From the NCBI GenBank assembly GCA_943333505.2, contig CALQTN020000001.1:1-64000 (forward strand): a stretch of 64,000 nt of DNA. The letters are read 5' to 3'. A program made the position numbers and the translations under genes. This document shows, one piece after another, positions 1 through 64,000 of the stretch (the stretch's first letter is position 1; each line of letters begins with the position of its first letter). Source of the stretch: Asaia bogorensis. Lineage in GTDB: Bacteria > Pseudomonadota > Alphaproteobacteria > Acetobacterales > Acetobacteraceae. Below the pieces are notes generated by a model. It was not told the origin of the DNA, made no database searches, and saw nothing but the letters and a program-made list of their open reading frames with translations.

Positions 1-71
1 TCCGTGGGCTTGCCCAGGCAGTGCGGTTCCATCTTCGCCCACTGGGCATCAGTCAATATAAAGCGTTCCAT
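1..71 (-). CDS. IS5-family transposase, N-terminal fragment (runs off left edge)
   Basis: Reading leftwards from the ATG at 69-71, the first 23 codons begin MERFILTDAQWAKMEPHC and continue LGKPT. This is the typical opening of IS5-type DDE transposases of the kind abundant in Acetobacteraceae. Only the N-terminus lies in the window, so intactness cannot be judged. It points out of the window, away from the zinc-binding protein gene. Confidence 0.75.
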   Translation of the reverse strand, partial: MERFILTDAQWAKMEPHCLGKPT

Positions 72-118
72 ACAAAGCTTGAATCACACTCCAAGCCGCG
101 CCGGAACCCTCAATCTCA
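1..118 (-). mobile_element. End of an IS5-type insertion sequence
   Basis: The transposase start at 71 is followed on its upstream side by about 45 bases containing a GGGTTCCGGCGCGGCTTGG tract near 92-110 (minus-strand reading). This looks like an IS terminal region. The outer boundary is approximate because the other inverted repeat lies outside the window. The element ends a few bases before the palindromic repeat that starts near 126. Confidence 0.5.
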
Positions 119-125
119 ACAGACC

Positions 126-231
126 CTAGAGCGTGATGACCGTAGGTGGGATCACACGAAGGTCTGACCACGCGACCAAACAAAGAGTTAGAGCATGGGG
201 ACCACGCCTATCAGCGGTCATCATGCTCTAA
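126..231. repeat. Modular AGAGC palindromic repeat, copy 1 (modules A and C)
   Basis: Module A (about 126-194) runs from CTAGAGCGTGATGACC to AAAGAGTTAGAGC. It recurs at 9204-9274 and, inverted, at 57806-57874. It is followed by a different module (190-231) bounded by AGAGCATG and CATGCTCT as an inverted repeat. The TAG stop of the zinc-binding protein gene (228-230) falls inside the terminal TTAGAGC of this element. The copies and their boundaries were compared by eye. The style resembles short palindromic repeats scattered in other alphaproteobacterial genomes. Confidence 0.75.
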
Positions 232-1097
232 CTGGTGGCGGTCACCATCGCCGCCGTATTATGCCGCATCATGGCAAGGTAACTCCCCGCCGGCCCACCT
301 GCGGCCGACAGCGCGTCGCTGAACAGGGTGCCGTCAATTTTCGCCCCGGATTCGCGGGCGATCTGGCGCAGAATAGCGCCGTTGGAGATGTTTTCGACAA
401 ATAGCGCGCTGACTTGCTGGGCACGAATTTGCGCAATCAGGCCGCGGAGTTCCTTGGCGCTCGGCTCACTTTCGGTGGACAGGCCCTGTGGTGCCACGAA
501 GGTCACGCCATACGCGGCACCGTAATAGCTCAACGCATCATGCGATGTCATGATACGGCGCTGATTGCGCGGGATCGGTGCCCAGGCGGCGCGGATATCG
601 ACATCGAGCTTCTCGAGGCGGTCGAGATAGCTGCGCGCCTCGCGTTGATAGATATCCATGCCTGCCGGATCGGCCAGCGCCAGCCCATCGCGCAGATTGG
701 TGACATAGCGCATCACATGCCGCACATTCTGGAAGGCATGCGGATCGGTGCCGCCATCGTCGGTGGTCATCGGGGTGATACCAGCGGTCGCAACGACGCG
801 ACTACCCTTGAAGCCTGCAGCCTCGGCCATGCGGTCCATCCAACCTTCGAAGCCGAGCCCGTTGGTCACCAGGAGATCGGCGGAGGCGACAGCGCGCAGG
901 TCGGACGGCTTGGGTTGGTAGGCATGGGCGTCATGATCCGGCCCAACCAGCACCATCGGCGTCACCCGGCCACGGCCAATCTCGCGCACCATATCCCCAA
1001 GGATAGAAAAGCTGGCCACCACCCTGGGCGGCGTTGCTGCACGCGCGAAACCTGGCAGCAAAACGGTGAGCGCAATGGCCTGACGGCGCGATAGCAT
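228..1097 (-). CDS. Zinc/manganese ABC transporter periplasmic binding protein (ZnuA/TroA-like)
   Basis: This 289-residue cluster A-I solute-binding protein should capture a divalent metal, probably zinc, in the periplasm. Residues 1-21 form a signal peptide (MLSRRQ, then a hydrophobic stretch ending ARAA). Four candidate ligands are visible: His58 (HDAHAY), His120 (DPHAF), His186 (TSHDA) and Asp261 (FSDAL). This is the His-His-His-Asp set of TroA/ZnuA rather than the Glu-containing manganese set. The start is 9 bases from a palindromic Zur-type operator, which supports zinc-repressed expression. The cognate permease and ATPase genes are not in the window; an IS element lies just downstream. 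The stop codon is contributed by a palindromic repeat. Confidence 0.88.
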   Translation of the reverse strand: MLSRRQAIALTVLLPGFARAATPPRVVASFSILGDMVREIGRGRVTPMVLVGPDHDAHAYQPKPSDLRAVASADLLVTNGLGFEGWMDRMAEAAGFKGSRVVATAGITPMTTDDGGTDPHAFQNVRHVMRYVTNLRDGLALADPAGMDIYQREARSYLDRLEKLDVDIRAAWAPIPRNQRRIMTSHDALSYYGAAYGVTFVAPQGLSTESEPSAKELRGLIAQIRAQQVSALFVENISNGAILRQIARESGAKIDGTLFSDALSAAGGPAGSYLAMMRHNTAAMVTATS

Positions 1098-1105
1098 GGC
1101 GTGAT

Positions 1106-1150
1106 CCCGGACAACAGAAATGTTATGTTATAACATTTCTGTTGTCCGGG
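1106..1150. promoter_or_regulatory. Zur box within a 45-bp palindrome
   Basis: Positions 1117-1139 consist of half-site GAAATGTTAT, three central bases, and half-site ATAACATTTC. This matches the published Zur consensus layout GAAATGTTATA-N-TATAACATTTC except at one central base. The symmetry extends outward through ACAACA/TGTTGT to CCCGG/CCGGG at 1106-1150, centred on 1128. It lies directly upstream of the zinc-binding protein start at 1097, as a repressor site would. With a long stem it could also form a hairpin downstream of the globin gene, but no T-run follows. Confidence 0.85.
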
Positions 1151-1161
1151 TCAAATGACCC

Positions 1162-1554
1162 TCAGGCCAGGATCTCTTCCTGCAAACTATCAATCAACTC
1201 GGTCCAGGCACGATCCATCGCGGGCGTCCAATCAGCGCCGAGCAACTCCCCAATTGTCGCCTGGACTACTCCAAAGAAAGTGCCAAACACCTCCTGCGGG
1301 ACGCCGAGATTGACGTGATTGATCCGCTCAGCCCGGATCATGTGTAGGCCAAATGTGCGGTTGGTGGCGTAATCGAGCAGGTTTTCCAGCACCATCTGCA
1401 CCATCTGTCCACGAATGCTGTAAGCGTGATCGCGGATGAACAACTCCTCCATCTCCGGGTTTTCCGAAAACAGACGGGCATAGACTGCGCGGGTGGGATC
1501 GATGTCGCGTTCGGCCAGCAATTCCAGGCTTTCGACAACCAAGGCAGGGTTCAC
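1162..1554 (-). CDS. Single-domain bacterial globin-like protein
   Basis: This 130-residue protein shows the globin pattern of single-domain bacterial haemoglobins: YARLFSENPEMEELF in the B-C region, a long E helix with QMVQMVLENL, and a likely proximal haem ligand His80 in RINHVNLGVPQEVF. A typical C-terminal helix (WTELIDSLQEEIL) follows. It probably binds haem and a diatomic gas. The role, whether NO handling, oxygen binding or redox sensing, cannot be read from sequence. Its ATG overlaps the stop of the upstream flavin oxidoreductase gene (ATGA at 1551-1554), so the two are translationally coupled. Confidence 0.8.
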   Translation of the reverse strand: MNPALVVESLELLAERDIDPTRAVYARLFSENPEMEELFIRDHAYSIRGQMVQMVLENLLDYATNRTFGLHMIRAERINHVNLGVPQEVFGTFFGVVQATIGELLGADWTPAMDRAWTELIDSLQEEILA

Positions 1555-2375
1555 AAGCCTTCTCCTGCACGAGCGATTTTTTCGACGGTGGCGAGCCAGC
1601 CTTCCAACGCGCGTTCGTAGGGTTCCATCACAATGTGATCGATGCCGGCTTCGGCATAGCCGGCAAGGGTTGTGCGCAGCGCGTTCGCATCTTCGCCATC
1701 CCAGCTTGATCGCAGCGAAATGACGAAACCGGGATCAGGACGTTCAGCGCGCAACCGTTTGACCATCGCGGCGGCTTCTTCCGGGGTGCTTCTTGTGCCG
1801 TGCCAGCCATCACCGATCCGAACCGCACGGGCCAGCGCCGGTTCGGTGATACCTCCAATCCAGATCGGGATCGGCGCCGGCAGCGGCAGCATGCGCATCT
1901 CCTCGATTTCTGCCTCGATATATTTACCGTGAAACGTCACCGGGTCCTGCGACCACACGGCCCGCATCAGGGCAATGCCTTCATCCATCCGCCGGCCGCG
2001 TTGCTTGAACGGCACGCCGAGTGCCTTGAACTCGGCTTCCATCCAGCCCACCCCGGCGCCGAGAATGAGGCGGCCCTCCGATAAGCCCTGCAAGGTCGCA
2101 AGTTCTTTCGCCAGCGGGATCGGATGGCGCATCGGCAGAACCAGCACGGTGGTGCCCAGGCGCACGCGTTTGGTAAATGCGGCCGCCCAGGTCAGGGTCA
2201 GCACCGGATCGTAGAAAATCGCGCTCGGCGGATAGGGCGCACCGCGCGGGATGATGATGTGCTCGCTGACCCATACATCGGCAAAGCCCAGATCTTCAGC
2301 CTGGATCGCCGCGCGCCGGATCGCCTCCGGCCCTGCCTTGCGCCCAACATGCGGCAGATGGATGCCAATTTGCAT
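1551..2375 (-). CDS. LLM-class flavin-dependent oxidoreductase
   Basis: This 274-residue protein belongs to the luciferase-like monooxygenase fold. It starts MQIGIHLPHVGRKAG and contains the characteristic segments VSEHIIIPRG, FYDPVLTLTWAAAFTKRVRLGT, LAKELATLQGLSEGRLILGAG and PIWIGG. Such enzymes use FMN or F420; the substrate is not predictable. It ends in a 4-base overlap with the globin gene. It lies downstream of a second LLM gene and of the regulatory PTS genes on the same strand, so the run may be one transcription unit. The globin could serve as an electron or oxygen partner, but that is speculation. Confidence 0.85.
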   Translation of the reverse strand: MQIGIHLPHVGRKAGPEAIRRAAIQAEDLGFADVWVSEHIIIPRGAPYPPSAIFYDPVLTLTWAAAFTKRVRLGTTVLVLPMRHPIPLAKELATLQGLSEGRLILGAGVGWMEAEFKALGVPFKQRGRRMDEGIALMRAVWSQDPVTFHGKYIEAEIEEMRMLPLPAPIPIWIGGITEPALARAVRIGDGWHGTRSTPEEAAAMVKRLRAERPDPGFVISLRSSWDGEDANALRTTLAGYAEAGIDHIVMEPYERALEGWLATVEKIARAGEGL

Positions 2376-2425
2376 GGTTATTTTCCTCCGTCAGCGCATC
2401 CTACAGGATGTTTTGCGCCGGCGCA

Positions 2426-3376
2426 TTATCGCGTCTTTGGTGGCCTCGGCCAACGGCGTGCCACTTCGGGCAGGACCTGCTCGATCAGCTTGCGGGTCGC
2501 GACCATCATTCCGTCCTCGTCGCGCGCCATCGGGCGCAGGATGAATTTCGACGCGCCGGCTGCGACATACGCGGCAATCCGGTCAACGATGGTGCTGGCA
2601 TCGCCGATGGCGAAATAATCCTCGGCGGCTTGCCCGGTGCGTTTGGTGAAGGCGGCCATCGCCTGCTTCACGCCAGGATCGTCGACATGGCCGAAATGAT
2701 ACGGGAAGGCCGCACCATAATGATCGTCGTCAATGCGACGCCCGGCGGCGATCGCGGCATCGCGGATGCCTGATACGATCGGCGCCAGTTGGGCCGGGGT
2801 TTCGGCGCCCGCCTGCCAGCCGGTTCCATAGCGGGCAGTGCGCCGAATGGCGGCGTCCGATGCGCCACCGATCCAGATCGGCAACTCGGCTTGCACCGGG
2901 CGTGGTGAGATGCTGGCATTGGTCAGCTTGAAATGGCGGCCATCATAATCGACCCGCTCCTGGGTCCAGAGCAGGCGGAGGATTTCCAGAGCCTCGTCCG
3001 TCACCCGGCCGCGCGTGGCGCTGTCCAGGTGCATGGCCGCCCATTCCGGGCCGCGCGGGCTGCCAATGCCGAAACCCGGCAGCAGCCGTCCTTCGGACAG
3101 CATGTCGATGGTGGCGCATTGTTTGGCGAGCAGCAATGGTTCACGCATGGCAAGCGAGACCACGTTGACGCCGAATTTTAGCCGTCGGGTGCGGCCGGCA
3201 AGCGCCGCCATCGCGGTCATGCATTCCAGGATCGGTTCGCGTGAGACGAGCCGGTCAGTTTGCCACAGCGAATCGACGCCCCCCTGTTCGCATAAATCCA
3301 CCCAGCGCCAGTAGCCGGCACCGGTCGCAAACGGCAATTCTGTGATGCCAAGCCCCACCGCCACGACATTGTTCAT
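2426..3376 (-). CDS. LLM-class flavin-dependent oxidoreductase
   Basis: This is a second luciferase-like monooxygenase-fold protein, 316 residues. Diagnostic stretches are WQTDRLVSREPILECMTAMAA, LSEGRLLPGFGIGSPRGPEW, ISPRPVQAELPIWIGG and a C-terminal AYVAAGASKFILRP. It is divergent from the neighbouring LLM gene, so this is not a recent duplication. The ATG overlaps the ptsI stop by 4 bases (3373-3376). This physically couples a flavoenzyme to the regulatory PTS genes. Substrate and cofactor (FMN or F420) are unknown. Confidence 0.85.
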   Translation of the reverse strand: MNNVVAVGLGITELPFATGAGYWRWVDLCEQGGVDSLWQTDRLVSREPILECMTAMAALAGRTRRLKFGVNVVSLAMREPLLLAKQCATIDMLSEGRLLPGFGIGSPRGPEWAAMHLDSATRGRVTDEALEILRLLWTQERVDYDGRHFKLTNASISPRPVQAELPIWIGGASDAAIRRTARYGTGWQAGAETPAQLAPIVSGIRDAAIAAGRRIDDDHYGAAFPYHFGHVDDPGVKQAMAAFTKRTGQAAEDYFAIGDASTIVDRIAAYVAAGASKFILRPMARDEDGMMVATRKLIEQVLPEVARRWPRPPKTR

Positions 3377-5148
3377 GCTGCCTCCATCACCATACGGCGG
3401 ATAACCGCCGGGTCCGACTGTTGCATCACCTGGGCTGCGAACGCCGTGCAGTCTGCGGCCTTGACGCTGCGGATCGCCTGTTTCACCCGGGGTACGGACG
3501 CCGCGTTCATGCTCAGGCTGCGTAGCCCGAGCCCGATCAGCAGCCGGGTGAATTGCGGGTTGGCGGCCATCTCACCGCATACCGACACGCCAATATTTGC
3601 CCGCAAAGCGGCCTCGGTGGTGAATTGCACCAGTCGCAGGACTGCCGGATGCAGGGGGTCGTAAAGCGCGGACACCTCGGTTTCACCACGATCGACGGCG
3701 AGGGTGTACATGGTCAAATCATTGGTGCCGATGGCGAAGAAATCGGCTTCCTGCGCAAGCGCGTCGGCCGATAATGCCGCACCTGGGGTTTCGATCATGA
3801 TACCCAGTGGCGGCAATTTTTCAGGCAGGCGTTCCCCTCGGCGACGCAACCTACGGACAACGCGGTCATAGTGGTCACGCGCGGCGCGGACTTCGGCGAT
3901 GTTGGTCACCATCGGCAGCAGCACGCGGGTTGGGCCGGCAACGCCCGCGCGCAGGATCGCGGCAAGCTGGGTTTCGAACAACGCTGGCTGGCGCAGCAAA
4001 AGCCGAATGCCGCGCAGGCCTAGCGCCGGGTTGGCGTCAGCGATATCGGGCACAACGCCCTCGTTCTGCAGCGCCTCGATTTCCTTCTCGCCGCCCCAGT
4101 CCAGCACGCGGATGGTCACCGGATCGCCCCCCATCGCCTCGATTGCGGTGCGGTAAGTTTCGTACTGGTCATCCTCATCGGGTAGGGTTTCGCGGTTCAT
4201 GAACATGAATTCGCTGCGCAGCAGCCCGATGCCGGCAGCACCCGATTGGGCGATCAGCGGCAGTTCGACTGGAATTTCGAGGTTGGCCTGCAATTCGACG
4301 CTGTGGCCATCCTGGGTGACCGAGGCGAGGCGGCGCATGCGGCTAAACCGGGCGCGTTCCTGCGCAAAGGCAATGACCGCGCGCTTGGCTGCGGCCATGG
4401 TTGTGGGCGATGGGTTGACGATCACCGTGCCCGCTGTCCCGTCGATGACCACGAGGTCCCCAGGGCGCGCCGCCTGACCGAGCCCGTCTACCGACAGCAC
4501 CGCCGGCACCCCCAGGGCGCGCAACATCACCGAGGTATGGCCATCTGCGCCACCTTCCTCGGTGGCGACACCGGCCAGTTTGGATGGATCGAGCAAGGCC
4601 GCGTCGGCCGGGCGCAGGCTTTCGCAAATCAGAACCGCGCCGGAAGGCAGGCCGGTGAAGCTCCGAAACGGGGTGCGCGTCAGGTTGCGCACCAGGCGTC
4701 GGCCGATTTCTCGCACTTCCTCGGCATGGCGGCGGGCGGCGTCACTGGATCCCGGCAGGGCCAGGATCGCTTCGGCGAGTGCCTGGGTTTCGTCAGCAAC
4801 GGCAGTCTCAGCCGATACCAGCGCCTCGGTGATACGTTTTCGTGTTTGCCGGATCAGCCGTGATGGCCCGATCATTTGCAAATAGGCGTCGAGCAGCGGG
4901 GCGATTTCGGCCTGGCTGTCTTCGGGCAAGACGGCAAGACGGTTGCGCAGCTTGGTCAGCTGCTTGCGAGACTGGCCGATCGCGGCATCGAGGCGGGACA
5001 CTTCGGCCCCACTATCGGAGGCCTGGATTTTGCGACGTTGGACCAGGGCGGGGGCTTCGGTTGCCCCGAACATTGGCCCGATCGCGACCCCCGGGGACAC
5101 CGGCATGCCGACCAGATACCGTTCTGATACCGGATCAATCCTGTTCAT
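3373..5148 (-). CDS. ptsI: Phosphoenolpyruvate-protein phosphotransferase (PTS Enzyme I)
   Basis: Enzyme I phosphorylates itself from PEP and passes the phosphate to HPr. I start it at the ATG at 5146-5148 (MNRIDPVSERYLVGMPVSPG), giving 591 residues, close to the usual ~575. An in-frame reading from 5229 adds 27 residues lying inside ptsH. The active-site histidine is His204 in GGADGHTSVMLRALGVPAV. The PEP-binding barrel has LLRSEFMFM, ATNPALGLRGIR-like and IGTNDLTMYTLAVDR segments, and the C-terminus has the CGEMAANP motif with the catalytic Cys. There is no GAF domain, so it is ptsI-like rather than nitrogen-type ptsP. It overlaps ptsH by 14 bases and the LLM gene by 4. Confidence 0.93.
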   Translation of the reverse strand: MNRIDPVSERYLVGMPVSPGVAIGPMFGATEAPALVQRRKIQASDSGAEVSRLDAAIGQSRKQLTKLRNRLAVLPEDSQAEIAPLLDAYLQMIGPSRLIRQTRKRITEALVSAETAVADETQALAEAILALPGSSDAARRHAEEVREIGRRLVRNLTRTPFRSFTGLPSGAVLICESLRPADAALLDPSKLAGVATEEGGADGHTSVMLRALGVPAVLSVDGLGQAARPGDLVVIDGTAGTVIVNPSPTTMAAAKRAVIAFAQERARFSRMRRLASVTQDGHSVELQANLEIPVELPLIAQSGAAGIGLLRSEFMFMNRETLPDEDDQYETYRTAIEAMGGDPVTIRVLDWGGEKEIEALQNEGVVPDIADANPALGLRGIRLLLRQPALFETQLAAILRAGVAGPTRVLLPMVTNIAEVRAARDHYDRVVRRLRRRGERLPEKLPPLGIMIETPGAALSADALAQEADFFAIGTNDLTMYTLAVDRGETEVSALYDPLHPAVLRLVQFTTEAALRANIGVSVCGEMAANPQFTRLLIGLGLRSLSMNAASVPRVKQAIRSVKAADCTAFAAQVMQQSDPAVIRRMVMEAA

Positions 5149-5452
5149 TGAACTTGGCTTCCACCAGGGCGGCCAACGCGTCGATGGCTTCCTTGGCGTC
5201 CCAGCCTTCGGCACGCAGGATGATCTCACTGCCGATCCCTGCGCCCAACATCATCAGTCCCATGATCGACAGGGCGGAGACGGATTGGCCGTCCTTTTGG
5301 ACGTCCACCACCGCACCGTAGCGTTCAGCAAGGGCGACAAATTTAGCCGCCGCGCGGGCGTGCAGGCCGCGCTTGTTGGTGATCTTCAGATGCCTGACCA
5401 GAATTGCGCCGTCTTGCGGCAGTTCGGGGGGCGGCGGATCGGGGTCAGCCAA
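5135..5452 (-). CDS. ptsH: Phosphocarrier protein HPr
   Basis: This 105-residue HPr carries about 18 extra N-terminal residues. The phosphorylatable histidine is His31 in KRGLHARAAAKF. The regulatory serine is Ser62 in ALSIMGLMML, the same 31-residue spacing as His15/Ser46. It accepts phosphate from Enzyme I at His31 and should be phosphorylated on Ser62 by the HPr kinase encoded upstream. No EIIB or EIIC is nearby, so it likely signals carbon or energy status rather than transporting sugar. Confidence 0.93.
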   Translation of the reverse strand: MADPDPPPPELPQDGAILVRHLKITNKRGLHARAAAKFVALAERYGAVVDVQKDGQSVSALSIMGLMMLGAGIGSEIILRAEGWDAKEAIDALAALVEAKFNEQD

Positions 5453-5461
5453 TGTCGGCCA

Positions 5462-5890
5462 TCAGCAGGTGCCGGTTTTGGGCGCCGGCAAGCCGTGCGG
5501 CATAACATGCGACGCGGCGGCAATGTATTTGCGGCCCGCGTCCTGGGCGCAGCACACCGCGTCCGCCAGAAGCTGGGTGGACCGCACCTTGGCCAGCTTG
5601 ACCAACATCGGCAGATTGACCCCGGAAATCACTTCCACATTGGGCCGGTCCATCTGCGAGATCGCCAAATTGCTTGGGGTCCCGCCGAACATGTCGGTCA
5701 GCAGCACCACCCCATCACCGGTATCGACTTCGGACATGCGGGCCTCGATTTCCGCCCGGCGGCCCTCCATGTCGTCATCGGGGCCGATGCACACAGTTGC
5801 CACGTTACGCTGAACGCCAACGACATGTTCCATCGCCGATCGAAGTTCATCAGCCAGACGGCCGTGAGTGACGAGCACCAATCCGATCAT
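5462..5890 (-). CDS. manX: PTS EIIA component, mannose family
   Basis: I start this at 5890, giving MIGLVLVTHGRLADEL and 142 residues, because this aligns with the usual EIIA-Man N-terminus. An upstream in-frame start at 5995 would add 35 non-conserved residues. His9 in VTHGRLADE is the expected phosphorylation site. LLTDMFGGTPSNLA is the family signature. The domain stands alone without EIIB, EIIC or EIID, as in other alphaproteobacterial regulatory PTS clusters, so it is probably an output or sink for phosphate. It lies 9 bases upstream of ptsH. Confidence 0.9.
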   Translation of the reverse strand: MIGLVLVTHGRLADELRSAMEHVVGVQRNVATVCIGPDDDMEGRRAEIEARMSEVDTGDGVVLLTDMFGGTPSNLAISQMDRPNVEVISGVNLPMLVKLAKVRSTQLLADAVCCAQDAGRKYIAAASHVMPHGLPAPKTGTC

Positions 5891-6038
5891 CGGAGGTGTG
5901 ACCGCGCCGGTATTGGCAGGATCAACATCATGAACGCGCCGCGCCGAAGAAAACGGCTCGGCGGTAACCAACGGCCCGAAGGCGCATGAACGCAAATCCT
6001 TTCAGAGTATCGATCCGGTGGGATCGACCGAAGCTCCA

Positions 6039-6947
6039 TCACGTACGCACGGCCGGCGACGGAACATCAACATCAATTTCACGGTGCGTGATGCTCACGC
6101 GCCAGGACGCTGCTTGAAGATATCGGGCCAACCGTTCGACCGACGTGACCGAACGGTGACGCCCGCCGGTGCAGCCTATCGCAATAGTGACATATTTTTT
6201 GCCCTCTTGAACGAAGCGCGGCAAGAGCAGGTCAAGCAGGTCGGTCACGCGACGAAAGAAAATTTCGTAATCCGGGTCCGCCAGGACATACGCCGCCACT
6301 GACGGATCGCGCCCAGTCAAAGGCCGCAAAACCGGATCGTAATGTGGATTGCGTAGAAAGCGGGCGTCGAAAACCAGATCGGCCTCCCGCGGCAGGCCGT
6401 GCGGATAGCCGAAAGACATCAGCGAAACCGACAGGCCGTGGGCAGAAACTTCGCCGTCATCCGGACCAAAATTACTTTCGATCCATTGACGTAGCGCGGC
6501 AAGTGAACGTTCCGAGGTGTCGTTGACGAAGTCGGCGGCATCCTTCAACGGCGCAGTCAACGCACGTTCGGCGATGATCCCGTCGATCACCCGGCCTTGC
6601 GGAGCGAGCGGATGGCGGCGCCGGGTTTCAGTGTAACGACGCAGCAAAATCCCTTCGTCAGCGGTGCAGTAGACGAGATCAATTCGCATGCCTGAGTCGC
6701 GCCTCAAGCGGTCCACCATCCCCACCAAATCTGCCGCATCGAAGCCACGGGACCGCACATCGACGCCAACCGCGACCCGCAATGGCTGATCGGGGTGGCT
6801 GCGATTGAGCATGTTCTCCAGGAGCGCGAAGGGCAAATTATCCACCGCCTCGTAGCCGATATCCTCCAGCGCGTGCAGCACCGATCCCTTGCCAGCGCCG
6901 GACAGGCCGGTCACCAGCACCACCCGCGATGCAACCCCGTCGTTCAT
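6039..6947 (-). CDS. rapZ: RapZ-type nucleotide-binding / RNase adapter protein
   Basis: This 302-residue P-loop protein starts with VVLVTGLSGAGKGSVLHALED (Walker A GLSGAGKG). It has the family segments DNLPFALLENML, DVRSRGFD, MSFGYPHGLPREADLVFDARFLRNPHY and a C-terminal IGCTGGRHRSV. In Escherichia coli RapZ targets small RNAs to RNase E to control glucosamine-6-phosphate synthesis. In alphaproteobacteria it is regularly linked to hprK. Its ATG overlaps the hprK stop by 4 bases (6944-6947). Confidence 0.93.
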   Translation of the reverse strand: MNDGVASRVVLVTGLSGAGKGSVLHALEDIGYEAVDNLPFALLENMLNRSHPDQPLRVAVGVDVRSRGFDAADLVGMVDRLRRDSGMRIDLVYCTADEGILLRRYTETRRRHPLAPQGRVIDGIIAERALTAPLKDAADFVNDTSERSLAALRQWIESNFGPDDGEVSAHGLSVSLMSFGYPHGLPREADLVFDARFLRNPHYDPVLRPLTGRDPSVAAYVLADPDYEIFFRRVTDLLDLLLPRFVQEGKKYVTIAIGCTGGRHRSVTSVERLARYLQAASWRVSITHREIDVDVPSPAVRT

Positions 6948-7366
6948 CGTGCAAATGCTCCGACCGGTTGGGTGCGAATACCCAACGCAAGGTCCAACGC
7001 AATCCCTATGCGCTGAACGGCAGATGCCAGCATGGCATCGAGACTGATTTGGGGCAGATCGAGCGGCGCGAAGCGCGATGGCAGCGGCAAGCGGTCGGCA
7101 GTGCCGCCAAGCTGGGCGACCATGTGCAGACGGGCGGCGGCCAGGAAGGGCAGTCGCAACAACCCGAGGCCGCGCAGCTCGAGCAAGCCAGCGAGGCCCG
7201 CCGGCGCGCTCGCCATGCCGTCCGTTACATCGACTCGGTCATCGGCCACCAGTTCAAAGCCGCGATCAAGCAGCCGCAATGTCAGGTCGGACTTGCCGAC
7301 GCCCGATCCACCGAGCAACAACACCCCGGCTCCATCTCGCGCGGCACAACTTCCGTGGAACTGCAT
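6944..7366 (-). CDS. hprK: HPr kinase/phosphorylase, short alphaproteobacterial form
   Basis: This 140-residue protein starts MQFHGSCAARDGAGVLLLGG and contains the Walker A loop GGSGVGKS (residues 19-26), LVADDRVDV and the LLELRGLGLLRLPFL signature. It corresponds to only the C-terminal kinase domain of Firmicute HprK, as is normal for alphaproteobacteria. It should phosphorylate HPr on Ser62. It heads the hprK-rapZ-manX-ptsH-ptsI run and is divergent from a PLP dehydratase gene 45 bases away. The usual two-component genes upstream of hprK in many alphaproteobacteria are absent here. The frame stays open upstream, antisense to the dehydratase, which I regard as a shadow. Confidence 0.9.
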   Translation of the reverse strand: MQFHGSCAARDGAGVLLLGGSGVGKSDLTLRLLDRGFELVADDRVDVTDGMASAPAGLAGLLELRGLGLLRLPFLAAARLHMVAQLGGTADRLPLPSRFAPLDLPQISLDAMLASAVQRIGIALDLALGIRTQPVGAFAR

Positions 7367-7411
7367 GATGGCGCAATATAGCGGGATCGAAGGACTAACG
7401 AAAGGCTGACA

Positions 7412-8356
7412 ATGTCGATTACCCAGGCCGATATCAGTGCCGCCGCCGCGCGCATTGCCCCCTATGTGCGCCACACGCCGATTATGCGGCTGGCGGCCGG
7501 CGATCTTGGGCTGGCAATGCCGGTGACCTTGAAGCTCGAACTGCTGCAACATGCCGGCAGCTTCAAGCCGCGCGGCGCGTTTAACCGGATCCTGCGCGCC
7601 CAGGCCGACGGGTTGATGCCGGCGAGCGGCGTCATCGCGGCCTCGGGAGGCAATCACGGTGCGGCCGTTGCCTATGCCGCGCAGCAACTGGGCCTGACCG
7701 CGGAAATCTATGTCCCCGAACTGACGCCGGCCGCAAAATGTGCGCGGATCGAAAGCTTCGGTGCCCGCCTGATCCGCACCGGCGCGGCCTATGCGCAAGC
7801 CTTTGCGGCGAGCCAGATCCGTGTCGCCGAAACTGGTGCGCTGGTGGTGCATGCCTATGACCACGCCGATGTGCTGGCCGGACAGGGCACCACAGCGCTG
7901 GAGTTCGAGGCCGCCGCTCCAGACATGACCCATGTTCTGGTCGCGACCGGTGGCGGCGGATTGATTGGCGGCATGGCGGCCTGGCTCGCTGGCCGGGTCA
8001 AGGTGATCAGCGTTGAGCCGTTTGCTTGCCCGACCTTGCACGGCGCACTCGCCGCAGGGCACCCGGTGATGGGGCCGGTCGGGGGTGTCGCCTCCGACTC
8101 GCTCGGTGCGAAGGAGGTCGGCGCGCTGATGTTCCCGATCGCGCAACGCTTCGTCTCAGAAGCGGTGCTGGTCACCGATGAGGCTATTGTCGCCGCCCAA
8201 CGCACGCTTTGGGACCGTATGCGCCTGATCGCCGAGCCCGGCGGAGCGACCGCTTTATCTGCACTGCTGTCCGGTGCCTGGACCCCGCCACCAGGCGCCC
8301 GGGTTGGCGTGCTGATCTGCGGCGCCAACGCCGATCCGACAAAGATCGCGTCATGA
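7412..8356 (+). CDS. Threonine/serine dehydratase (PLP fold type II)
   Basis: This 314-residue protein resembles the catalytic domain of threonine ammonia-lyase or serine dehydratase, without the regulatory ACT domain. Lys52 in QHAGSFKPRGAFN should form the Schiff base with PLP. SGGNHGAAVAYAA binds the substrate carboxylate, and TGGGGLIGG binds the PLP phosphate. It would deaminate threonine or serine to the 2-oxo acid. The ATG of the next gene overlaps its stop (ATGA at 8353-8356), so the two are coupled. Serine racemase-like activity is an alternative. Confidence 0.88.
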   Translation: MSITQADISAAAARIAPYVRHTPIMRLAAGDLGLAMPVTLKLELLQHAGSFKPRGAFNRILRAQADGLMPASGVIAASGGNHGAAVAYAAQQLGLTAEIYVPELTPAAKCARIESFGARLIRTGAAYAQAFAASQIRVAETGALVVHAYDHADVLAGQGTTALEFEAAAPDMTHVLVATGGGGLIGGMAAWLAGRVKVISVEPFACPTLHGALAAGHPVMGPVGGVASDSLGAKEVGALMFPIAQRFVSEAVLVTDEAIVAAQRTLWDRMRLIAEPGGATALSALLSGAWTPPPGARVGVLICGANADPTKIAS

Positions 8357-9141
8357 GTGAAGTTCTCCTCGCCATCGACGCGCGCGGCGTTGCCACCGTA
8401 ACCCTCAACCGCCCGGCAACCGGCAACGCCTATAATTCGGCGATGCTGGCCGGGTTGACCGCCGGCCTCGCCCAGCTTGCCGCTAATCCGGCGGTGCGGG
8501 TGGTGGTGGTCCGGGGGGCTGGAAAACATTTCCAGGCTGGCGCCGACATCAACTGGCTCGGGGAGACCGCCAAAGCCGCACCCGAGGCCGCATTCGCGGC
8601 ATCCCGCGCCACCACTGTCGCGATGACGCGGTTGAATGAATTTCCCAAACCCACCATCGCCATCATCCAAGGTGCCTGCTTCGGCGGTGGCTGCGGAATT
8701 GTCTGCTGTGTCGATGTCGCCCTCGCCACGCCGGCCGCCTTGTTCGGCATCACCGAGGTCCGCGTCGGTGTCACCCCGTCGCCGATCAGCACCCACATGA
8801 TCAACGCGATCGGTTTGCGCCAGGCCCGCCGCTACGCCATCACGGGCGAACGTTTCGACGCCGCTGAGGCGCTGCGCATCGGTCTGGTGCACGAGGTCGT
8901 GGCCGAAGCCGCCATCGAGGCGCGGCTCACCGAAGTGCTCGACGCGATCTTCCTCAGCGCGCCGGGAGCGGTCGCGGTCACCAAGCAGTCGATCCTGGCG
9001 GCCAACGGGCTGACCTTGGATGACCGCCAGATCGACATGCTGTCGCATGAGGGCTGGATGCAGCGTAGTTCCGCTGAGGGCCTCGAAGGCACCACGGCGT
9101 TCCGCGAAAAGCGTGTGCCGGCTTGGTACGTGTCCGGCTAG
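8353..9141 (+). CDS. Enoyl-CoA hydratase/isomerase family protein
   Basis: This 262-residue crotonase-fold protein is taken from the ATG overlapping the previous stop (MSEVLLAIDARGVATVTLNRP). A longer in-frame reading from 8209 lies inside the dehydratase gene. Oxyanion-hole loops are KHFQAGADI (about 58-66) and GACFGGGCGI (108-117). A conserved acidic residue sits in FGITEVRVGVTP. It probably hydrates an enoyl-CoA; pairing with the dehydratase suggests branched-chain amino-acid or 2-oxo acid breakdown. Its TAG stop is the first triplet of a conserved repeat unit. Confidence 0.88.
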   Translation: MSEVLLAIDARGVATVTLNRPATGNAYNSAMLAGLTAGLAQLAANPAVRVVVVRGAGKHFQAGADINWLGETAKAAPEAAFAASRATTVAMTRLNEFPKPTIAIIQGACFGGGCGIVCCVDVALATPAALFGITEVRVGVTPSPISTHMINAIGLRQARRYAITGERFDAAEALRIGLVHEVVAEAAIEARLTEVLDAIFLSAPGAVAVTKQSILAANGLTLDDRQIDMLSHEGWMQRSSAEGLEGTTAFREKRVPAWYVSG

Positions 9142-9308
9142 ATCACCATTCGTGCAATCTGCTTTGATTGGACGGATCAAGATAATTGTGAAAACAAGAC
9201 TCGAGAGCGTAATGACCTTAGATGGAATCACACGACGGTCTGAATCACGCGACCCAACAAAGAGTTAGAGCGTGTCTGCTGATTTAACTTCAACGGATCA
9301 CGCTCTAG
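9139..9308. repeat. Modular AGAGCGTG palindromic repeat, copy 2 (flank + A + B)
   Basis: A flank of about 65 bases starts at the enoyl-CoA hydratase stop codon (TAGATCACCATTCGTGC) and runs through GTGAAAACAAGACTC. About 61 of 72 positions, by eye, match 57707-57778. Module A (9204-9274) has the same orientation as copy 1. Module B (9267-9307), bounded by AGAGCGTG and CACGCTCTA, contains TTTAACTTCAACGGAT. The element ends with CTCTAG, directly against the pseudogene fragment. Confidence 0.8.
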
Positions 9309-9470
9309 CCGCTGACCGATCTGCTGAAAAAACCCGGCTTCAACGTCGATCTGCAAACCATGGATGGGCGACTGCGATGCAGCACCCGGTTGCCGACCGG
9401 TCAGGTGTTCACCCCGCTAGCGCATCGCGCGGATTTAACCGGGGCGGTCAGCGGGCTGCCGGCGTTTTAG
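9309..9470 (+). pseudogene. Remnant of an ABC transporter solute-binding protein gene (family 5)
   Basis: This is 53 codons open in one frame, with no start codon and no upstream body; the preceding triplet is TAG from the repeat. The first part, PLTDLLKKPGFNVDLQTMDG, matches the LLKKAGFNVDLQTMDWG motif of dipeptide/peptide-type binding proteins. The last part, LPTGQVFTPLAHRADLTG, matches the extreme C-terminus (LGQ-F-P-AYR-DITG). The central portion that normally lies between them is missing, so this is an internally deleted and 5'-truncated relic. The palindromic repeat abuts its 5' end, possibly marking the rearrangement. Confidence 0.75.
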
Positions 9471-9480
9471 AGCGTTCGGC

Positions 9481-9492
9481 GGGGGGGGGGGG
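9481..9492. repeat. 12-G homopolymer run
   Basis: Twelve consecutive G residues lie in the short gap between the pseudogene and the end of the convergent epoxide hydrolase gene. It is outside any coding sequence. Runs of this length are prone to slippage and to sequencing error, so the exact count is uncertain. Confidence 0.8.
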
Positions 9493-9501
9493 CGGTTGAG
9501 G

Positions 9502-10530
9502 CTATTTCGGCCACAACCCCGGAAACTTCACCGCCAGCCACCGCGCCAGCCCCGCGTTCACATCCACCGGCTTCTCCTGCGCCATCCAATGCCCGGACTT
9601 CACCACGATCTCGGTCAGGTCAGCGCAGTCGGCCCGCATCGGCTCGGCCAGACGCGACACCATGGTTTCGCACGTCGCGTCGTAGGCACCATGGAAGAAC
9701 AGCACCGGCATCGCAAGCTTGCCGGCGTTCTTAGGGGTTTGGGCGTAAACCCCGTTGCGGGCGTGGTTCATGTACCAACTATCCGGCCCAAAGAACCCGT
9801 TACGTTGCAGCGCGGCGGCGTAGCGATACATGTCCTCCTCGCTGAGCACGTCGCGGTCGAGCGGCACCTCCGGCGCCCGGCCCAGCCCGCCGAACCAGGC
9901 GCCATCGTTGCGCGTGGTGGCGGTGCGCGACGGCTTGCCGACACCGTCGGGGGAGCCTTTGCGGAACAGCGCCCGCACGGTTGCCAGCACATCGACTTCC
10001 ATCGCCGCGCAGGCCTTGGGGAAATTCTCTTCGTAGAAGGCCATGTATTCCCATTGGCCCCAGGGATATTTATCCTCGGGGTAGGTCGTGCGATCAACCA
10101 GGGGCAGGAAGTTTTTCGGGGTGAAGCCGGCCGAGAAATACGGCACGCATAAATTGGCGACGCCGTGGCAAAGTTCCGGGTGATGGCTGGCGATCGACCA
10201 GACCACCGGTGCGCCCCAGTCATGGCCGACCCAGATCGCCTTGTCATGCCCGAGGGATGCCAGCAATTCGCGCATGTCGGCGACGATTTCCGCCAGGCAA
10301 TAATCCTCGTGCCGGCCATACACACTCGATCGTCCGTAACCGCGCATGTCGGGGGCGATGGCACGGAACCCGAGGGCGGCAAACACCGGCAGTTGATGCC
10401 GCCAGCTGATCGACAGTTCCGGCCAGCCATGGACGAAAATGATCGGCGGCGCATCGGCCGCACCGCACGACAGATAGAAACTGGTGTGGCGGCCGGATTT
10501 AGTGACATGCTCGGTGATCGGGAAGGTCAT
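9502..10530 (-). CDS. Alpha/beta-hydrolase, epoxide hydrolase-like
   Basis: This 342-residue protein has the epoxide hydrolase layout: oxyanion motif FVHGWPE, nucleophile Asp104 in VGHDWGAPV, a cap domain with Tyr in DSWYMNHARNG, acid Asp in FFHGAYDAT, and base His in KSGHWMAQEKP. It should open epoxides to diols by way of an ester intermediate. A haloalkane or fluoroacetate dehalogenase is a less likely alternative. I chose the ATG at 10530. A TTG at 10545 overlapping the fdhA stop would add five residues. The position behind fdhA suggests co-transcription, though the functional link is unclear. Confidence 0.87.
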   Translation of the reverse strand: MTFPITEHVTKSGRHTSFYLSCGAADAPPIIFVHGWPELSISWRHQLPVFAALGFRAIAPDMRGYGRSSVYGRHEDYCLAEIVADMRELLASLGHDKAIWVGHDWGAPVVWSIASHHPELCHGVANLCVPYFSAGFTPKNFLPLVDRTTYPEDKYPWGQWEYMAFYEENFPKACAAMEVDVLATVRALFRKGSPDGVGKPSRTATTRNDGAWFGGLGRAPEVPLDRDVLSEEDMYRYAAALQRNGFFGPDSWYMNHARNGVYAQTPKNAGKLAMPVLFFHGAYDATCETMVSRLAEPMRADCADLTEIVVKSGHWMAQEKPVDVNAGLARWLAVKFPGLWPK

Positions 10531-10541
10531 GGCGATTGCTT

Positions 10542-13247
10542 TCAAACTATCCGCGCGGCGCAGAACTTAAACTCGGGTATTTTGCCGAACGGATCAAGCG
10601 CCGGGTTGGTCAGCAGATTCGCGGCGGCTTCAGCGTAGCAGAACGGGATGAAGATCATGTTTTCAGGCACATCGTGGTCAGCACGGGCGCGGATATCGAC
10701 GGTGCCGCGGCGGGTCTGCACCCGGATGGTGCCGCCGGGGGCGATGCCACGCCGGCGTAATTCCTGCGGCGACAGCAGGGCAACCGCTTCGGGCTCGATC
10801 GCATCGAGCATATCGGCCCGCCGTGTCATCGCACCGGTATGCCAATGTTCCAGCACCCGCCCGGTCGATAACACCATCGGATAGTCGGCATCCGGCAGTT
10901 CATCAGGCGGCAACACCTGCGCCGACACCATGCGGGCGCGGCCGGACGGCGTCGGGAAGTGGTGGGTGAAAAGGATGTCGTGGCCGGGCACATCAGGGCC
11001 ATCGACCGGATAGGTCACCGCGCCATCGCGTTCCAGCCGCTCCCAACTGATATGATCATGCGAAGGCATGGCCTGGGACATTTCAGCAAATATCTCCGCC
11101 GGGTCGCGATAATTCCACGACAGCCCCAACCTTTGCCCGATTTGCTGGATGATCCACCAATCCTGCCGCGCATCCCCCGGCGCCGGCACCACCGGGCGGG
11201 CAAGCTGCACCCGGCGGTCAGTATTGGTGAAGCTACCAGCCTTTTCCGCCATCGCGGACGCTGGCAGCACCACATCGGCATGGAACGCGGTTTCGGTCAG
11301 AAACAGATCCTGCACGACCAGATGGTCCAGCGTCGCGAGCGCCTGGCGGGCATGATTGAGGTCTGGGTCCGACATCGCCGGGTTCTCGCCCTCGATATAC
11401 ATGCCCTTGATCTCTCCATTTTTGGCCGCGTTCATGATCTCGACCACTGTCAGGCCCTTGGCCGGATCGAGCTTGGCGCCCCAAAGCCGTTCGAGATGCC
11501 TGCGCGCGCCATCATCGCCGGTCGCGAGATAATCCGGGAAGAACATCGGAATGAGTCCGGCATCTGAGGCACCCTGGACATTATTCTGCCCCCGCAGCGG
11601 GTGCAGCCCGGCACCCGGTCGGCCAATCTGTCCGGTGCAGAGCGCGAGCGCGATCAGACAGCGCGCATTGTCGGTGCCGTGAACATGTTGGGAAATCCCC
11701 ATACCCCAGAAGATCAGCGACGCTGTCGAAGTCGCATAAAGCCGTGCCGCCGTACGCAGCATATCCGCGGGCACGCCGCAGACATCGGCCATTGCCTCGG
11801 GGGCAAATCCGTCTATGCCCGCCGCCAGTTCCGCGTAACCTTCGGTATGGGCCGAAATATAGTCCTGATCGACCAACCCTTCGCGGATGATCGTGTGCAG
11901 CATCGCATTCAGCAGCGCCACATCGCTGCCGGGCTTGAACCGCAAGTCGATTGTTGCGTGCCGCGACAAGGATTGTCCGCGTGGATCGGCAAGGATCAGT
12001 TTCGCACCGCGCTTGATGGCGTTCTTGATGTAAGTTGCCGCAACCGGATGGTTCACTGTCGGATTGGCGCCGATAATGAAGATCACCTCGGCATCCAGGG
12101 CCGCAGCAAACGGCGCCGTTACCGCCCCGGAATGGAGCCCCTCCATCAACGCTGCCACCGACGACGCATGGCAAAGTCGCGTGCAATGATCGACGTTATT
12201 GGTGCCAAAACCAGTACGGATCAGCTTCTGGAACAGGTACGCTTCCTCGTTCGATCCTTTCGCACTGCCGAAACCGGCGAGCGCGTTGGGACCGCTGTGA
12301 TCGCGAATGGCGCGAAAACCATCGGCGGCGCGGTCCAACGCCTCCTCCCAGCTTGCCTCACGGAAATGGGTCCACGGATTGGCCGGATCGATGTCGGGAT
12401 GCGTTACTTTCGGGGCGTCGTCACGCCGGATCAACGGTTGGGTCAGGCGGTGCGGGTGGGTGATATAATCGAACCCGAAACGGCCCTTGACGCAGAGCCG
12501 GTTATGATTGGCCGGCCCGTCATGCCCGTCGACATAGACAATGACATCATCTTTGACATGATAGGTCATCTGACAGCCAACGCCGCAATAGGGACACAGC
12601 GAAGCGACCGCCCGGTCCGGCTTGCCATGGGTGAGCACCCTCGCCGGCAGCAGCGCCCCGGTCGGGCAGGCCTGCACGCATTCGCCGCAGCCGACGCAGG
12701 TGCTGTCGCCCATCGGATCGTCAAAGTCGAAGCTGATTTTTGCGTGCTCGCCGCGATACGCCATGCCGATCACATCATTGACCTGCACTTCGCGGCAGGC
12801 CCGCACACACAGGCCGCACTGGATGCAGGCATCGAGGTTGACCGCCATCGCAGGGTGGCTCAAGTCCGCAGCCCAACGCGCGCCGCCCGGGAAACGACTT
12901 GCGCTCAGGCCGACACTGCCAACCATGGCGCTGAACCTGGTGTCTGCGATCGGCGCCGCAACGTCGGCAAGCAGCAATTCCAGCACCATTTTGCGCGCCG
13001 CGACGGCACGGGCCGATCCGGTATGGACCACCATCCCAGCGACCGGGGAGCGCAGGCAGGACGGCGCCAACACACGTTCGCCCTCAACCTCGACCATGCA
13101 GACCCGGCAATTGCCGTCCGCCCGGTAATCCGGCGCGGGCGAGTGGCACAAATGGGGGATTTCGCACCCGGCCCGCTGCGCCACCTGCCAGATGGTTTCG
13201 CCGTCGGCGGCCTCGACCTCATCTCCATTGAGGGTAAAGCGGATCAT
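10542..13247 (-). CDS. fdhA: NAD-dependent formate dehydrogenase, alpha (catalytic) subunit
   Basis: This 901-residue Mo/W-bis-MGD enzyme oxidises formate to CO2. In order it has an N-terminal [2Fe-2S] domain (Cys34, 47, 50, 64), two ferredoxin-type [4Fe-4S] sites (Cys141/144/147/151 and 184/187/190/194), a catalytic-domain [4Fe-4S] (CPYCGVGC at 218-225 and Cys252), and metal ligand Cys359 in NVDHCTRLCHASSVA. The C-terminal molydopterin-dinucleotide domain (VLSTGRVLEHWHTGAMTRR) is complete. The chain of clusters is that of cytosolic NAD-linked enzymes such as Methylorubrum FDH1. The ATG overlaps the stop of the beta-subunit gene by 4 bases. FdhD-type maturation genes are not in the window. 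Confidence 0.95.
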   Translation of the reverse strand: MIRFTLNGDEVEAADGETIWQVAQRAGCEIPHLCHSPAPDYRADGNCRVCMVEVEGERVLAPSCLRSPVAGMVVHTGSARAVAARKMVLELLLADVAAPIADTRFSAMVGSVGLSASRFPGGARWAADLSHPAMAVNLDACIQCGLCVRACREVQVNDVIGMAYRGEHAKISFDFDDPMGDSTCVGCGECVQACPTGALLPARVLTHGKPDRAVASLCPYCGVGCQMTYHVKDDVIVYVDGHDGPANHNRLCVKGRFGFDYITHPHRLTQPLIRRDDAPKVTHPDIDPANPWTHFREASWEEALDRAADGFRAIRDHSGPNALAGFGSAKGSNEEAYLFQKLIRTGFGTNNVDHCTRLCHASSVAALMEGLHSGAVTAPFAAALDAEVIFIIGANPTVNHPVAATYIKNAIKRGAKLILADPRGQSLSRHATIDLRFKPGSDVALLNAMLHTIIREGLVDQDYISAHTEGYAELAAGIDGFAPEAMADVCGVPADMLRTAARLYATSTASLIFWGMGISQHVHGTDNARCLIALALCTGQIGRPGAGLHPLRGQNNVQGASDAGLIPMFFPDYLATGDDGARRHLERLWGAKLDPAKGLTVVEIMNAAKNGEIKGMYIEGENPAMSDPDLNHARQALATLDHLVVQDLFLTETAFHADVVLPASAMAEKAGSFTNTDRRVQLARPVVPAPGDARQDWWIIQQIGQRLGLSWNYRDPAEIFAEMSQAMPSHDHISWERLERDGAVTYPVDGPDVPGHDILFTHHFPTPSGRARMVSAQVLPPDELPDADYPMVLSTGRVLEHWHTGAMTRRADMLDAIEPEAVALLSPQELRRRGIAPGGTIRVQTRRGTVDIRARADHDVPENMIFIPFCYAEAAANLLTNPALDPFGKIPEFKFCAARIV

Positions 13248-14908
13248 CGCGCGAACTCCTCGGGGAAATGGCGCAACAGGCTTAGCAGCGGGTTCGGCGC
13301 CGCCTGGCCGAGGCCACAGATCGACGCATCGCGCATCACGGCTGAAAGCTCACTCAACAGGCCGCTATCCCAGTCCGGTCGCGCCATCAGCTCCGCCGCC
13401 TTCGCGGTACCGACCCGGCAGGGGGTGCACTGGCCGCAACTTTCATGGCGGAAAAACTGCATCAGATTGAGCGCCGCCGCGCGCAAATCGTCCTGGTCCG
13501 ACAGCACGACCACCGCGGCCGAGCCGATGAAGCAGCCATATTGTTCCAGCGTGCCGAAATCCATCGGCACATCGGCAAGGCTCGCCGGCAGGATGCCGCC
13601 TGAGGCCCCACCCGGCAGATAGGCGCGCAAAGCGTGACCAGCTTCCATGCCGCCGCAAAACTCATCAACCAGTTGCCGCAAGGTAATCCCAGCCGGCGCC
13701 ACCTTGACCCCAGGATGGCGCACCCGGCCGGAAACTGAAAAGCTGATCAATCCGGTGGAGCCATTGCGGCCCTGATCGCGCCACCATGCCGGGCCGCGTT
13801 CGACGATATCGCGCACCCACAGCAAGGTTTCGACGTTGTTGACCAAAGTCGGGCGGCCAAACAAGCCATTCTGGAACACGAAGGGCGGCTTATTGCGCGG
13901 CAGGCCACGTTTGCCCTCGATACTCTCGATCATCGCGGATTCTTCGCCGCAGATATACGCGCCCGCCCCGCGCCGCAGATGGATCGGCGGGCCACCCGCC
14001 GGCAATTTGGCAATCTCGGCGGTCAGCATCGCGCGCAAATGCGGGTACTCGTCGCGCAGATAAATATAGATCTCGCTGACGCCAACCACTTCAGCCGCAA
14101 TCAGCATGCCTTCGAGGAAGCGATGCGGGTCTGACCGCAAATGGTAATGGTCTTTGAAAGTTCCCGGCTCACCCTCGTCGGCATTAACCGCCATCAGACG
14201 CGGTCCGGGCTGACCGCCCACGGTTCGCCATTTGCGCCCGGTTGGGAACCCCGCCCCCCCCTTGCCGCGCAACTGTGCGTCATCAAGCGCCGCGAGAACT
14301 GCCTCCCTTGCCACCCCACCGTCACGCAGACGCCGAAGCAAGCCATATCCCTCGGTCGCAACATAGGCCGCATAGTCGGTCGTCGTCGGCAGATCCGCGC
14401 TGGTGTGGCCGCCAGCGAAGGCCAGAAGCACCGCGTCGGCTGTCGCATGGACAATCGCGTTTTGCCCAACCACCGCAACCGGCGCCTGATCACAGCGGCC
14501 AACGCAGGGGACTTTTTGCAGCCGTGCCGAGGTGCCCGCCGCAATCGCGGCCATCACGGCAGCGGCGCCGGCCATCATGCAAGGCAGGCTGTCGCATACC
14601 CGGATCTGCACTGGCGGGTCGGTGTCGGTGACATCGAAATGGGCATAAAAGGTCGCGGTCTCATAAACCTCGGCGAAAGACAGCTTCATTGCGTCTGCCA
14701 GGCCTGCCAGCAGATCGGTAGGAATGCGGCCATGGGCGTCCTGGATCACATGCAGATATTCGACCAGCATATCTCGCCGCCAGTCAACCGCGTGGAACAG
14801 CGCGGCTAACCCAACACGGGCCGTGTCGCTGATCTGGCGCCCTTTCGGCGTATCGCGGGCCCGCCCACGGCCAGCACCGGGATGTCGGGCGAGATGGGGG
14901 GCAATCAT
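13244..14908 (-). CDS. fdhB: Formate dehydrogenase beta subunit, fused NuoE-NuoF type
   Basis: One polypeptide joins a thioredoxin-like [2Fe-2S] domain (FdsG/NuoE) to an FMN/NAD/[4Fe-4S] diaphorase domain (FdsB/NuoF). From the ATG at 14908, Cys105, 110, 135 and 139 hold the [2Fe-2S] cluster (RVCDSLPC, VPCVGRC). FMN binding is at GKGGAGFPTGRKW, NAD binding at YICGEESAMIESIEGKRG, and the distal cluster at ESCGQCTPCR with a later Cys in SICGLG. It passes electrons from the alpha subunit to NAD+. The start is uncertain: 14944 adds 12 residues but lacks a ribosome-binding site, whereas 14908 is preceded by GAGGA at short spacing. The fusion matches the two-subunit FDH1 arrangement. Confidence 0.93.
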   Translation of the reverse strand: MIAPHLARHPGAGRGRARDTPKGRQISDTARVGLAALFHAVDWRRDMLVEYLHVIQDAHGRIPTDLLAGLADAMKLSFAEVYETATFYAHFDVTDTDPPVQIRVCDSLPCMMAGAAAVMAAIAAGTSARLQKVPCVGRCDQAPVAVVGQNAIVHATADAVLLAFAGGHTSADLPTTTDYAAYVATEGYGLLRRLRDGGVAREAVLAALDDAQLRGKGGAGFPTGRKWRTVGGQPGPRLMAVNADEGEPGTFKDHYHLRSDPHRFLEGMLIAAEVVGVSEIYIYLRDEYPHLRAMLTAEIAKLPAGGPPIHLRRGAGAYICGEESAMIESIEGKRGLPRNKPPFVFQNGLFGRPTLVNNVETLLWVRDIVERGPAWWRDQGRNGSTGLISFSVSGRVRHPGVKVAPAGITLRQLVDEFCGGMEAGHALRAYLPGGASGGILPASLADVPMDFGTLEQYGCFIGSAAVVVLSDQDDLRAAALNLMQFFRHESCGQCTPCRVGTAKAAELMARPDWDSGLLSELSAVMRDASICGLGQAAPNPLLSLLRHFPEEFAR

Positions 14909-15033
14909 GTTTCCTCGGGGTTTGCTTGGGACAACTGTGGTCATCTACGCACGGATTGCAATGCCTAACAGATATAGTACAGTTCAGAACGACCTCGAAA
15001 CCGCCACAGCAGCAGACCGAAGGAGTACGGGCA

Positions 15034-16389
15034 ATGGTCGGATTTCTGGCTCGCAAAAACACCGTTGCACCGGCCGACTATAACCGCTTCCTGATCCCAC
15101 CGGCTGCCCTCGCGGTTCATTTGTCGATCGGTCAGGCCTATGCGTTTTCGACGTTCAATCTGCCGATGACCAGGTTGCTGGGCATCAGCAAGCCGCTTCC
15201 CGGTGATTGGTCCCTGACGGCGCTGGGCTGGATATTCTCGATCAGCATCGTGTTCCTTGGCCTATCGGCAGCGGTATTTGGGCGCTGGGTAGAGCGTGTC
15301 GGGCCACGCATGGCGATGTTCACTGCCGCTGTGTGTTTTTCCGGCGGTTTCATGGTTTCCGCGGTGGGTATTACGACCCACCAGCTCTGGCTGATTTATC
15401 TCGCCTACGGTGTGCTGGGCGGCTGCGGACTGGGGATTGGCTACATCTCCCCAGTATCAACCCTCATCAAATGGTTTCCCGATCGACCCGGCATGGCGAC
15501 CGGCATGGCGATCATGGGCTTTGGCGGCGGCGCGCTGATTGCATCGCCGTTGTCAGTCGCCCTGATGGATTATTTCCAAACCGCAAGTGATACCGGGGTG
15601 CTTGCCACGTTTGTGACCATGGGCCTGGTCTACCTCGTGTTCATGATGGTGGGTGCTTACTTCGTGAAGGTGCCGCCGCCGGGTTGGGCACCTGATGGCT
15701 ATGTCGCACCGACCGAGTCGAGCGGGATGATCACCCGCGCCAATGTCGAAGTGAATGAAGCCATGAAAACCCCACAATTCTATTTCCTGTGGGGGGTGCT
15801 GTGCATGAACGTGTCGGCCGGCATCGGGGTGCTCGGCCAGGCGTCCCCGATGATCCAGGAGATGTTCCCCGACCAGGTGACGCCTTTTGCGGCCGCAGGA
15901 TTTGTGGGGTTGCTAAGCCTGTTCAACATGGGCGGGCGCTTCGTGTGGTCTTCGGTGTCCGATTATATTGGCCGCAAGAACACGTACCGTATCTTTTTCG
16001 CCCTCGGAATCGTGCTTTATGCACTCGTACCCACCACTGGGCGTCTGGGATCGGTATCGCTGTTCATTGCTGGTTTTGCCGTCATTCTATCGATGTACGG
16101 CGGTGGATTCGCAACCATCCCAGCCTATTTGCGCGATATGTTTGGCACCATGCAGGTCGGGGCCATTCACGGACGACTGCTCACCGCGTGGTCAACCGCG
16201 GGCGTGTTGGGGCCAGTTCTGGTCAACTATCTCCGCCAACACTGGATCGACAGCGGCTATCCGAAGGCCGAAGCATACTCGATCACGATGTATATCATGG
16301 CCGGGCTGCTGCTGATCGGCTTTATCTGCAATCATCTCATGACGGCGGTGGATCCCAAGCACCACTTCCGCGGCAAGGTCGAGCAATAG
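15034..16389 (+). CDS. MFS transporter, oxalate/formate antiporter (OxlT) family
   Basis: This 451-residue protein has about 12 membrane segments and starts at the ATG at 15034 behind AAGGAG. An in-frame GTG/ATG reading from 14926 adds 36 unlikely residues. Family features are PPAALAVHLSIGQAYAFSTF in the first helix, YGVLGGCGLGIGYISPVSTLIKWFPDR, and RFVWSSVSDYIGRKNT in the second half. It is divergent from the formate dehydrogenase operon, which supports a role in formate or oxalate movement. The conserved Arg/Lys carboxylate-binding residues of OxlT were not individually mapped. Confidence 0.87.
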   Translation: MVGFLARKNTVAPADYNRFLIPPAALAVHLSIGQAYAFSTFNLPMTRLLGISKPLPGDWSLTALGWIFSISIVFLGLSAAVFGRWVERVGPRMAMFTAAVCFSGGFMVSAVGITTHQLWLIYLAYGVLGGCGLGIGYISPVSTLIKWFPDRPGMATGMAIMGFGGGALIASPLSVALMDYFQTASDTGVLATFVTMGLVYLVFMMVGAYFVKVPPPGWAPDGYVAPTESSGMITRANVEVNEAMKTPQFYFLWGVLCMNVSAGIGVLGQASPMIQEMFPDQVTPFAAAGFVGLLSLFNMGGRFVWSSVSDYIGRKNTYRIFFALGIVLYALVPTTGRLGSVSLFIAGFAVILSMYGGGFATIPAYLRDMFGTMQVGAIHGRLLTAWSTAGVLGPVLVNYLRQHWIDSGYPKAEAYSITMYIMAGLLLIGFICNHLMTAVDPKHHFRGKVEQ

Positions 16390-16399
16390 GAACCACGCC

Positions 16400-16498
16400 A
16401 TGAGCGCGAAATTCATCTTCCTCTGGCTCCTTGTCGGCATTCCACTCGGCTGGGGCGTGCTGCGCACCCTCTATGCGGTACGGCAACTCTTCAGCTGA
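16400..16498 (+). CDS. Small MFS-associated membrane protein (32 residues)
   Basis: The ATG is 10 bases after the transporter stop. The product MSAKFIFLWLLVGIPLGWGV, followed by [12 protein letters not shown], is one transmembrane helix with a basic end. Proteins like this are annotated as MFS transporter small subunits next to OxlT-type antiporters in other proteobacteria. I recall this family by its WVGIPLAWGV-type motif and have not searched for it. Its last 8 bases overlap the 3' end of the convergent gluconokinase gene. It probably stabilises or modulates the transporter. Confidence 0.72.
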   Translation: MSAKFIFLWLLVGIPLGWGVLRTLYAVRQLFS

Positions 16499-16985
16499 AC
16501 GCTGCGACGACGTGCGCGACCATTGCATCGGGCGACTGATCGATGGGAACGATCAGCGGATGCTCGCCCGGCCCGGGCGGCTCCAGGGCTGCGAACTGGC
16601 TGTCGAGCAAGCCGGGCGGCATGAAATGGTCCTTGCGTGCCGCAAGTCGTGCGGCGATCATCGCCTGATCGCCCGCGAGATAGACCAGTTGCGCTGACAG
16701 CAAGCCCGCGAGCAGCTTTGCGCGATAGGCACGTTTCAGCGCCGAACAGGTCACCACACCCGAAACCCCGGTCCGATCCCAGTCTTGCAGCACAGCCGCT
16801 ATCGCCGCCAGCCATGGCGCGCGATCATCATCGGTCAGCGGGGTGCCGCCGGCCATTTTGGCGACATTCGCCGCAGGGTGGAGCGTGTCTCCCTCCTGGA
16901 ACTGCCAGCCCATCCGGTCGGCGAGGCCGCGGGCGATGGTGGTTTTACCGCAGCCCGACACCCCCATCACCAAAGCAATGGTCAC
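16491..16985 (-). CDS. gntK: Gluconokinase
   Basis: This 164-residue P-loop kinase of the GntK family has [22 protein letters not shown] (Walker A GVSGCGKT at 8-15), [20 protein letters not shown], the DDDRAPWL segment, [14 protein letters not shown], and the lid [20 protein letters not shown]. It phosphorylates gluconate to 6-phosphogluconate, which the next gene product can oxidise. Its ATG overlaps the gnd stop by 4 bases. The 3' end overlaps the small membrane protein gene on the other strand. Confidence 0.94.
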
Positions 16986-17965
16986 GTTTTGGGCTTCTCC
17001 ACATGGCCCCCGAAGCCGAGCCGCATCGCCGACAGCATTTTTTCGGCAAAGGTGTGCGACTGACGCGAGCGGAAACGCACAAACAGCGCGGCGGCCAACA
17101 CATCGGCCGGCACCGCCTGTTCAACCGCTGCATCGATGGTCCAGCGGCCTTCCCCGGAATCCTCAACATGGCCAGAGAAATGTTCCAGTGTCCCATCACC
17201 CGCCAGAGCATCCGCCGAAAGATCGAGCAGCCAGGATGTCACCACGCTGCCGCGGCGCCAAACCTCGGCAATATCGGCAAGATCAAAATCATAGCGTTCA
17301 CCATCCGGCAATTTGGCCGCATTGCGTGATTGCAGGATGTCGAAGCCTTCCGCGAAGGCCTGCATCATGCCGTATTCAATTCCATTATGGATCATCTTCA
17401 CGAAATGCCCAGCGCCAGACGGGCCGGCATACAGATACCCCTGCTCGGGCCGCGTATCGCGCGCGCCACGATCGGCGGTGCGGGGAATGTCACCCATACC
17501 TGGAGCAAGAGCCGCAAAAATAGGATCAAGAAATTCGAACGCAGCCTTCTCCCCGCCGATCATCAGGCAGTATCCGCGCTCGAGCCCCCACACGCCACCC
17601 GAGGTCCCAACATCCATGTAACGGATCCCTTTGACCGCAAGTTCACGGGCACGCCGCACATCGTCCTTGAAATTGGAATTGCCGCCATCGATCAGGATAT
17701 CGTTCGGTCCCAGCAAGCCACCGAGGGTGGCAATAGTGGTTTCCGTAATCTCGCCAGCCGGTAGCATGACCCAGGCGGCGCGCGGGTTCTGGTCGAGCTT
17801 GCCCACAAGATCGGCGAGCGACGTTGCGGGCGTGGCGCCGAGGGCTGCTAGTTCGGCAACCGATTTCGGGTTGGCGTCAAAGACCACGCAGGAATGCCCT
17901 GCCCGCATCAAGCGACGGACAATATTCCCGCCCATCCGGCCTAGGCCGATCATTCCGAGTTGCAT
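16982..17965 (-). CDS. gnd: 6-phosphogluconate dehydrogenase, decarboxylating
   Basis: This 327-residue short form (YqeC/GndA type) is often NAD-preferring. The N-terminal Rossmann motif is [19 protein letters not shown], with VVFDANP after beta-2. The substrate region includes [25 protein letters not shown] and [20 protein letters not shown]. It converts 6-phosphogluconate to ribulose-5-phosphate. Forming one unit with gluconokinase, it gives a gluconate-to-pentose-phosphate route, characteristic of acetic acid bacteria. Confidence 0.94.
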
Positions 17966-18059
17966 GACTTATTTCCCCCTGCTGGTGCGCAAGCCGCTGG
18001 TATAGCCGGCTTTGCGAGCCACAAGAAAGGTGAGAAACAATCCGGCCGGCTAGTCCAGG

Positions 18060-18716
18060 TCAACCAACGGCGCGCAGATGCGATGCCCGGGTCACCGGGG
18101 CATCACCGAAGCCTATCGCCTTGCTTACCCTTAGGGCCGCCGGTGTCGCGTCGGTCATCGCCGCCTCAACGCGATTGCGCACCCCAAGTTGCCGGTAGAG
18201 CGCGGCGAGATGGGTTTTAACCGTCGGCACCGCAAGCCCAAGCTGGCGGGCCATTTCCTTGGTCGACCTGGCTTCCCTCACCAGACGCAGCACATCGCGC
18301 TGACGCCCTGTCAGTGGCGGCCCCTCGGGCCGTCCGCGCTGCTGCATTTGTTCGACCGGGTGCAGCACCTCCACGAGACCAGTCGTTCTGAGGCAAGAAT
18401 CATCCATTACACCTTGCGGTGGCGGAACAACGGCTTGGGTCGGGACGCTGCCCAGAGGTAACCCGGCCGCGCCACCCAGAAGGCAAAACTGCGCTTGCGG
18501 ATAGCGGGATGCTAAAGCGTCGGCCGAGAAATCTCGGCCATAGCCATTCATTGCGGTATCCAAACACACGAACACAAATACCTCGCCTTCCAGCAAGGCA
18601 CGAACCTCGGGACCATTATATGCCCGCCGTGTTACAATTCCGGGATGGCTCAACCCCAGCACGGTTGCCACAGATGCGTAAAGGCCAGCATCAAGGGTCG
18701 CGACAAGGGCTTGCAT
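18060..18716 (-). CDS. LuxR-family transcriptional regulator
   Basis: From the ATG at 18716 the protein has about 218 residues. A receiver-like or unassigned N-terminal region (MQALVATLDAGLYASVATVL) is followed by a C-terminal helix-turn-helix, PPLTGRQRDVLRLVREARST then KEMARQLGLAVPTVKTHLAAL then YRQLGVRNRVEA, typical of NarL/LuxR proteins. I saw no convincing phospho-acceptor Asp, so it may be an orphan regulator. An alternative TTG start at 18794 would add 26 residues. I prefer 18716 because a small frame with a good ribosome-binding site ends exactly there as TAATG. The target is unknown; the neighbours are gnd and the esterase-like gene. Confidence 0.78.
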   Translation of the reverse strand: MQALVATLDAGLYASVATVLGLSHPGIVTRRAYNGPEVRALLEGEVFVFVCLDTAMNGYGRDFSADALASRYPQAQFCLLGGAAGLPLGSVPTQAVVPPPQGVMDDSCLRTTGLVEVLHPVEQMQQRGRPEGPPLTGRQRDVLRLVREARSTKEMARQLGLAVPTVKTHLAALYRQLGVRNRVEAAMTDATPAALRVSKAIGFGDAPVTRASHLRAVG

Positions 18717-18778
18717 TACCGTGCGATCCAAGAACCGCCATGCGGCGCGGCAACTCGTGTCTCGTCGATCCCCATCAT
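18716..18778 (-). CDS. Putative leader peptide coupled to the LuxR gene
   Basis: This 20-codon frame starts ATG ATG GGG at 18778, 8 bases after GAGGGG, a strong ribosome-binding site. It ends in TAA overlapping the ATG of the LuxR gene (TAATG at 18714-18718). The peptide begins MMGIDETRVAAPH. It lies in a different frame from the regulator. The arrangement suggests translational coupling or attenuation. It could instead be chance, with the regulator starting at the TTG at 18794. Confidence 0.45.
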   Translation of the reverse strand: MMGIDETRVAAPHGGSWIAR

Positions 18779-19138
18779 CACTTAATCCCCTCAACCGGTT
18801 CTGTTAACGGCTTCCACACCGGAACCCTAGCAACAATTGTCCACAAATTACAATTGTATTCATTAGACCTCCCATTTTATGTTTTTTTAACCGTTTTTTA
18901 GCCACCAAACGCCTGCCTGCATAACATCTTGCGCCCGTACTGCCGCAACACGAGTTAGAGACGATTGTGAATAACACCGGATGGCGACATTAAATTACTT
19001 GAATCCCATCTCAGCTTTGGGATTATATCCATACATATCAAGATATTGTAAGTTTTCTGTAGGATTTTAATTTATGTTAACCAGACAAAAGGCAGATTAT
19101 GCCCGCCTGGCGACCGATACACGCCCGAGCCCAAAACC
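18779..19138. other. AT-rich intergenic region between divergent regulator and esterase-like gene
   Basis: About 360 bases without a convincing gene, clearly more AT-rich than its surroundings (for example TTTATGTTTTTTTAACCG near 18877 and ATTTTAATTTATGTTAACC near 19065). It contains two ACAATTGT palindromes at 18833-18840 and 18850-18857, 17 bases apart, which could be operator half-sites. It must hold the promoters of both divergent genes, but I could not assign -35/-10 pairs with confidence. Confidence 0.6.
18833..18857. promoter_or_regulatory. Paired ACAATTGT sites
   Basis: Two identical 8-bp palindromes ACAATTGT occur 17 bases apart (start to start) upstream of the LuxR gene and its leader peptide. 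They are candidate binding sites for a dimeric regulator. There is no direct support beyond the repetition. Confidence 0.35.
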
Positions 19139-20629
19139 GTGACCGTCGCTCGCATCACCCTGGGCGCGTTGCGGGGCGCAACGGGGGTCAGCCAGTTCCG
19201 CGGAATCCCATATGCAACCGCGGAGCGATTTCGTCCGCCGATCGCCATAACCGCTTGGGCCGGAGCGCGCGACGCCCGCCGCCACGGCCCAATCGCGCCC
19301 CAACCTCCTGCAGGCTATTTCCGTACCCGTAATTTGGAAATGGCAGCCCAAGACGAAAATTGCCTCACCCTGTCGATCGCCACACCCGCGGTGCCGCCGC
19401 CTGCAGAGCTCACCACCGCGGCGGATGAGTTTGCCCCTCGCCCAGTCGTAGTATTCATCCATGGCGGCGGCTACGAAACCGGCGCCGGATCCTTGGAACT
19501 CTACGATCCAGCTACTTTATGCGCCGACAGCGACGTCGTAGTGGTGCGCATCAATTATCGGCTTGGAGCGTTAGGATTTCTCTACCTGCCCGGCGTGGCG
19601 GAGTGCAACATGGGGCTACTCGACATCATTGCGGCCCTTCGCTGGCTCCAGACCCATATCACCCAATTTGGCGGCGACCCAGCTAATATCACGCTCATCG
19701 GGCATGAAGCTGGGGCGCATGCAATCCTGTGTCTCCTGACAATGTGGGATAGCCAGGGCCTATTCCACCGCATCTTCCTGGCAAGTTGCCCGATCGGTAT
19801 TACCCCGCAATCGCGCGAAATCGCCCGTCAAACCGCGAACCAACTCTGCGACGCGGCAGGGGTGAACCCATCCGACCTCGCCGACCTGTCGACTGTACAA
19901 ATCATCGGGGCGCAAAATAAGGTATGCCATAATCTGCGCCGCTTCGCAGAAATAACCATGCCCTTCATGCCGATGTTCGACACCCTGCATGGCTACAACG
20001 ACCCGACATTGTTCCTCCAAGCCGCTGCCCAGCCTGCCGCTGCACGCGGCATTCGCATGATCATCGGCACTACGCGTGAGGAGATGCATGCAAATCTTGC
20101 GGCCAGCAATACGTTACTGCCCCCGAGCTCGGTGGCAATCGCGACCCGCTTCGCCGAAATAACAGGGTCCGCAGACACAATTACGCTCTATCGCCACCGA
20201 AGGGCCGGCGGCAACAATTGCGACCTGCTGGGCGATCTCATGACCGACCATCTGTTCCTGTTTCCTGCCCTGGCATTGGCCGAGGCCACCACCAATGCGG
20301 GCGGCCAGGCCTGGGTATACCAATTCGACTGGTCGCCACGGGGCAGCGAACTGCGAGCGTGCCAGGGGATCGATCTGGCGTGTCTGTTCGGAACCGCCGC
20401 GGCGTGGACGGAAACAAAAATTCTGGACGGTGCCCAACCAGGCGAGTACCAAAGTATCGGAAATGCCCAGAGGGCCGCGTTGGGAGAATTTGTGCATACC
20501 GACGATCCCGCCGCCCCCGGCCTACCGTGGCCGCCGTATCGACTGCCCATGCGATTGACAATGCGGTTTGACACTGCGCTCGGTCCGTCGGGCGACCCAG
20601 CGGGAGCAAACTGGCGAATGGCAGAATAA
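19139..20629 (+). CDS. Carboxylesterase type B-fold protein lacking catalytic Ser and His
   Basis: This 496-residue protein clearly belongs to the carboxylesterase/cholinesterase family: RGIPYATAERFRPP, DENCLTLSIATP, oxyanion loop VVFIHGGGY (104-112), VVVRINYRLGALGFL, and NMGLLDIIAALRWLQTHITQ then FGGDPANITL. However the nucleophile elbow, normally GESAG, is GHEAG with Glu190 in place of Ser. The segment that normally carries the catalytic His (HGxELPYVFG) reads CQGIDLACLFG with Gln409. So two triad members are replaced while the fold is intact. It may be a binding or sensory pseudo-esterase. The start is GTG at 19139; no strong ribosome-binding site is visible. Confidence 0.83.
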   Translation: MTVARITLGALRGATGVSQFRGIPYATAERFRPPIAITAWAGARDARRHGPIAPQPPAGYFRTRNLEMAAQDENCLTLSIATPAVPPPAELTTAADEFAPRPVVVFIHGGGYETGAGSLELYDPATLCADSDVVVVRINYRLGALGFLYLPGVAECNMGLLDIIAALRWLQTHITQFGGDPANITLIGHEAGAHAILCLLTMWDSQGLFHRIFLASCPIGITPQSREIARQTANQLCDAAGVNPSDLADLSTVQIIGAQNKVCHNLRRFAEITMPFMPMFDTLHGYNDPTLFLQAAAQPAAARGIRMIIGTTREEMHANLAASNTLLPPSSVAIATRFAEITGSADTITLYRHRRAGGNNCDLLGDLMTDHLFLFPALALAEATTNAGGQAWVYQFDWSPRGSELRACQGIDLACLFGTAAAWTETKILDGAQPGEYQSIGNAQRAALGEFVHTDDPAAPGLPWPPYRLPMRLTMRFDTALGPSGDPAGANWRMAE

Positions 20630-20689
20630 CGCCCGCTTGCGCGGCTAACGAGCGGCACCCAAACCAGCAATACAACGCGGGAGACCGAT

Positions 20690-21058
20690 ATGCGCGCGAT
20701 CGCTAGCGAAACCACACAGATCAACGCATGGCACGCCCACATCTACTACACGCCCAAGACCAAGCCCGCTGCACTTCGCCTGCGCGAGTGGGTCGGGGCC
20801 CGCTTTCCGGCCACCGCGCTCGGTCGCTGGCATGACGTCAAAGTTGGCCCGCATCCGACGGCAATGTATCAAATCGCATTCCCGACGGATATGTTCCCGA
20901 GCCTCGTACCGTTCCTGGCAATGAACCGTATGGGTCTAACCGTACTTCTACACCCTGAGAGCGGTCGGCCGCGAGATGACCATCTGCACAATGCCATTTG
21001 GATGGGGGCCGTTCTGGCGTTAGACGCCAGCATGCTACCGGAAACCAAGCCCCTTTAA
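20690..21058 (+). CDS. DOPA 4,5-dioxygenase-family protein
   Basis: This 122-residue protein has the histidine-rich pattern of the DOPA 4,5-dioxygenase family: WHAHIYYTPKTKPAA, VGPHPTAMYQIAF, LTVLLHPESG and DDHLHNAIWMG. The family cleaves catechol rings in fungi and plants; bacterial members are mostly uncharacterised. It follows the pseudo-esterase by 60 bases on the same strand and probably shares its transcript. It ends just before a hairpin shared with the convergent ribosomal operon. Confidence 0.82.
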   Translation: MRAIASETTQINAWHAHIYYTPKTKPAALRLREWVGARFPATALGRWHDVKVGPHPTAMYQIAFPTDMFPSLVPFLAMNRMGLTVLLHPESGRPRDDHLHNAIWMGAVLALDASMLPETKPL

Positions 21059-21090
21059 ACGAAAACGCCCAGCACATGCGTACTGGGCGC
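21055..21090 (-). terminator. Intrinsic terminator of the ribosomal operon
   Basis: On the minus strand CGCCCAG and CTGGGCG (21066-21072 and 21083-21089) form a 7-bp GC-rich stem followed by TTTTCGTTT. It lies downstream of rplQ, the last gene of the operon. It may also slow transcription arriving from the DOPA-dioxygenase-like gene on the plus strand, where the T-run is poor. Confidence 0.75.
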
Positions 21091-21115
21091 TACGTCTTAC
21101 GGAAACTACGATTGC

Positions 21116-21538
21116 CTATTCAGCGTCATCCTCCGCCATAACTTCCGGCCGCGGACCGCTATCCAAGCCCTTGGCATCGACATCCCGATCGACCAACTCG
21201 ATCACTGCCATATCCGCTGCGTCGCCATAACGCATTCCCGCCTTCAGAACGCGGGTATAACCACCCTGCCGATCCTTATAGCGTTCAGCAATCACACTGA
21301 ACAATTTGGACACAATCACGTCGTCACGCAACTGGGCGTAAGCCTGACGACGCGCATGCAATCCGCCGCGTTTACCAAGAGTAATGAGCTTCTCAGCCAC
21401 CGGCCGCAGCTCCTTGGCTTTCGGCAAGGTGGTGGTGATTTGCTCATGCTTGATCAACGCGTGCGCAAGATTGCGAAACATCGCAAAGCGATGGCTGGTG
21501 GTAACGCCGAGCTTCCGCCCGGAAACGCCGTGACGCAT
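21116..21538 (-). CDS. rplQ: 50S ribosomal protein L17
   Basis: At 140 residues, it starts [20 protein letters not shown] and continues [20 protein letters not shown], the L17 signature. It packs at the exit-tunnel region of the large subunit. The last ~20 residues are an acidic tail (ending EVMAEDDAE), common in alphaproteobacteria. It is the last gene of the alpha cluster, 44 bases after rpoA, and is followed by an intrinsic terminator. Confidence 0.97.
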
Positions 21539-21582
21539 GGTCTAACTCCTCACACGCTGTTTGCGTGCAGTCATGTCAAAAT

Positions 21583-22614
21583 TCAGAACGGCTCTTCGAG
21601 ACGTTTGGCGAGATCTTCGATGTTTTCAGGCGGCCAACCGGTGACAGCCATCCCAAGCGACAGCGCCATCGAGGCCAAGACTTCCTTGATCTCGTTCAGC
21701 GACTTGCGCCCGAAATTCGGCGTGCGCAGCATTTCCTGTTCGGACTTCTGCACAAGATCACCGATATAGATGATATTGTCGTTCTTCAAACAATTCGCAC
21801 TACGGACCGAGAGTTCGAGCTCTTCGACCTTCCGGAGCAGATTCCGGTTGAACGGCAGGTCATCTTCGGGTTCGGCGGTAGTGGCAGCGTGCGGCTCATC
21901 AAAGTTAATGAACAACTGGAGCTGATCCTGGAGGATCCGCGACGCAAGCGCCACAGCGTCTTCCGGCGCAACCGCGCCATTCGTTTCAAGATTCAACACC
22001 AACTTGTCATAGTCGGTAATCTGGCCAAGCCGGGTCGGCTCAACGCGGTACGACACACGCCGCACCGGTGAATAAATCGAATCAATCGGAATCAGCCCAA
22101 TCGGCGCATCCTCGGGACGATTGGCGCTCGCAGGTTGATAGCCCCGACCGAGTTGAACCGTGAACTCCATTCCAAGCTTGGCGCCGTCATCAAGCGTACA
22201 AATCACCAGATCAGGATTCATAACTTCAATATCGTGACCAGTGGTGATCTGGCCCGCCCGCACTTCCCCCGGCCCAACGGCATTCAGCACCATCCGCTTG
22301 GGGCCTTCGCCATGCATGCGAAGTGCAAGCTGTTTGATGTTCAACACGATGTCGGTAACGTCCTCACGGACCCCAGCGATTGAGCTGAACTCGTGGAGGA
22401 CGCCATCAATCTGCACCGCCGTCACAGCCGCGCCCTGCAGCGAAGAAAGCAGAATGCGACGGATGGCATTGCCAAGTGTAATACCGAAGCCGCGCTCAAG
22501 CGGCTCTGCGATCACAGTGCCAACACGGGAAGGATCGGAACCGGGCTCCACGAGGAGCTTTTCCGGTTTGATCAGGGATTGCCAGTTTCTTTGCAGAACA
22601 GCGCTAAGTCTCAT
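21583..22614 (-). CDS. rpoA: DNA-directed RNA polymerase subunit alpha
   Basis: This 343-residue alpha subunit has an N-terminal assembly domain ([20 protein letters not shown]) and a C-terminal domain ([20 protein letters not shown] and [17 protein letters not shown]) that contacts UP elements and activators. Length and both domains are normal. It lies between rpsK and rplQ as in most bacteria. Confidence 0.98.
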
Positions 22615-22716
22615 GTAAATGTCACCTCACGGCGCGTTGCCGTTTGCCTAGGCGTGGTGTGGGGAAGAAGCAGTTCCGCCCCGGCGTCATATGGGCACCC
22701 GACGGGCGCGCGCCGA

Positions 22717-23112
22717 TCACACCCGGCGACGTTTGCGCGGGCGGCAACCATTATGGGGGATTGGGGTCATGTCACGGATCGCCGTGATCGAAAACCCGAC
22801 AGCCTGCAGCGCGCGCAGCGCACTCTCGCGACCTGAGCCCGGGCCAGAAACCTCTATCTCGAGGGTCTCCATGCCGTGCTCCCGGGCCTTCTTACCAGCA
22901 TCCTCAGCGGCAACCTGCGCAGCATAGGGAGTCGACTTACGGCTCCCTTTGAAGCCGGACATCCCAGCCGAAGACCAAGCAATCGTGTTGCCCTGAGCAT
23001 CCGTGATCGTGATCATCGTATTATTAAATGTCGCCGCGACGTGGGCAACGCCCGACGTGATGTTTTTGCGCTCTTTGCGACGGGGGCGCGCGGCGCCTGC
23101 TGGCTTCGCCAT
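22717..23112 (-). CDS. rpsK: 30S ribosomal protein S11
   Basis: At 131 residues, it has [40 protein letters not shown] and the C-terminal [16 protein letters not shown], the S11 signature. It binds the platform of the small subunit near the E site. It sits in the alpha cluster 109 bases downstream of rpsM. Confidence 0.98.
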
Positions 23113-23221
23113 CGAGTATCATCCTATCAAATTTTACGCCGACTGCTGACGGTAACGGCCAGCAGGGGCAAGGTGATCGTCGCCCAAATAATTGGGCGCG
23201 TAACGAGCGCTCGAAAAACGC

Positions 23222-23599
23222 CTACTTAGTAACTTTCTTCTTGCCGGCGATTGCCACAGCCTTACCCTTACGGGTGCGCGCATTGGTGTGGGTCCGCTGA
23301 CCGCGCACCGGCAACCCGCGACGATGCCGCAAACCGCGATAACAACCCAAGTCCATCAACCGCTTGATGTTCATCGCGGTCTCGCGACGAAGATCGCCTT
23401 CGACGCGATATTCGCGATCGACGAGTTCACGAATACGGAGCACTTCGTCATCCGAAAGCTGGTTAACCCGGCGATCCTCAGGGATCCCCAGTTTGCTGCA
23501 AATGGCGTCGGCCTTGGTCGGGCCGATACCAAAAATATAGCGAAGGCTGATCTTGACCCGCTTGTTGGTCGGGATATTCACACCGGCAATACGCGCCAC
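23222..23599 (-). CDS. rpsM: 30S ribosomal protein S13
   Basis: At 125 residues, it begins [19 protein letters not shown] and carries [19 protein letters not shown] and [20 protein letters not shown]. It binds the head of the small subunit and contacts the P-site tRNA. It has its own upstream promoter (23740-23767), so the alpha cluster can be transcribed separately. No rpmJ gene precedes it. Confidence 0.98.
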
Positions 23600-23661
23600 G
23601 CTGTCTCACTCCTGATTGTCCCAACGAACCGGAATTGCCGGGACGCACGGAACGGGCTTAG

Positions 23662-23688
23662 CCTGCCCATCGGTTAGAACCGGGCAGG
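23662..23688 (-). promoter_or_regulatory. Stem-loop in the rpsM leader
   Basis: CCTGCCC (23662-23668) and GGGCAGG (23682-23688) pair around an inner CGGTT/AACCG stem in the leader between the promoter at 23740-23767 and rpsM. In Escherichia coli the alpha operon is controlled by S4 at its leader. Whether this structure serves such a purpose here is unknown. Confidence 0.4.
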
Positions 23689-23739
23689 TAGAACATAAAC
23701 GAACAGCACCGCGTTTGCAGGTGCCACCCTGGGGGCCGG

Positions 23740-23767
23740 ACTATAGCGGCCGCCCCCGGAGAGTCAA
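23740..23767 (-). promoter_or_regulatory. Sigma-70 promoter upstream of rpsM
   Basis: On the minus strand TTGACT (23762-23767) and TATAGT (23740-23745) are separated by 16 bases. Both hexamers are close to consensus. It sits in the 209-base gap between adk and rpsM and can drive rpsM-rpsK-rpoA-rplQ independently of the long upstream operon. Confidence 0.7.
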
Positions 23768-23808
23768 CTTGCAGGGATCAATTTTTCCTCATCACCCATG
23801 CAAAAATA

Positions 23809-24465
23809 TCAATCCTGAACCCCATCGAGCACCGCAATCAGCGCTGTGGTCACGACATCTATATCGGCCATCCCGTCAACCTGGTGGAGTTTCCCACTTG
23901 CGCGGTAATGGGGTAAAATCGGCGCGGTTTGCGCATGGTAGGCAGCAAGCCGGGCACCAACAGTCTCTCGATTATCATCCGCACGCCGAACAAATTGGAT
24001 ACCACGGCAACGGTCGCAAACGCCCATTACTGTCGGTTTCTGAAATTCGTCGTGGTACCCTTCGCCACAAGCCGCACACGTATACCGACCAGCAATACGT
24101 TCTGTCAGCGCTGCGTCATCAACGACAAGTTCCACAACCGCATCGAGACTTTTGCGAAGCCCCGCGAGCATGGTGTCGAGCGCCTGCGCTTGTGGAACCG
24201 TCCGCGGAAAACCATCCAGAATAAAGCCAGGCGCACAATCAGGCCGTACAATGCGCCCAGCTAACATGCGAATAAGAATATCGTCGGACACCAACGCGCC
24301 CGCAGCCATCACGGCCCTGGCTTGAAGCCCGACCTCGCTCGCTGCGGCAACTTCCGCGCGCAGCATATCGCCCGTGGAAACCTGTATCATACCATAACGA
24401 TCTTGGAGCCGCTTCGCCTGAGTGCCCTTACCCGCACCAGGAGGACCAAGCAGGATAATATTCAC
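23809..24465 (-). CDS. adk: Adenylate kinase
   Basis: This 218-residue long-form kinase interconverts ATP + AMP and 2 ADP. It has the P-loop [20 protein letters not shown], the AMP-binding [14 protein letters not shown], and a large lid. The lid carries four cysteines (CAAC near [10 protein letters not shown] and CDRC later), so it probably binds structural zinc. It sits between secY and rpsM; its ATG overlaps the secY stop by 4 bases. Confidence 0.97.
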
Positions 24466-25808
24466 CGTCCGCGCCCTTTCACCCGTGCCTTCTTAATCAG
24501 CCCCTCATACTGATGGGCGATAAGATGCGACTGAATTTGGGTAACTGTATCCATCGTCACCGACACGATAATCATCAGGCTTGTGCCACCGAAGTAGAAC
24601 GGCACGCCATAGCGGCTGATCAGGATTTCCGGCAGCAGGCACACGAGACACAAATAGAGACCACCAATTGTGGTCAACCTCGTCAGGATGGAATCAAAAT
24701 GTGCAGACGTAGCGCCACCCGGGCGGATACCCGGCACAAACCCGCCATATTTCTTCAAGTTATCCGCAGTTTCGTCCGGGTTGAATACGACCGCCGTATA
24801 GAAATAACTGAAAAAGATAATCATCAATGCGTAGGTGAGCATGTAAAGCGGCTCACCATGCCCGAGCGCTATCCCGATCGCGCCAAGCCAGGTCGGCTCT
24901 CCATTCGCACCGGCAAAGCCGGAGATTGTCGCGGGGATCAGCAGAATAGAGCTCGCGAAAATCGGCGGGATAACGCCCGAAGTGTTGATTTTCAGAGGCA
25001 TATGTGTCGAGTCGCCACCGAACATCCGCTGGCCAACTTGCCTCTTCGGGTATTGGATTACGATGCGGCGTTGGGCGCGCTCCATGAACACGATAAACGC
25101 AACCACCGCCACCGCAATAACCAGAAACGCCGCAATGAAAAATGGGCTGAGCGCGCCGGTCCTACCGAGTTCGAGCAGGCTTGCCAAGGCTTGCGGCACA
25201 TTGGCCACAATGCCCGCGAAGATGATCAAACTAATCCCATTCCCGATGCCGCGGGCGGTAATCTGCTCGCCAAGCCACATCAAAAACATTGTTCCGCCGA
25301 CCAGGGTCACGACACACGAGACTCGAAAGAAAGCGCCAGGATCAATGACGGCCGCGCCGAACGCCCCCCGCATACCCTCAAGCCCGACCGCAATCCCATA
25401 TGACTGGACCATTGCGATAACCACGGTGAGATAGCGGGTATATTGATTCAGCCGTTTGCGCCCACTCTCGCCCTCTTTCTTCAGGGCTTCGAGCTGCGGC
25501 ACCGCGGTGGTCATCAGTTGGATAATGATACTGGCCGAAATATAAGGCATAATCGCCAGCGCAAACACCGTCATCCGGCCAAGCGACCCGCCGCTGAACA
25601 TGTCGAACATGCCCAGAATACCACCGCCGTGCTGCGCCAACATTTCGCCCATCACTGCAGCATCCACGCCTGGAACGGGAATGTACGATCCGACCCGATA
25701 GACCAGCAACGCCCCCAAAGTGAACCATATACGGTTCTTGAGCTCGGTTGCCTTCGACAACGTGCCGAGGTTGAGGTTCGCCGCAAGCTGTTCAGCTGCC
25801 GAAGCCAT
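24462..25808 (-). CDS. secY: Protein translocase subunit SecY
   Basis: The 448-residue core of the Sec translocon has about ten membrane helices. Signatures include [20 protein letters not shown], the Arg-rich loop after [20 protein letters not shown], and a C-terminal [20 protein letters not shown]. It exports proteins across the inner membrane. It follows rplO in the spc cluster and is coupled to adk. Confidence 0.98.
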
Positions 25809-25923
25809 CAGAAAGTCCCTTCATGCCAACGGCGCACCACGGTCCCGCACCGGCGGGGCCGGTTTGGGCCTATCGGCGCGCCGTCAAACGTATCCTAGCA
25901 ACCCACGCCAACGGGCGGAAGCC

Positions 25924-26409
25924 TCAAGCGTCAGAAGAAACCTTCGGTTTGGCGGTAGTCGTAACAGTCCCACCTGCCGCAATGACGGCAGCGACCGCAC
26001 TCGCTGACGCGCCCGACACAACAATGTTCACAGCAACCCCGATCTCACCGGTCGCAAGCAAACGAACGCCATTCACCCCATGATCGCGGACCATACCGGC
26101 GGAAGCAAGCACAGATTCAGTAATCGGTTGGCTGGCATCAAGTTTGCCTGCGGCAACCGCCTGCGCGATGCTCCCGATATTGATCGGAGCAAATTCTTTC
26201 CGGGTCGGGTTAACGAAGCCGCGCTTCGGGAGTCGCCGATAGATCGGCAACTGTCCGCCTTCAAAGCCATTCAAAGCAACACCCTCACGGGCGCTTTGAC
26301 CTTTATGGCCCTTGCCAGACGTCTTGCCTTTCCCCGAGCCGATACCGCGACCGAGCCGCTTTGATTTCAGGTGCGCGCCTGGGTTGTCGCGCAGTTCGTT
26401 GAGCTTCAT
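25924..26409 (-). CDS. rplO: 50S ribosomal protein L15
   Basis: At 161 residues, it opens [20 protein letters not shown] and has [20 protein letters not shown], the L15 RNA-binding loop, then [20 protein letters not shown]. It is a late-assembly protein of the large subunit. The Ala/Thr/Val-rich C-terminus is slightly longer than usual. Confidence 0.97.
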
Positions 26410-26441
26410 CGCTATTCCTTTCCATCCTTGAGCTTTCAGGC

Positions 26442-26636
26442 TCAGGACAGTTCTTCAACCTTCACGAGATGGGCAACCTTGCGGATCATACCGCGCACCG
26501 AGGGGGTGTCTTCCAGGTCCCGCACTTTGCCGATCTTGTTCAGACCAAGGCCAACCAATGTCGCTTGTTGACCTGGCTTCTGGCCATTACCCGAGCCAGT
26601 CTGCAACACACGCACTTTCTTCTGCGGATCAGACAT
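26442..26636 (-). CDS. rpmD: 50S ribosomal protein L30
   Basis: At 64 residues, it runs from the ATG at 26636 ([20 protein letters not shown]), chosen because it matches the family length. An in-frame reading from 26741 lies inside rpsE. The signature is [20 protein letters not shown]. Its start overlaps the rpsE stop by 8 bases. Confidence 0.95.
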
Positions 26637-27252
26637 CACCAGACTCCTGTGCAACTTCACTCGGGGCGATGGTGTCACGACGACCGATGAGGTCTGCGAC
26701 TTTCTTACCACGGCGGTTCGCGACAGAGCGTGGGCTCGCACATCGTGTCAACGCGGCAAATGTGGCCTTGACCATGTTGTGCGGGTTGCGACTGCCCAAG
26801 CTTTTTGCCACCACATCACCAATGCCAAGGCTCTCGAACACAGCGCGCATAGGACCACCAGCAATAATGCCGGTACCCGCCGACGCACTCCGAAGCACAA
26901 CATGGCCGGCGCCATAATGGCCTTCGGTGTCGTGGTGAAGCGTTCGGCCTTCCTTCATCGGCACCCGAATCATACCGCGCTTGGCGCGTTCTGTCGCCTT
27001 GCGGATTGCTTCCGGCACTTCGCGCGCCTTACCGGCGCCGTAGCCAACGCGGCCTTTCTGGTCACCAACCACCACGAGCGCGGCAAAGGCGAACCGACGT
27101 CCACCCTTCACCACTTTCGCCACGCGATTGATGGTAACCAATTTGTCAATCAGATCATCGCCACCGTCATGCGACTGATTGCTATTGCTGTTGCGATCCC
27201 GATCGCGCCCGCCGCGGCCTTGGCCGCCGCCTTCCCGAGGTTCCCGTGCCAT
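26629..27252 (-). CDS. rpsE: 30S ribosomal protein S5
   Basis: At 207 residues, it has an Arg/Gly/Asn/Ser-rich N-terminal extension of about 30 residues, then [20 protein letters not shown] and [20 protein letters not shown]. It helps maintain decoding accuracy at the mRNA entry site. The N-terminal extension ([17 protein letters not shown]) is low-complexity. Confidence 0.97.
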
Positions 27253-27263
27253 TCCTGTGTTTC

Positions 27264-27626
27264 CTAGAAGGCCAGACCGCCCTCTCGGGCGGCCTCGGCC
27301 AGCGCCTTAACGCGGCCGTGATAGAGATAGGCGCCGCGGTCGAAGACGACCGTTGTGACGCCGGCGGCAATAGCGCGTTCAGCAACCAGCTTACCAACGG
27401 CCGCGGCTGCGTCCTTGTCGGCACCAGTCTTCAACGCCTCCCGAAGATCGCGGTCAAGGCTCGAGGCAGCGGCCAACGTGCGACCTGCCGCATCGTCGAT
27501 CACCTGGGCATAAATATGCTGGGAAGACCGGAACACCGACAAACGCGGGCGACCACCGGCCTTGCGCCGCAGCTGAAAGCGCAGTCTCTCGCGCCGACGC
27601 TGGGCCAGATTTTTGTTGTCACTCAT
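27264..27626 (-). CDS. rplR: 50S ribosomal protein L18
   Basis: At 120 residues, it has [20 protein letters not shown] and [20 protein letters not shown], the 5S rRNA-binding L18 pattern. Its ATG shares one base with the rplF stop codon (TAATG at 27624-27628). Confidence 0.97.
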
Positions 27627-28159
27627 TACTTCTTCTTACCTTCCTTGCGGAGGATCTGTTCGCCCTCGAACTTCACGCCTTTGCCCTTGTATGGCTCAGG
27701 CGGACGCCAGGCGCGGATTTCGGCGCACACCTGGCCGACGAGGCGTTTGTCTACACCCTCGACTTTAATACTGGTCGGCTTTTCGCACGTCACCTTGATC
27801 CCATCGGGTATCGCGTAAACCACGTCATGGGAAAACCCAAGATTAATCACCAGGTTCGGTCCGTTGACCGCCGCACGATAGCCAGTGCCGGTAATTTCCA
27901 TGGTTTTGGAGAAGCCGACCGACACGCCTTTGACCATGGTGGCGATCAACGCGCGGGTCGTGCCCCACATCATCCGGGCGGGGGCCGAATTCCCGCGCGG
28001 AGCAACCGACACCTTGTTGCCATCAATCATGGTATCAACCCGGTCAGTAAGAGCCAGGGTCAATTGCCCCAGCTTTCCAGTCGCCGTGAAGACGCCGTTG
28101 GCGAGCACAACCTGCACACCAGCCGGAACCTCAACGGGATATTTGCCTACGCGTGACAT
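27626..28159 (-). CDS. rplF: 50S ribosomal protein L6
   Basis: At 177 residues, it runs from the ATG at 28159 ([20 protein letters not shown]), the conserved L6 start. A longer in-frame reading from 28204 is not conserved. The C-terminal [20 protein letters not shown] is the family signature. It binds near the sarcin-ricin loop. Confidence 0.97.
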
Positions 28160-28169
28160 AGCATCCCCC

Positions 28170-28568
28170 TTAGAAGACCCGGCAAAGCACTTCGCCGCCA
28201 ACATTGGCAGCGCGCGCTTCGGCGTCGCTCAGCACCCCACGTGGGGTCGACAGGATTGAAACTCCCAAACCGGCGTATACCCGCGGCAATTCCTTAATCT
28301 TGGAATATACACGACGTCCGGGCTTGGATACGCGGGTGATTTCCTTAATCACCGGCTCGCCTTCGCTATACTTCAACTCAATTCGAAGTTGGGCCACGCC
28401 GGGGCGCAGCTCCTCGGACGCGAACCCCCGAATGAAACCCTCACGCTTCAACGCGTCGAGCACATTGGCGCGCAAATGAGACGCTGGCGCAACACATGAC
28501 GTGTGGCGGGCGTTCTGCGCATTGCGGATGCGGGTGAGCATGTCACCCAGCGGATCTGACATTGACAT
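28170..28568 (-). CDS. rpsH: 30S ribosomal protein S8
   Basis: At 132 residues, it runs from the ATG at 28568 ([20 protein letters not shown]). The longer in-frame reading from 28649 overlaps rps[21 protein letters not shown] near the C-terminus is the S8 signature. In Escherichia coli S8 represses the spc operon at rplE; whether that occurs here is unknown. Confidence 0.97.
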
Positions 28569-28579
28569 TCTGCGGATCC

Positions 28580-28885
28580 CTACCAGCTGGCCTTGGTCAT
28601 GCCAGGAATCTGGCCGGCGCTGGCCAGATCGCGTAAGGCGATGCGGCACAGTTTGAACTTACGATAGTTGCCACGGCTACGGCCGGTGAGTTCGCAACGT
28701 AGGCGAACACGGACCTTGGCGCCATTACGCGGCAGTTGCGCAAGTTTAATGGTCGCTTCAAACCGGTCTTCCACCGGCAGCGTGCGATCCATCACGATAT
28801 CCTTCAAAACGCCGCGCTTCTTCTTATCGCGCGCCGCCATACGTGTCCGCATTACGTTGCGGTTGACCTGTGAGGTCTTGGCCAT
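28580..28885 (-). CDS. rpsN: 30S ribosomal protein S14 (zinc-free long form)
   Basis: At 101 residues, it begins [20 protein letters not shown] and carries [20 protein letters not shown] then [21 protein letters not shown]. It lacks the CxxC zinc pairs of the short form, so it is the zinc-independent paralogue. It is in the usual place between rplE and rpsH. Confidence 0.97.
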
Positions 28886-28972
28886 CCTGTCTTACCCTCC
28901 GGAACCAACCGGCTTACGCCGGGGGTATTCCAAACCTTGTGTCAAAAAACGCGAGCTCTGCCCCAGCAGCTA

Positions 28973-29707
28973 TCAAGCAGCGAAGGGGATATCAAACTGC
29001 TTCAGCAACGCTTTTGCCTCAGCATCCGTCTTGGCGGTGGTAACGAACACCACGTCCATGCCGCGCACCTGCTCAACCTTGTCATAGATAATCTCGGGGA
29101 ACACGATCTGTTCCTTGAGGCCCATAGCAAAGTTTCCGCGTCCATCAAAACCCTTGCCTGTGATGCCGCGGAAGTCACGGACACGAGGGAGAGCAATCGT
29201 CACCAGACGGTCAAGAAATTCATACATCCGGGTCTTGCGAAGTGTTACTTTGCAACCGATCGGGAGACCCTCGCGGATCTTGAAGCCAGCGATCGCCTTC
29301 TTCGCCACGGTCTTCACCGGCCGTTGCCCAGCGATCAAGGCCATTTCAGACACTGCCGCGTCGAGCTTCTTCTGGTCACCCGACGCTTCGCCAACGCCCA
29401 TATTCAACACAATCTTCTCCAGGCGTGGCACCTGCATCGGGTTGGTGTAGCCGAACTGGGTGAGCATCGCTGCGCGGATGCTGTCGTGATAGCGCTTCAG
29501 CATCCGCGGCATTTCGCCGGTTCCAGAGGCCGATTCGGCTGAAACGGTGAAGCTGACTTCGCCGCGCCCCCGAGACGGCAGGTCCCCGGGCTTTCCAGCG
29601 CCGCCTTTGGCGCTATTGCCTTTCGCGCCGGCCTTGCCAGCAGTCTTGCCGCCCTTGGCGCCGCCCTTTACGGGGGCCTTACCGCCGGACTTCTTCTTGT
29701 CGCTCAT
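28973..29707 (-). CDS. rplE: 50S ribosomal protein L5 with long N-terminal extension
   Basis: This L5 is 244 residues rather than the usual ~180. Residues 66-244 ([20 protein letters not shown] onward, with [14 protein letters not shown] and [18 protein letters not shown]) are a complete standard L5 that binds 5S rRNA. Residues 1-65 are a Lys/Gly/Ala-rich low-complexity tail ([20 protein letters not shown] and onward). I favour the long form because the start at 29707 has GAGGA at 8 bases and lies 10 bases after rplX. The internal Met66 (29512) would leave a 205-base gap. The tail probably contacts rRNA or is an acid/RNA-binding adaptation. Confidence 0.93.
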
Positions 29708-29717
29708 CGCTCTATCC

Positions 29718-30038
29718 TCAACCTTCGATCAGGTTGCCGGTCGCCTTGGCGACGCGGACCTTGCGACCGTCTTCCAAAACCCGGAACCCAACCTTGCTTG
29801 CCGTTCCGGTTTTCGGATCAACTAACTTCAGATTGGACAAGTGCAGCGGCGCCTCAACCTGAATAATGCCACCTGGCTGACCCATACCCTTAGGCTTGGT
29901 GTGCTTCGTCATCATATTGATGCCTTGCACGACCGCGCGATCGTCCTTCGGAATGACCCGAAGAACTTCGCCTCGACGCCCCTTGCTGGTGCCGCTGATA
30001 ACCAAGACCTGATCGCCTTTACGAATTCGGGCGGCCAT
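29718..30038 (-). CDS. rplX: 50S ribosomal protein L24
   Basis: At 106 residues, it has [20 protein letters not shown] at the N-terminus, the KOW motif that starts large-subunit assembly, and [20 protein letters not shown]. The ATG shares one base with the rplN stop codon, so translation is coupled. Confidence 0.97.
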
Positions 30039-30406
30039 TACAGCACCTCCGGCGCGAGCGAGATGATCTTCATGAACTTCTTGGCGCGCAATTCGCGGAC
30101 CACTGGCCCAAAAATGCGGGTGCCGATCGGCTCCATCGACTTATTGATCAAAACGGCCGCATTGCGGTCGAAGCGAATAGCGCTGCCATCAGCTCGGCGC
30201 ACCGGGAAGGAAGTACGCACGATCACCGCTTGGTGAACGTCGCCCTTTTTTACCTTACCACGGGGAATGGCGTCCTTGATCGAGACGACGATAACATCGC
30301 CGACCGACGCGGTCTTACGCTTTGAGCCACCGAGCACCTTGATGCACAGAACCTTCTTGGCGCCGGAATTGTCGGCGACTTCGAGGGTGGATTCGACGGA
30401 GATCAT
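30038..30406 (-). CDS. rplN: 50S ribosomal protein L14
   Basis: The length of 122 residues is standard. [20 protein letters not shown] at the N-terminus and [20 protein letters not shown] at the C-terminus identify it. It lies at the subunit interface near the sarcin-ricin loop. Confidence 0.98.
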
Positions 30407-30418
30407 CTATCCCTCCTC

Positions 30419-30694
30419 CTATGCTTCTGCGGTTACGGATACGGCGTTGGCGAGAACCTGGCCGTTGCGTTCGATCACAATCCAGGTCTTACGTTTGCTG
30501 ATCGGACGGCATTCTTCGATGCGCACCGTATCCCCGATCTTGCAGATCTCACCTTCATCATGGGCTGCATATTTCTTCGAGAGCCGGATGAATTTCTTAT
30601 ACAGCGGATGCATCACACGACGATTGACCAGGACCGTGATGGTCTTGTTCATCTTATCGCTCGTAACCTGCCCGCTAAGGACGCGCCTTGGCAT
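30419..30694 (-). CDS. rpsQ: 30S ribosomal protein S17
   Basis: At 91 residues, it has [20 protein letters not shown] and [20 protein letters not shown] then ISKRKTW, the S17 OB-fold signature. It is a primary 16S rRNA binder. Confidence 0.97.
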
Positions 30695-30707
30695 CGTCCG
30701 TTCTCCT

Positions 30708-30923
30708 TCAGGACTGCGTGGCGGAGGAAGTCTTCTCCGCCAGAATTGTCTTTACCCGCGCGATATCGCGACGGACCCGGCGAACATCGCCGACACCTTC
30801 GAGTTGCCCAGTCGCTTTCTGGAACCGCATATTGAACTGCGCCTTACGCAGGTCCAGCAGGATCGCCGAAAGTTCGTCAGTTGTTTTCAACCGGACGTCC
30901 GTGGGTTTCATTTCTTTTGCCAT
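30708..30923 (-). CDS. rpmC: 50S ribosomal protein L29
   Basis: At about 71 residues, it runs from the ATG at 30923 ([20 protein letters not shown]), immediately after the rplP stop. The longer reading from 30983 runs into rpl[21 protein letters not shown] and [10 protein letters not shown] are typical. It lies near the tunnel exit where trigger factor and SRP dock. Confidence 0.95.
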
Positions 30924-30924
30924 C

Positions 30925-31341
30925 TTAGGCATCCCCAATGCGGGCAATGAACTTGGTCTTGATCGGCAACTTCGCCGCGCCAAGCGTCAAGGCTTCTTTG
31001 GCAAGATCAGCAGTGACACCGTCGATCTCAAACATGATACGGCCCGGCTTCACCCGGCAAACCCAAAACTCGGGGCTTCCCTTGCCGGAGCCCATGCGGA
31101 CTTCGGCCGGTTTCAACGAGACCGGAACATCCGGGAATATCCGGATCCAGACACGGCCGGCGCGCTTCATCGCACGCGTAATCGCGCGGCGTGCCGCCTC
31201 GATCTGGCGGGCAGTAATGCGTTCCGGTTCCAGCGCCTTTAGGCCGAAGGTACCGAAGTTTAGATCAGTGCCACCCTTGGCCAAGCCATGGATGCGGCCC
31301 TTATGGGCCTTGCGGTATTTGGTGCGTTTGGGGGAGAGCAT
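30925..31341 (-). CDS. rplP: 50S ribosomal protein L16
   Basis: At 138 residues, it begins [20 protein letters not shown] and contains [20 protein letters not shown] and [20 protein letters not shown]. It lies next to the peptidyl-transferase centre and A-site tRNA. Confidence 0.98.
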
Positions 31342-31353
31342 GTCCGTCCGTCC

Positions 31354-32031
31354 TTACCGCTGCGGCGCCTGTTCGGCCGCACGGCGATCTTGCGCCAGCG
31401 GGTCGTGGCCGAGAATCTCACCTTTGAAAATCCAGACCTTGACACCGCAGGTGCCGTAGGTGGTTTTCGCGGTCGCAACGCCGAAATCAATGTCGGCACG
31501 CAGCGTGTGCAATGGCACCCTGCCTTCACGATACCATTCGACCCGAGCAATCTCGGCGCCGCCGAGACGGCCACCGCAGTTGATCCGAATACCCTGGGCG
31601 CCCAGCCGCATGGCCGACTGCACCGCGCGCTTCATTGCGCGCCGGAACGCCACCCGACGCTCAAGCTGCTGAGCAATGTTTTCCGCAACCAGGGTCGCAT
31701 CGATTTCCGGCTTACGGATTTCAACAATGTTCAGCGACACCTCGGACTTGGCGAGTTTTGCCAGGTCCTTGCGCAAATTCTCGATGTCCTGGCCCTTCTT
31801 GCCGATCACGACACCGGGACGCGCGGCATAAATGGTCACGCGGGGCTTTTTTGCCGGCCGCTCGATAACTACCCGCGAGACACCGGCACCAGATAAGCGG
31901 GCGCGTAGATGAGCGCGAAGCTTGAAGTCTTCATGCAGGAGTTTGGCATAATCTGAGCCAGCGAACCAACGGCTATCCCAAGTCCGGTTGATGCCAAGAC
32001 GCAGGCCGATTGGATTTACTTTGTGACCCAT
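31354..32031 (-). CDS. rpsC: 30S ribosomal protein S3
   Basis: At 225 residues, it has [20 protein letters not shown], the KH domain motif [20 protein letters not shown], and the C-terminal [20 protein letters not shown]. It lines the mRNA entry tunnel. It follows rplV by 3 bases. Confidence 0.98.
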
Positions 32032-32034
32032 GGG

Positions 32035-32505
32035 TTATGCCGCCCCTTGTTCGGAGGCCACGGTCTCGACCGCAGCCAATTCAGCATCCACCGCCGCAAT
32101 CGCGGCAGCATCGGGCATCTCATCGAGAACCGCTTCCTGCCGTTCGGCAACCACGATCTTGATGTGACTGAACCACTTCTCGATGCGGGAGGATTTGCCG
32201 CGGCCACGAGCCATAAAACGCTTCATAACGATGGCGCGGCCGACCTCTGCACGGTGGATATAGAGGCGATCAACGTCGAGACCGTGATTGTTCTCGGCAT
32301 TGGCGATCGCACTCTCCAACAGCTTCTTCACTGTCTGAGCAATGCGGCGCTTGCTGAAAGTAAGAGTGGCAACGGCGTTGGCGGCTGAACGGTTGCGGAT
32401 TAGACCAGCAACCAGGTTCAGCTTGCGCGGCGAGACATGAACGTTGCGCAGGATCGCTTGCGCCTCGGTATCAGCCAGCATACGCGGATGTTTCGGCTTG
32501 CTCAT
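32035..32505 (-). CDS. rplV: 50S ribosomal protein L22 with C-terminal extension
   Basis: At 156 residues, it runs from the ATG at 32505 ([20 protein letters not shown]), next to the rpsS stop; the longer reading from 32703 is antiparallel to nothing conserved and overlaps rpsS. The core ([40 protein letters not shown]) is normal and lines the exit tunnel. About 30 extra Ala/Glu-rich residues follow HIKIVVAER at the C-terminus. Confidence 0.96.
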
Positions 32506-32506
32506 A

Positions 32507-32785
32507 TCAGCCCCGCTTCGCCTTCTTGTCGGCCGAGTGGCCAGTGAATGTACGAGTCGGCGAGAATTCGCCAAACTTATGCCCCACCATGTTCTCGGAC
32601 ACCTGCACCGGCAGGAACTTCTTGCCATTATAGACGCCAAACACCAAACCGATAAATTGCGGCAGGATGGTGGAACGGCGCGACCAGATCTTGATGACCT
32701 CATTGCGGCCAGACTGACGGGCCGCTTCGGCCTTGTTCAGCATATACCCGTCAACGAACGGGCCTTTCCAGGAGGAACGGGTCAT
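32507..32785 (-). CDS. rpsS: 30S ribosomal protein S19
   Basis: At 92 residues, it begins [20 protein letters not shown], with [20 protein letters not shown] and [20 protein letters not shown]. It binds the head of the small subunit with S13. Confidence 0.98.
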
Positions 32786-32788
32786 GGC

Positions 32789-33622
32789 TTAGCCCTTGCC
32801 CTTGCTGCGGTTGCGAATAATCAAACGATCCGTCCGCTTGTTCATACGAGTCTTGTAGCCCTTGGTCGGCTTACCCCAAGGCGTAACCGGATGACGGCCG
32901 CCCGAGGTTCGGCCTTCACCACCGCCATGCGGATGGTCAACCGGGTTCATCACAACACCGCGGTTATGCGGCTTACGGCCCAACCAGCGATTGCGTCCGG
33001 CCTTGCCGAGGCTCTGGTTCGAGTTGTCGGCGTTTGAAACCGCCCCAACCGTACCCATACACTCGCCGCGCACCATACGAAGTTCACCCGACATCAGCTT
33101 GATTTGGGCGTAGCCAGAATCTTTCCCGACGAGCTGGGCATATTGGCCAGCAGCGCGGGCAATTTTACCACCCGCACCGGGCTTCAATTCGATGTTGTGC
33201 ACGATCGTCCCGACCGGGATGGCACCAAGCGGCATAGCGTTGCCCGGCTTGATATCGACCCGAGCGCCCGAAATGACGTTATCGCCAACCTTCAGACGCT
33301 GCGGAGCAAGGATATAAGCAAGCTCGCCGTCCTGATACTTCAACAGCGCGATGAAGGCGGTGCGGTTCGGATCGTATTCAATACGCTCAACACTCGCCGG
33401 AACGTCGGCACGGCGGCGCTTGAAATCGACGATACGATAGGTTTGCTTATGCCCACCACCGCGAAAGAAGCTGGTGATCCGACCATGGTTGTTACGGCCA
33501 CCGGTCGAATGTTTACCTTCCGTCAGGCCCTTAACCGGCTTGCCCTTCCACAGATCTCTGCGGTCGATCAGCACCGTGCCGCGAAGGCTAGGCGTGACGG
33601 GATTAAAATTTTTCATCGCCAT
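32789..33622 (-). CDS. rplB: 50S ribosomal protein L2
   Basis: At 277 residues, it has [20 protein letters not shown] and the highly conserved C-terminal [20 protein letters not shown] carrying the critical His. It is required for subunit joining and peptidyl transfer. Order rplW-rplB-rpsS is standard. Confidence 0.98.
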
Positions 33623-33638
33623 TTCAGCTATTCCCGCC

Positions 33639-33980
33639 CTATGCCAGACCGGTGGTCAGATCGATCGACTGACCATCGGCAAGCCGCACATAAGCCTTTT
33701 TGACATCCGAGCGTCGACCCGGACGGCCTTTGTGCATTTTCGTCTTGCCCTTGAGCACCAACGTGTTAACGCCAAGCACTTTAACACCGAACAGGCCTTC
33801 AATCGCGGCCTTGATCTCGGGCTTGCTGGCATCAATCGCCACCTTGAACACCACCTGGCTACGCTCGGCAAGCGCCGTCGCTTTTTCGGTGATTACCGGG
33901 CTGCGGATGATGGTGTACATCGCTTCCCGCGACAGGGTTGGGCCCTTTTTCGGGGCCTTCACCACCTGGGTCTCACTCAT
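33639..33980 (-). CDS. rplW: 50S ribosomal protein L23
   Basis: At 113 residues, it has [20 protein letters not shown] and [20 protein letters not shown]. It is the main docking site for trigger factor and SRP at the tunnel exit. An N-terminal extension of about 18 residues precedes the core. Its ATG overlaps the rplD stop by 4 bases. Confidence 0.97.
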
Positions 33981-34591
33981 GCCAGACGCTCCTTCAGGCC
34001 TTCAAGTCCGGCCGTGGTAATGACCAGCACGTCATGGCGGAGAATGTCATACACATTGGCCCCGACCGTCGGCAGCAAATCGATGCCGATGATGTTGCGG
34101 CTCGCCAAAGCGAAACCGACATCAATGTCCCGATCGACGACCAAAGCGGATGTCCAACCAAGCGCATTCAGCTTGACCTGCAAGTCGCGGGTCTTTGTTG
34201 GGCCGTTAATGGTGTCGAGCACCACCAGCTTTCCGTCTGCCTGCTTTTGCGAGAGAGCACTGATCAGGCCCAGTCGACGGATCTTCTTCGGAAGATCGTA
34301 TTCGTGGCTGCGGACCACCGGACCATGCACCACACCGCCGCCGCGAAACTGCGGAGCGCGCAAGCTACCCTGGCGGGCGCTGCCTGTGCCTTTTTGCTTG
34401 TACGGTTTCTTTGTTGTTCCGCGAACTTCGCCCATACCTTTGATTTTGTGGGTTCCCGCACGGCGCTTCGACTGCTGCCACTGAACCACGCGGGCCATGA
34501 TGTCCTTGCGTGGAATTGCTCCGAACAAGGCTTCAGGAAGCTCGGTCACACCGGCCGAACCATTTTCGAGGGTTTTGATTTCGATTTGCAT
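33977..34591 (-). CDS. rplD: 50S ribosomal protein L4
   Basis: At 204 residues, it runs from the ATG at 34591 ([20 protein letters not shown]); the upstream in-frame 16 residues from 34639 are not conserved. Core segments are [20 protein letters not shown] and [20 protein letters not shown]. In Escherichia coli L4 represses the S10 operon; no such leader was examined here. Confidence 0.97.
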
Positions 34592-34601
34592 CGTATTGTC
34601 C

Positions 34602-35315
34602 TCAACCCTCTGCTTCGACGGGCGTGCTGGTCGGGGCATTCGCCTCGATCAATGCCGCCGGGTAAGGGAGATCCACCGGGCGCGGTTTCTTGATCGCATC
34701 GCGCACGGTGACGTAGCCACCCTTAGAACCCGGAACTGCGCCATGCACCATCACCAAGCCACGCGCGACATCAATCGCGGCGATCACCAGGTTGAGGGTC
34801 GTGATGCGGTCCTGGCCCATATGGCCGGCCATTTTCTTGTTCTTGAAGGTCTTGCCTGGATCCTGACGGTTACCGGTCGAGCCATGCGAACGATGGCTGA
34901 TCGACACGCCGTGGCTGGCTTCAAGGCCGGCAAAGTTCCAACGCTTCATGGCGCCGGCAAAACCTTTGCCCTGCGAAACACCAGTCACATCGACCTTCTG
35001 ACCGACCACAAAATGGGCAGCGGACAGGGTGACGCCGGGTTCCAGCAGCGCATCAGCTGCCACGCGGAATTCAACGACCTTCATCTTCGGCTCAACCTTG
35101 GCTTTCGCGAAGTGGCCCTTGTTGGGGTCGGTAACATTCTTGACCTTCGCGCGCCCCCAGCCGAGCTGGACGGCGTCGTAGCCGTCTTTCTCTGTGGTGC
35201 GCGCGGCAACAACCTGGAGTTCGTCCAGGTGAAGCACGGTGACGGGAACATGGGTCCCGTCTTCCTTGAAGATCCGGGTCATGCCCAGCTTCTTCGCGAG
35301 AAGTCCTGTACGCAT
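34602..35315 (-). CDS. rplC: 50S ribosomal protein L3
   Basis: At 237 residues, it runs from the ATG at 35315 ([20 protein letters not shown]), the conserved start; the reading from 35360 adds 15 unlikely residues. It contains [20 protein letters not shown] and [20 protein letters not shown], the Gln site usually methylated by PrmB. It nucleates large-subunit assembly. Confidence 0.97.
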
Positions 35316-35393
35316 AAGTTTCTTTCCCCAGAGGGACCCAAGCGCGGGTCCGTAGGCCAAAATTTACCGGCCGGAAGGCTCCCGGCGCGGGCG

Positions 35394-35702
35394 TTAGATC
35401 TTGATTTCGACGTCAACGCCGGAGGCAAGATCCAACTTCATGAGCGCGTCCACCGTCTGTGGGGTCGGATCGACAATGTCGAGCAGACGACGATGAGTGC
35501 GGATTTCGAATTGTTCGCGGCTTTTCTTGTCGACATGCGGCGACCGATTGACCGTGAAACGTTCGATGTGGGTCGGTAGGGGAATTGGCCCTCGCACCCG
35601 CGCACCCGTCCGCTTGGCGGTGTTCACGATTTCCTTAGTGCTGTTATCCAACACCCGATGATCGTACGCCTTGAGGCGAATGCGTATGTTCTGATTATCC
35701 AT
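35394..35702 (-). CDS. rpsJ: 30S ribosomal protein S10
   Basis: At 102 residues, it has [40 protein letters not shown] and [20 protein letters not shown]. It is also NusE, which links translation to transcription through NusG. It heads the S10 cluster but is only 43 bases downstream of tuf with no terminator between. Confidence 0.98.
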
Positions 35703-35745
35703 CGCTCAGCATTTCCATGCCCGGAGGCCTGGAACCTTTCGTGTG

Positions 35746-36933
35746 TTACTGGACAATCTTTGCAACCACGCCGGCGCCGACAGTGCGGCCACCTTCGCGG
35801 ATAGCAAATCGCAGACCTTCATCCATGGCGATGGGATGGATCAATTCCACATCCATCGACACGTTGTCGCCCGGCATCACCATCTCCACACCTTCCGGCA
35901 GCTGCACAATGCCGGTGACATCGGTGGTGCGGAAGTAGAATTGCGGACGATAATTGGTGAAGAACGGCGTATGACGGCCACCCTCTTCTTTGGTCAAGAT
36001 GTAGCTCTCGGCCTTGAACTTGGTGTGCGGAGTGATCGAGCCCGGCTTGGCCAGAACCTGGCCACGCTCGACGTCTTCACGCTTGGTGCCGCGCAACAAG
36101 GCGCCGATGTTATCGCCAGCCTGGCCCTGATCGAGCAACTTGCGGAACATTTCAACGCCGGTGACGATGGTCTTGATGGTCGGACGAAGGCCGATAACCT
36201 CGACTTCCTCGCCAACCTTCACGATGCCGCGCTCAACACGACCGGTGACCACGGTGCCACGGCCCGAAATCGAGAACACGTCTTCGACAGGCATCAGGAA
36301 GGGCTTATCAACTTCGCGCACCGGCTGAGGAATATAGGCGTCAACCGCTTCCATCAGCTTCAGCACTGCTTGTTCGCCGAGTTCCGGCTGAGTGTCGTTC
36401 AGAGCGCAGACAGCCGAACCCTGAATGATGGGGATATCGTCACCCGGGAAGCCGTAGCTGGTCAGCAGTTCGCGCACTTCAAGTTCAACGAGTTCTAGCA
36501 GGTCGGGGTCCGCAATGTCGCACTTGTTGAGGAACACCACGAGCGCCGGCACGCCAACCTGGCGTGCGAGCAGGATGTGTTCGCGGGTCTGCGGCATCGG
36601 GCCGTCGGCTGCCGAAACCACCAAGATCGCGCCGTCCATCTGAGCGGCGCCGGTGATCATGTTCTTCACATAATCGGCGTGTCCGGGGCAATCGACGTGG
36701 GCATAGTGGCGATTAGCGGTTTCGTATTCCACATGCGCGGTCGAAATCGTGATACCACGAGCGCGCTCTTCCGGCGCCTTGTCGATCTGGTCATAGGCGG
36801 TAAACGTGGCACCGCCCGACTTTGCCAGAATCTTCGTGATCGCCGCGGTCAGCGACGTCTTGCCATGATCGACGTGGCCGATCGTGCCAATGTTGCAGTG
36901 CGGCTTGTTACGTTCAAATTTAGCTTTACCCAT
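35746..36933 (-). CDS. tuf: Elongation factor Tu
   Basis: This 395-residue GTPase delivers aminoacyl-tRNA. The G motifs are GHVDHGKT (19-26), VDCPGHADY and NKCD, with a threonine in the [11 protein letters not shown] effector loop. Domains 2 and 3 are complete. It follows rpsG directly: the usual fusA between them is missing. Downstream it runs into rpsJ. Confidence 0.98.
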
Positions 36934-36980
36934 CGTCGTGTCTCCGTGCCCGGTCTGGTTTCGGGGTTGGGTGGATCAAA

Positions 36981-37457
36981 TTACCAACGGTAATGGCTGA
37001 AGGCCTTGTTGGCTTCGGCCATGCGATGGGTATCTTCGCGCTTCTTCACAGCCGAACCACGGTTGTTCACCGCATCCGACAACTCGTTCGACAGACGCTC
37101 TTCCATCGTGTGCTCGCCGCGCTTGCGCGCTGAGTCGATGATCCAGCGAATGGCCAATGCTTGGCGACGCTCGGTACGCACTTCGACGGGAACCTGATAG
37201 GTTGCTCCGCCAACGCGGCGCGATCGGACTTCAACAGCCGGCTTCACGTTGTCCAACGCTGTATGGAACATCGCGACCGGGTCGGCTGCTGGGCCGCCGC
37301 GCTTCTTCATTGTATCCATGGCGCCGTAGACGATGCCTTCGGCGGCGGATTTCTTGCCGTCATACATCAGCGCATTCATGAAGCGCGTGATAACAACATC
37401 ACCGAACTTTGCGTCCGGAAGGATTTCGCGTTTAACCGCGCGGCGACGACGTGACAT
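36981..37457 (-). CDS. rpsG: 30S ribosomal protein S7
   Basis: At 158 residues, it begins [20 protein letters not shown] and contains [20 protein letters not shown] and [20 protein letters not shown]. It nucleates assembly of the small-subunit head. It lies 12 bases downstream of rpsL and 47 bases before tuf. Confidence 0.98.
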
Positions 37458-37469
37458 GCTCCGCCCTCC

Positions 37470-37841
37470 CTATTTCGGCCGCTTGGCGCCATACAGCGAC
37501 CGGCGCTGACGACGCTTGGCGATGCCCTGGGTATCCAGAACGCCACGCAGAATGTGATAACGAACGCCCGGCAAATCCTTCACGCGCCCGCCGCGGATAA
37601 GCACAACGCTGTGCTCCTGCAGGTTATGACCTTCGCCAGGAATATAGCTCACGACTTCGAACCCGTTGGTGAGACGGACCTTGGCGACCTTACGAAGCGC
37701 CGAGTTCGGCTTCTTCGGCGTCGTCGTGTAGACGCGCGTGCAAACGCCGCGCTTCTGTGGGCAACCCTGCAATGCGGGCACCTTGTTGCGCTTCGGGGCC
37801 GGATGGCGACCCTGGGCAATCAGCTGGTTGATGGTCGGCAT
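37470..37841 (-). CDS. rpsL: 30S ribosomal protein S12
   Basis: At 123 residues, it runs from the ATG at 37841 ([20 protein letters not shown]); a longer in-frame reading from 37976 covers leader sequence. [20 protein letters not shown] contains Lys43, and [12 protein letters not shown] holds the second decoding-loop Lys, both in the streptomycin-sensitive wild-type state. The gene follows a strong promoter and a ~200-base leader. Confidence 0.98.
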
Positions 37842-37910
37842 GGACCCTCTTTCTCTACTGGTCGAAACCTCCGTTACAGAGGCAGAAGACCAACTTCCAT
37901 AAACAATCAC

Positions 37911-37939
37911 CGCAGCTGGGGTCGCCCCCCATCTGCGGT
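37911..37939 (-). promoter_or_regulatory. Stem-loop in the rpsL leader
   Basis: CCGCAG/CTGCGG arms with an inner TGGGG/CCCCA stem form a compact hairpin about 70 bases upstream of rpsL. A second small hairpin GGTGG-AAA-CCACC lies at 38009-38021. The T-content after the main stem on the minus strand (TGATTGTTT) is modest. It could be a leader regulatory element or weak attenuator. Confidence 0.4.
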
Positions 37940-38042
37940 GTTCAACCAACACACGGCCTGAGTCCGAAGACGGCACCGTACGCGAAGGTTTGAACTTTTC
38001 AGGCAGCCAAGGTGGAAACCACCAACTGTCCCGAGGGGCGGA

Positions 38043-38071
38043 TAACTACGGGTAGCGACTGTGCAAGTCAA
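38043..38071 (-). promoter_or_regulatory. Sigma-70 promoter of the rpsL-to-rplQ operon
   Basis: On the minus strand TTGACT (38066-38071) and TAGTTA (38043-38048) are separated by exactly 17 bases. It lies upstream of the ~200-base rpsL leader. The rpoC terminator at 38197-38220 lies on its upstream side, so it starts a new transcription unit covering about 16.7 kb. Confidence 0.72.
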
Positions 38072-38187
38072 GCGCTTGATCGGACCAATTTGGCAGCAGG
38101 CCATGCCGAAGTTGCATGGCGGTTGCGGGATTAGCAGGCTGGACCCGGATCGCCTCATGGCAAGCTATAACGACTCGGGTTCTCCAA

Positions 38188-38225
38188 CAATGAAAAAGGC
38201 CAGGTAGAAATTCCTGGCCTCTTTC
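38188..38225 (-). terminator. Intrinsic terminator after rpoC
   Basis: On the minus strand AGGCCAGG and CCTGGCCT (38213-38220 and 38197-38204) form an 8-bp stem with an 8-base loop, followed by TTTTTCATT. It lies about 55 bases beyond the rpoC stop codon. It separates the rplK-rpoC unit from the rpsL unit. Confidence 0.85.
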
Positions 38226-38277
38226 ATCATAGAATTGCGACAGCGGTCCGAGGAGGTTTCCGCCGAATGCCGAGTCT

Positions 38278-42435
<4,158 letters not shown>

Positions 42436-42479
42436 CGCGCTCTCCTTGGCGGCCAGTGGCTCGGCCAGCAATCATCAGC

Positions 42480-42517
42480 TTGGGTAGAAAACGGTCCGGG
42501 CGTTTGTGCCCGGACCG
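42480..42517 (-). terminator. Terminator-like hairpin between rpoB and rpoC
   Basis: CGGTCCGGGC (42492-42501) and GCCCGGACCG (42508-42517) form a perfect 10-bp stem with a 6-base loop. On the minus strand it is followed by TTTTCTACCC. It lies in the 91-base gap after the rpoB stop and before the rpoC ribosome-binding site. It could be a leaky terminator or a processing site that sets the beta:beta-prime ratio. Confidence 0.65.
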
Positions 42518-42526
42518 GTCGCGTTA

Positions 42527-46699
<4,173 letters not shown>

Positions 46700-46846
46700 G
46701 CCTATTTCCCGTCAGTGGTCTGGTGCGGTCGGTCGCTATTTAGTCTGGTCGCAGTTCGGTCGTTAGCAACGCCGAACCGGGCAGGGTCCGCCCTGCTTTC
46801 GCAAAGCGGTCCCCACCCGTATTCAGCAAGTCCGGCGTAGCAAGCG
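46700..46846 (-). promoter_or_regulatory. rplL-rpoB intergenic leader with stem-loops
   Basis: The gap contains a GCAGGG/CCCTGC stem with a 4-base loop (46781-46796) and a looser GTTCGG/CCGAAC pairing (near 46754-46778). In enterobacteria this position carries an attenuator and an RNase III site that reduce rpoBC relative to rplJL. No T-run follows the stem here, so processing is as likely as termination. Confidence 0.4.
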
Positions 46847-47224
46847 TTATTTGACTTCGACAGTCGCGCCCTGCTCTTCCAATGCCTTTTTGATCTTCGC
46901 GGCCTCATCCTTGGTCGCGCTTTCTTTCACGGTCTTCGGCGCGCCTTCAACCAGATCCTTGGCTTCTTTCAGCCCGAGACCGGTGATGGTGCGGATTTCC
47001 TTAATCACGTTGATCTTCTTGTCGCCAGCCGCGGCCAGGATCACGGTGAATTCGGTCTGTTCTTCGACCACGGCAGCAGCGGCGGCCGGAGCGGCAGCAG
47101 CGGCGGCAGCGGCCGGCGCGGAGGCGGAGACGCCCCATTTTTCTTCGAGCATCTTCGAAAGCTCAGCAGCTTCGAGAACGGTCAGGGCGGACAGGTCGTC
47201 CACAAGTTTCGCGAGATCGGCCAT
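46847..47224 (-). CDS. rplL: 50S ribosomal protein L7/L12
   Basis: At 125 residues, it runs from the ATG at 47224 ([20 protein letters not shown]), which has AAGGAAG at a suitable distance; an ATG two codons earlier (47230) is too close to that site. An N-terminal dimerisation domain, an Ala-rich hinge ([15 protein letters not shown]) and a C-terminal factor-binding domain ([20 protein letters not shown]) are visible. It forms the stalk that recruits elongation factors. Confidence 0.97.
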
Positions 47225-47336
47225 TTTCATATCTTCCTTAATCTAGGCCCTTGCCGATTCCATGCAAGAGCAGCCCTTGGCAGGGCAACTGGGGTTCCAC
47301 AAAATCCTCGGGCGATGTTTTCGCCCTCGGAAAAAC

Positions 47337-47876
47337 TCAGGCTGCTTCGGCTGCGTCCTCGACTGCATCGTCTTTCTTGGCATAGGCCGCCAGAACCCGC
47401 GCGATCTGCCCGCCCGGCGCCTGGAGAATACCGGCGATACGGGTGGCGGGGGTTTGGATCATCCCCACCAATCCGGCGCGCAGCACGTCCAGCGACGGCA
47501 ATTCCGACAATGCCTTGATCCCAGCCACATCGAGTGCCTGGGTGCCAAGTGCACCACCGAGAATGACGAACTTATCGTTGGTTCTGGCGAACTCGACAGC
47601 GGCTTTCGCCACGGCAACCGGGTCCCGGGCCCACGCAAGCGCGGTCGGTCCCTTAAGCAGTGGTGCGATGCTGTCGAAGCGGGTCCCATGCAAAGCAAGG
47701 ACGGCCAGCCGGTTCTTGGCAACCTTGAACGTCGCCCCAGCTTCGCGCATCCGGCGTCGCAGATTGGTCGATTCAGCCACGGTCAGACCCTTATTCTGGG
47801 TGACCACAACCATCGACGTCTCGGCGAATACGGCGGCGAGGAGGTCGACGAAGGCGTGCTTCTCCGTACGGTCCAA
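47337..47876 (-). CDS. rplJ: 50S ribosomal protein L10, TTG start
   Basis: L10 anchors the L7/L12 stalk. I read it from TTG at 47876, giving a mature start MDRTEKHAFVDLLAAVFAET that aligns with the universally conserved L10 N-terminus; GGAG sits 8 bases upstream. The in-frame ATG at 47915 would add 13 non-conserved residues. The core NKGLTVAESTNLRRRMREAG and TFKVAKNRLAVLAL is typical. Length is 179 residues. Confidence 0.93.
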   Translation of the reverse strand: MDRTEKHAFVDLLAAVFAETSMVVVTQNKGLTVAESTNLRRRMREAGATFKVAKNRLAVLALHGTRFDSIAPLLKGPTALAWARDPVAVAKAAVEFARTNDKFVILGGALGTQALDVAGIKALSELPSLDVLRAGLVGMIQTPATRIAGILQAPGGQIARVLAAYAKKDDAVEDAAEAA

Positions 47877-48210
47877 ATCCCGTCTCCATCGGTGGTCGGC
47901 AATGGTTTGCACCATTTCCGACCGGTTTACCCATGGGATATTTCGCCGTCGTTGCCGACATTGAACTATCCCGGTTCGCCTGTCCCCGGAGCGTCTTGCA
48001 ACGCCCGGTCTTGCGGAACCGCCAGGGTCCCATCATCCGTAAGGGAAGATGGGCAAAAATCCCGGGCTTCCCCGTCTCCCACGTGCGACCCTGGATCAGG
48101 CCTTCAATGCCCGACACTCCGTGAACGGAGCCGTAGGCAACATGTGGTCTTGGACAGGTTCGGGGGCTCCCGCCCCCTGCCCACCGCCGGCAAGCCGGCG
48201 GCGTATTTCG
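47877..48210 (-). promoter_or_regulatory. rplJ leader region with two GC-rich stem-loops
   Basis: This 334-base gap between rplA and rplJ has no convincing gene. Directly after rplA there are a CCGCCGGC/GCCGGCGG stem (48184-48201) and a GGGGGC/GCCCCC stem (48162-48177), neither followed by a T-run. In many bacteria this interval carries the L10 leader RNA, where L10-L12 represses its own translation. I could not fold the kink-turn by eye, so the assignment is positional. Confidence 0.5.
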
Positions 48211-48915
48211 TTAAAGCGCGGTACCGGCACCGACTGTGGCGACATCGACGCGCACGCCGGGGCCCATGGTCGAACTGACGGCGACTTTTTGCAGGTAGGT
48301 GCCCTTGGCGCCAGCCGGCTTCGCTTTGATGATCGCGTCAGCGAAGGCGCGGGCGTTCTCCAGCAGCGCTTCGGTCGCGAACGATGCCTTGCCAATGCCA
48401 GCATGGACAATACCGGCCTTTTCGGCGCGGAATTCAACCTGGCCAGCCTTGGCTGCGGTAACCGCGCCCTTGACGTCCATGGTGACGGTGCCGAGGCGCG
48501 GGTTCGGCATCAGGTTACGCGGCCCGAGGATTTTGCCGAGACGACCAACCAAGCCCATCATGTCCGGGGTTGCAATGCAACGGTCGAACTGGATGTCGCC
48601 AGCCTGGACCTTTTCGGCCAGATCGTCAGCGCCGACCACATCGGCTCCCGCAGCGAGGGCTTCCTCGGCCTTGGCGCCACGGGCGAACACCGCAACGCGG
48701 ACCGATTTGCCGGTGCCATTCGGCAGGCCGACAACGCCACGCACCATCTGATCGGCATGACGCGGATCAATGCCGAGATTGAGGCTGATTTCAACGGTTT
48801 CGTCGAATTTCGCACGAGCATTGCTCTTCACCATCGCGATTGCGGCGGCGAGATCAAAAGACTGGGTGCGATCGAACGCGGCGTAGCCAGACGTCAGGCG
48901 TTTATTGTGTGCCAT
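48211..48915 (-). CDS. rplA: 50S ribosomal protein L1
   Basis: At 234 residues, it has [49 protein letters not shown]-like [20 protein letters not shown] and the C-terminal [14 protein letters not shown]. It forms the mobile L1 stalk that moves E-site tRNA and often represses rplKA translation. Confidence 0.98.
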
Positions 48916-48920
48916 GATGA

Positions 48921-49355
48921 TCAGCCCTCCACCACAATGAGACCCATCGAGCGGGCCGAACCGGTCAACATGCGTACTGCGCCATCGACGTCGTTGGCGT
49001 TCATGTCCTTCATCTTGATCGCCGCGATGTCACGCAGCTGGCTCGTGGTCACCCGGCCGGACGCAGCGCCCTTGCCTGGGGTGGTCGTGCCCTTGGTGAT
49101 CCCGGCCGCTTTCTTGAGGAAATGCGTGTTCGGCGGGGTCTTGGTGATGAAGGTAAAGGTGCGGTCACCAAAAGCGGTGATGACAACCGGGGTTGGCGTG
49201 CCCGGCTCCATCTGCGCGGTGACAGCGTTGAATTCCTTGACGAACTGCATGATGTTCAGGCCGCGTTGACCCAAGGCCGGGCCAACTGGCGGCGAAGGGT
49301 TTGCTTTGCCAGCAGGAATTTGCAGCTTGATATAGCCGACGATCTTTTTAGCCAT
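48921..49355 (-). CDS. rplK: 50S ribosomal protein L11
   Basis: At 144 residues, it starts [20 protein letters not shown], continues [20 protein letters not shown], and has [20 protein letters not shown]. It forms the GTPase-associated centre with 23S rRNA. It is the first gene of the rplK-rpoC unit. The secE and nusG genes that normally precede it are absent. Confidence 0.98.
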
Positions 49356-49764
49356 AATCCCATATCCTTGCTTGCTCGGCGCAGAATGCGCGCGAGGCGT
49401 TCAGGGGGGGACCGCGGTGCATGCGACCTCGGGTGCTGGCATTGCCGAACCTGCTGAGGAACGGCCATAGCGTCACACCCGGAAATCTCCCGCGTTCCGG
49501 TAGAGGGACGGCGGTCTAGAGGATCGGTTGATCCGAGTCTAGTGGCAAACCTCGGGCCACCTATGGCAAGGGCGCATGCCCGGTCGCGCGGACCCACTCT
49601 GCAAAGTGGCAATAGTCGCACGGTTTTAACCGTTAATTTGCGATTTCACAACAAAATATCGGCGATTTGATCATTCGCTGCGGCCGCTCGGTGATACCGC
49701 TTGGTCGGAGCCCGACGGCTGGTACGCCATTTCAGGCGTTGGGCAGGAATTTGAAAGGGTTGCG
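49356..49764. other. Intergenic region between rplK and the giant Hint-protein gene
   Basis: About 410 bases must hold the promoter of the rplK operon (minus) and that of the giant gene (plus). I could not assign either hexamer pair with confidence. Visible structures are an interrupted palindrome CTAGA-GGATC/GATCC-TCTAG at 49516-49542 and an ACGGTT-TT-AACCGT inverted repeat at 49620-49633. The frame of the giant gene stays open upstream to 49630 without an ATG. Confidence 0.5.
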
Positions 49765-52700
49765 GTGCTCATCAAGCAATGGAACGGCCAGACCGGGCTG
49801 TTCAACACCGACGCTGCGTGGTCGCCGACTGGGACTCCCGGGACAGCTGATCTCGCGAGCTTAGGTGGCATCAACGCATACGATGTCAGCACATCCGGCA
49901 CCGCGATTATCGGCGGGTTGGTTATCTCCGGTCCGCGCGCCAATCTGGGCGTTAGCGGCGTGCTGGCCAGCCTTACCAGCATCGACATCGATAGCGGAAC
50001 GGTCGCCGCTGGGACATCCGGCGCATTGCTGGCTGTGACCAGCATCGGTAATGCAGGCGTGATCAGGGTTGCGGCTGGCCACACCCTGACCCTTGGCGCC
50101 GGCACACTGGTCAATAGCGGGACTTTCCTGGTGTCGGGTGGCACCATCACTGTACCGGCAAGCTTTGTGATCGCCGGGGCGTTGCGGGGCCCGATCGGGG
50201 TTAGCAACACCGGAACCATTTCACTCACCAATGGCGGGCTGCTCGATATTTCCGCAAACGCATTGACGTGGGCCGCACTGACCGCCGGCACCATCAGTAT
50301 TGATCGTGCGAGTACGCTCGCGCTTGCGGGTACACTCGGCCTTGGCGGCGCGACGGTAAACTTCCGCCCGGACAGTCTGCTGCACCGGGTGGAATTCCGC
50401 GGCGAGACCCTGAGCAACGGTACGGTTGACGCAGCCGGCGCGGTGTTTGGTGGCAATGAACTCACCTTGAGCCAGGTCAGGTGGAGCGGTTCCTGGACCG
50501 TACCCGCCGGAATGACTGTTTTCGCGGACGCGACAAGCAGCATTGCGGGCGGGACACTCAGCATCTCCGCAGGCGGGCGCCTGCTGGAAACCGGGACCCT
50601 TGATAACCTGACCATTGCGTTGGGCGTGGCGGGTGCGAACGGCACCGCGACACTGGCCGGGACGATCCTGGCAGACGGGCAGAGCTCCGTTGTCGGCCCG
50701 ACCTTGGGCGCGAACATCATTGTGCGGTCAAACGGCAATGCGGTGCTCGGACTGGCGCGCAATTTTGGCACCGTGCTGGTGCAATCCGGCAGTCTTATGC
50801 TGTCTGGCAACGCCAACGGAACTTCGGGTGGTGGGCCCTATTCCCCGGTCACCGCGATCAACCATGGCAGCATCGTCGTCAATGGCGGGGTGCTGCGCCT
50901 CGATTCCTATTCCGACTACCAACCCGGCATTGCTGTCGCCACCGGCCAGATCATCGTCGGCAATGGCGGCGTGGTGGAGGTCGATTTCGTGTCGGCCCAA
51001 ACCAGCACCGGAACACAAGCCAATATCATTTTCGCCGATGGAGCCGGGACATTATCGCTCGCAACCGCCGCCGGCACAGCGCCACCGGCGGTCATAGCAG
51101 TGGGCGGCTTTACCGATGGCGACAGCATCATTGCGGTCAACGGAAGCGTGTCGCAATTCGATGCGGCCAGCCAAACCCTGCTATTCCTTGATCCCGCGAG
51201 CGGCTTGGCCCGCGCCCAGATCACCTTTGCGAGTGGCCACCATTTTGCTGCGGACGAGTTGATCGGCCTCGGGGGAGCGAGCATTGCGACGAGCTTTGTC
51301 GCCGCCGCCAACATCTTGCCGGCTTTCGTGCCGGGAACACGGCAATGGCTTGGGCTGACCGGCAATTTCAACGATGCCAGCCAGTGGACCCCATCGGGGG
51401 TGCCGGGCGCAGGGGAAACTGCCAGCCTGGCGGGCATTGTGGCCTATGTCGCCAGCCAGTCCGGCACCACGACCGTTGTCGCCGCCACGATCAACAATGC
51501 GCTTGCGACCCTGACTGTTGGTGGCACGTTAAGCGCGTCTGCAGGCTTGGCGCTCGAGCATGGCGTGCTGTATTTGCCCGGCACCTTGCGGGACACGATT
51601 GTCACGCAAACGGCTGGCTACTTGCGCGAAGGCAGCGCCGGAACACTTTCCAACGTCACCTGGATTGGGGATCTCACCGCCGCAGCCGGCTTGACCATCC
51701 GCAACGGTATCAGCGTGTTAGGGGCCGATGGCGTCGCCGATGGCCGCCTGACCGTTGCGAGCGGAACCGTTACGATCGCCGATCGTGAAACGCTTGATCA
51801 CGTGACAATTGACCTCGGTGCCACGCTGGTCGCCGCCGCCGGGCTTACGCTCGGCAATCATGCGACGCTTGAGGCGAGCGCTGGCACCACAAGCCTTCTG
51901 GCGACCGGCAGCCTGACAAACGCGGGCCACATCAAGGTGAGAGGCGGCACGCTGACGCTGGGTGGCAGCGGCACCACTGGCTTTAGCAATACCGGCAGCA
52001 TCCGCGTTGCGGCGGGCGCCGAGCTTGATCTGACGGCGGGGAACATCACCCTGGCAGACCTGCTTGCGGGAACTATCGCGATCGACCCCGCGGGCATTCT
52101 GGTCTTGACTGGCACGCTCGATCTCGGTGGCGTCAGTCTGGATTTCCGGGCCGGAAGCCCGCTGAGCAAGGCCGTGCTGCGCGGCGCAACCCTGATGAAC
52201 GGAACGGTCGATGCTGACGCTGGTGAGTTCAGCTTCAGCAGCCTCGCGTTGGGCAACATTGTATGGCGGGGACCGGCCCGCGTTGCAGCCGGTGCCACGC
52301 TGACGGTTGACGGCACCGATAGTTTTCTAGACGCCGTTGGCAGCCTTTTCGGCAGCATCGATGTCAGTGCCGGCGGGGCAGCATTATCGTCCGCGGGCCT
52401 GCTGGATGCCGTCACAATCACGCTCGGGAATGATACCACGCCCGCCGCGATCGTGGGCGCCAATCTGGCGGCGCCGGGCGGGCAGGTCCGACTGACCCCG
52501 CCCAGCCTTGGCCCGGACGCGACGGTGCTGGCGAATGGGCTGGCAGGCTTCGCGGTCTCTCGCAATCAGGGCACGGTAATCGTCCAGTCCGGGACGCTGA
52601 CGCTGACCGGTAATAATGGGATGATCAGCAATGCCGGCCTTTTGCAGACCGCAGGCGGATTGCTGATCGCGGGCGGGCTTACCGACTATCAGGCCGGCAA

Positions 52701-55700
52701 CCCTATCCCGGTCGGGCAGACCCAGATCGGCAATGGCGGCATCTTCAAACTGGTTGATGCCACCGGGCTTGCCCGTAACCATGTCAACGCACGCTTCATC
52801 GACAATAACGGCACGTTTGAGATTGCCACACATCCCGGCACGGGATCTGACACCATCACAATCAACGGCTGGGTTGCCGGGGCAGTGATCATGGCGGATT
52901 TCGCCGACACGTCGCAATTCGATCCGGCGAGTAACAGCCTGCGTTTTTCCAACAGCGCGGCGCCGGGTGAGGTGATCAGCGTCAGCCTGGGGACGGCCCA
53001 TATCTACAGTGCCGATGAACTGACCGGGCTTGGGACCGGCACCATCACCACCGACTTTATCGCCAGCCCGATCACCAATATTTTTCCGCCCGCGACCCAA
53101 TCGGCACCCCAATGGCTCGGCCTCACCGGCAGTTTTGGTGATGCGAATTTATGGACGCCGATCGGCGTTCCCGACGCGACCGCGACCGCAAGCCTGGCTG
53201 GCACGATCGCCTATGTGGTGAGCCAGACCGGCATTCAGACGGTCGGCGGACTGATCCTGAGCAACGGGCAGGCGACGTTATCGGTCGGAGGCATCCTGAC
53301 CACCGCGAGCATCGATCTGCAAGCCGGGACTCTCAATCTGGTTGGCGCGCTGCGCAATGCGAGCATCACCGCAAGGGGCGGCGCGCTGCTCGCGTCGGGC
53401 GGTACACTCGACAGTATTGGCTGGCGCGGCGCGCTGGAGATCATCGGCAGCCTGAGCGCACGCAACGGTCTGGCTTTGGCCGCTGAGGATGGCAGCCTGA
53501 CGGGGCAGTTGAACATTGCCAGCGGCGGTCTCAATTTCGTCGACAGCGAAACGCTCGACAATGCCGCCATCGCATTGGGTGGCGTGCTGTCGGGCAGTGC
53601 GGCGTTGGGGCTGGGGAGCCACACCCATTTGACTGTGCAAGGCCTGGGCACACTGATTGCCACAACGACGCTTGCCACTGCCGGCACGATCACGGTCAGC
53701 GCGGGGCAGACGCTGACGGTCGGGACCCAGGCCGGCTTTAGCTCCGGCACGCTCGTCAACAGCGGCGCTATTGCCGTCGATGGCGGGACCCTGGTGCTGC
53801 TTGGCAGTGTGCGTAACAGCGGCATCATCGCGATCAGCAATGGCGGCGAGGCAGATATTGGCAACACCAGCCTCGCCGCGTTGTTGGCTGCTGGATTAAA
53901 TGTCGATCCAAGCAGCCGGATTGTGATTTCAGGAACTTTTGACCTCGGTGGCGGCACGGTCGATTTCAGCGCCACCGGGCCGCTCGCCGGCGCGGTGTTC
54001 AACGGTGCAACCCTGTTCAACGGGTATGTCGACGCACGACCTGGCGGGTTTAGCGGCAGTGTGGTGGCTCTCAACGGGATCGCATGGCGCGGTCCGCTGA
54101 ACGTCGGCAATGGGCACACACTGACCGTGGACAGTCTTTCGCACGTCGTGGATGCGATTGACCCGACCCTGCCCGGCACCATTGATATCGCGGCCGGTGG
54201 GCAACTGCGCAGCACCGGCACGCTGGATGTCGGCCAGATCAACCTCGGCGACCTCTCCGGTCCAGCAGTGGCAACCCTATGGGGCGGGGTGGCAAGTTTC
54301 GGCGCGTTCCAGGACCCGGTCATCGGCGCCAGTGCCACGATCATCACCGCTGGCGCCGCCAGCCTTTCCTTCGCACGCAATCTCGGCACCATCATCGCTG
54401 CGTCCGGCACCCTCACCCTTACCGGGCGCAACAATGGCGGCAATGATTTCGGCGTGCTGAACGATAACGGCGCGACAATCCTGGCCAGTGCCTACACCAA
54501 CTATGTTGGCGAAAGCGCTATCCCAACCGGGCAGGTGAACATCGCCAATGGCGGGGTGTTCACCGCGATCAATCCGGCGGTTGCCAATCGTTTCGGGATT
54601 GCGGCCGGGGTGCATGCCCGCATCGTGTTCGCCGACGCCACCGGGACGCTGGCCGTGCAGGCGAGTACGATTGAAGATTTCAGCCTGTTCCCATCGATCT
54701 ACTCGGTCCCGTCGATCCTATCCGTGGCAGGGTTCCAGGCTGGCAACGTGATCCGCGTTTCATCTGGCAACGCACGGTTCGACGCCGCCACCAACCAGTT
54801 GGCGTTTTACGACGCAACCACTGCGACCATGACGGCGTTGATCGACTTCGACCCGGGGCATCTGTTCGATCCGTCTGAGCTATCGGGCCTCGGTAGCAGC
54901 AGCATTTCCACCGGCTTTGCCGGCGGTGGAGGCGGCATTACCGCGTGTTTTGCCGCTGGCACACAGATCAGCACCGTTTCCGGGCTGGTATCGGTCGAGA
55001 ATTTGCAGATCGGCGACCGGGTGATGCTGTTCGACGGCCGCAACGCACCGGTTATATGGCTCGGGCATCGCAGTCTTGATTGCGCCCGACACAGGCGCCC
55101 GCACGACGTACAGCCAATCCGGGTGATGCAGCACGCGTTCGGAACCACACCGGACTGCGATCTTTGGCTATCCCCGGATCATGGGATTTTCGTGAACGGC
55201 GTTTTCATCCCGGTGCGTTACCTGGACAATGGCGCAACAATTCATCAGGAGAATTGGGGCCGGGTAACCTACTGGCACATCGAACTCGCGCGCCACGCGG
55301 TTATATTTGCTGCGGGCTTAGCGTGCGAAACCTATCTCGATACTGGCAACCGCCATGCCTTTGTCGAAGGTGGGCCGTCGGTTCAGTTGCATCCTGAGTT
55401 TGCCCGTGCGGTCTGGAGCCGGGAGGGCTGTGCACAACTGGTCACCCAGGGTGCGGAGTTGCAGGCGGTTCGGGCGTTGGTTGCCGCGCGCGCAGCCGGG
55501 CTCGGTTTTACCATGACCGATGACCCGGACTTACATATTTCGATGGACGGCATCCGGCTCAACGGCGTGCAGCTTAATGGGACCTGGAATTTCAACATTC
55601 CGGCCCCACGAACGGTTGCCATTCGATCGCGGCGCGCCCGACCGGTCGATACCGATCCCACCAGCGCTGATGGCCGCAGGCTGGGGGTTGCAATCGCCCA

Positions 55701-55854
55701 TATCGAGTTGAACGGTCGTTCAGTCGCCTTCGGAACCGGGCCTGGCTGGCTAACGGGCGAAGTGGGATGGTGCTGGACCGATGGCGATGCCAGCCTTGCG
55801 ATTACCGAAATTGGCGTCCTTTCGGTGACTATTGCTCTGACGCCGGTTTACTAG
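49765..55854 (+). CDS. Giant three-module repeat protein with C-terminal Hint domain
   Basis: This 2029-residue protein starts at GTG 49765 behind AAAGGG; no ATG is available. Three long Gly/Ala/Thr-rich modules each open with a Trp motif: QWNGQTGLFN at residue 5, QWLGLTGNFNDASQW at 527 and QWLGLTGSFGDANLW at 1116. Each closes with an ELxGLG-S/T-I-xTxF motif. Internal beta-solenoid-like repeats (DLGGVSLDFRAGSPL-type, YQAGNPIPVGQ-type, IGNGGIF-type) recur once per module, suggesting an adhesin-like stalk. Residues 1728-1870 are a Hint_2-type hedgehog/intein domain: CFAAGTQIST, VENLQIGDRVMLFDGR, WLGHRSLDCARH, LWLSPDHGIFVNGVFIPVRY and LDTGNRHAF. About 160 residues follow. No signal peptide is evident. 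A secreted or surface protein with Hint self-processing is likely but unproven. Confidence 0.88.
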   Translation: MLIKQWNGQTGLFNTDAAWSPTGTPGTADLASLGGINAYDVSTSGTAIIGGLVISGPRANLGVSGVLASLTSIDIDSGTVAAGTSGALLAVTSIGNAGVIRVAAGHTLTLGAGTLVNSGTFLVSGGTITVPASFVIAGALRGPIGVSNTGTISLTNGGLLDISANALTWAALTAGTISIDRASTLALAGTLGLGGATVNFRPDSLLHRVEFRGETLSNGTVDAAGAVFGGNELTLSQVRWSGSWTVPAGMTVFADATSSIAGGTLSISAGGRLLETGTLDNLTIALGVAGANGTATLAGTILADGQSSVVGPTLGANIIVRSNGNAVLGLARNFGTVLVQSGSLMLSGNANGTSGGGPYSPVTAINHGSIVVNGGVLRLDSYSDYQPGIAVATGQIIVGNGGVVEVDFVSAQTSTGTQANIIFADGAGTLSLATAAGTAPPAVIAVGGFTDGDSIIAVNGSVSQFDAASQTLLFLDPASGLARAQITFASGHHFAADELIGLGGASIATSFVAAANILPAFVPGTRQWLGLTGNFNDASQWTPSGVPGAGETASLAGIVAYVASQSGTTTVVAATINNALATLTVGGTLSASAGLALEHGVLYLPGTLRDTIVTQTAGYLREGSAGTLSNVTWIGDLTAAAGLTIRNGISVLGADGVADGRLTVASGTVTIADRETLDHVTIDLGATLVAAAGLTLGNHATLEASAGTTSLLATGSLTNAGHIKVRGGTLTLGGSGTTGFSNTGSIRVAAGAELDLTAGNITLADLLAGTIAIDPAGILVLTGTLDLGGVSLDFRAGSPLSKAVLRGATLMNGTVDADAGEFSFSSLALGNIVWRGPARVAAGATLTVDGTDSFLDAVGSLFGSIDVSAGGAALSSAGLLDAVTITLGNDTTPAAIVGANLAAPGGQVRLTPPSLGPDATVLANGLAGFAVSRNQGTVIVQSGTLTLTGNNGMISNAGLLQTAGGLLIAGGLTDYQAGNPIPVGQTQIGNGGIFKLVDATGLARNHVNARFIDNNGTFEIATHPGTGSDTITINGWVAGAVIMADFADTSQFDPASNSLRFSNSAAPGEVISVSLGTAHIYSADELTGLGTGTITTDFIASPITNIFPPATQSAPQWLGLTGSFGDANLWTPIGVPDATATASLAGTIAYVVSQTGIQTVGGLILSNGQATLSVGGILTTASIDLQAGTLNLVGALRNASITARGGALLASGGTLDSIGWRGALEIIGSLSARNGLALAAEDGSLTGQLNIASGGLNFVDSETLDNAAIALGGVLSGSAALGLGSHTHLTVQGLGTLIATTTLATAGTITVSAGQTLTVGTQAGFSSGTLVNSGAIAVDGGTLVLLGSVRNSGIIAISNGGEADIGNTSLAALLAAGLNVDPSSRIVISGTFDLGGGTVDFSATGPLAGAVFNGATLFNGYVDARPGGFSGSVVALNGIAWRGPLNVGNGHTLTVDSLSHVVDAIDPTLPGTIDIAAGGQLRSTGTLDVGQINLGDLSGPAVATLWGGVASFGAFQDPVIGASATIITAGAASLSFARNLGTIIAASGTLTLTGRNNGGNDFGVLNDNGATILASAYTNYVGESAIPTGQVNIANGGVFTAINPAVANRFGIAAGVHARIVFADATGTLAVQASTIEDFSLFPSIYSVPSILSVAGFQAGNVIRVSSGNARFDAATNQLAFYDATTATMTALIDFDPGHLFDPSELSGLGSSSISTGFAGGGGGITACFAAGTQISTVSGLVSVENLQIGDRVMLFDGRNAPVIWLGHRSLDCARHRRPHDVQPIRVMQHAFGTTPDCDLWLSPDHGIFVNGVFIPVRYLDNGATIHQENWGRVTYWHIELARHAVIFAAGLACETYLDTGNRHAFVEGGPSVQLHPEFARAVWSREGCAQLVTQGAELQAVRALVAARAAGLGFTMTDDPDLHISMDGIRLNGVQLNGTWNFNIPAPRTVAIRSRRARPVDTDPTSADGRRLGVAIAHIELNGRSVAFGTGPGWLTGEVGWCWTDGDASLAITEIGVLSVTIALTPVY

Positions 55855-56084
55855 CTTGGGCCTGACCAAAAAGGGTTGGTGACGGCACATTTTTAATTGT
55901 GAAGTTTTATTTTTATCCGGGAATTTATCGCCGCAATGCGCCGTCGTATATCCAAGTGACGCCGATCTGTAGGCAATCTTTGCCAAAGCGATAGCACCCT
56001 CGTGCCGCACCTGTCGGTGATTTTGGGCGAGGCGAAGCTTTGCCCACCAGGTCGTCGCCGGCCCCTTCGCGGAAAGGATGTTTG
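55855..56084. other. Intergenic region after the giant gene
   Basis: About 230 bases between the giant gene and a small helix-turn-helix gene. I see AT-rich patches (ATTTTTAATTGTGAAG near 55888) but no convincing terminator hairpin, promoter or gene. Confidence 0.5.
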
Positions 56085-56345
56085 ATGTCGCCGCACGTTT
56101 CATTGGCCGCCCCTGTGGTGCCCCACAGGCTTGCAGCCTTACAGAATTCAGCTGGATCGCCCGAAGGTCCGTCGGGCAATTGTGATATAATTGACGATCA
56201 CGCTTTGCTGACGCTTATTGCCACGCTCAGGTCCTGTCGGGACATCGCCTGCCGGCTTGGCATCACGGTTCCGGCAACCAAAATTCGATTGGCCGGTCTT
56301 TATCGGCGACGCACTCGACGTGGCGGGAAGTATTTGTCAGGGTGA
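56085..56345 (+). CDS. Small LuxR-type helix-turn-helix protein (orphan DNA-binding domain)
   Basis: This 86-residue frame starts at the ATG at 56085, preceded by AAGGA at 7 bases. Residues about 40-80 (ALLTLIATLRSCRDIACRLG then ITVPATKIRLAGLYRRR) match the LuxR/NarL C-terminal helix-turn-helix, including the LGITVPATxxxLAxLYRR recognition region seen in the regulator at 18060. There is no sensor or receiver domain, and the end is basic (RRTRRGGKYLSG). It may be a stand-alone binder or the remnant of a full regulator. It precedes the ECF sigma gene by about 50 bases. Confidence 0.55.
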   Translation: MSPHVSLAAPVVPHRLAALQNSAGSPEGPSGNCDIIDDHALLTLIATLRSCRDIACRLGITVPATKIRLAGLYRRRTRRGGKYLSG

Positions 56346-56399
56346 TGGAATATTTTTCACCCGGCAATCGTCTGCTTGCTGAACGATGAGAATATTTCG

Positions 56400-56963
56400 A
56401 TGAGTCCCGACCTCCGCAATACGCTGGTTACACTGCTGCCACGGATGCGACGGTTCGGTCTCGCGCTTACCGGATCGGCAGCCGATGCCGATGATCTGGT
56501 GCAACTCACGTGCGAGCGGGTGATTTTGCGGTCGGCGCAACTACGCGAACACGCAAGACTGGATGCCTGGCTGTATGGGATCATGCGCAATCTTTGGATC
56601 GATGAACTACGCTACCGCAAGCGGCGGCAGCATGACGATCTCGACACGGCAACCGGCGTGATCGGCGATGATGGGCAGGCGGTTGTCGACGGCCGCATCA
56701 CCCTTGCCGCGGTCCGACTGGCCATGCAGGACATGCCTGCTGATCAGCGCATCCTGCTGATGCTGGTCTGTGTTGACGGGTTGACCTACCGTGAGGCGTC
56801 GGAAACCCTCGGTATCCCGTTGGGCACGGTCATGAGCCGGCTATCGCGGGCAAGACAGGATTTGCATCAGCGTATGAACCCGGCGCCAAAGCCAGACGGC
56901 GTCGCCCAATTCCCACTGCGCGGCGGGGCTGGCCGCGACAAACGACCGGGCGAGACCCGTTAG
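56400..56963 (+). CDS. ECF-family RNA polymerase sigma factor
   Basis: This 187-residue protein runs from the ATG at 56400 (MSPDLRNTLVTLLPRMRRFG); a TTG at 56376 would add eight residues. Region 2 is LTGSAADADDLVQLTCERVI with RLDAWLYGIMRNLWIDELRY RKRR. Region 4 is MPADQRILLMLVCVDGLTYR and EASETLGIPLGTVMSRLSRA. It lacks sigma regions 1 and 3, so it is an ECF factor. The anti-sigma gene starts 2 bases after its stop. Its regulon is not visible; the nearby giant surface-type protein is an attractive target. Confidence 0.9.
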   Translation: MSPDLRNTLVTLLPRMRRFGLALTGSAADADDLVQLTCERVILRSAQLREHARLDAWLYGIMRNLWIDELRYRKRRQHDDLDTATGVIGDDGQAVVDGRITLAAVRLAMQDMPADQRILLMLVCVDGLTYREASETLGIPLGTVMSRLSRARQDLHQRMNPAPKPDGVAQFPLRGGAGRDKRPGETR

Positions 56964-56965
56964 AC

Positions 56966-57709
56966 ATGACTGACAAGCAAACCATGGAAAACCTTCTCGT
57001 CGGCTATGCCGATGGCGAACTCGACGCCGCAACCACGGCCGAGGTCGAGGCTTATATTGCCGCCAATCCGGACGCCGAACGGATGCTGGCCCTCCACCGC
57101 GAAACCACCGCCTTGTTGCGGGCGGCTTTCGCGGAGGGCCTGTACGCCAAGGGCCCGACCACTGTGGCGCCCGCGATACGTCCGCGCCGACCTGCGATGC
57201 GGCGCTGGATGGCGATGGCGGCCGCGCTGATGCTAGCAGTGCTGGGGTATGGCACCGGAGCGACCTGGCCAGACCTTGTAGTGTCCGGGCGATCGCGGAT
57301 GTTGAGCGAAGTTGCCGAGTACCATGCGGTTTATTCGCGAGAAACAGTACATCTGGTGGAAGTGCCAGCAGCCCAGATCGATCACCTCAAGGCCTGGCTT
57401 GGCCGGCGGGTGAAGGGCACGCTGCTCGTCCCCGATTTCAGCGCGGCCGGGTTGACCTTTGCCGGCGGGCGGATGGTCGTGGTCGATGGCGCGCCGGTGG
57501 CGGAGTTGATGTACACCCGCGCCAACGGCCTGCCCATCGGGTTCTGTATGTTCTGGCATGACGCGACTCCCAGCCCGATTCTGGTCGAACGGCGGGAAAA
57601 ACAGCATCTGGCGACATGGGATGATGGCAAGCACGGCTACATCGTCGTGGGCGAAGCCGATCGTGACCTGATCCACCGGTTAGCCACAGCCGCCAAGCAG
57701 CAGATCTAG
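56966..57709 (+). CDS. Membrane-anchored anti-sigma factor
   Basis: This 247-residue protein has an N-terminal sigma-binding region (MENLLVGYADGELDAATTAE then VEAYIAANPDAERMLALHRE). One transmembrane helix (about residues 80-97, MRRWMAMAAALMLAVLGYG) is followed by a periplasmic domain (YHAVYSRETVHLVEVPAAQ, LMYTRANGLPIGFCMFWHD) resembling anti-sigma factors of the RsiW/FecR-like class in alphaproteobacteria. The zinc-binding HxxxCxxC motif is absent. It should hold the ECF sigma factor at the membrane. Its TAG stop is the first triplet of a conserved repeat unit. Confidence 0.82.
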   Translation: MTDKQTMENLLVGYADGELDAATTAEVEAYIAANPDAERMLALHRETTALLRAAFAEGLYAKGPTTVAPAIRPRRPAMRRWMAMAAALMLAVLGYGTGATWPDLVVSGRSRMLSEVAEYHAVYSRETVHLVEVPAAQIDHLKAWLGRRVKGTLLVPDFSAAGLTFAGGRMVVVDGAPVAELMYTRANGLPIGFCMFWHDATPSPILVERREKQHLATWDDGKHGYIVVGEADRDLIHRLATAAKQQI

Positions 57710-57875
57710 ATCATCACTCGTTCAATCGGCTTCGATGGGGCGGATAAAGATGATCGTGAAAACAAGACTCTAGAGCGTGCCTGCTGGTTCAACTTCAACG
57801 GATTACGTTCTAACTCTTTGTTTGGTCGCGTGATTCAGACCTTCGGTAATTCCACCTACGGTCATCACGCTCTAG
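57707..57875. repeat. Modular AGAGCGTG palindromic repeat, copy 3 (flank + B + inverted A)
   Basis: The flank begins at the anti-sigma stop codon (TAGATCATCACTCGTTC) and matches 9139-9210. Module B (57772-57812) has the same orientation as in copy 2. Module A (57806-57874) is inverted relative to copies 1 and 2. The order is therefore flank-B-A' instead of flank-A-B. The element ends CACGCTCTAG as in copy 2. rsmB starts 53 bases later. Confidence 0.8.
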
Positions 57876-57927
57876 CCCCGGCATCAGCAGGCTGGCGTGG
57901 CGGGAACGATCGGGGCAATAGAACGGC

Positions 57928-59163
57928 ATGACCGACCCCACCCGCGCTGCCGCCTTCGATCTTCTGACCACCGTGCTCGATCGCGGACGCCCGATCGAGG
58001 AAGCGCTCGATGCGCTGCCCTCGATTGATCCGCGTGATCGCGCTGCCGCCCATCGGCTGGCGGCGAGCGTATTACGCCGGCTGGGCACGCTGGATGCGGT
58101 TATGGAACCGTACCTCACCAAACGCCCGCCCGTGCCGGTGCGCCATGTGCTGCGACTGGGTGCTGCGGCAGTGCTGCTGCTCGACGCGCCGGCCCATGCC
58201 GCGGTGGCGACTGCGGTCGATCTCGCCCGCGCGAAAGGACTTGCCCCCTTTACCGGGTTGGTGAATGCGGTGCTGCGCCGCATTGCCGCCGGTGGGGCGG
58301 CAGCGCTGGCCGAGCTCGATGCGCCCCGGCTCGATACGCCGTCCTGGCTATGGTCGGCCTGGGGGCGGGATGCGCGGGCGATTGCGACCGCGCATCAGCA
58401 GGAGGCCCCGATCGACCTCACTCTAGCGACAGGCTTCGAGGCGCCGGAAAATGGCGTGAAGCTGCCGACCGGATCGTGGCGCTATCCGCCGGGCACCAGG
58501 GTGGCCGATATGGCCGGGTTTTCCGAAGGTGGGTTCTGGGTACAGGACGCCGCCGCTGCCCTGCCGGCGCGCATGCTGGCAGCCCGGGCCGGCGAATTGA
58601 TCGCCGATCTCTGCGCCGCACCGGGTGGCAAGACCGCGCAGCTTGCGGCGAGCGGCGCGCGGGTGATCGCGGTCGAGCGCGATGCCAAACGGATTGATCG
58701 GCTGCGCGAAAACCTCGCGCGCCTGGGAATGACCCCCGAAATCATCCATGCCGATGCCACAAGCTGGCAGCCCCCGGCCCTGCTCGACGCGGTCCTGCTC
58801 GATGCGCCGTGCAGCGCCACCGGCACCATCCGCCGCCATCCTGATGTGGTGCATATCAAACGGGCGAGCGACATCGGCGCGCTCAATAAATTGCAGGACA
58901 AACTGCTCGACGCGGCCTGCGCCATGCTGCGGCCAGGCGGTCGGCTGGTGTACGCAGTATGCTCACTGCTGCCGGCCGAGGGCGCCGCGCGCATTGATGC
59001 GGCACTGGCACGGCTACCGTTGCGGTTGGTTCCGATCCCGGCCGATGGCTATGGTGTGCCCGAGGCGGTGACCGGGGACGGAACTTTGCGCACCACCCCC
59101 GCGCTTTGGTCCGATCGCGGCGGGATGGACGGGTTCTTTGCGGCCAGTCTGGAGCGGGTGTGA
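57928..59163 (+). CDS. rsmB: 16S rRNA m5C967 methyltransferase RsmB
   Basis: This 411-residue enzyme methylates C5 of a cytosine in 16S rRNA. An N-terminal NusB-like RNA-binding domain (TRAAAFDLLTTVLDRGRPIE) precedes the methyltransferase domain. SAM binding is at LCAAPGGKTAQLAASGARVI. The catalytic cysteines are in LDAPCSATGTIRRHPDV and YAVCSLLPAEGAAR. Length is normal. It may share a transcript with nothing downstream, as the next gene is convergent. Confidence 0.93.
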   Translation: MTDPTRAAAFDLLTTVLDRGRPIEEALDALPSIDPRDRAAAHRLAASVLRRLGTLDAVMEPYLTKRPPVPVRHVLRLGAAAVLLLDAPAHAAVATAVDLARAKGLAPFTGLVNAVLRRIAAGGAAALAELDAPRLDTPSWLWSAWGRDARAIATAHQQEAPIDLTLATGFEAPENGVKLPTGSWRYPPGTRVADMAGFSEGGFWVQDAAAALPARMLAARAGELIADLCAAPGGKTAQLAASGARVIAVERDAKRIDRLRENLARLGMTPEIIHADATSWQPPALLDAVLLDAPCSATGTIRRHPDVVHIKRASDIGALNKLQDKLLDAACAMLRPGGRLVYAVCSLLPAEGAARIDAALARLPLRLVPIPADGYGVPEAVTGDGTLRTTPALWSDRGGMDGFFAASLERV

Positions 59164-59357
59164 CGTCGGGTTGAAAAACCAGACCGTGGCCGCGGGTCAG
59201 CGGTGGCGATCTGACCGCGATTGGCATCGCAGTCCCACCGTCATGGCGCGCGATGCGGGCCAGAAAATGATCCTGCGATTCCAGCCAGCCGATCTTGCCG
59301 CCCCGTGTCAGGGCGGCAAGCTGGCGGACGTACCGAAACGCCGGGTCGGTCGTGGGT
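59164..59357. other. Short region between rsmB and the SDR gene, with an open minus-strand frame
   Basis: These ~195 bases separate two convergent genes. One minus-strand frame is open right through, with protein-like composition (KPTTDPAFRYVRQLAALTRG, GGKIGWLESQDHFLARIARH), but has no clear start and continues antisense into rsmB. It may be a gene remnant or chance in GC-rich DNA. I assign no function. Confidence 0.4.
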
Positions 59358-60140
59358 TTACCCCATCATCGAATTGAACGCCCCGCCATCGAGCAGCAGG
59401 TTCTGCCCGACAATATAGCTCGACGACGCCGCGCATAGGAACACGCAGGCATCGCCGAACTCGGCTGGATCGCCGGCACGCCCGGTCGGGGTGTCTTTCA
59501 TCCGGAAGGCGATTTCGTCATCGAGGCTACGGCCAGATTTGCCCGCCATCGCCGCCGAGGTGCCACGCAGCCGGTCAGTGAGGAACGGGCCGGGCAGCAG
59601 GCCGTTGATGGTGACGTTGTGGCGCGCGACCTGCCGGGCGAGGCCGGCGACAAACCCGGTGAGGCCGGCGCGTGCCCCGTTGCTCATGCCCAAAGCCGCG
59701 ATCGGCGACTTCACCGAGGCTGAGGTGATGTTGACGATGCGGCCGAATTTACGCGCGATCATGCCATCGACCACCGATTTGATCAGGAAGATCGGCGTCA
59801 GCATGTTGGCATCGACCGCCTTGATCCAGTCGTCACGTTCCCAATCACGGAAATCGCCCGGTGGCGGGCCGCCGGCATTGTTGACCAGGATGTCCATGTC
59901 GGGCGTGGCGGCCAAAGCGGCAGCGCGCCCGGCTTCGGTGGTGATGTCCCCGGCAACGGTGGTGACCCGCGCGCCGGTGGCCGCACGGATTTCAGCGGCG
60001 GTGGCTTCCAGCACATCGACGCCGCGGGCGGTGATGGTGACGTTGACGCCTTCCCGCGCCAGCGCCATCGCGCAAGCTTTACCCAGGCCCTTGCTCGCCG
60101 CACACACCAAAGCGGTCTTGCCGCGCAATCCCATGTCCAT
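59358..60140 (-). CDS. SDR-fold oxidoreductase lacking the usual Tyr-Lys pair
   Basis: This 260-residue short-chain dehydrogenase-fold protein has cofactor loop AASKGLGKACAMALAREG, DILVNNAGGPPPGDF, VNITSASVKSPIAALGMSNG and the C-terminal GDACVFLCAASSSYIVGQNL. The active-site Ser (ITSAS) is kept. Where YxxxK is expected, the alignment MSNGARAGL places Ser and Arg, as in a recognised divergent SDR subfamily. The reaction may therefore differ from normal ketoreduction. The gene follows a thioesterase gene by one base, suggesting a shared acyl substrate. Confidence 0.87.
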   Translation of the reverse strand: MDMGLRGKTALVCAASKGLGKACAMALAREGVNVTITARGVDVLEATAAEIRAATGARVTTVAGDITTEAGRAAALAATPDMDILVNNAGGPPPGDFRDWERDDWIKAVDANMLTPIFLIKSVVDGMIARKFGRIVNITSASVKSPIAALGMSNGARAGLTGFVAGLARQVARHNVTINGLLPGPFLTDRLRGTSAAMAGKSGRSLDDEIAFRMKDTPTGRAGDPAEFGDACVFLCAASSSYIVGQNLLLDGGAFNSMMG

Positions 60141-60141
60141 T

Positions 60142-60588
60142 TTACGTTACTCCCTCGGTTGTTACTGTCTGCAATACCCTGCGGATATGATCCGGTATTG
60201 GCACTGGTCGCATGCTGGCACGATCGACGTAGACATGCACGAAATGTCCCTCAGCGGAGCTGACATCTTCATCGGCCCGGAAAATCCCCAGCCCGTAGCG
60301 GACCGAGCTGTTGCCCAATTTGTCGACCCGCAACCCGACCGTTACATCATCGGGATAGGCGATCTGGGCACGGTAACGACAACCCGATTCGGCGACGACG
60401 CCGATCACCGGGCTCGCCTGAAGGTCGAGCAGGCTGTGATCCATCAGAAACCGGTTCACCGCCGTGTCGATCCACGAATAATAGATCACGTTATTGACAT
60501 GGGCAAAGGCATCATTGTCCATGAAACGGGTGGTGATTGGCAGAAACCTGCGAAAATCCGAACGGATGGCGGGCGGCGGGCGCGACAT
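60142..60588 (-). CDS. Acyl-CoA thioesterase, hotdog fold (4HBT-like)
   Basis: This protein of about 148 residues starts at the ATG at 60588 (MSRPPPAIRSDFRRFLPITT); an ATG at 60600 adds four residues. TRFMDNDAFAHVNNVIYYSW is the 4HBT motif with the catalytic Asp in D-x-D/N-AFAHVNN. ESGCRYRAQIAYPDDVTVGL follows. It hydrolyses short or aromatic acyl-CoA. It is directly upstream of the SDR gene on the same strand. Confidence 0.87.
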   Translation of the reverse strand: MSRPPPAIRSDFRRFLPITTRFMDNDAFAHVNNVIYYSWIDTAVNRFLMDHSLLDLQASPVIGVVAESGCRYRAQIAYPDDVTVGLRVDKLGNSSVRYGLGIFRADEDVSSAEGHFVHVYVDRASMRPVPIPDHIRRVLQTVTTEGVT

Positions 60589-60691
60589 TGCAAGGTCCAT
60601 AACGACATCGGGTGGGACGGTTTAGACCGCGATTGCGGCCTTGCGTCCAGAGCGATGGACCTGGGGGGCTGGGGCGGCTAAATGGCCGATC

Positions 60692-61057
60692 ATGCGTGCA
60701 CAATTTCTTCTTCGGCGCGGCTTCCTGGTTCTGGGTTTGCTTGGCACCAGCTTTCCTGTCGCCGCCCATGCCATTCTGATGGAGGGCTATCCGGCGCCGA
60801 ACGGCACCGTGCCGGCCGGAACCGTCGCGATCCGGCTGCGCTTTAACAGCCGGATCGATGTTGGCCGGTCCCGGTTAACCCTGGTGGTGCCCGGACGCGG
60901 TGAGCAGCGCTTGCAGATCCAGCCCGGCCCGACCCCGGACCTGATGGAAGCGGAGACCATATTGGCGGCGGGTGGCATGGCGTTGCACTGGCAGGTGCTG
61001 GCGATCGACGGCCATATTACCCGCGGCATTATCCCCTTCACCGCGATTGCGCGCTGA
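60692..61057 (+). CDS. copC: Periplasmic copper-binding protein CopC
   Basis: This 121-residue protein runs from the ATG at 60692 (MRAQFLLRRGFLVLGLLGTS). Signal peptidase cleavage after PVAA would leave His26 at the mature N-terminus, the Cu(II) histidine-brace ligand of CopC. The partner acidic and His ligands are in AIDGHITRG near the C-terminus. It carries copper in the periplasm for the CopD membrane protein encoded one base downstream. Confidence 0.87.
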   Translation: MRAQFLLRRGFLVLGLLGTSFPVAAHAILMEGYPAPNGTVPAGTVAIRLRFNSRIDVGRSRLTLVVPGRGEQRLQIQPGPTPDLMEAETILAAGGMALHWQVLAIDGHITRGIIPFTAIAR

Positions 61058-61058
61058 T

Positions 61059-62714
61059 ATGCAACTCCTTGTCGATCTGTTCGGTTATCTCAGCATCATC
61101 CTGCACGGTGCCACCATCGTGGGTCAGGCAACTTCGGTCGGGAGTGTGCTTTTCCTGGTGTTTCTCGCCAGACCGCGTGCCTGGATGATCGGGACGACCG
61201 GCGATGCTGTCATCACCGATACGGTGCGCATCGCCCGCTGGGCGCTGCTCGGGCTCATTGTCGGGGAACTCGCCACCACGCTGATGCAACTCGCGATGCT
61301 GGTGAGCACCACCGGACTTGAACCGGCCGATGCCCTCGGCGCCGATTTCGCCGTCGCCGGGCTGATCAAGATCATTGTGGCGCTTATTTTACTCGGGTTG
61401 CTGTCGCTGCAAGACAGCACGGGATCTTCGGTGCTGCTGGTGTTGGCGAGCGCCTGCGTATTGGCGGCCGGCACGCTGACAACCCATGCCATCGCCCGGG
61501 TGGAGAGCCGCGAAATTCTGCTTGTCGCGACGTTTGTGCATCAGTTCGGCGCCGCTATCTGGATCGGTGGCATTCCGGCCTTCGTCGCTGCCTTGCGCCG
61601 TGGCAGCGACAGCGCCGCCTGGCGGATGGTGGGCGAGCGCTTTTCGAGCATGTGCATGATCGGCGTTGTCGCGATCCTGCTGTCGGCGAGCGTGCTGGCG
61701 GTGTGGTATATCGGGTCGGTTCCGGCCAGCTACGGCACCGCCTACGGCGTTATGGCCGGTGCGAAAGGCGCGATGTTCCTGGCGCTGCTGCTGCTGGGCT
61801 TCGGCAATTTCCGCCTGATCCGCAGCCTGCGGCCGCATCGCGACACCAGCATCACCCGGCTGCGCCGCTTCGCCGAGGTGGAAATCGGCATCGGCTTCAC
61901 CCTGTTCTTCGCCGCCGCATCGCTGACCTCGGTGCCGCCCGGGGTTGATCTGACCCATGACCGCGTCACCTTTCACGAAATCGTCGAGCGCAACACCCCG
62001 GTCTGGCCGCGGCTAGAAAGCCCCGATCACGATGCGCTGGCGTTGCCGGCGTTGCAGGCCAGGCTCGATGCGGAAGCCGCTGCGAGCGCGCAGAAGCCGC
62101 AGGCCGCCTTTGTGCCTGGGGGAGGATCGCTGCCCGACCGCAACGCCGCCGATATTGCGTGGTCGGAATACAATCATCATTGGGCCGGGCTGTTCGTGAT
62201 CGCCATCGCGCTGCTGGCGCTGCTCAATCAGGCCGGGCTGCGGGCGGCGCGACATTGGCCGGTGGTGTTCTTCGGGCTGGCAGGGTTCCTGTTTTTTCGC
62301 TCCGACCCTGAGACCTGGCCGATGGGCGATATTTCATTCCTCGACTCGCTGCGTGATGTCGAGGTGCTGCAGCATCGGTTTTTCGTGGTGCTGCTGGTGT
62401 GCTTTGCGATCTTCGAATGGCGGGTGCGGCTTGGCCTTGCGCGCGCACGCTGGATGACCTTGGTGTTTCCACTGCTGACCGCCATCGGTGGGGCGGCGTT
62501 GCTGACCCACAGCCACGCGATTGCCAACGTCAAGGAACAATTGCTGATCGAACTAACCCATACGCCATTGGCGCTGGCCGGCGCCGCCGCCGGCTGGGCG
62601 CGCTGGCTTGAATTGCGGCTGGACCCGGGCCGAGGCCAGCGCATTGCCGGCTGGGTGTGGCCGCTGTGCTTCCTGCTGGTCGGGCTGTTCCTGCTGGGGT
62701 ATCGCGAGGCCTGA
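61059..62714 (+). CDS. copD: CopD-family copper transport membrane protein
   Basis: This 551-residue multi-spanning membrane protein starts at the ATG at 61059, one base after copC. The CopD domain covers the first ~290 residues (FGYLSIILHGATIVGQATSV, ATFVHQFGAAIWIGGIPAFV, YGVMAGAKGAMFLALLLLGF), with conserved histidines near the periplasmic faces. A further ~230 residues with extra membrane helices (DIAWSEYNHHWAGLFVIAIA, DISFLDSLRDVEVLQHRFFV) make it longer than classical CopD. It probably imports copper delivered by CopC. Its TGA abuts the stop of the convergent asparaginase gene. Confidence 0.87.
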   Translation: MQLLVDLFGYLSIILHGATIVGQATSVGSVLFLVFLARPRAWMIGTTGDAVITDTVRIARWALLGLIVGELATTLMQLAMLVSTTGLEPADALGADFAVAGLIKIIVALILLGLLSLQDSTGSSVLLVLASACVLAAGTLTTHAIARVESREILLVATFVHQFGAAIWIGGIPAFVAALRRGSDSAAWRMVGERFSSMCMIGVVAILLSASVLAVWYIGSVPASYGTAYGVMAGAKGAMFLALLLLGFGNFRLIRSLRPHRDTSITRLRRFAEVEIGIGFTLFFAAASLTSVPPGVDLTHDRVTFHEIVERNTPVWPRLESPDHDALALPALQARLDAEAAASAQKPQAAFVPGGGSLPDRNAADIAWSEYNHHWAGLFVIAIALLALLNQAGLRAARHWPVVFFGLAGFLFFRSDPETWPMGDISFLDSLRDVEVLQHRFFVVLLVCFAIFEWRVRLGLARARWMTLVFPLLTAIGGAALLTHSHAIANVKEQLLIELTHTPLALAGAAAGWARWLELRLDPGRGQRIAGWVWPLCFLLVGLFLLGYREA

Positions 62715-63716
62715 TCAGTAGGTCAGGAAGATCCGCTCGATTTCCGCCGGATCGCTGGTCACCGTGAGCGCCAGCGCCAGCAGCAGCCGCGCCTTTTGCG
62801 GGTTGAGATTATCGCTGATCAGGAACCCAGCTTCGCGCAGGCGCTTGCCCTTATGGGTGCGCCCGCTGCCGGCGCGGGTGCACTGCATCACGATGACGCC
62901 CTGGGCGATGGCTTCCTCCAGGGCGACGAAATCGCCCGGCCCGGCAAAGCCTGGCGCGAAGCCGGCCGAGACGATCGCCCGCGCCCCGGCGGCGACAAAG
63001 GCGCGCACCGCGGTGCCATCGGCGCCGGCATAGGCATAGGCGATATCGACCCGCGGCAATGCGGCGAGAGCACGAATATCGAATTCGGTATCCGGGGCGG
63101 CGCGGCGGATCGGACGGCGGTAATAGGCAATCGCATCGCCGTCGGCGTGGCCGAGCACGCCGAAATCCGGCGTACGGAAGGTGTGCATCCGCAAGGTCGA
63201 GGTCTTGGTAACCTCCCGCGCCGCGTGGATTTCGTCGTTGAGCATCACCAGCACGCCCAAGCCGCGCGACTGCGGGGCGGCGGCGACGCGGACGGCGTTT
63301 AACAGGTTGATGTTGGCGTCGGTCGAAATCGCGCTCGCCGGCCGTTGTGCGCCGACCACCACAATCGGGATGGTGATTTTGGCGGTGAGGTTCAGCATAT
63401 AGGCGGTTTCTTCGAGGCTCGCAGTGCCATGGCCGATGACAATGCCAGCGAGGTCCGGGTGATCGGCGACCAGTCGGTCACAAAGCCGGACAAGTCCTTG
63501 CCATTCCGGGAAGTAGATGTTCGGGCTGGGCACGGCGGCGAAAGGCACCGCGATGATCTCGGCGATTTCGGCCAGTTCGGGAACACGGGCGATGAGGTCG
63601 GCGGCCTGGAGGATGACGCCGTTGGCACCGTAATCCTGCAACTCCCGGCTGGTGGCACCGATGGAGGCGATGGTGCCGCCGGTGCCGATGAAGGCGATTT
63701 TGGGAAGGGTGGGAAT
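62715..63716 (-). CDS. L-asparaginase/glutaminase, probable ATT start
   Basis: From 63716 the product is 333 residues, starting IPTLPKIAFIGTGGTIASIG. This contains the catalytic Thr15 of GTGGTIA, which no asparaginase can lack. The second catalytic segment is VIGHGTASLEETAYML. No ATG, GTG, TTG or CTG exists in frame upstream of the catalytic Thr before a TAA at 63758-63760. An ATT at 63714-63716 has a GGAG 8 bases upstream, so I take it as the initiator. The first TTG (63641) would remove the active site. It should hydrolyse asparagine to aspartate and ammonia; no signal peptide is seen. Confidence 0.85.
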   Translation of the reverse strand: MPTLPKIAFIGTGGTIASIGATSRELQDYGANGVILQAADLIARVPELAEIAEIIAVPFAAVPSPNIYFPEWQGLVRLCDRLVADHPDLAGIVIGHGTASLEETAYMLNLTAKITIPIVVVGAQRPASAISTDANINLLNAVRVAAAPQSRGLGVLVMLNDEIHAAREVTKTSTLRMHTFRTPDFGVLGHADGDAIAYYRRPIRRAAPDTEFDIRALAALPRVDIAYAYAGADGTAVRAFVAAGARAIVSAGFAPGFAGPGDFVALEEAIAQGVIVMQCTRAGSGRTHKGKRLREAGFLISDNLNPQKARLLLALALTVTSDPAEIERIFLTY

Positions 63717-63734
63717 GGGATAAACTCCGGGATT

Positions 63735-63788
63735 GAAGGACGATTACGTGTTGTTTTTGTTTACAAAACCAACACGCGATCGTCCTTC
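63735..63788. repeat. 54-bp interrupted palindrome
   Basis: Arms GAAGGACGAT/ATCGTCCTTC (outer), CGTGTTG/CAACACG (middle) and TTTTGT/ACAAAA (inner) face each other with small mismatches over 63735-63788. It starts at the last base of the cobT stop codon and ends 18 bases before the asparaginase start. It could be a terminator for cobT, a large operator, or a cruciform. Confidence 0.75.
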
Positions 63789-64000
63789 TAGATCACAATC
63801 GCCGACTTCTCCGCACTCGCCCGCGCCCAGGCAGCTGCCGCGTTCTCATCAAACAATTCGGTGAGCTTGGCCATCATCGTGCCGCCCAATTCCTCGGCGT
63901 CCACGATGGTCACGGCGCGGCGGTAGTAGCGCGTCACGTCATGCCCGATGCCGATCGCCACCAGTTCGACCTGATCGCGGTTTTCGATTTCCTTGATCAC
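63788..64000 (-). CDS. cobT: Cobaltochelatase subunit CobT, C-terminal fragment (runs off right edge)
   Basis: The 70 residues visible include [20 protein letters not shown] and [20 protein letters not shown], the conserved C-terminal end of the von Willebrand A-type domain of CobT. With CobN and CobS it inserts cobalt into hydrogenobyrinic acid diamide in aerobic B12 synthesis. The 5' part lies beyond the window. The stop is TAG at 63788-63790, followed by a large palindrome. Confidence 0.9.

What the first reader, a model, noticed from the sequence alone, without database searches (positions are those of the whole stretch)
49765..55854. 2029-residue three-module protein with a terminal Hint domain
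Each ~520-600-residue module starts with a QW-G-TG-F-W motif and ends with an ELxGLG motif, and internal motifs recur once per module, so the stalk arose by large tandem duplication. The Hint domain keeps the first Cys and the SPDH and TGNR motifs of self-processing proteins. There is no recognisable secretion signal. A self-cleaving or surface-anchoring adhesin is plausible, and its mechanism is essentially undescribed.
Basis: partly seen in the sequence, partly recalled or inferred. Interest (0 to 1): 0.6.

Follow-up and report, generated by a model that had tools for sequence, protein, structure and literature searches.

The report
Three-unit bacterial surface stalk, self-cleaving tail
This gene encodes a long, rod-like protein that is probably displayed outside a vinegar-bacterium relative, and its tail carries a domain built like those that cut proteins by themselves; many related bacteria put the same tail on very different outer-surface proteins, often beside sugar-attaching enzymes, and its job has apparently never been tested.

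Summary
The 2029-aa ORF (49765-55854, +) has three tandem modules (residues 5-526, 527-1115, 1116-1727; 40-42% identical) and a C-terminal Pfam Hint_2 domain (1728-1860, E=1.5e-39). AlphaFold2 gives the intein/Hedgehog (HINT) fold with high confidence and a parallel beta-helix for a module. Cys1728 and SPDH are conserved, but the intein C-terminal His-Asn is replaced by Glu-[Ser/Thr] in essentially the whole family, so cleavage or transfer at A1727|C1728 is possible and splicing is not expected. 'TGNR' lies just beyond the catalytic core. The gene is one of 11 Hint_2 genes in this Acetobacteraceae genome, orthologous and syntenic across the genus, under purifying selection. Family-wide, Hint_2 ends passengers without Sec signal or beta-barrel (AIDA-like stalks, PATR, RTX-GH113-CBM60). 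Some sit directly behind autotransporter heptosyltransferase genes; in three genera a stalk, Hint_2 and a glycosyltransferase form one polypeptide. Most likely: an exported beta-helical adhesin whose Hint_2 domain self-cleaves its N-terminal junction. Secretion route and acceptor unknown; Hedgehog-like transfer to a glycan is the untested novel reading. Known family, new variant; no wet-lab evidence.

The parts
49765..55854 (+). Whole gene, 2029 aa, GTG start, TAG stop
   Evidence: orthologs at 83, 82 (split over two contigs), 67 and 47% identity in the four other genomes of the genus; dN/dS 0.09-0.22
49777..51342 (+). Module 1 (residues 5-526), beta-helix stalk unit
51343..53109 (+). Module 2 (residues 527-1115), beta-helix stalk unit
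53110..54945 (+). Module 3 (residues 1116-1727), beta-helix stalk unit; AlphaFold2 all-beta, pLDDT 77.9; best structural neighbours Awp1, pertactin, Ag43
54946..55344 (+). Hint_2 domain (residues 1728-1860)
   Evidence: Pfam; fold
54946..54948 (+). Cys1728, putative N-to-S acyl-shift nucleophile (Cys1)
   Evidence: Cys in every one of 94 aligned Hint rows with a residue in this column; 9 rows lack it, roughly half of them truncated or partial, the rest real losses
55171..55182 (+). S1803-P-D-H1806, block B (intein TxxH position)
   Evidence: S/T 101 of 103, H 97 of 103
55327..55332 (+). E1855-T1856, aligned with the intein penultimate His and terminal Asn; E[ST] replaces HN
   Evidence: ends of the structural alignments; E 98 of 103, S/T 100 of 103
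55345..55515 (+). Linker with predicted helices between Hint and the C-terminal domain
55516..55851 (+). Conserved C-terminal beta domain (residues 1918-2029; S....P, DxRxLG, WTxG), not in Pfam and not matched in PDB by sequence
55852..55854 (+). TAG stop at a codon where orthologs have Trp and continue for about 14-24 residues
56376..56963 (+). Neighbour: ECF sigma factor; order conserved across the genus
56966..57709 (+). Neighbour: putative anti-sigma factor (weak zf-HC2 match)

Best explanation
The protein is an exported, non-enzymatic beta-helical adhesin or surface stalk built of three duplicated solenoid units. Its C-terminal Hint_2 domain makes an intein-type N-to-S acyl shift at Cys1728, converting the A1727-C1728 bond into a thioester that is then broken, so the 1727-residue stalk is separated from the Hint plus C-terminal domain. 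Because the intein His-Asn pair is replaced by Glu-Thr, C-terminal cleavage and splicing are not expected. Export is Sec-independent, most likely through a type I system encoded elsewhere. Shown: modular duplication, HINT fold (by prediction), conserved Cys1 and SPxH, loss of HN, absence of a Sec-like start, conserved C-terminal domain, purifying selection. Inferred: surface location, cleavage, type I route, adhesion.
For: Beta-helix fold with adhesin/autotransporter-passenger neighbours (Awp1 Z 15.9, pertactin Z 14.5, Ag43 Z 14.4). HINT fold for residues 1727-1861 (Z 13.2, 2.4 A over 119 residues to a BIL domain). Cys1, SPxH and block F residues conserved over 103 divergent Hint domains. Extracellular-type passengers in paralogs: AIDA/O_hepto_targRPT, PATR, T5SS/PEP-CTERM repeat, RTX+GH113+CBM60, Ig-like. 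Relatives encoded 6 and 37 bp behind BAHT heptosyltransferase genes. All BAHT-positive genomes have at least 4 Hint_2 genes (p=1e-5), and 7 of 21 BAHT loci have a Hint_2 within 12 kb (1.65 expected, p=5e-4). Hint_2 separating a stalk from a glycosyltransferase in three genera is easiest to explain by cleavage.
Against: No experiment. No RTX repeat in this protein and no type I system linked to the gene; HlyD is in 58 of 60 genomes whether or not Hint_2 is present, so co-occurrence is uninformative. Only about 5 of 100 Hint_2 proteins carry clear RTX repeats. A few relatives have lost Cys1 yet persist, so parts of the family may not be catalytic. The window copy lacks the last 14-24 residues of its orthologs. 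Association statistics do not correct for relatedness of the genomes.
Confidence: 0.55

Rival explanations
1. Hedgehog-like transfer: Hint_2 makes the thioester and the downstream domain presents a hydroxyl of a cell-surface glycan (or lipid), so the stalk becomes covalently ester-linked to the envelope, replacing the missing beta-barrel anchor.
For: Hint plus downstream domain parallels Hint plus SRR/ARR of Hog proteins (PMC2362128); the C-terminal domain also occurs in a polysaccharide pyruvyl transferase and in GT4 glycosyltransferases; stalk-Hint_2-GT4 single polypeptides in three genera; Hint_2 genes beside sugar-nucleotide or glycosyltransferase genes on two plasmids; splicing residues HN lost.
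Against: No acceptor or glycan binding shown; the C-terminal domain has no fold assigned; many Hint_2 proteins end shortly after Hint without it; the stalk-Hint-GT fusions carry a different intervening module; by sequence alignment the Hedgehog general-base Asp is not conserved (own alignment, from memory of the Hedgehog sequence).
Confidence: 0.15
2. The Hint_2 plus C-terminal domain is mainly a structural export or folding module (for example the type I secretion signal or an anchor) and its catalytic residues are kept for fold stability, with little or no cleavage.
For: Hint_2 starts near the C-terminus of nearly all family members regardless of passenger (median 325 residues from the end); Cys-less degenerate copies persist.
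Against: Near-universal Cys1, SPxH and block F residues in a family diverged to about 30% identity argue for chemistry; in the glycosyltransferase fusions the module is internal.
Confidence: 0.2
3. The neighbouring heptosyltransferase or fused glycosyltransferase modifies the stalk before Hint cleavage, so Hint_2 is a timer that frees a glycosylated passenger from cytoplasmic machinery.
For: BAHT genes directly upstream of Hint_2 stalk genes; stalk-Hint_2-GT4 fusions.
Against: The window protein has no strand-loop-strand repeat match, no fused glycosyltransferase and no BAHT neighbour; in its genome BAHT is seen only as two partial hits at contig ends.
Confidence: 0.08
4. A true intein or A-type bacterial intein-like domain that splices or excises itself.
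For: Same fold; conserved Cys1 and SPxH.
Against: His-Asn replaced by Glu-[Ser/Thr]; the residue after is Tyr/Phe, not Cys/Ser/Thr.
Confidence: 0.02

Closest known systems
Pfam Hint_2 (PF13403) proteins of Alphaproteobacteria
   Same: Direct family member, 136 bits against a cut-off of 28.4; same Cys1, SPxH, block F and E[ST] residues; Hint_2 near the C-terminus
   Different: Unusually long triple-solenoid passenger; carries the extra C-terminal beta domain that many shorter Hint_2 proteins lack
B-type bacterial intein-like (BIL) domains
   Same: As described in the review PMC7765530: intein motifs kept except the C-terminal one, N-terminal cleavage, found in variable bacterial proteins
   Different: No reference B-type sequence was compared here, so identity of the two groups is not shown
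Hedgehog C-terminal Hog domain (Hint plus SRR/ARR)
   Same: HINT fold (1at0, Z 11.2, 2.7 A, 115 residues), C-terminal position, no terminal His-Asn, extra domain behind Hint
   Different: The extra domain here is a beta domain of unknown fold; no sterol or other acceptor known
AIDA-I/Ag43/TibA type autotransporters with BAHT heptosyltransferases (PMC4358343)
   Same: Beta-helical passengers; relatives of the window protein carry the same strand-loop-strand repeats and sit next to BAHT genes
   Different: No Sec signal and no C-terminal beta-barrel; Hint_2 stands at the C-terminal end instead; the window protein itself has no such repeat match
RTX type I secretion substrates
   Same: No N-terminal signal; one paralog in the same genome joins GH113, RTX repeats and CBM60 to Hint_2 plus the C-terminal domain
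   Different: The window protein has no RTX repeats and no linked type I system

Membership tests
HINT superfamily / Pfam Hint_2 | Profile match above the curated cut-off | tested here: met
   136.1 bits vs 28.4
HINT superfamily / Pfam Hint_2 | HINT fold | tested here: met
   AlphaFold2 pLDDT 90.8; top structural matches are BIL domains, inteins and Hedgehog, Z 11-13
Intein (class 1) | Cys/Ser at position 1 and block B TxxH-type motif | tested here: met
   Cys1728 and S1803..H1806
Intein (class 1) | C-terminal His-Asn followed by Cys/Ser/Thr | tested here: not met
   Aligned residues are Glu1855-Thr1856 then Tyr1857; Glu in 98 and Ser/Thr in 100 of 103 family members
A-type BIL domain | C-terminal His-Asn | tested here: not met
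   definition from PMC7765530
B-type BIL domain | Intein motifs present except the C-terminal motif | tested here: inconclusive
   Pattern fits but no reference B-type sequence was compared
B-type BIL domain | N-terminal autocleavage | not testable with these tools
   needs expression
Hedgehog Hog domain | Hint followed by an SRR/ARR acceptor-binding region | tested here: inconclusive
   A conserved domain follows Hint but its fold and ligand are unknown
Type Va autotransporter | Beta-helical passenger | tested here: met
Type Va autotransporter | N-terminal Sec signal | tested here: not met
   (hydropathy test, not SignalP)
Type Va autotransporter | C-terminal beta-barrel translocator | tested here: not met
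   No barrel family in the Pfam scan; the C-terminus is Hint_2 plus a small beta domain
Type I (RTX) secretion substrate | RTX nonapeptide repeats | tested here: not met
   No PF00353 match in the protein; present in paralog L020
Type I (RTX) secretion substrate | Export by an ABC-HlyD-TolC system | not testable with these tools
   A HlyB/HlyD pair exists on another contig (C82)
Two-partner secretion (TpsA) | N-terminal TPS domain and Sec signal | tested here: not met
   No TPS/haemagglutination-activity family at E up to 1, no signal

The most novel reading that the evidence does not exclude
Hint_2 plus its downstream domain is a bacterial counterpart of the Hedgehog autoprocessing domain that hands exported stalks to a surface glycan, giving ester-linked protein-polysaccharide conjugates: a covalent anchoring system that takes the place of the autotransporter beta-barrel in acetic acid bacteria and relatives.
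Probability: 0.13. Interest if true: 0.9.

Novelty: new variant of a known kind. Interest (0 to 1): 0.5.

Why it matters
Hint_2 proteins occur in 47 of 60 sampled Acetobacteraceae genera, up to 22 per genome, and in other Alphaproteobacteria, yet no functional study was found. If the tail self-processes, it is a widespread way for Gram-negative bacteria to finish or anchor Sec-less beta-helical surface proteins, with a modified HINT active site (E[ST] for HN). The operons with autotransporter heptosyltransferases and the stalk-Hint-glycosyltransferase fusions give concrete, testable links between protein self-processing and surface glycans. The single protein in the window is one representative of that larger pattern.

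Tried and rejected
(1) Splicing intein or A-type BIL: rejected because HN is replaced. (2) Classical autotransporter or TPS protein: no signal, barrel or TPS domain. (4) Type I link by co-occurrence: HlyD in 58 of 60 genomes, uninformative; two Hint_2-HlyD proximities (G055, G060) were looked at and are not operonic. (5) C-terminal domain identity: no Pfam family, no PDB sequence match beyond noise; the structure search list was filled by the Hint domain, so its fold is not assigned. (6) A search of viral contigs with the window Hint sequence alone found nothing; the paralog profile did. (8) Literature on PF13403 by name returned mostly unrelated HINT2 papers; a Hint-domain mutation of unknown effect is noted in a cellulose-overproducing strain (PMC11999647), and PF13403 is listed among families enriched in fast-growing marine bacteria (PMC12487129).
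Full report
WHAT IS THERE. The open reading frame at 49765-55854 (+) is a real gene: 2029 aa, GTG start, same start and same three-module layout in orthologs from the other genomes of the genus (83, 82, 67 and 47% identity), dN/dS 0.09-0.22 in every domain. It lies between rplK (divergent) and an ECF sigma/anti-sigma pair, an order conserved in the relatives examined. Named relatives are uncultured Acetobacteraceae. In the window copy the stop TAG stands where orthologs have Trp, so the last 14-24 residues of the orthologs are missing.

MODULES. Three units of 522, 589 and 612 residues are 40-42% identical; alignment scores of 240-374 bits compare with at most 64 for shuffled sequence. Window module 3 is 85% identical to module 3 of the ortholog L059 but about 41% to its other modules, so the duplications are older than the split of these species. 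AlphaFold2 on a 13-row alignment gives an all-beta solenoid (pLDDT 77.9, pTM 0.69). Foldseek hits are weak (best E 0.006) but nearly all beta-helices, and the structural realignment gives Z 15.9 (Awp1 adhesin), 14.5 (pertactin), 14.4 (Ag43).

HINT DOMAIN. Pfam Hint_2 at 1728-1860. The AlphaFold2 model of residues 1727-2029 has pLDDT 90.8, pTM 0.76. Its first 130-135 residues superpose on a BIL domain (6y75, Z 13.2, 2.4 A, 119 residues), another BIL (2lwy, Z 13.0), inteins (Z 12-13) and Hedgehog (1at0, Z 11.2, 2.7 A), with Cys1728 at intein position 1. The ends of these alignments put the intein terminal Asn at Thr1856 and the penultimate His at Glu1855. Over 103 distinct Hint domains collected here, Cys1 is Cys in all 94 rows with a residue in that column (the other 9 are truncated rows or real losses), block B His is kept in 97, Glu at the HN position in 98, Ser/Thr next in 100. 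So the N-terminal half reaction is chemically plausible, and splicing is not expected. TGNR is just behind the core and its Asn is only moderately conserved (67 of 103).

SECOND C-TERMINAL DOMAIN. Residues 1918-2029 form a conserved beta domain (invariant S, P, D.R.LG, W..G) absent from Pfam and unmatched in PDB sequences. It also occurs without Hint, for example fused to a polysaccharide pyruvyl transferase, and behind a degenerate Cys-shifted Hint in GT4 glycosyltransferases. In the window's own genome one such glycosyltransferase gene starts some 37 bp after an active passenger-Hint_2 gene.

FAMILY CONTEXT. The genome has 11 Hint_2 genes; the family occurs in 47 of 60 sampled Acetobacteraceae genera, up to 22 copies, and on plasmids of Sinorhizobium, Rhizobium, Paracoccus, Acetobacter, Cupriavidus and others. 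Passengers vary completely: Ig-like plus PATR, T5SS/PEP-CTERM repeat, AIDA/strand-loop-strand, GH113 plus RTX plus CBM60. Of 87 proteins with a closed 5' end, only 3 show even a moderately hydrophobic segment in the first 60 residues and none looks like a Sec signal (hydropathy only). BAHT heptosyltransferases (TIGR04414), which glycosylate AIDA/TibA-type autotransporters (PMC4358343), are in 15 of 60 genomes, all with at least four Hint_2 genes (Mann-Whitney p=1e-5); 7 of 21 BAHT loci have a Hint_2 domain within 12 kb against 1.65 expected (p=5e-4), not corrected for relatedness. In two of these the BAHT and the Hint_2 stalk gene are 37 and 6 bp apart, with the stalk carrying matching repeats; an annotated Neokomagataea plasmid shows the same neighbourhood. 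In three genera one polypeptide holds a stalk (AIDA-family match in two), an active-looking Hint_2 and a GT4.

MECHANISM. Best supported: export of a beta-helical stalk without Sec signal, then (or before) Hint-catalysed thioester formation at A1727-C1728 and release of the stalk from its tail. Estimated separately (inference): exported surface or secreted stalk 0.85; Cys1728-dependent cleavage 0.7; type I export 0.5; transfer to a glycan rather than water 0.15. The stalk-Hint-glycosyltransferase fusions are the strongest argument for real cleavage, as an extracellular stalk and a nucleotide-sugar enzyme would otherwise share one fate; they do not show where cleavage occurs. The type I route rests on elimination plus the RTX-bearing Hint_2 proteins; co-occurrence was uninformative.

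COMPARISON. It is a Hint_2 protein by profile and fold. It is not an intein or A-type BIL (HN test failed). It fits the published description of B-type BIL domains (PMC7765530), untested against reference sequences. It works like the first half of Hedgehog processing, but no acceptor is known. It resembles autotransporter passengers in fold but lacks the signal and the barrel.

VERDICT. Observation confirmed; interpretation partly supported. A member of a catalogued but, as far as the searches show, functionally unstudied family, with a notable family-level pattern. Interest 0.5.

Noticed in passing
window 55852-55854: TAG stop in the window gene where orthologs have Trp followed by 14-24 more residues; homology continues past the stop. 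Real truncation or assembly error not distinguished.
   Followed up: partly
L166:3053-6505, L167:68-3112 (-), L168:434-3727 (-): Stalk - active-looking Hint_2 - intervening modules - GT4 glycosyltransferase in one polypeptide, in three genera.
   Followed up: partly
L163:41-4424, L164:776-7384: BAHT heptosyltransferase gene directly followed (37 and 6 bp) by a Hint_2 protein with strand-loop-strand repeats.
   Followed up: yes
L014:8168-12290 and L161: Passenger-Hint_2 gene followed by a gene for degenerate Hint_2 + C-terminal domain + GT4; catalytic Cys shifted and block B His lost.
   Followed up: partly
L079 and L083, about 3 kb upstream of the active Hint_2 gene: Tandem Cys-less Hint_2 paralogs next to active ones.
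   Followed up: no
window 56376-57709: ECF sigma factor and putative anti-sigma factor directly downstream, order conserved across the genus; possible regulation of the stalk gene untested.
   Followed up: partly
L012:5658-14009: 2784-aa paralog with 13 GloVer 'choice-of-anchor' tandem repeats and Ig-like domains before Hint_2.
   Followed up: no
L152, L156, L157, L158: The C-terminal beta domain fused to an uncharacterised domain (FENLGSNCDF...); no Pfam match at E 0.01 for the two scanned, L152 and L156.
   Followed up: no
L127:2799-8402 (-) and similar loci L128, L129: Conserved Acetobacteraceae type I secretion cluster: HlyB-like ABC, HlyD and a repeat-containing protein of about 590 aa; candidate exporter for Sec-less Hint_2 proteins.
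   Followed up: partly

Follow-up and report, generated by a model that had tools for sequence, protein, structure and literature searches.

Reading the minus strand codon by codon, we confirmed that an apparently intact and selected asparaginase-family gene carries ATT in its native start position. The gene lies at 62715..63716 on the minus strand of the window, by which we mean the whole 64,000-nucleotide stretch analyzed, and runs for 333 codons from the ATT (63714..63716, minus strand) to a TGA stop. Of the explanations that we weighed, weak translation from AUU seems the most likely, and we give it about an even chance of being right.

The gene encodes an intact member of the asparaginase family

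The ORF matches PF00710 (1e-51) and PF17763 (6e-29), both above the Pfam cut-offs, and is the sole PF00710 match of its own genome (G000). It contains both the GTGGT and the HGT motifs, and there is no internal stop or frameshift in its 333 codons. Residues 5-333 align with PDB 6syh over the length of that structure. The predicted protein thus resembles type II L-asparaginases (PF00710/PF17763; PDB 6syh, 1wsa) in having both Pfam domains, but it differs from them in two respects. Its score against TIGR00520, the type II asparaginase model, is 289.3 bits, below the cut-off of 314.3, and the residue following HGT is Ala, whereas it is Asp in the solved enzyme 6syh. Ala is also found after HGT in 84 of 91 related loci, with Ser in 4, Gly in 2 and no matched residue in 1. 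Because of the low type II score and this Ala, we use 'asparaginase' as a family-level name only; judging from the residue, substrate or kinetics may be different from those of the type II enzymes.

No canonical start codon precedes the catalytic segment

The sequence-only reading, which was silent on the strand, held that ATG, GTG, TTG and CTG are all missing between an upstream TAA and the GTGGT segment, and that GGAG stands 8 bases before an ATT. Both statements proved correct once the minus strand was read. Upstream, the frame ends at an in-frame TAA (63744..63746, minus strand). From there the codons are TCG TCC TTC AAT CCC GGA GTT TAT CCC ATT CCC ACC, and those after ATT CCC ACC are CTT CCC AAA ATC GCC TTC ATC GGC ACC GGC GGC ACC, with none of the four codons in frame between TAA (63746-63744) and the GTGGT segment. 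GGAG, a Shine-Dalgarno-like core (63725..63728, minus strand), is separated from the ATT by an 8-nt spacer; weak pairing between the two is possible (-2.9 kcal/mol).

Other places to begin translation fared poorly. We read the remaining two minus-strand frames by eye from an upstream palindrome (described below) to GTGGT and saw no ATG, GTG or TTG, so that models invoking a frameshift or an upstream start have no canonical codon as an anchor in any of the three minus-strand frames. The first canonical start codon downstream in frame is a TTG (63639..63641, minus strand) past the GTGGT segment, and a protein begun there would lack the first 25 Pfam domain positions, the catalytic segment included. 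Two in-frame ATC codons downstream of the ATT (63698-63696 and 63689-63687) were rejected as starts, as they lie at least 26 nt from the GGAG.

How often would such an arrangement arise by chance? ATG, GTG and TTG are absent from 52% of random 16-codon stretches of the window; the lack of a canonical codon is unremarkable by itself and notable in front of a conserved, selected gene. An ATT with a Shine-Dalgarno-like core (here GGAG, GAGG or AGGA) at 5-10 nt occurs in 0.8% of such stretches, and GGAG-N8-AT is found at 12 of the 128,000 window positions (both strands).

Among the loci compared, the ATT is private to the window, and it occupies the codon of a relative's ATG

To compare start positions, we took the top 80 of the 367 related loci that a scan of genome contigs gave, and ran a second search over 60 genomes, of which 25 had any match (own genome included in both counts). 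Besides the window, the comparison took in 99 relative loci (L002-L081, L083-L101), and it came to 92 rows once 8 duplicates were dropped; two loci of the own genome (L001, L082) and five distant or partial matches (L102-L106) stood outside it. We looked for canonical codons no more than 15 codons from the start of the domain, which IAFIGTGG marks in the window: of the 92 distinct loci, 68 have ATG, 20 GTG and 3 TTG, a canonical codon within this stretch not being proof of the true start. One of the TTG rows, L089, whose alignment begins only at residue 13 of the window protein, is uninformative on the start. The sole locus of the 92 with no ATG, GTG or TTG in this interval is the window itself.

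At this position a relative of the same genus, G004 (87-88% identical), carries GGAGAGATACGCATG and the window GGAGTTTATCCCATT; the two codons differ by one base, and the spacing to the GGAG is identical. Because G004 has GGAG-N8-ATG at precisely this codon, the ATT looks like an inherited start codon altered in its third base. The earlier claim that ATT sits where homologues start is exact for G004. It does not extend to the closest relatives, G001 and G003, whose ATG is 3 codons further upstream, and across the relatives the nearest canonical codon most often stands one codon further downstream. When whole leaders were aligned, shuffled sequences equalled the score in 0 of 500 trials for G004, 4 of 500 for G001 and 293 of 500 for G003; for the upstream part alone, they did so in 70, 31 and 494 of 500. 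Leader homology thus rests mainly on the Shine-Dalgarno and start geometry together with the first codons, and sequence further upstream is not clearly shared. The ATT might also have come to lie there by chance at a fresh deletion junction, since a spacer, a toxin-antitoxin pair and a terminator tail found in G003 are absent from the window. The poorly matched upstream leader would fit such an event, but G004 shows the same GGAG-N8-AT arrangement at the corresponding codon, and we therefore treat a junction as a second-rank explanation.

A further rival is a sequence artefact or minority variant, in which a wrong or polymorphic base hides a canonical start present in the organism. The locus comes from a single draft assembly of 151 contigs, the ATT state is private among the 92 loci, and a single base separates it from the G004 codon. 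Switches from AUG to AUU are also very rare, with 1 reported among 61,358 reconstructed AUG starts (PMC5622118). Moreover, searches of the 60 genomes, of viral contigs and of plasmids turned up no second sequence for the locus, the viral contigs giving no exact match and the plasmids one relative at 72.9%. On the other side, the ORF is free of other defects, having no internal stop or frameshift, and the linkage of cobT, the asparaginase gene and a copD-like gene recurs in G003, so that a gross chimera at this place in the contig is unlikely. We regard an artefact as a possibility to be taken seriously, yet one clearly less probable than weak initiation at AUU.

The upstream region has been remodelled

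The 3' end of cobT, a cobaltochelatase subunit gene (TIGR01651, 1.3e-247), lies upstream at 63788..64000 on the minus strand and extends past the window to G000:C1:65668. On the other side is a convergent ORF with a CopD domain (60972..62714, plus strand; PF05425, 8e-17). Its stop and that of the asparaginase gene abut on opposite strands at 62714/62715 with zero bases between them, an arrangement also seen in G001, G003 and G004.

A palindrome (63735..63788) separates the cobT stop from the ribosome-binding site. Its 26-nt arms are 88% complementary, with 2 nt between them; it ends 6 nt before the GGAG and has a predicted fold of -31.1 kcal/mol (z -9.2). On the minus strand no T-run follows it, and a scan for terminator-like sites found none at the palindrome. 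Its core resembles a terminator-like hairpin, GTTCTTTTTGTNNACAAAAAGAAC, with 53 sites in the own genome. The same hairpin has 41-250 sites in each of four other genomes of the genus; L122, L123, L125, L127 and L128 are example loci from the own genome and the genus. The full-length palindrome occurs once in the genome, with ten other matches of only 14-28 bases, and we rejected an inserted repeat family on these grounds. Five RNA-family matches all fell under the gathering score and were taken as chance.

In G003 and G004, cobT is followed by GTTCTTTTTGTGAACAAAAAGAAC and then CAAAAAAACTTTTT. No sequence of this type was seen in the stretch of G002 examined after cobT, and G001 gave no cobT match. 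The left half of the palindrome resembles the shorter terminator-like hairpin that follows cobT in G003 and G004, while its right half does not. The terminator tail of these two genomes is missing from the window, where the strong hairpin stands in its place. G003 has the same gene order as the window, and there ~0.94 kb separates cobT from the asparaginase ATG; relative to G003, the window is without this ~0.94 kb, including a toxin-antitoxin pair. The pair, a FitA-like (RHH) antitoxin and a PIN-domain toxin, neighbours the asparaginase gene in G003, and similarity points to such a pair in G001 as well (L118:2099-2769; L154:2852-3543). In G004, the asparaginase gene is downstream of pobA. A scan for sigma-70-like promoters, a type of scan that does not cover every promoter type, found none, and we infer that transcription of the gene, if any, would come by read-through from cobT.

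Purifying selection argues against an old pseudogene

Pairwise dN/dS for the window ORF was taken against three relatives of the same genus and is 0.080 for G001, 0.099 for G003 and 0.092 for G004. The more distant G008 and G002 give 0.178 and 0.274, with synonymous sites almost saturated in these comparisons. G001, G003 and G004 agree at 142 codons; there the window shows 19 private synonymous changes and 3 nonsynonymous ones. We set these against neutrality over part of the branch, using parsimony counts, an assumed constrained rate of 0.08 and three transition biases. Had the gene been neutral for 20% of its branch, 3 or fewer nonsynonymous changes would be expected with P = 0.003-0.013; for 10% of the branch, P = 0.03-0.09, which does not firmly exclude so short a neutral period. 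By these substitution counts, the gene has been under constraint during most of the time since its lineage separated. Such constraint reflects the past and does not separate present use of the ATT from a very recent loss.

The suggestion that the gene has lost its start and is silent must accordingly be divided. As an old event it is contradicted by the strong constraint on the lineage: dN/dS of 0.08-0.10, together with the branch count and the lack of any internal stop, rules out a long-standing pseudogene. As a recent event it can be entertained, the start having just been lost, no useful protein being made and the pseudogene being too young to have decayed. A gene with any match in just 25 of 60 genomes is dispensable in the family, and its upstream context has been remodelled, with the ~0.94 kb and toxin-antitoxin pair of G003 absent, the terminator tail lost and a strong hairpin present. 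No promoter-like site was found, and the counts leave some room for neutrality over 10% of the branch. In opposition stand the low P for a 20% share and the 333 codons without stop or frameshift. We think recent silencing improbable, slightly more so than an artefact.

Near-cognate starts have precedents in other bacteria and in infC of this genus

Use of ATT as a start is plausible by analogy with known cases. E. coli infC starts with ATT and Streptomyces infC with ATC (PMC5472188), and pcnB starts with AUU (PMC9764084). In S. aureus, cvfC1 starts with AUU, and ccpN, citZ and infC with AUA (PMC13009471); in that study, reporters for cvfC1, ccpN and citZ reached ~10% of the output of AUG when the medium was poor. 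PMC11445065 has nothing on ATT beyond a reference. Like the window gene, pcnB of E. coli and cvfC1, ccpN and citZ of S. aureus have a near-cognate start behind a Shine-Dalgarno-like core, and citZ, too, is a metabolic gene whose non-canonical start is confined to a lineage (PMC13009471). Their starts were mapped or tested by experiment, whereas that of the window is inferred and known from one genome only.

Near-cognate initiation is likely to operate in these bacteria, to judge from 20 infC loci that we took. AGGAG-ACCACC-ATA precedes infC in 5 of 5 genomes of the genus, with an in-frame ATG five codons later, and in the own genome (G000:C47:18815-18830, locus L144) ATA stands behind AGGAG; infC of this genome and of the genus probably starts with ATA. 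Five loci (L133, L134, L141, L150 and L151) have ATA or ATC behind GGAG and no ATG, GTG or TTG before the conserved motif, and L136 has ATA behind GGAG with only a CTG besides. L137 and L138 have CTG at the start position and ATG further on, L152 has ATG, and L147 gave no start assignment. Taken together, infC loci of several other alphaproteobacteria (within L133-L151) have ATA or ATC and no canonical codon. The asparaginase ATT would share with infC a near-cognate start and the same machinery, but the non-canonical start of infC is common to relatives and explained by IF3 autoregulation (PMC5472188), while the ATT is confined to the window among the loci compared and lacks a loop of this kind.

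Weak initiation at AUU best accounts for the observations

We propose that the third base of an inherited start changed to give ATT, leaving the GGAG and its 8-nt spacer intact. Ribosomes would still initiate at AUU, at a lower rate, on mRNA arising from cobT read-through across a hairpin that has no T-run. IF3 would disfavour this AUU as it does other AUU starts, and the cell would make a small amount of an otherwise normal asparaginase-family enzyme. In favour of weak AUU initiation are the missing canonical start, the 91 other loci that are unlike the window, the geometry shared with G004 and the low dN/dS; against it are the rarity of ATG to AUU switches, the upstream leader without a clear match and the failure to find a sigma-70-like promoter.

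Weak AUU initiation implies no dedicated regulation of the start. The earlier hint at infC- or pcnB-like regulation went unsupported, with only 1 of 92 loci lacking a canonical codon: conservation of the non-canonical start among relatives, the mark of IF3-autoregulated or regulatory weak starts, is absent. It is conceivable that AUU was selected to lower the enzyme or to couple it to the level of IF3. Streptomyces sigR, with a GTC start, is repressed by IF3 (PMC5472188), and the AUA start of ccpN in S. aureus rises to 30% of AUG output in rich medium (PMC13009471). However, the ATT is private to one genome of the 92 loci, we found no regulatory element linked to the start, and the S. aureus AUU site, in cvfC1, was without medium effect in the data reported there (PMC13009471). 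An adaptive weak start thus strikes us as highly improbable.

Implications

Were the ATT to stem from a sequence error or a fresh loss, the case would be routine. There is a slim chance that the locus is a natural weak-start allele caught early, a metabolic enzyme gene of a wild alphaproteobacterium that has shifted from AUG to AUU while still under selection, with its output set by IF3 fidelity and read-through of the remodelled cobT hairpin. If the ATT is real and translated, a short list would gain one more AUU start, lineage-specific and in a metabolic gene, and gene callers that accept only ATG, GTG and TTG would be seen to shorten or overlook a gene that is intact and selected.
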